From assembly GCA_024276815.1 (NCBI GenBank), contig JAJRWM010000088.1, positions 1 to 9,265 of the forward strand: a DNA stretch of 9,265 nt. The letters run 5' to 3'. Shown one piece after another: positions 1 through 9,265 of this stretch. Origin of the DNA: a bacterium. GTDB lineage: Bacteria; JACRDZ01; JAJRWM01. How positions within the stretch are numbered: the stretch's first letter is position 1; each line of letters opens with the position of its first letter. The notes beneath the pieces are model-generated. The model was not told the origin of the DNA. It was given only the letters and a program-made list of their open reading frames with translations, and searched no databases. The translations under genes were made by a program, and so were the position numbers.

Positions 1-63
1 CTGCTCAAGCAGTATCATTATATCGAGGGTTATTTAAACGCGCGGGAGGACACCCGTGTTTGA
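1..63 (+). CDS. C-terminal fragment of an unidentified protein
   Basis: The first 20 codons from the window edge are open in frame 1 and end in TGA at 61-63, reading LLKQYHYIEGYLNAREDTRV. The frame overlaps the GTG start of the next gene by 8 bp, as is usual for translationally coupled operon genes, and the next gene's Shine-Dalgarno lies inside it. The fragment is too short to assign. The context suggests an envelope polysaccharide or lipid A-related function, but that is only inference. Confidence 0.55.
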   Translation: MLKQYHYIEGYLNAREDTRV

Positions 64-1186
64 CTACCTGTTTATCAGCAACGGTCACGGCGAGGACGTG
101 ATCGGATCGGTTTTAATCAACCAGTTGAAAAAATATAATCCGGCGTTGCGGATCGCGGCTTACCCTTTGGTGGGGATGGGGGAGAGTTATTCAGCGTGTG
201 ACGCCGAGATCCTTGAGCCGCGGCAACGGTTGCCCAGCGATGGATTCGTCAAGGGAAGTCTGCTTCGCTTGTGGCTGGACTGCCGGGCCGGCCTGCTGAG
301 ATTATTCAAAGAACAGAAAGTCGCTTTGCGGAGTGTCGCTGATGAGGTGAAAAAGGTGGTCGCTGTCGGAGATTTTCTGCCGGTGGCCCTGTCTTCGCTC
401 TACGTAAAGAAACCGCTCTACCTTCTGGCTACCGCCAAGTCGGATTATATCGCCCCCCACTGGAATATTGAGCTGGCCTTGTTTAAGCGCTGGACACAAG
501 TTGTCTTCGCCCGTGATGAACTGACCGCCGCCAGTTTGAAAAAAAGCGGAGTCAAGGCAACCTATCTTGGCAATGTGATGATGGACTGCTTCAAAATTGG
601 CGTCAGGGATATTAAAATTGAGGAGTCCCGGAAAACCATCGCCTTCCTGCCGGGCAGTCGAAGCGACGCCGTAGATAACCTGGTGGACATGCTGCGAATA
701 ACCAAATGGCTGGGCAGCGACTATAATTACCTGGTAGCCCTGGCTGAAAAAATCGCCCCCCCCGCTCTCAAGGCGGCCGCCGGGCAGGCCGAGTGGGAGT
801 GGCTGAAAGCGGCGGGTGATTATCGCTTGAAAAAGGAAAAGGTTATTGTTCAGATAATCAGGAATGGCTTTGGCGACGTGCTCAACGCAGCCAACGTCGT
901 TGTCGGCATAACCGGCACCGCCAACGAGCAGGCTGTTGGCCTGGGGAAACCGGTTGTCGCCTACGCGAGAAACCGCCAGACCAGGAAATTTCTGGAATCT
1001 CAGCGCAAACTGCTGGGCAAATCTTTATTTTTAAAGCCTCATGATCCGGAACAGATCGCTGCCTTTATTAGAGATATCATTGACGATGAGTCAAGGTTAA
1101 AGAGAATTTCGGAACTGGGTAAGAAACGGATGGGCAAGCCCGGTTCAGCCATGCGAATCGCCCGCTACCTTGAATCCGAAAGATAA
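56..1186 (+). CDS. Lipid-A-disaccharide synthase-related glycosyltransferase
   Basis: This 376-residue protein resembles the LpxB-related family known mainly from cyanobacteria, not classical LpxB. Seen in the sequence: an N-terminal ISNGHGED motif (residues 8-14), then AAYPLVG (34-40) and a PRQRLPSDGF segment (55-64) typical of this family. A mid-protein FLPGSR motif (197-202) opens the second Rossmann-like domain. A GITGTANEQAVGLGKPVV stretch (284-301) matches the nucleotide-sugar-binding region of GT-B/LpxB-like enzymes. The likely role is transfer of a sugar in envelope glycolipid synthesis at the inner face of the cytoplasmic membrane; the true substrate is unknown. The GTG start is supported by GGGAGGA at 44-50, five bases upstream. 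It overlaps the preceding gene by 8 bp. Only a TAA and three bases separate it from the O-antigen ligase gene, which is in the same frame, so an operon is likely. Confidence 0.85.
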   Translation: MFDYLFISNGHGEDVIGSVLINQLKKYNPALRIAAYPLVGMGESYSACDAEILEPRQRLPSDGFVKGSLLRLWLDCRAGLLRLFKEQKVALRSVADEVKKVVAVGDFLPVALSSLYVKKPLYLLATAKSDYIAPHWNIELALFKRWTQVVFARDELTAASLKKSGVKATYLGNVMMDCFKIGVRDIKIEESRKTIAFLPGSRSDAVDNLVDMLRITKWLGSDYNYLVALAEKIAPPALKAAAGQAEWEWLKAAGDYRLKKEKVIVQIIRNGFGDVLNAANVVVGITGTANEQAVGLGKPVVAYARNRQTRKFLESQRKLLGKSLFLKPHDPEQIAAFIRDIIDDESRLKRISELGKKRMGKPGSAMRIARYLESER

Positions 1187-1189
1187 AAA

Positions 1190-2377
1190 ATGGTAAAAGA
1201 TATATCTGCCGCCAAACTGCAAAAAAGGGGTATTCTCTGGTTCCTGTTTTCCCTGCCGATTAATGAAGTTGTCATGCTGGTCGGTCTGTTCGTCGCCTGG
1301 GGAGCTTACGGTTACCGGCTGTTCAGGAAACAGGCCAGCCGGACCACTCTTAACGCCTCCTCGTATCTCTTTTTGGCTCTGGGCTTCAGTTCCATAGTTG
1401 TCGCCTTTTTTTCGCCGATCAGGCAAACCAGCCTGCTCTTTTCGCTGACCTTGTTTCTGAGTTCCGTACTGGGTTTTATTTTTTTCCAGTAGCTCAGTTT
1501 GAGCGCTGAAAATCTGAAATCATACACTTTGACCTTCCTGCTTGGCGTAACCTGTTTAACAGTGTTCCACCTGGGTAAGCATATCCATGACTACGGCTTT
1601 CACTTCACCAAGAACAGGCTGGGTTACCACGCCTACCTGTCGCTTTTTCTCAGTGTGAGTCTGCCGGTCATGCTGGCCAGAATACTTGATAACGAACGGC
1701 GCTGGTTTGACATTCCCTGGTTTATCTTTCTCCTGACCTGTTTCGTCCTGACCTTTGGCCGGGGCGCCTGGCTGGCTGGCATCATCAGCATGGGCTATGT
1801 CGCTGTTAAACATTCCAGAAAGACCGCGCTGATTTATCTGGCAAGCCTGGTAATTACCATCATCATAATCTTTCCCTTCATCCGGCAGAAAGCCGTTGAT
1901 TTGTTCCGGCCGGCCACCCGTTCCAACGCCCAGAGAATAATCGGCTGGCGGACGGCGTTGAAAATGGTCGGCAAGTATCCGCTGACCGGCGTCGGCTTCG
2001 CTAATTTCAAAGAGCGCTACTGGGCTGACGAGTTCCGTCCGGCGGAAGCGAAGACCCGGTTAGCCCACGCCCATAATATATTTTTACAAATCTACGCCGA
2101 GCAGGGAATTGTGGTTGGCTCTTTTTTCCTGATTCTGGTATTATATTTAGTCGGACGGGGATTCCCCTCTTCCGGCGGCCTGACGATAGAACACAGCCTG
2201 GCTTTGTCGGGAATCAGCGGAGCTTTAATCAGTTTAATCATCGGCGGGCAGTTCGCCTGCAGTATGCTGATTAACCTGCGCATCTGGTTGCTTTTCTGTT
2301 TTTTTGGCGCTTTAATCTCCCGGCTGGGTAAAACATCTGGAATAGATTGGTTTGTCAGGCGGCCTGATAACGGCTGA
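1190..2377 (+). CDS. O-antigen ligase/polymerase (Wzy_C/WaaL-type) membrane protein, interrupted by in-frame TAG
   Basis: One reading frame of 395 codons, normal for the family, is broken by TAG at 1490-1492 (codon 101). Both halves are strongly hydrophobic with many predicted membrane segments. The second half carries the Wzy_C/O-antigen ligase signature: TFGRGAWLAG near residue 184, then NAQRIIGWRTALKMVGKYPL and GVGFANFKERY, then the large-loop AHAHNIFLQIYAEQGIVVG. The basic residues and HNxxLQ in this periplasmic loop are typical of enzymes that join or polymerise undecaprenyl-linked glycans. No Shine-Dalgarno precedes the TTG at 1499 that could restart the second half, so reinitiation looks unlikely. 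It directly follows the LpxB-related gene, which suits a joint role in LPS-like glycolipid assembly. It may be a pseudogene, a base error, or read through. Whether it is a ligase or a polymerase cannot be told from sequence. Confidence 0.8.
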
Positions 2378-2495
2378 CCGCTTGCTTTACGCCCTTCGCC
2401 TAAAATGTTAAATCGGTGTTAAATCAACCGGTTAGGCTTTACTTGGATTTGATTGTATTGTATTAATATACGGGATACGGAATGGAGTTAGGCTG
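2378..2495 (+). promoter_or_regulatory. AT-rich upstream region of nadE-wHTH with tandem direct repeat and possible promoter
   Basis: This 118-bp non-coding gap contains the exact 9-bp direct repeat TGTTAAATC at 2406-2414 and 2417-2425, an 11-bp period. Downstream lie TTGGAT (2443-2448) and TAATAT (2464-2469) as possible -35 and -10 boxes, with a short 15-bp spacer, or TATACG (2467-2472) with an 18-bp spacer. OmpR/PhoB-family regulators typically bind head-to-tail repeats at about 11-bp spacing just upstream of -35. The gene that follows encodes such a DNA-binding domain. The repeat is seen; promoter and operator functions are inferred. Confidence 0.4.
2406..2425 (+). repeat. Two tandem copies of TGTTAAATC, 11-bp period (candidate OmpR-type operator)
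   Basis: Two identical 9-bp units start at 2406 and 2417 and are separated by GG. The 11-bp step puts both on the same DNA face, as in PhoB or OmpR boxes. No convincing third unit is present at 2395 or 2428. The centre lies about 28 bp upstream of the possible -35 at 2443. Confidence 0.6.
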
Positions 2496-3524
2496 TTGCT
2501 TGATAATATTAGCGGTTGGATAAAGAAACAGGTCAGACAGGCCGGTAAAACCGGCGTTGTGCTTGGCCTGAGCGGTGGAATAGATTCAGCGTTGGCGGCG
2601 TTTTTGGCGGTTCGGGGACTGGGTAAAGAGCAGGTGTTTGGCATTTACCTGCCTTGCGAAAGCAATCCGCGGGATATAGCCGACGCCAGGCTGGTCGAAC
2701 AGAAGCTGGGAATAAAAACCTTCCTGAGTGATTTGACCGATGTCTACCGGGAACTGATTCAGTTATATCCCAAAGCGCCTAAGTCCGTTAACATCAATTT
2801 AAAACCCCGGTTACGCATGATTACGCTGTATCACCATGCCGGGCTACACGACTGTCTGGTCCTGGGCACCGGCAACAAGAGCGAACTGCGTCTGGGTTAT
2901 TTCACCAAATACGGCGACGGCGGCGTTGACCTGTTGCCCCTGGGCGATCTTTATAAGCATGAAGTGACCACCCTGGCCCGCCAGATTGGCGTGCCGCAGC
3001 CGATTATCAACAAACCGCCCAGCGCCGGACTGCATGACGGGCAGACAGACGAGGGAGAAATTGGTCTGTCGTACGGCGAGATCGACCATATCCTGGAGTG
3101 TCTGGAGAAGGGCATCCCCTGTGAGAGCTCCCAGGATAATATCGATAAAGTCAAACTGCTGGTGAAAGCCAGCGAACATAAGCGGGATTGCCTGCCGACA
3201 TTTTACAAGGACAAGCAAGCTGAGATGGAAATAGTTATCAGCCCTGATTTAAAAATATTGCCGCAACGTTATCAGGTTATTTACCGGGAAGAGCCGGTGG
3301 AGATGACCTTGAAGGAATATGAATTATTTAAATTTTTATCCTCTCATCCGGGCAAGGTTTTTACCAGGGAGCAATTGTTAAAAGCTGTCTGGGGAGATGA
3401 TTTCTGGGGAGGCGCCCGCACAGTTGACGTTCATATAAGACGTTTACGATCCAAGCTGGAGGGAGCGGGCGATACCTTTATCGAGACTATCCACTCGGTA
3501 GGTTACGCGTTCAGGAAAATATAA
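2496..3524 (+). CDS. nadE: Ammonia-dependent NAD+ synthetase fused to an OmpR/PhoB-type winged-helix DNA-binding domain
   Basis: Residues 1 to about 238 form a complete NH3-dependent NAD synthetase, which amidates deamido-NAD (NaAD) with ATP and ammonia to give NAD+. Seen: the PP-loop SGGIDS (26-31), GTGNKSE (124-130), GYFTKYGDGGVDLLPLGDLYKHEV (134-157, in part), KPPSAGLHDGQTDEGEIG (173-190) and the terminal EHKR (227-230). No nitrilase/glutaminase domain is present, so free ammonia is the expected donor. Residues about 245-342 form a winged helix of the response-regulator C-terminal type: MTLKEYELFKFL (270-281), GKVFTREQLLKAVWG (286-300), the recognition helix region RTVDVHIRRLRSKL (308-321) and FIETIHSVGYAF (328-339). 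There is no receiver domain. Reading is continuous, so this is a fusion rather than two overlapping genes. The TTG start has GGAG (2484-2487) eight bases upstream. The fused domain may bind its own upstream repeat and/or control the adjacent glnA. That is inference. Confidence 0.92.
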   Translation: MLDNISGWIKKQVRQAGKTGVVLGLSGGIDSALAAFLAVRGLGKEQVFGIYLPCESNPRDIADARLVEQKLGIKTFLSDLTDVYRELIQLYPKAPKSVNINLKPRLRMITLYHHAGLHDCLVLGTGNKSELRLGYFTKYGDGGVDLLPLGDLYKHEVTTLARQIGVPQPIINKPPSAGLHDGQTDEGEIGLSYGEIDHILECLEKGIPCESSQDNIDKVKLLVKASEHKRDCLPTFYKDKQAEMEIVISPDLKILPQRYQVIYREEPVEMTLKEYELFKFLSSHPGKVFTREQLLKAVWGDDFWGGARTVDVHIRRLRSKLEGAGDTFIETIHSVGYAFRKI

Positions 3525-3576
3525 TTTTGTGAGTTGTTCACATTAGAAAAAACCATAATTAATAAAGGAGAGAGTT
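3525..3576 (+). promoter_or_regulatory. nadE-glnA gap with inverted repeat TGTGA-N5-TCACA and strong ribosome binding site
   Basis: The 52-bp AT-rich gap holds an inverted repeat, TGTGA at 3528-3532 and TCACA at 3538-3542, with a five-base spacer. It resembles a dyad operator such as a CRP/FNR-type site, although those normally have six (CRP) or four (FNR) central bases. AT-rich sequence with weak -10-like matches (CATAAT 3554-3559) follows. AAAGGAGAG (3564-3572) is the glnA Shine-Dalgarno. No copy of the TGTTAAATC repeat is present. glnA could have its own promoter or be read from nadE. Confidence 0.35.
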
Positions 3577-4917
3577 GTGACAGAGAAGATGGTAAAAGAC
3601 AAGGAATACGTTCTCAGGATGGTTAAGGAAAAGGATGTGAAATTCATCCGGTTCTGGTTTACCGATGTTTTGGGTTTTTTGAAAAGTTTCGCGATAACCG
3701 CCGCGGAGTTGCCGGAAGCGCTTGAGGACGGCAATGGGTTTGACGGTTCCTCGATTCAGGGTTTTACCCGTATCGAGGAGAGTGATATGATAGCAATGCC
3801 CGAACCGTCAACTTTCCAGATTCTGCCCTGGCGCCCGACGGACAAGGAATGCGTTGCCCGCATGTTCTGTAATGTGCTGACCCCGGAAGGTGCGTCCTTT
3901 CACGCTGACCCGCGTTATGTGCTCAAGAAGGTGGTTAAAGAGGCCGCTGATTTAGGTTTCACCTATTACGTCGGTCCGGAACTGGAGGATTTTTACTTTA
4001 AAAATGACACCACGCCGGAAGGCATCGACAAGGGCGGTTATTTTGATTTAACTCCGCTGGATCTGGCCAGCGATTTAAGACGTGACACCGTGCTTACCCT
4101 GGAAAAGATGGGTATTCATGTTGAGTACAGCAACCATGAGGTCGCTCCTTCCCAACATGAAATCGACTTGAAGTACGCTGACGCCATGACTATGGCCGAC
4201 ATCGTTATGACCTATCGGCTGGTAGTTAAGGAAGTGGCCACTCTGCACGGACTGCACGCGACCTTTATGCCCAAACCGATCATGGGTGAAAACGGTAACG
4301 GTATGCACGTTCACCAGTCCTTGTTCAAAGGAAGCTAAAATGCTTTTTATGACGCGAACGATCCATCTTATCTTTCCAAAACGGCTAAAAGTTACATCGC
4401 CGGCTTGTTGAAACACATCAAGGAAATCGCCCTGGTTACCAACCAGTGGGTTAATTCCTATAAACGCTTGGTGCCGGGTTATGAAGCTCCGACCTATATC
4501 GCCTGGGCGCAGAAGAACCGCTCCGCGCTGGTTCGGGTGCCGATTTACAAGCCAGGCAAGGAAAAAGCGACTCGTATTGAGCTTCGCTGTCCCGATCCGG
4601 CTGGCAACCCGTACCTGGTTTTCGCCGTTATGCTGGCGGCCGGTCTCAAAGGCATCAAGGAAGGTTATGAATTACCGGCTCCCATTGAGAATAACATTTT
4701 CGAAATGGATGAAGCGGAACAAATGAAACATGGTATCGAATCAATGCCGGGCAGTCTGCATGAGGCGATACTGCACGCTGAAAAGAGCGAGTTGCTCAAA
4801 GAGACTTTAGGCGAGGAGCTACTAGGCTTCCTGATTCGCAATAAACGGGCTGAATGGAACAGTTACAAAACCCAGGTTACGCCATATGAGTTGGCAACCT
4901 ATTTGCCGGTGCTTTAA
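3577..4917 (+). CDS. glnA: Type I glutamine synthetase, interrupted by in-frame TAA
   Basis: Glutamine synthetase makes glutamine from glutamate, ammonia and ATP in the cytoplasm as a dodecamer. The frame of 446 codons matches short type I-alpha enzymes, but TAA at 4336-4338 (codon 254) breaks it. Seen: DGSSIQGFTRIEESDM near residues 49-64, including the Arg of the feedback-sensing loop; GPELEDFYF (metal-binding glutamates, usually PEFF, so slightly divergent); NHEVAPSQHEID; the ammonia/ATP region MPKPIMGENGNGMHVHQS; and after the stop NQWVNSYKRLVPGYEAP, NRSALVRVP, RIELRCPDPAGNPYL and a normal C-terminus ending YLPVL. At the stop, the sequence LFKGS-stop-NAFYD corresponds to a place where relatives commonly have lysine, so AAA to TAA is likely. 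The GTG start is set by AAAGGAGAG at 3564-3572. The long adenylylation-type insert is absent. It lies downstream of the ammonia-using NadE fusion and before a strong terminator. Confidence 0.9.
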
Positions 4918-4950
4918 AACAAGTTAAAAGCTTATATAAGAAAAAACAGG

Positions 4951-4999
4951 AAGGTTTGGCAACCCCTTTTTCCGAAAACAAGGGGTTGCCAAACCTTTT
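4951..4999 (+). terminator. Perfect 18-bp-stem intrinsic terminator after glnA
   Basis: Bases 4951-4968 (AAGGTTTGGCAACCCCTT) are the exact reverse complement of 4980-4997, with an 11-base loop. Two more T follow to make a short T4 tract, and an A6 run lies at 4941-4946. It sits 33 bp after the glnA stop and ends the nadE-glnA block. The stem is unusually long and mismatch-free, and its A/T flanks could also let it work on the other strand. Confidence 0.85.
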
Positions 5000-5189
5000 C
5001 CATATCTATCGTACGAGTTGCCCAGGCACTAAAAACTTTAACTTGGAGGAGCCTTAGGTAAGGTCGTTAAACGCTATAGCTGGCGGTAAAACCACAATTC
5101 AGTTCCCGGAGAAAATTAAGATTGCCCTGGGGGATCTTGAAGCCGGCGTTATTGACGCCCAGGTGCGCGATATGCTATATTGTACGACC
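5000..5189 (+). promoter_or_regulatory. Leader of the HEAT-dgt-rarA operon, with orphan Shine-Dalgarno and possible promoter
   Basis: No confident gene is seen here. GGAGGA at 5045-5050 looks like a good ribosome binding site, but no ATG, GTG or TTG lies at the right distance; GTA at 5058 is in frame with the HEAT gene. From 5058 to 5189 that frame has no stop (44 codons, preceded by TAG at 5055-5057). A promoter-like TTGACG (5152-5157), an 18-bp spacer and TATATT (5176-5181) lie just before the ATG at 5190. Used as a promoter, this would give a nearly leaderless transcript. Neither reading is proven. Confidence 0.3.
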
Positions 5190-6485
5190 ATGAGAATCAA
5201 CAAAGTCATTGTTTCAGCCCTCATCCCGCTAACCATTTTAACCCTTATACATAATTCCGCGTTCCCCAGGGAAAACAGAAACGCTCCCGCCAAAGAGGAA
5301 ATGGAAGCCCGCTATATCTTTGATTTACAGCGAAGCGACAAATTTACCGAACGCTTCGCGGCCATCGACTTTTTGTTTTCCGCCAAGCGATACGACATCT
5401 TGGTAAAAAACCTGGAAGACAGCGTCGACGGACGGATTCGCAATGAGATTATCAGGAGGCTTGGGACACTGAAAGACTTCGCCTACCTCGATTTATTTGT
5501 TCGTTACCTGGACGCCGAGCTGACGGATTACGTGAAAACCCGGCTTGCCGCTCTGAAGGCTATCGAGAACTACCAGGACAAGTCCGTAATCCCTTATTTC
5601 CAGGAAGCCGTCGAAAATGACCCCAGTTGGGAAGTGAGAAGCCGGGCGGCTATGGCTATCGCTAATTTGGGCAACGAAAATGATATGAACAAAGTTATCG
5701 AGTTGTTCCTTAACGCCGAAAATGAAGAAGCCGAACTGCAGATCGCTATAGCTCTCGGCAACATGGACGTTCCTCTGACCAGCGCCGCGCTTTTTGACAG
5801 TTGGTCGTCAAAAAGCCAATCGGTAATGACCGCGATAACCTACTTGATGGGTATACGTAACTACGCGGACGCAAAACCGGTTTTACTGAAAAAACTAACC
5901 GCGAAAGACGACAGCGAACGTTTGGCGGCTTGTTTCGCGGTCGCTCTTTTCCCTGACGAAATTGGCGAAGTCACCACCGCCATGAGAAAATTCCTGTTCG
6001 CTAAAAACCCGGAGCTGCGTAAGCGGGCGATATTTTACCTGGCCCTGAAAAACGATACTGAAAGCATCCCCACACTACAATTAATCACGGAAAACCCGGC
6101 TGAACCGGCTGAAATAAAAAAGATTTGCTATTTAGCTTTAAAACAGTTAGGTATAATTGGTAACATTGACTCAGTCAATGGCAAACAACTGGTTACCTCT
6201 ATTGGCAGCCGGTACGGTCTGAAGAAAAAGATGACTGGGCAGGTGGTGCGGAAGGAACCTTATTATGAAGTTGGCAGTTGGCCAGTAAAAACTCTTAATT
6301 CCACGCATTCCATGCTGCCGGGAGCGAAAGAAATTATCGCGGCGATCAAGGAAGAACCTGATAATTTCCAGGTGATATTCCTGTTTCCCCCGGGACCTTA
6401 TCTCAAAAAAATATATCTGGAACTGGACCTGCCCGAATGGGTAAGGCAATTAATGGAAAAAAGGGACTATGTTTTTACGCAATGA
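5190..6485 (+). CDS. Exported HEAT-repeat protein of unknown function
   Basis: The 431-residue product begins MRINK, followed by a hydrophobic stretch VIVSALIPLTILTLI and a polar NSAFP end. This is a likely signal peptide or membrane anchor, so a periplasmic or membrane location is inferred. Most of the protein (about residues 45-315) is alpha-helical repeats of HEAT/PBS-lyase type, seen in segments such as PSWEVRSRAAMAIANLG, AELQIAIALGNM, ERLAACFAVALFP and ELRKRAIFYLALKND. These usually serve as protein-binding scaffolds. The last ~110 residues form a different, unrecognised domain ending PEWVRQLMEKRDYVFTQ. ATG at 5190 was chosen for the signal peptide; GTG at 5163 and ATG at 5172 are in frame, and none has a clear Shine-Dalgarno. 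The 3' end overlaps dgt by 17 bp, so the two are probably translationally coupled. No catalytic motif is visible. Confidence 0.78.
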   Translation: MRINKVIVSALIPLTILTLIHNSAFPRENRNAPAKEEMEARYIFDLQRSDKFTERFAAIDFLFSAKRYDILVKNLEDSVDGRIRNEIIRRLGTLKDFAYLDLFVRYLDAELTDYVKTRLAALKAIENYQDKSVIPYFQEAVENDPSWEVRSRAAMAIANLGNENDMNKVIELFLNAENEEAELQIAIALGNMDVPLTSAALFDSWSSKSQSVMTAITYLMGIRNYADAKPVLLKKLTAKDDSERLAACFAVALFPDEIGEVTTAMRKFLFAKNPELRKRAIFYLALKNDTESIPTLQLITENPAEPAEIKKICYLALKQLGIIGNIDSVNGKQLVTSIGSRYGLKKKMTGQVVRKEPYYEVGSWPVKTLNSTHSMLPGAKEIIAAIKEEPDNFQVIFLFPPGPYLKKIYLELDLPEWVRQLMEKRDYVFTQ

Positions 6486-7611
6486 ACTTGAGGAAAGGGA
6501 AAACGAGTATCTGGCCGGCTACGCTGTCAAGAGTTCTGACTCAAGGGGCCGGGTTCACCAGGAAGCCGAGCACCCCTATCGTCTTTGTTTTCAGCGGGAC
6601 CGTGATCGTATTATCCACTCCACCGCCTTCCGCCGCCTTGAATATAAAACGCAGGTCTTTGTCAACCACGAGGGAGATCACAACCGGACCCGACTGACTC
6701 ACACTATTGAAGTCGCCCAGATAGCCAGAACGATTTCCCGCGCCCTGGGATTGAATGAGGACCTGACCGAGGCGATTGCCTATGCTCATGACCTGGGGCA
6801 TACGCCCTTCGGTCATGCCGGCGAAAAGGCGCTGAACAAGCTGATGAAAGGTAGCGGCGGCTTTGAGCACAACAAACAGGGACTCAGGGTCGTTGATTTA
6901 CTGGAATACATCTATCCCGATTTCCGCGGACTTAATCTCACCTTTGAAATCCGTGAAGCCATCCTGAAAAACAATCCTCCCTACGCGGACCATCCTCTTG
7001 AGCTGTCAAAAGAGCGGCCAACCCTGGAAGCGCGCGTAGTGGATATCGCCGACGAGATCGCTTACAACAGCCACGATCTGGACGACGGCATTAACAATGG
7101 CTTGCTGCCGGTTCACAAACTGACAGAACTGGCGATCTGGGAGGAGAATCTGGCGACCGCCCGGCAACGTTACCCTAAGGCCAGCAACCGTAAAATCAGC
7201 CGAATAACGGTAAAACTGATTATTGGGCAGCAGGTCGCGGATATAATCCGGACTTCATTGCATAACCTCAAAGAAAACAAGATCACAACCCGGCAAAAAG
7301 CTCAAGAGCTTGATTTCCCTTTAATAGCCATGAGCGAAAAAATGGAGGAAAACAATCAGCGGCTCAAACGTTTTTTACATCAGCACATGTATCAGCATTA
7401 CCGGATGATCAGGATGTCCTACAAGGCTGATAATTTTTTAAGCGCCCTTTTTGAGGCGTTCACCGACAAGCCCCGCTTACTGCCGCCTTCGTTTCAATGG
7501 CAGGCTGAGAAAGAACCGCTTGAGCGGGTGGTTTCGGATTACCTGGCCGGGATGACAGACCGCTACGCTTTAGACGAGTACATCAAGATATTCAATCCCT
7601 ACGAAAGGTGA
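6469..7611 (+). CDS. dgt: Deoxyguanosinetriphosphate triphosphohydrolase-like HD-domain protein
   Basis: Dgt family enzymes cut dNTPs to deoxynucleoside and triphosphate and help keep dNTP pools in balance. The 380-residue length fits the shorter type 2 (dGTPase-like) family. Seen: SRGRVHQEAEHPYRLCFQRD (25-44) and RDRIIHSTAFRRLEYKTQVF (45-64), the hallmark N-terminal region; then metal-binding HD-domain residues in RTRLTHTIEVAQIAR (His78) and AYAHDLGHTPFGHAGE (His107, Asp108, His111); and DIADEIAYNSHDLDD (192-206) supplying the late Asp of the HD set. The ATG start reproduces the usual family beginning (E-x3-L-A-x-Y/F-A-x-x-S). The gene overlaps the HEAT gene by 17 bp and shares the GTGA region with rarA, so it lies inside an operon. 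It is intact. Substrate preference among dNTPs cannot be told. Confidence 0.93.
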   Translation: MFLRNELEERENEYLAGYAVKSSDSRGRVHQEAEHPYRLCFQRDRDRIIHSTAFRRLEYKTQVFVNHEGDHNRTRLTHTIEVAQIARTISRALGLNEDLTEAIAYAHDLGHTPFGHAGEKALNKLMKGSGGFEHNKQGLRVVDLLEYIYPDFRGLNLTFEIREAILKNNPPYADHPLELSKERPTLEARVVDIADEIAYNSHDLDDGINNGLLPVHKLTELAIWEENLATARQRYPKASNRKISRITVKLIIGQQVADIIRTSLHNLKENKITTRQKAQELDFPLIAMSEKMEENNQRLKRFLHQHMYQHYRMIRMSYKADNFLSALFEAFTDKPRLLPPSFQWQAEKEPLERVVSDYLAGMTDRYALDEYIKIFNPYER

Positions 7612-7616
7612 TTTCA

Positions 7617-8930
7617 GTGGATCTTTTTGGTGAACCCAAGCAAACTCCTCCTGATCTCCTCCCGCTCTCAGCCCGTTTTATTCCCACCGGGCTGGAAGAT
7701 TTGGTGGGGCAGGAACATTTAACGGCCAAAGGAAGGTTGTTATACCGTTCACTACGGAGCGACCGTCTTTTTTCAGCCATATTTTTCGGTCCTCCCGGCT
7801 GTGGCAAGACGGCTTTAGCCCGTCTTTTCGCGCTCAAAAGCCAGGCGAATTTCCTGGAGATCAACGCCGCCAGCTCAACCGTGTAAGATTTACGTAGAGC
7901 GCTGGCGGAAGCCAAACAAAAGCTGAGCTTTCAGGGTGAGAGAACAATCCTCTTCATTGATGAGATCCATCATTTTAACCGACGTCAACAAGACGCCTTG
8001 TTGCCCGAGGTGGAAAGAGGCTCCGTGACCCTGATTGGCAACACCACTGAAAACCCTTATTTCTCAATAATTACGCCCTTATTATCCCGGGTCCAGCTCT
8101 TTGAGTTCAAGCCCTTGTCCCCGGAACACATTATAACGATCTTAAAACGCGCGCTCTCTGACAAGGAAAGGGGCTTGGGCCGCTATCAGGTCGAGTACGA
8201 GGAGGAAGCGTTAAGACATCTGGCAATCCAGTCCGGCGGCGATGCCCGCCGCGCGGTAAATTCCCTGGAAGTGGGAGTCACCTCGACCGCCCCCGACGAG
8301 CGGGGAATAATCCGGTTTGACCTGGCGGTGGCTGAAGAATCAATCCAAAAAAAGATGATCCGCTACGACGCGTCCGGCGACGAGCATTATAACGTCGTTT
8401 CGGCTTTCATCAAGAGTATGCGCGGCGGCAGTCCCAACGCCGTTCTCTACTGGCTGGCCCGCATGATTGAAGCCGGCGAGGACCCTCGTTTTATCGCCCG
8501 CAGAATAGCCATCTGCGCTTCGGAAGACGTTGGCAACGCCGATCCCCAGGCTGTAGTGGTCGCCGCGGCGGCTTTTGAGCTGCTGGAGAAGATCGGTATG
8601 CCCGAAGCGAGAATAATCCTGGCCCAGGCGGCGTTATATATAACTACAGCTCCGAAGAGCAATAGTGTTATAATAGGAATCGACCGCGCTCTGGCAGATA
8701 TAAGAAATGGTGAGAACCTGGAAGTTCCTGATCATTTGAAAGACCCTCACCGCCCCTTTGCCAAGGCCGAGGCTTATAAATACCCTCATAATTTTGACGG
8801 TAATTTTGTCAGGCAGGCTTATATAACAAAAAAGATGAATTACTACGAACCTGGTGAAAATGGTTACGAGAAGATTATTAAGAACAGAATTGAGGCCTGG
8901 TGGATCGGCAAGAAAGGAAAGACCCAGTGA
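7617..8930 (+). CDS. rarA: RarA/MgsA AAA+ ATPase (replication-associated recombination), interrupted by in-frame TAA
   Basis: RarA acts at stalled replication forks and is related to clamp-loader ATPases and WRNIP1/Mgs1. The frame gives 437 codons, the normal family length, but TAA at 7884-7886 (codon 90) lies between Walker A and Walker B. Seen: N-terminal VDLF and LEDLVGQEHL, Walker A GPPGCGKT (58-65), Walker B ILFIDEIHHFN (111-121), sensor-1 region GNTTENPYF (family consensus GATTENPSF, so Ala to Asn), the Arg-finger region LLSRVQLF, sensor-2 GGDARRAVNSLE, and the C-terminal tetramerisation-type domain with SEDVGNADPQA and the final GYEK region. Around the stop, NAASSTV-stop-DLRRAL aligns with the family's G-V-K-D-[IL]-R, so a lysine AAA became TAA. 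I prefer GTG 7617 to GTG 7608 because AAAGGTGAT (7604-7612) sits correctly before it and relatives start MDLF. GTG 7608 would overlap the dgt stop. Confidence 0.9.
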
Positions 8931-9265
8931 AAAACAAGAATAATCAGCAAACGAAGATAGTATTAATCCTGTCTTTGGTTTTGATGTTCGTTTTTGGAAC
9001 AAGTCACCTGAGAGCGGAGGTTCCGGCGGAACTGACAAGCTCCTGGCAGAAATTCCAGGAAAGCCTGCCTCCCTTTCTCCCCCGGCATAAGCTCACAGAG
9101 CCAATCAATGCCGGCGTCATCATCGCTCAGCATCAAGACGGCATCGCCCGGTTAACGGAGGAACCTTTTCTAAGAGTTGAGGGTTTTGATTATTTTTACG
9201 CTATAAAGACCAGAGCCGGGGAAGCGAAAAAAAACATTCAAAAGCTGGAAGAAAACGCCCGGCAA
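8927..9265 (+). CDS. Unidentified exported protein, truncated by the window end
   Basis: A GTG at 8927 overlaps the rarA stop as GTGA and opens a frame of 113 codons to the window edge. It begins MKNKNNQQTK and then a hydrophobic core IVLILSLVLMFVFGTSHLRA followed by EVPAEL, a good signal peptide with likely cleavage after Ala30. The mature part contains SSWQKFQESLPPFLPRH, a hydrophobic GVIIAQ, and a charged, helical end (GEAKKNIQKLEENARQ), possibly the start of a coiled coil. I do not recognise the family. AAAGGA (8914-8918 region) is a plausible ribosome binding site. Its position after rarA and its export signal, shared with the HEAT protein upstream, suggest an envelope role, but the evidence is thin. 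Confidence 0.7.
   Translation, partial: MKNKNNQQTKIVLILSLVLMFVFGTSHLRAEVPAELTSSWQKFQESLPPFLPRHKLTEPINAGVIIAQHQDGIARLTEEPFLRVEGFDYFYAIKTRAGEAKKNIQKLEENARQ

Follow-up and report, generated by a model that had tools for sequence, protein, structure and literature searches.

Organization of the locus

The stretch of DNA analysed in this work (the window) corresponds to an entire contig of 9265 bp, which belongs to a draft assembly of 246 contigs, 91% complete. On its forward strand, a stop-free frame (positions 2496..3524) starts with TTG, ends with TAA and encodes a protein of 342 aa; a Shine-Dalgarno-like GGAG element can be read on the same strand (2484..2487), 8 nt 5′ of the TTG start at 2496. 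The gene directly after it is glnA, assigned by Pfam as glutamine synthetase (3577..4917, forward strand), which has a GTG start and carries an in-frame TAA at 4336-4338. Right after glnA, a 21-bp inverted repeat with 95% complementarity and a 5-nt loop (4951-4997) has the appearance of a terminator.

The 342-aa protein is composed of an NAD synthetase (NadE) domain of the ammonia-dependent, single-domain type (2502..3188, forward strand; identified by Pfam and NCBIfam, with intact catalytic residues), a short linker, YKDKQAE (3204..3224, forward strand), close to which, within a few residues, the stop points of intact relatives fall, and a winged helix of the OmpR/PhoB class, complete and apparently nearest to GlnR, which opens with an in-frame ATG (3225..3521, forward strand). 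Specifically, a Pfam scan of the fusion protein assigned residues 3-231 to PF02540 (NAD_synthase, E 3.9e-73) and residues 266-339 to PF00486 (Trans_reg_C, E 4.7e-25), the latter spanning model positions 2-77 of 77 and being therefore full-length; with values this low, neither domain match can be due to chance. The same scan detected neither a receiver domain (PF00072) nor the atypical GlnR receiver (PF21695), whose place is occupied by NadE, nor an NMN adenylyltransferase/kinase or Nudix domain of the NadR/NrtR type. Accordingly, the NadE-winged-helix fusion is confirmed as read in the contig sequence: a preliminary description of this DNA had proposed a NadE joined to a complete OmpR/PhoB winged helix in one frame without a receiver, and had placed the winged helix at 3228-3524, close to where it was found. 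The AlphaFold model of the protein is confident for NadE and of low confidence for the linker, including residues 241-256, and for the winged helix, for which there was no alignment; with this part poorly predicted, the model was set aside as functional evidence.

The NAD synthetase half

The enzyme half passes the NCBIfam NAD+ synthase equivalog PRK13980 with 260.3 bits against a cut-off of 255. In an alignment of 35 rows including the fusion, all 35 residues that are invariant among the 34 relatives are retained, the PP-loop SGGIDS being among them, and the catalytic motifs SGGxDS, GTGNKSE, GYFTKYGD, QTDEGE and HK are all present; a mixed alignment that also contained winged-helix sequences put the C-termini of NadE in the wrong places and was left out. 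As judged from its residues, the enzyme half thus looks active, in line with the premise of an active enzyme on which the regulator had been proposed. A genome search identified the fusion protein as the sole NAD synthetase of the draft genome, two further weak PF02540 matches being short pieces of other frames, and as the single NAD synthetase the NadE half is presumably essential. Among the other genomes, G070, G116 and G381 each hold two single-domain NAD synthetase genes. In studied relatives, NadE is a homodimer. Compared with the NadE family (TIGR00552 / PRK13980), the fusion has the whole enzyme domain and every invariant residue; the difference is that the relatives read stop within about 15-20 residues of the HKR..P.F motif, whereas the fusion adds a winged helix of 99 residues.

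A winged helix probably related to GlnR

Among solved structures, the best matches to the winged helix are 8hml, 8hig and 8hih, with E-values from 1.4e-25 to 4.1e-24, while WalR, VicR and PhoB rank behind these three (E 3.5e-22 and weaker). The entries carry only the titles of OmpR-family or transcriptional regulators; from our reading of them and from the published GlnR structures, we take their chains to be GlnR. GlnR-DNA and GlnR-polymerase structures have been described (PMC10704036).

In genomes, the closest relative of the winged helix is found at locus L153, with 58% identity, and the nearest relatives (L153, L154, L156, L157, L161 and L196) have degenerate receivers, in L156 partly so. 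The L153 protein (L192:7019-7816) matches the Pfam family GlnR_1st at 1e-5, just below the cut-off, and this match beats Response_reg. Its gene, which lies in another genome and encodes a GlnR-like orphan regulator, stops 5 nt before glnA (L192 7019-9159), and L194, a further winged-helix relative, precedes a glnA at a distance of about 1.9 kb. That the winged helix derives from a PhoB/WalR-type two-component regulator was considered and rejected, the similarity to this type being lower than that to GlnR. In the genome itself, only one other OmpR-type winged helix was found, within an ordinary response regulator truncated at a contig end. From similarity and glnA context, the winged helix is apparently of the GlnR type, a small tree leaving its exact position among the relatives unsettled.

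The glnA neighborhood and possible nitrogen control

The vicinity of nadE and glnA is not restricted to this contig. Specifically, the two genes lie about 310 bp apart or less in 11 of 80 NadE relative loci, in several phyla and in either order. Pairs in distant phyla occur at L048, L067, L101, L087, L034, L062, L058, L075, L072, L090 and L098, a recurrent connection between two enzymes that use ammonia. A three-gene nadE-glnR-glnA intermediate was not found. In vivo, NadE and GlnA compete for ammonia (PMC3376133). Taken together, the GlnR-type winged helix and the adjoining glnA point towards a control of nitrogen metabolism and not just of NAD. The preliminary description had read the protein as a possible transcription factor sensing NaAD, NAD+, ATP or ammonia: the fusion on which this reading was built stands, while the GlnR-type helix and the adjoining glnA, which point to nitrogen control, had been missed.

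A candidate binding site upstream of the fusion gene

The region upstream of the fusion gene contains an exact 9-nt direct repeat, TGTTAAATC-GG-TGTTAAATC (2406..2425, forward strand), whose copies begin at 2406 and 2417, that is, 11 nt from start to start, and which is a candidate site for a pair of winged helices of the OmpR/PhoB/GlnR type. When the 118-nt region was shuffled with dinucleotides preserved, a run of at least 9 at spacing 11 was reached in 11 of 20000 shuffles, and about 197 kb of genome scanned held one similar run besides the repeat upstream of nadE. GlnR binds head to tail to sites spaced 5+6+5 bp, that is, to 11-bp repeats (PMC10704036), and the spacing of the upstream repeat equals the geometry bound by OmpR, PhoB and GlnR domains. 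Of the two regions proposed beforehand for DNA binding, 2378-2495 does contain a PhoB/OmpR-type 11-bp direct repeat, while 3525-3576 is without a comparable one.

Using this motif, the genome scan returned 46 matches in total, versus 22 for a reversed-pattern control. The nadE-upstream site is the single match in the genome with fewer than two mismatches. A regulon could not be drawn from the motif: the exact site is found at nadE alone, both two-mismatch sites are intragenic and the three-mismatch matches resemble chance. The published GlnR box consensus was also tried at nadE and glnA and rejected, the best match (6/8) being reached in 29% of shuffles and hence not significant; in 3525-3576, matches to this consensus are no better than in shuffles.

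These data bear on the idea that the fusion is genuine and at the same time inert in regulation, NadE serving as the enzyme and the winged helix being a passive remnant after deletion of the receiver. In keeping with such a remnant, GC3 drops from 0.64 to 0.49 going from the nadE part into the winged-helix part, the fusion was not found to recur, and the catalytic half, as the only NAD synthetase of the genome, would presumably be essential. However, the winged helix is preserved over its whole length, with an intact recognition-helix stretch, TVDVHIRRLRSKL, and the 11-bp direct repeat lies upstream; we consider an inert fusion improbable.

Recurrence of the fusion and quality of the assembly

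A run-on from NadE into a winged helix was found in none of the 80 closest NadE proteins in GTDB genomes, in none of about 400 widely sampled genomes, including the phyla of the closest matches, and in none of the plasmid records and viral contigs searched. Within its own phylum it was likewise not found, the sample consisting of three other genomes, none of which has a close NadE, a composition that limits what the non-recurrence can say. Nearly all of the approximately 95 relatives read to their stop end no more than roughly 15-20 residues after the HK motif, at the position of the linker. Some apparent extensions were dismissed. In particular, L031, L063 and L095 gave tblastn matches that seemed to extend beyond residue 245, but these pass over stop codons and contain no winged helix, and in G257, where nadE and a winged helix share a contig, the latter belongs to an ordinary response regulator 2 kb apart. 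Immediately behind the nadE stop in L031 (3129-4121) comes an Lrp/AsnC-like HTH reading frame, in frame with nadE. Recurrence in relatives, suggested beforehand as a check, is thus not supported so far, and the fusion is seen in one assembly, an outcome named beforehand as one that would refute the proposal. The literature searched, in turn, held no described NadE-winged-helix protein or regulator, and the preliminary description likewise knew of none. The NadE-GlnR-type fusion is new among the collections and literature searched, and it rests so far on one assembly.

The quality of this assembly deserves attention, as three other genes of the contig are interrupted by in-frame stops: glnA by the TAA already mentioned, rarA/mgsA by TAA at 7884-7886 and an O-antigen ligase-like gene by TAG at 1490-1492. 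In both glnA and rarA/mgsA, TAA replaces a conserved Lys and the Pfam domains continue across the stop. A reassigned stop codon was considered as the cause and discarded: TAA and TAG both interrupt genes, at Lys and Glu positions, and all three stop codons also terminate genes. The in-frame stops are probable sequence errors, or signs of decay, concentrated in this contig, four more having been found in 187 kb of other contigs scanned. In the same genome, the interrupted frames are those of a trigger factor (L128 13638-15030, minus strand), a glutamate synthase-like oxidoreductase (L132 8749-10165, minus strand), a glycosyltransferase (L133 4757-6095, plus strand) and a UbiA-type prenyltransferase (L134 3254-5228, minus strand).

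Given these interruptions, it is possible, if on the unlikely side, that an adjoining nadE and GlnR-type regulator, the latter either receiver-less or deprived of its receiver in assembly, appear fused through a misread stop or a collapsed assembly. If the stops are errors, they imply about 0.9% substitutions in the contig; any one stop codon would then disappear with a probability of about 2%, against 0.15-0.24% at the rates seen elsewhere in the genome. Consistent with a lost stop, most linker codons are one base away from a stop, the stops of intact relatives fall exactly in the linker region, and the ATG at 3225 is preceded by AAGGA 13 nt upstream. However, a misread stop would still require a GlnR-type gene without a receiver, and no receiver-less homologue (of about 100 aa) is present among the 83 winged-helix matches at E <=1e-17, all of which lie in frames of at least 223 aa; a lost stop alone is therefore insufficient to explain the arrangement. 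A collapse, for its part, needs sequence common to both ends, of which no sign was seen. In addition, the two domains meet at a clean, in-frame boundary, and no unexpected fusion was seen in ten other proteins of middle size from this genome. Because a lost stop needs a stand-alone GlnR-type helix and the ten other proteins have a normal architecture, a genuine fusion is favoured, and the junction is probably present in the living genome. Should it nevertheless prove an artefact, the recurring nadE-glnA and GlnR-like-glnA pairings would stay useful leads.

Proposed origin and mechanism

The best explanation that we can offer, and one that we hold with as much doubt as confidence, is that the gene encodes a bifunctional NAD synthetase-transcription factor, in which NadE replaces the GlnR receiver and which regulates nadE-glnA. 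An ancestral nitrogen cluster, nadE - glnR-like - glnA, might have been the starting point, and one in-frame deletion, from the end of nadE to the linker of the GlnR-like gene, would account most simply for the gene as it is now. NadE would thereby have been substituted for the atypical, non-phosphorylated receiver of GlnR. As a dimer, NadE could place a pair of GlnR-type winged helices on direct repeats of 11 bp, for example at 2406-2425, and the fusion protein would control its own operon with glnA downstream. DNA binding may in turn change when NadE is occupied by ammonia, NaAD and ATP, or by NAD+. Beyond the observed architecture, retained residues, neighbours and repeat, we infer that the junction exists in the cell, that a deletion produced it, that the NadE dimer drives binding, and that the genes and ligands named are involved. 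For a fusion that is genuine and also regulatory the chances appear evenly balanced; it is doubtful, while conceivable, that an active ammonia-dependent NadE in place of the GlnR receiver directly senses ammonia, together with NaAD/ATP, in order to control glnA.

How GlnR itself senses nitrogen is unsettled: no partner kinase phosphorylates the receiver, and post-translational modification has been put forward instead (PMC10704036). As this receiver serves dimerisation (PMC10704036), a dimeric enzyme could substitute for it without any ligand switch. Following this reasoning, NadE would be a scaffold that only dimerises for constitutive binding, with control exerted by gene dosage or autoregulation and a signal other than NadE catalysis. 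Nothing direct stands against such a role, although it would leave a ready sensor of ammonia and NaAD unused; we judge it improbable. If the bifunctional regulator is confirmed, the exchange of a receiver for an ammonia-using enzyme would represent a directly testable nitrogen sensor, in which gene control is coupled to the use of ammonia in a so far undescribed way. NAD synthesis and nitrogen assimilation, which compete for ammonia via NadE and GlnA (PMC3376133), would thereby be linked, and the evolution from enzyme to regulator would be caught with the enzyme still intact.

Comparison with known systems

In general, fusions between enzymes and DNA-binding domains are an already known kind of protein, with NadR, NrtR, PutA and BzdR as examples. 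NadR and NrtR (PMC12735969) also combine an NAD-pathway or Nudix domain with a helix-turn-helix, but their enzyme domains (NMN adenylyltransferase/kinase and Nudix, respectively) are unrelated to NadE and their DNA-binding domains belong to other families. BzdR, an HTH-XRE domain joined to a shikimate kinase-like domain (PMC3602430), is likewise a regulator formed by joining a DNA-binding domain to an enzyme; its enzyme half, however, is degenerate, whereas that of the fusion is intact, and the domains differ. To trigger enzymes, the fusion bears a resemblance of architecture alone. With the OmpR/PhoB-type response regulators it has in common the C-terminal Trans_reg_C winged helix, while their N-terminal phospho-acceptor receiver is missing. 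The closest parallel in DNA binding is GlnR of actinomycetes, an atypical OmpR-family orphan regulator of glnA, which apparently provides the nearest DNA-binding domain by sequence in the structure database and shares with the fusion the 11-bp repeat geometry and, through the nearest winged-helix relative, the glnA context. In GlnR, an atypical receiver precedes the winged helix; in the fusion, NadE stands in that position.
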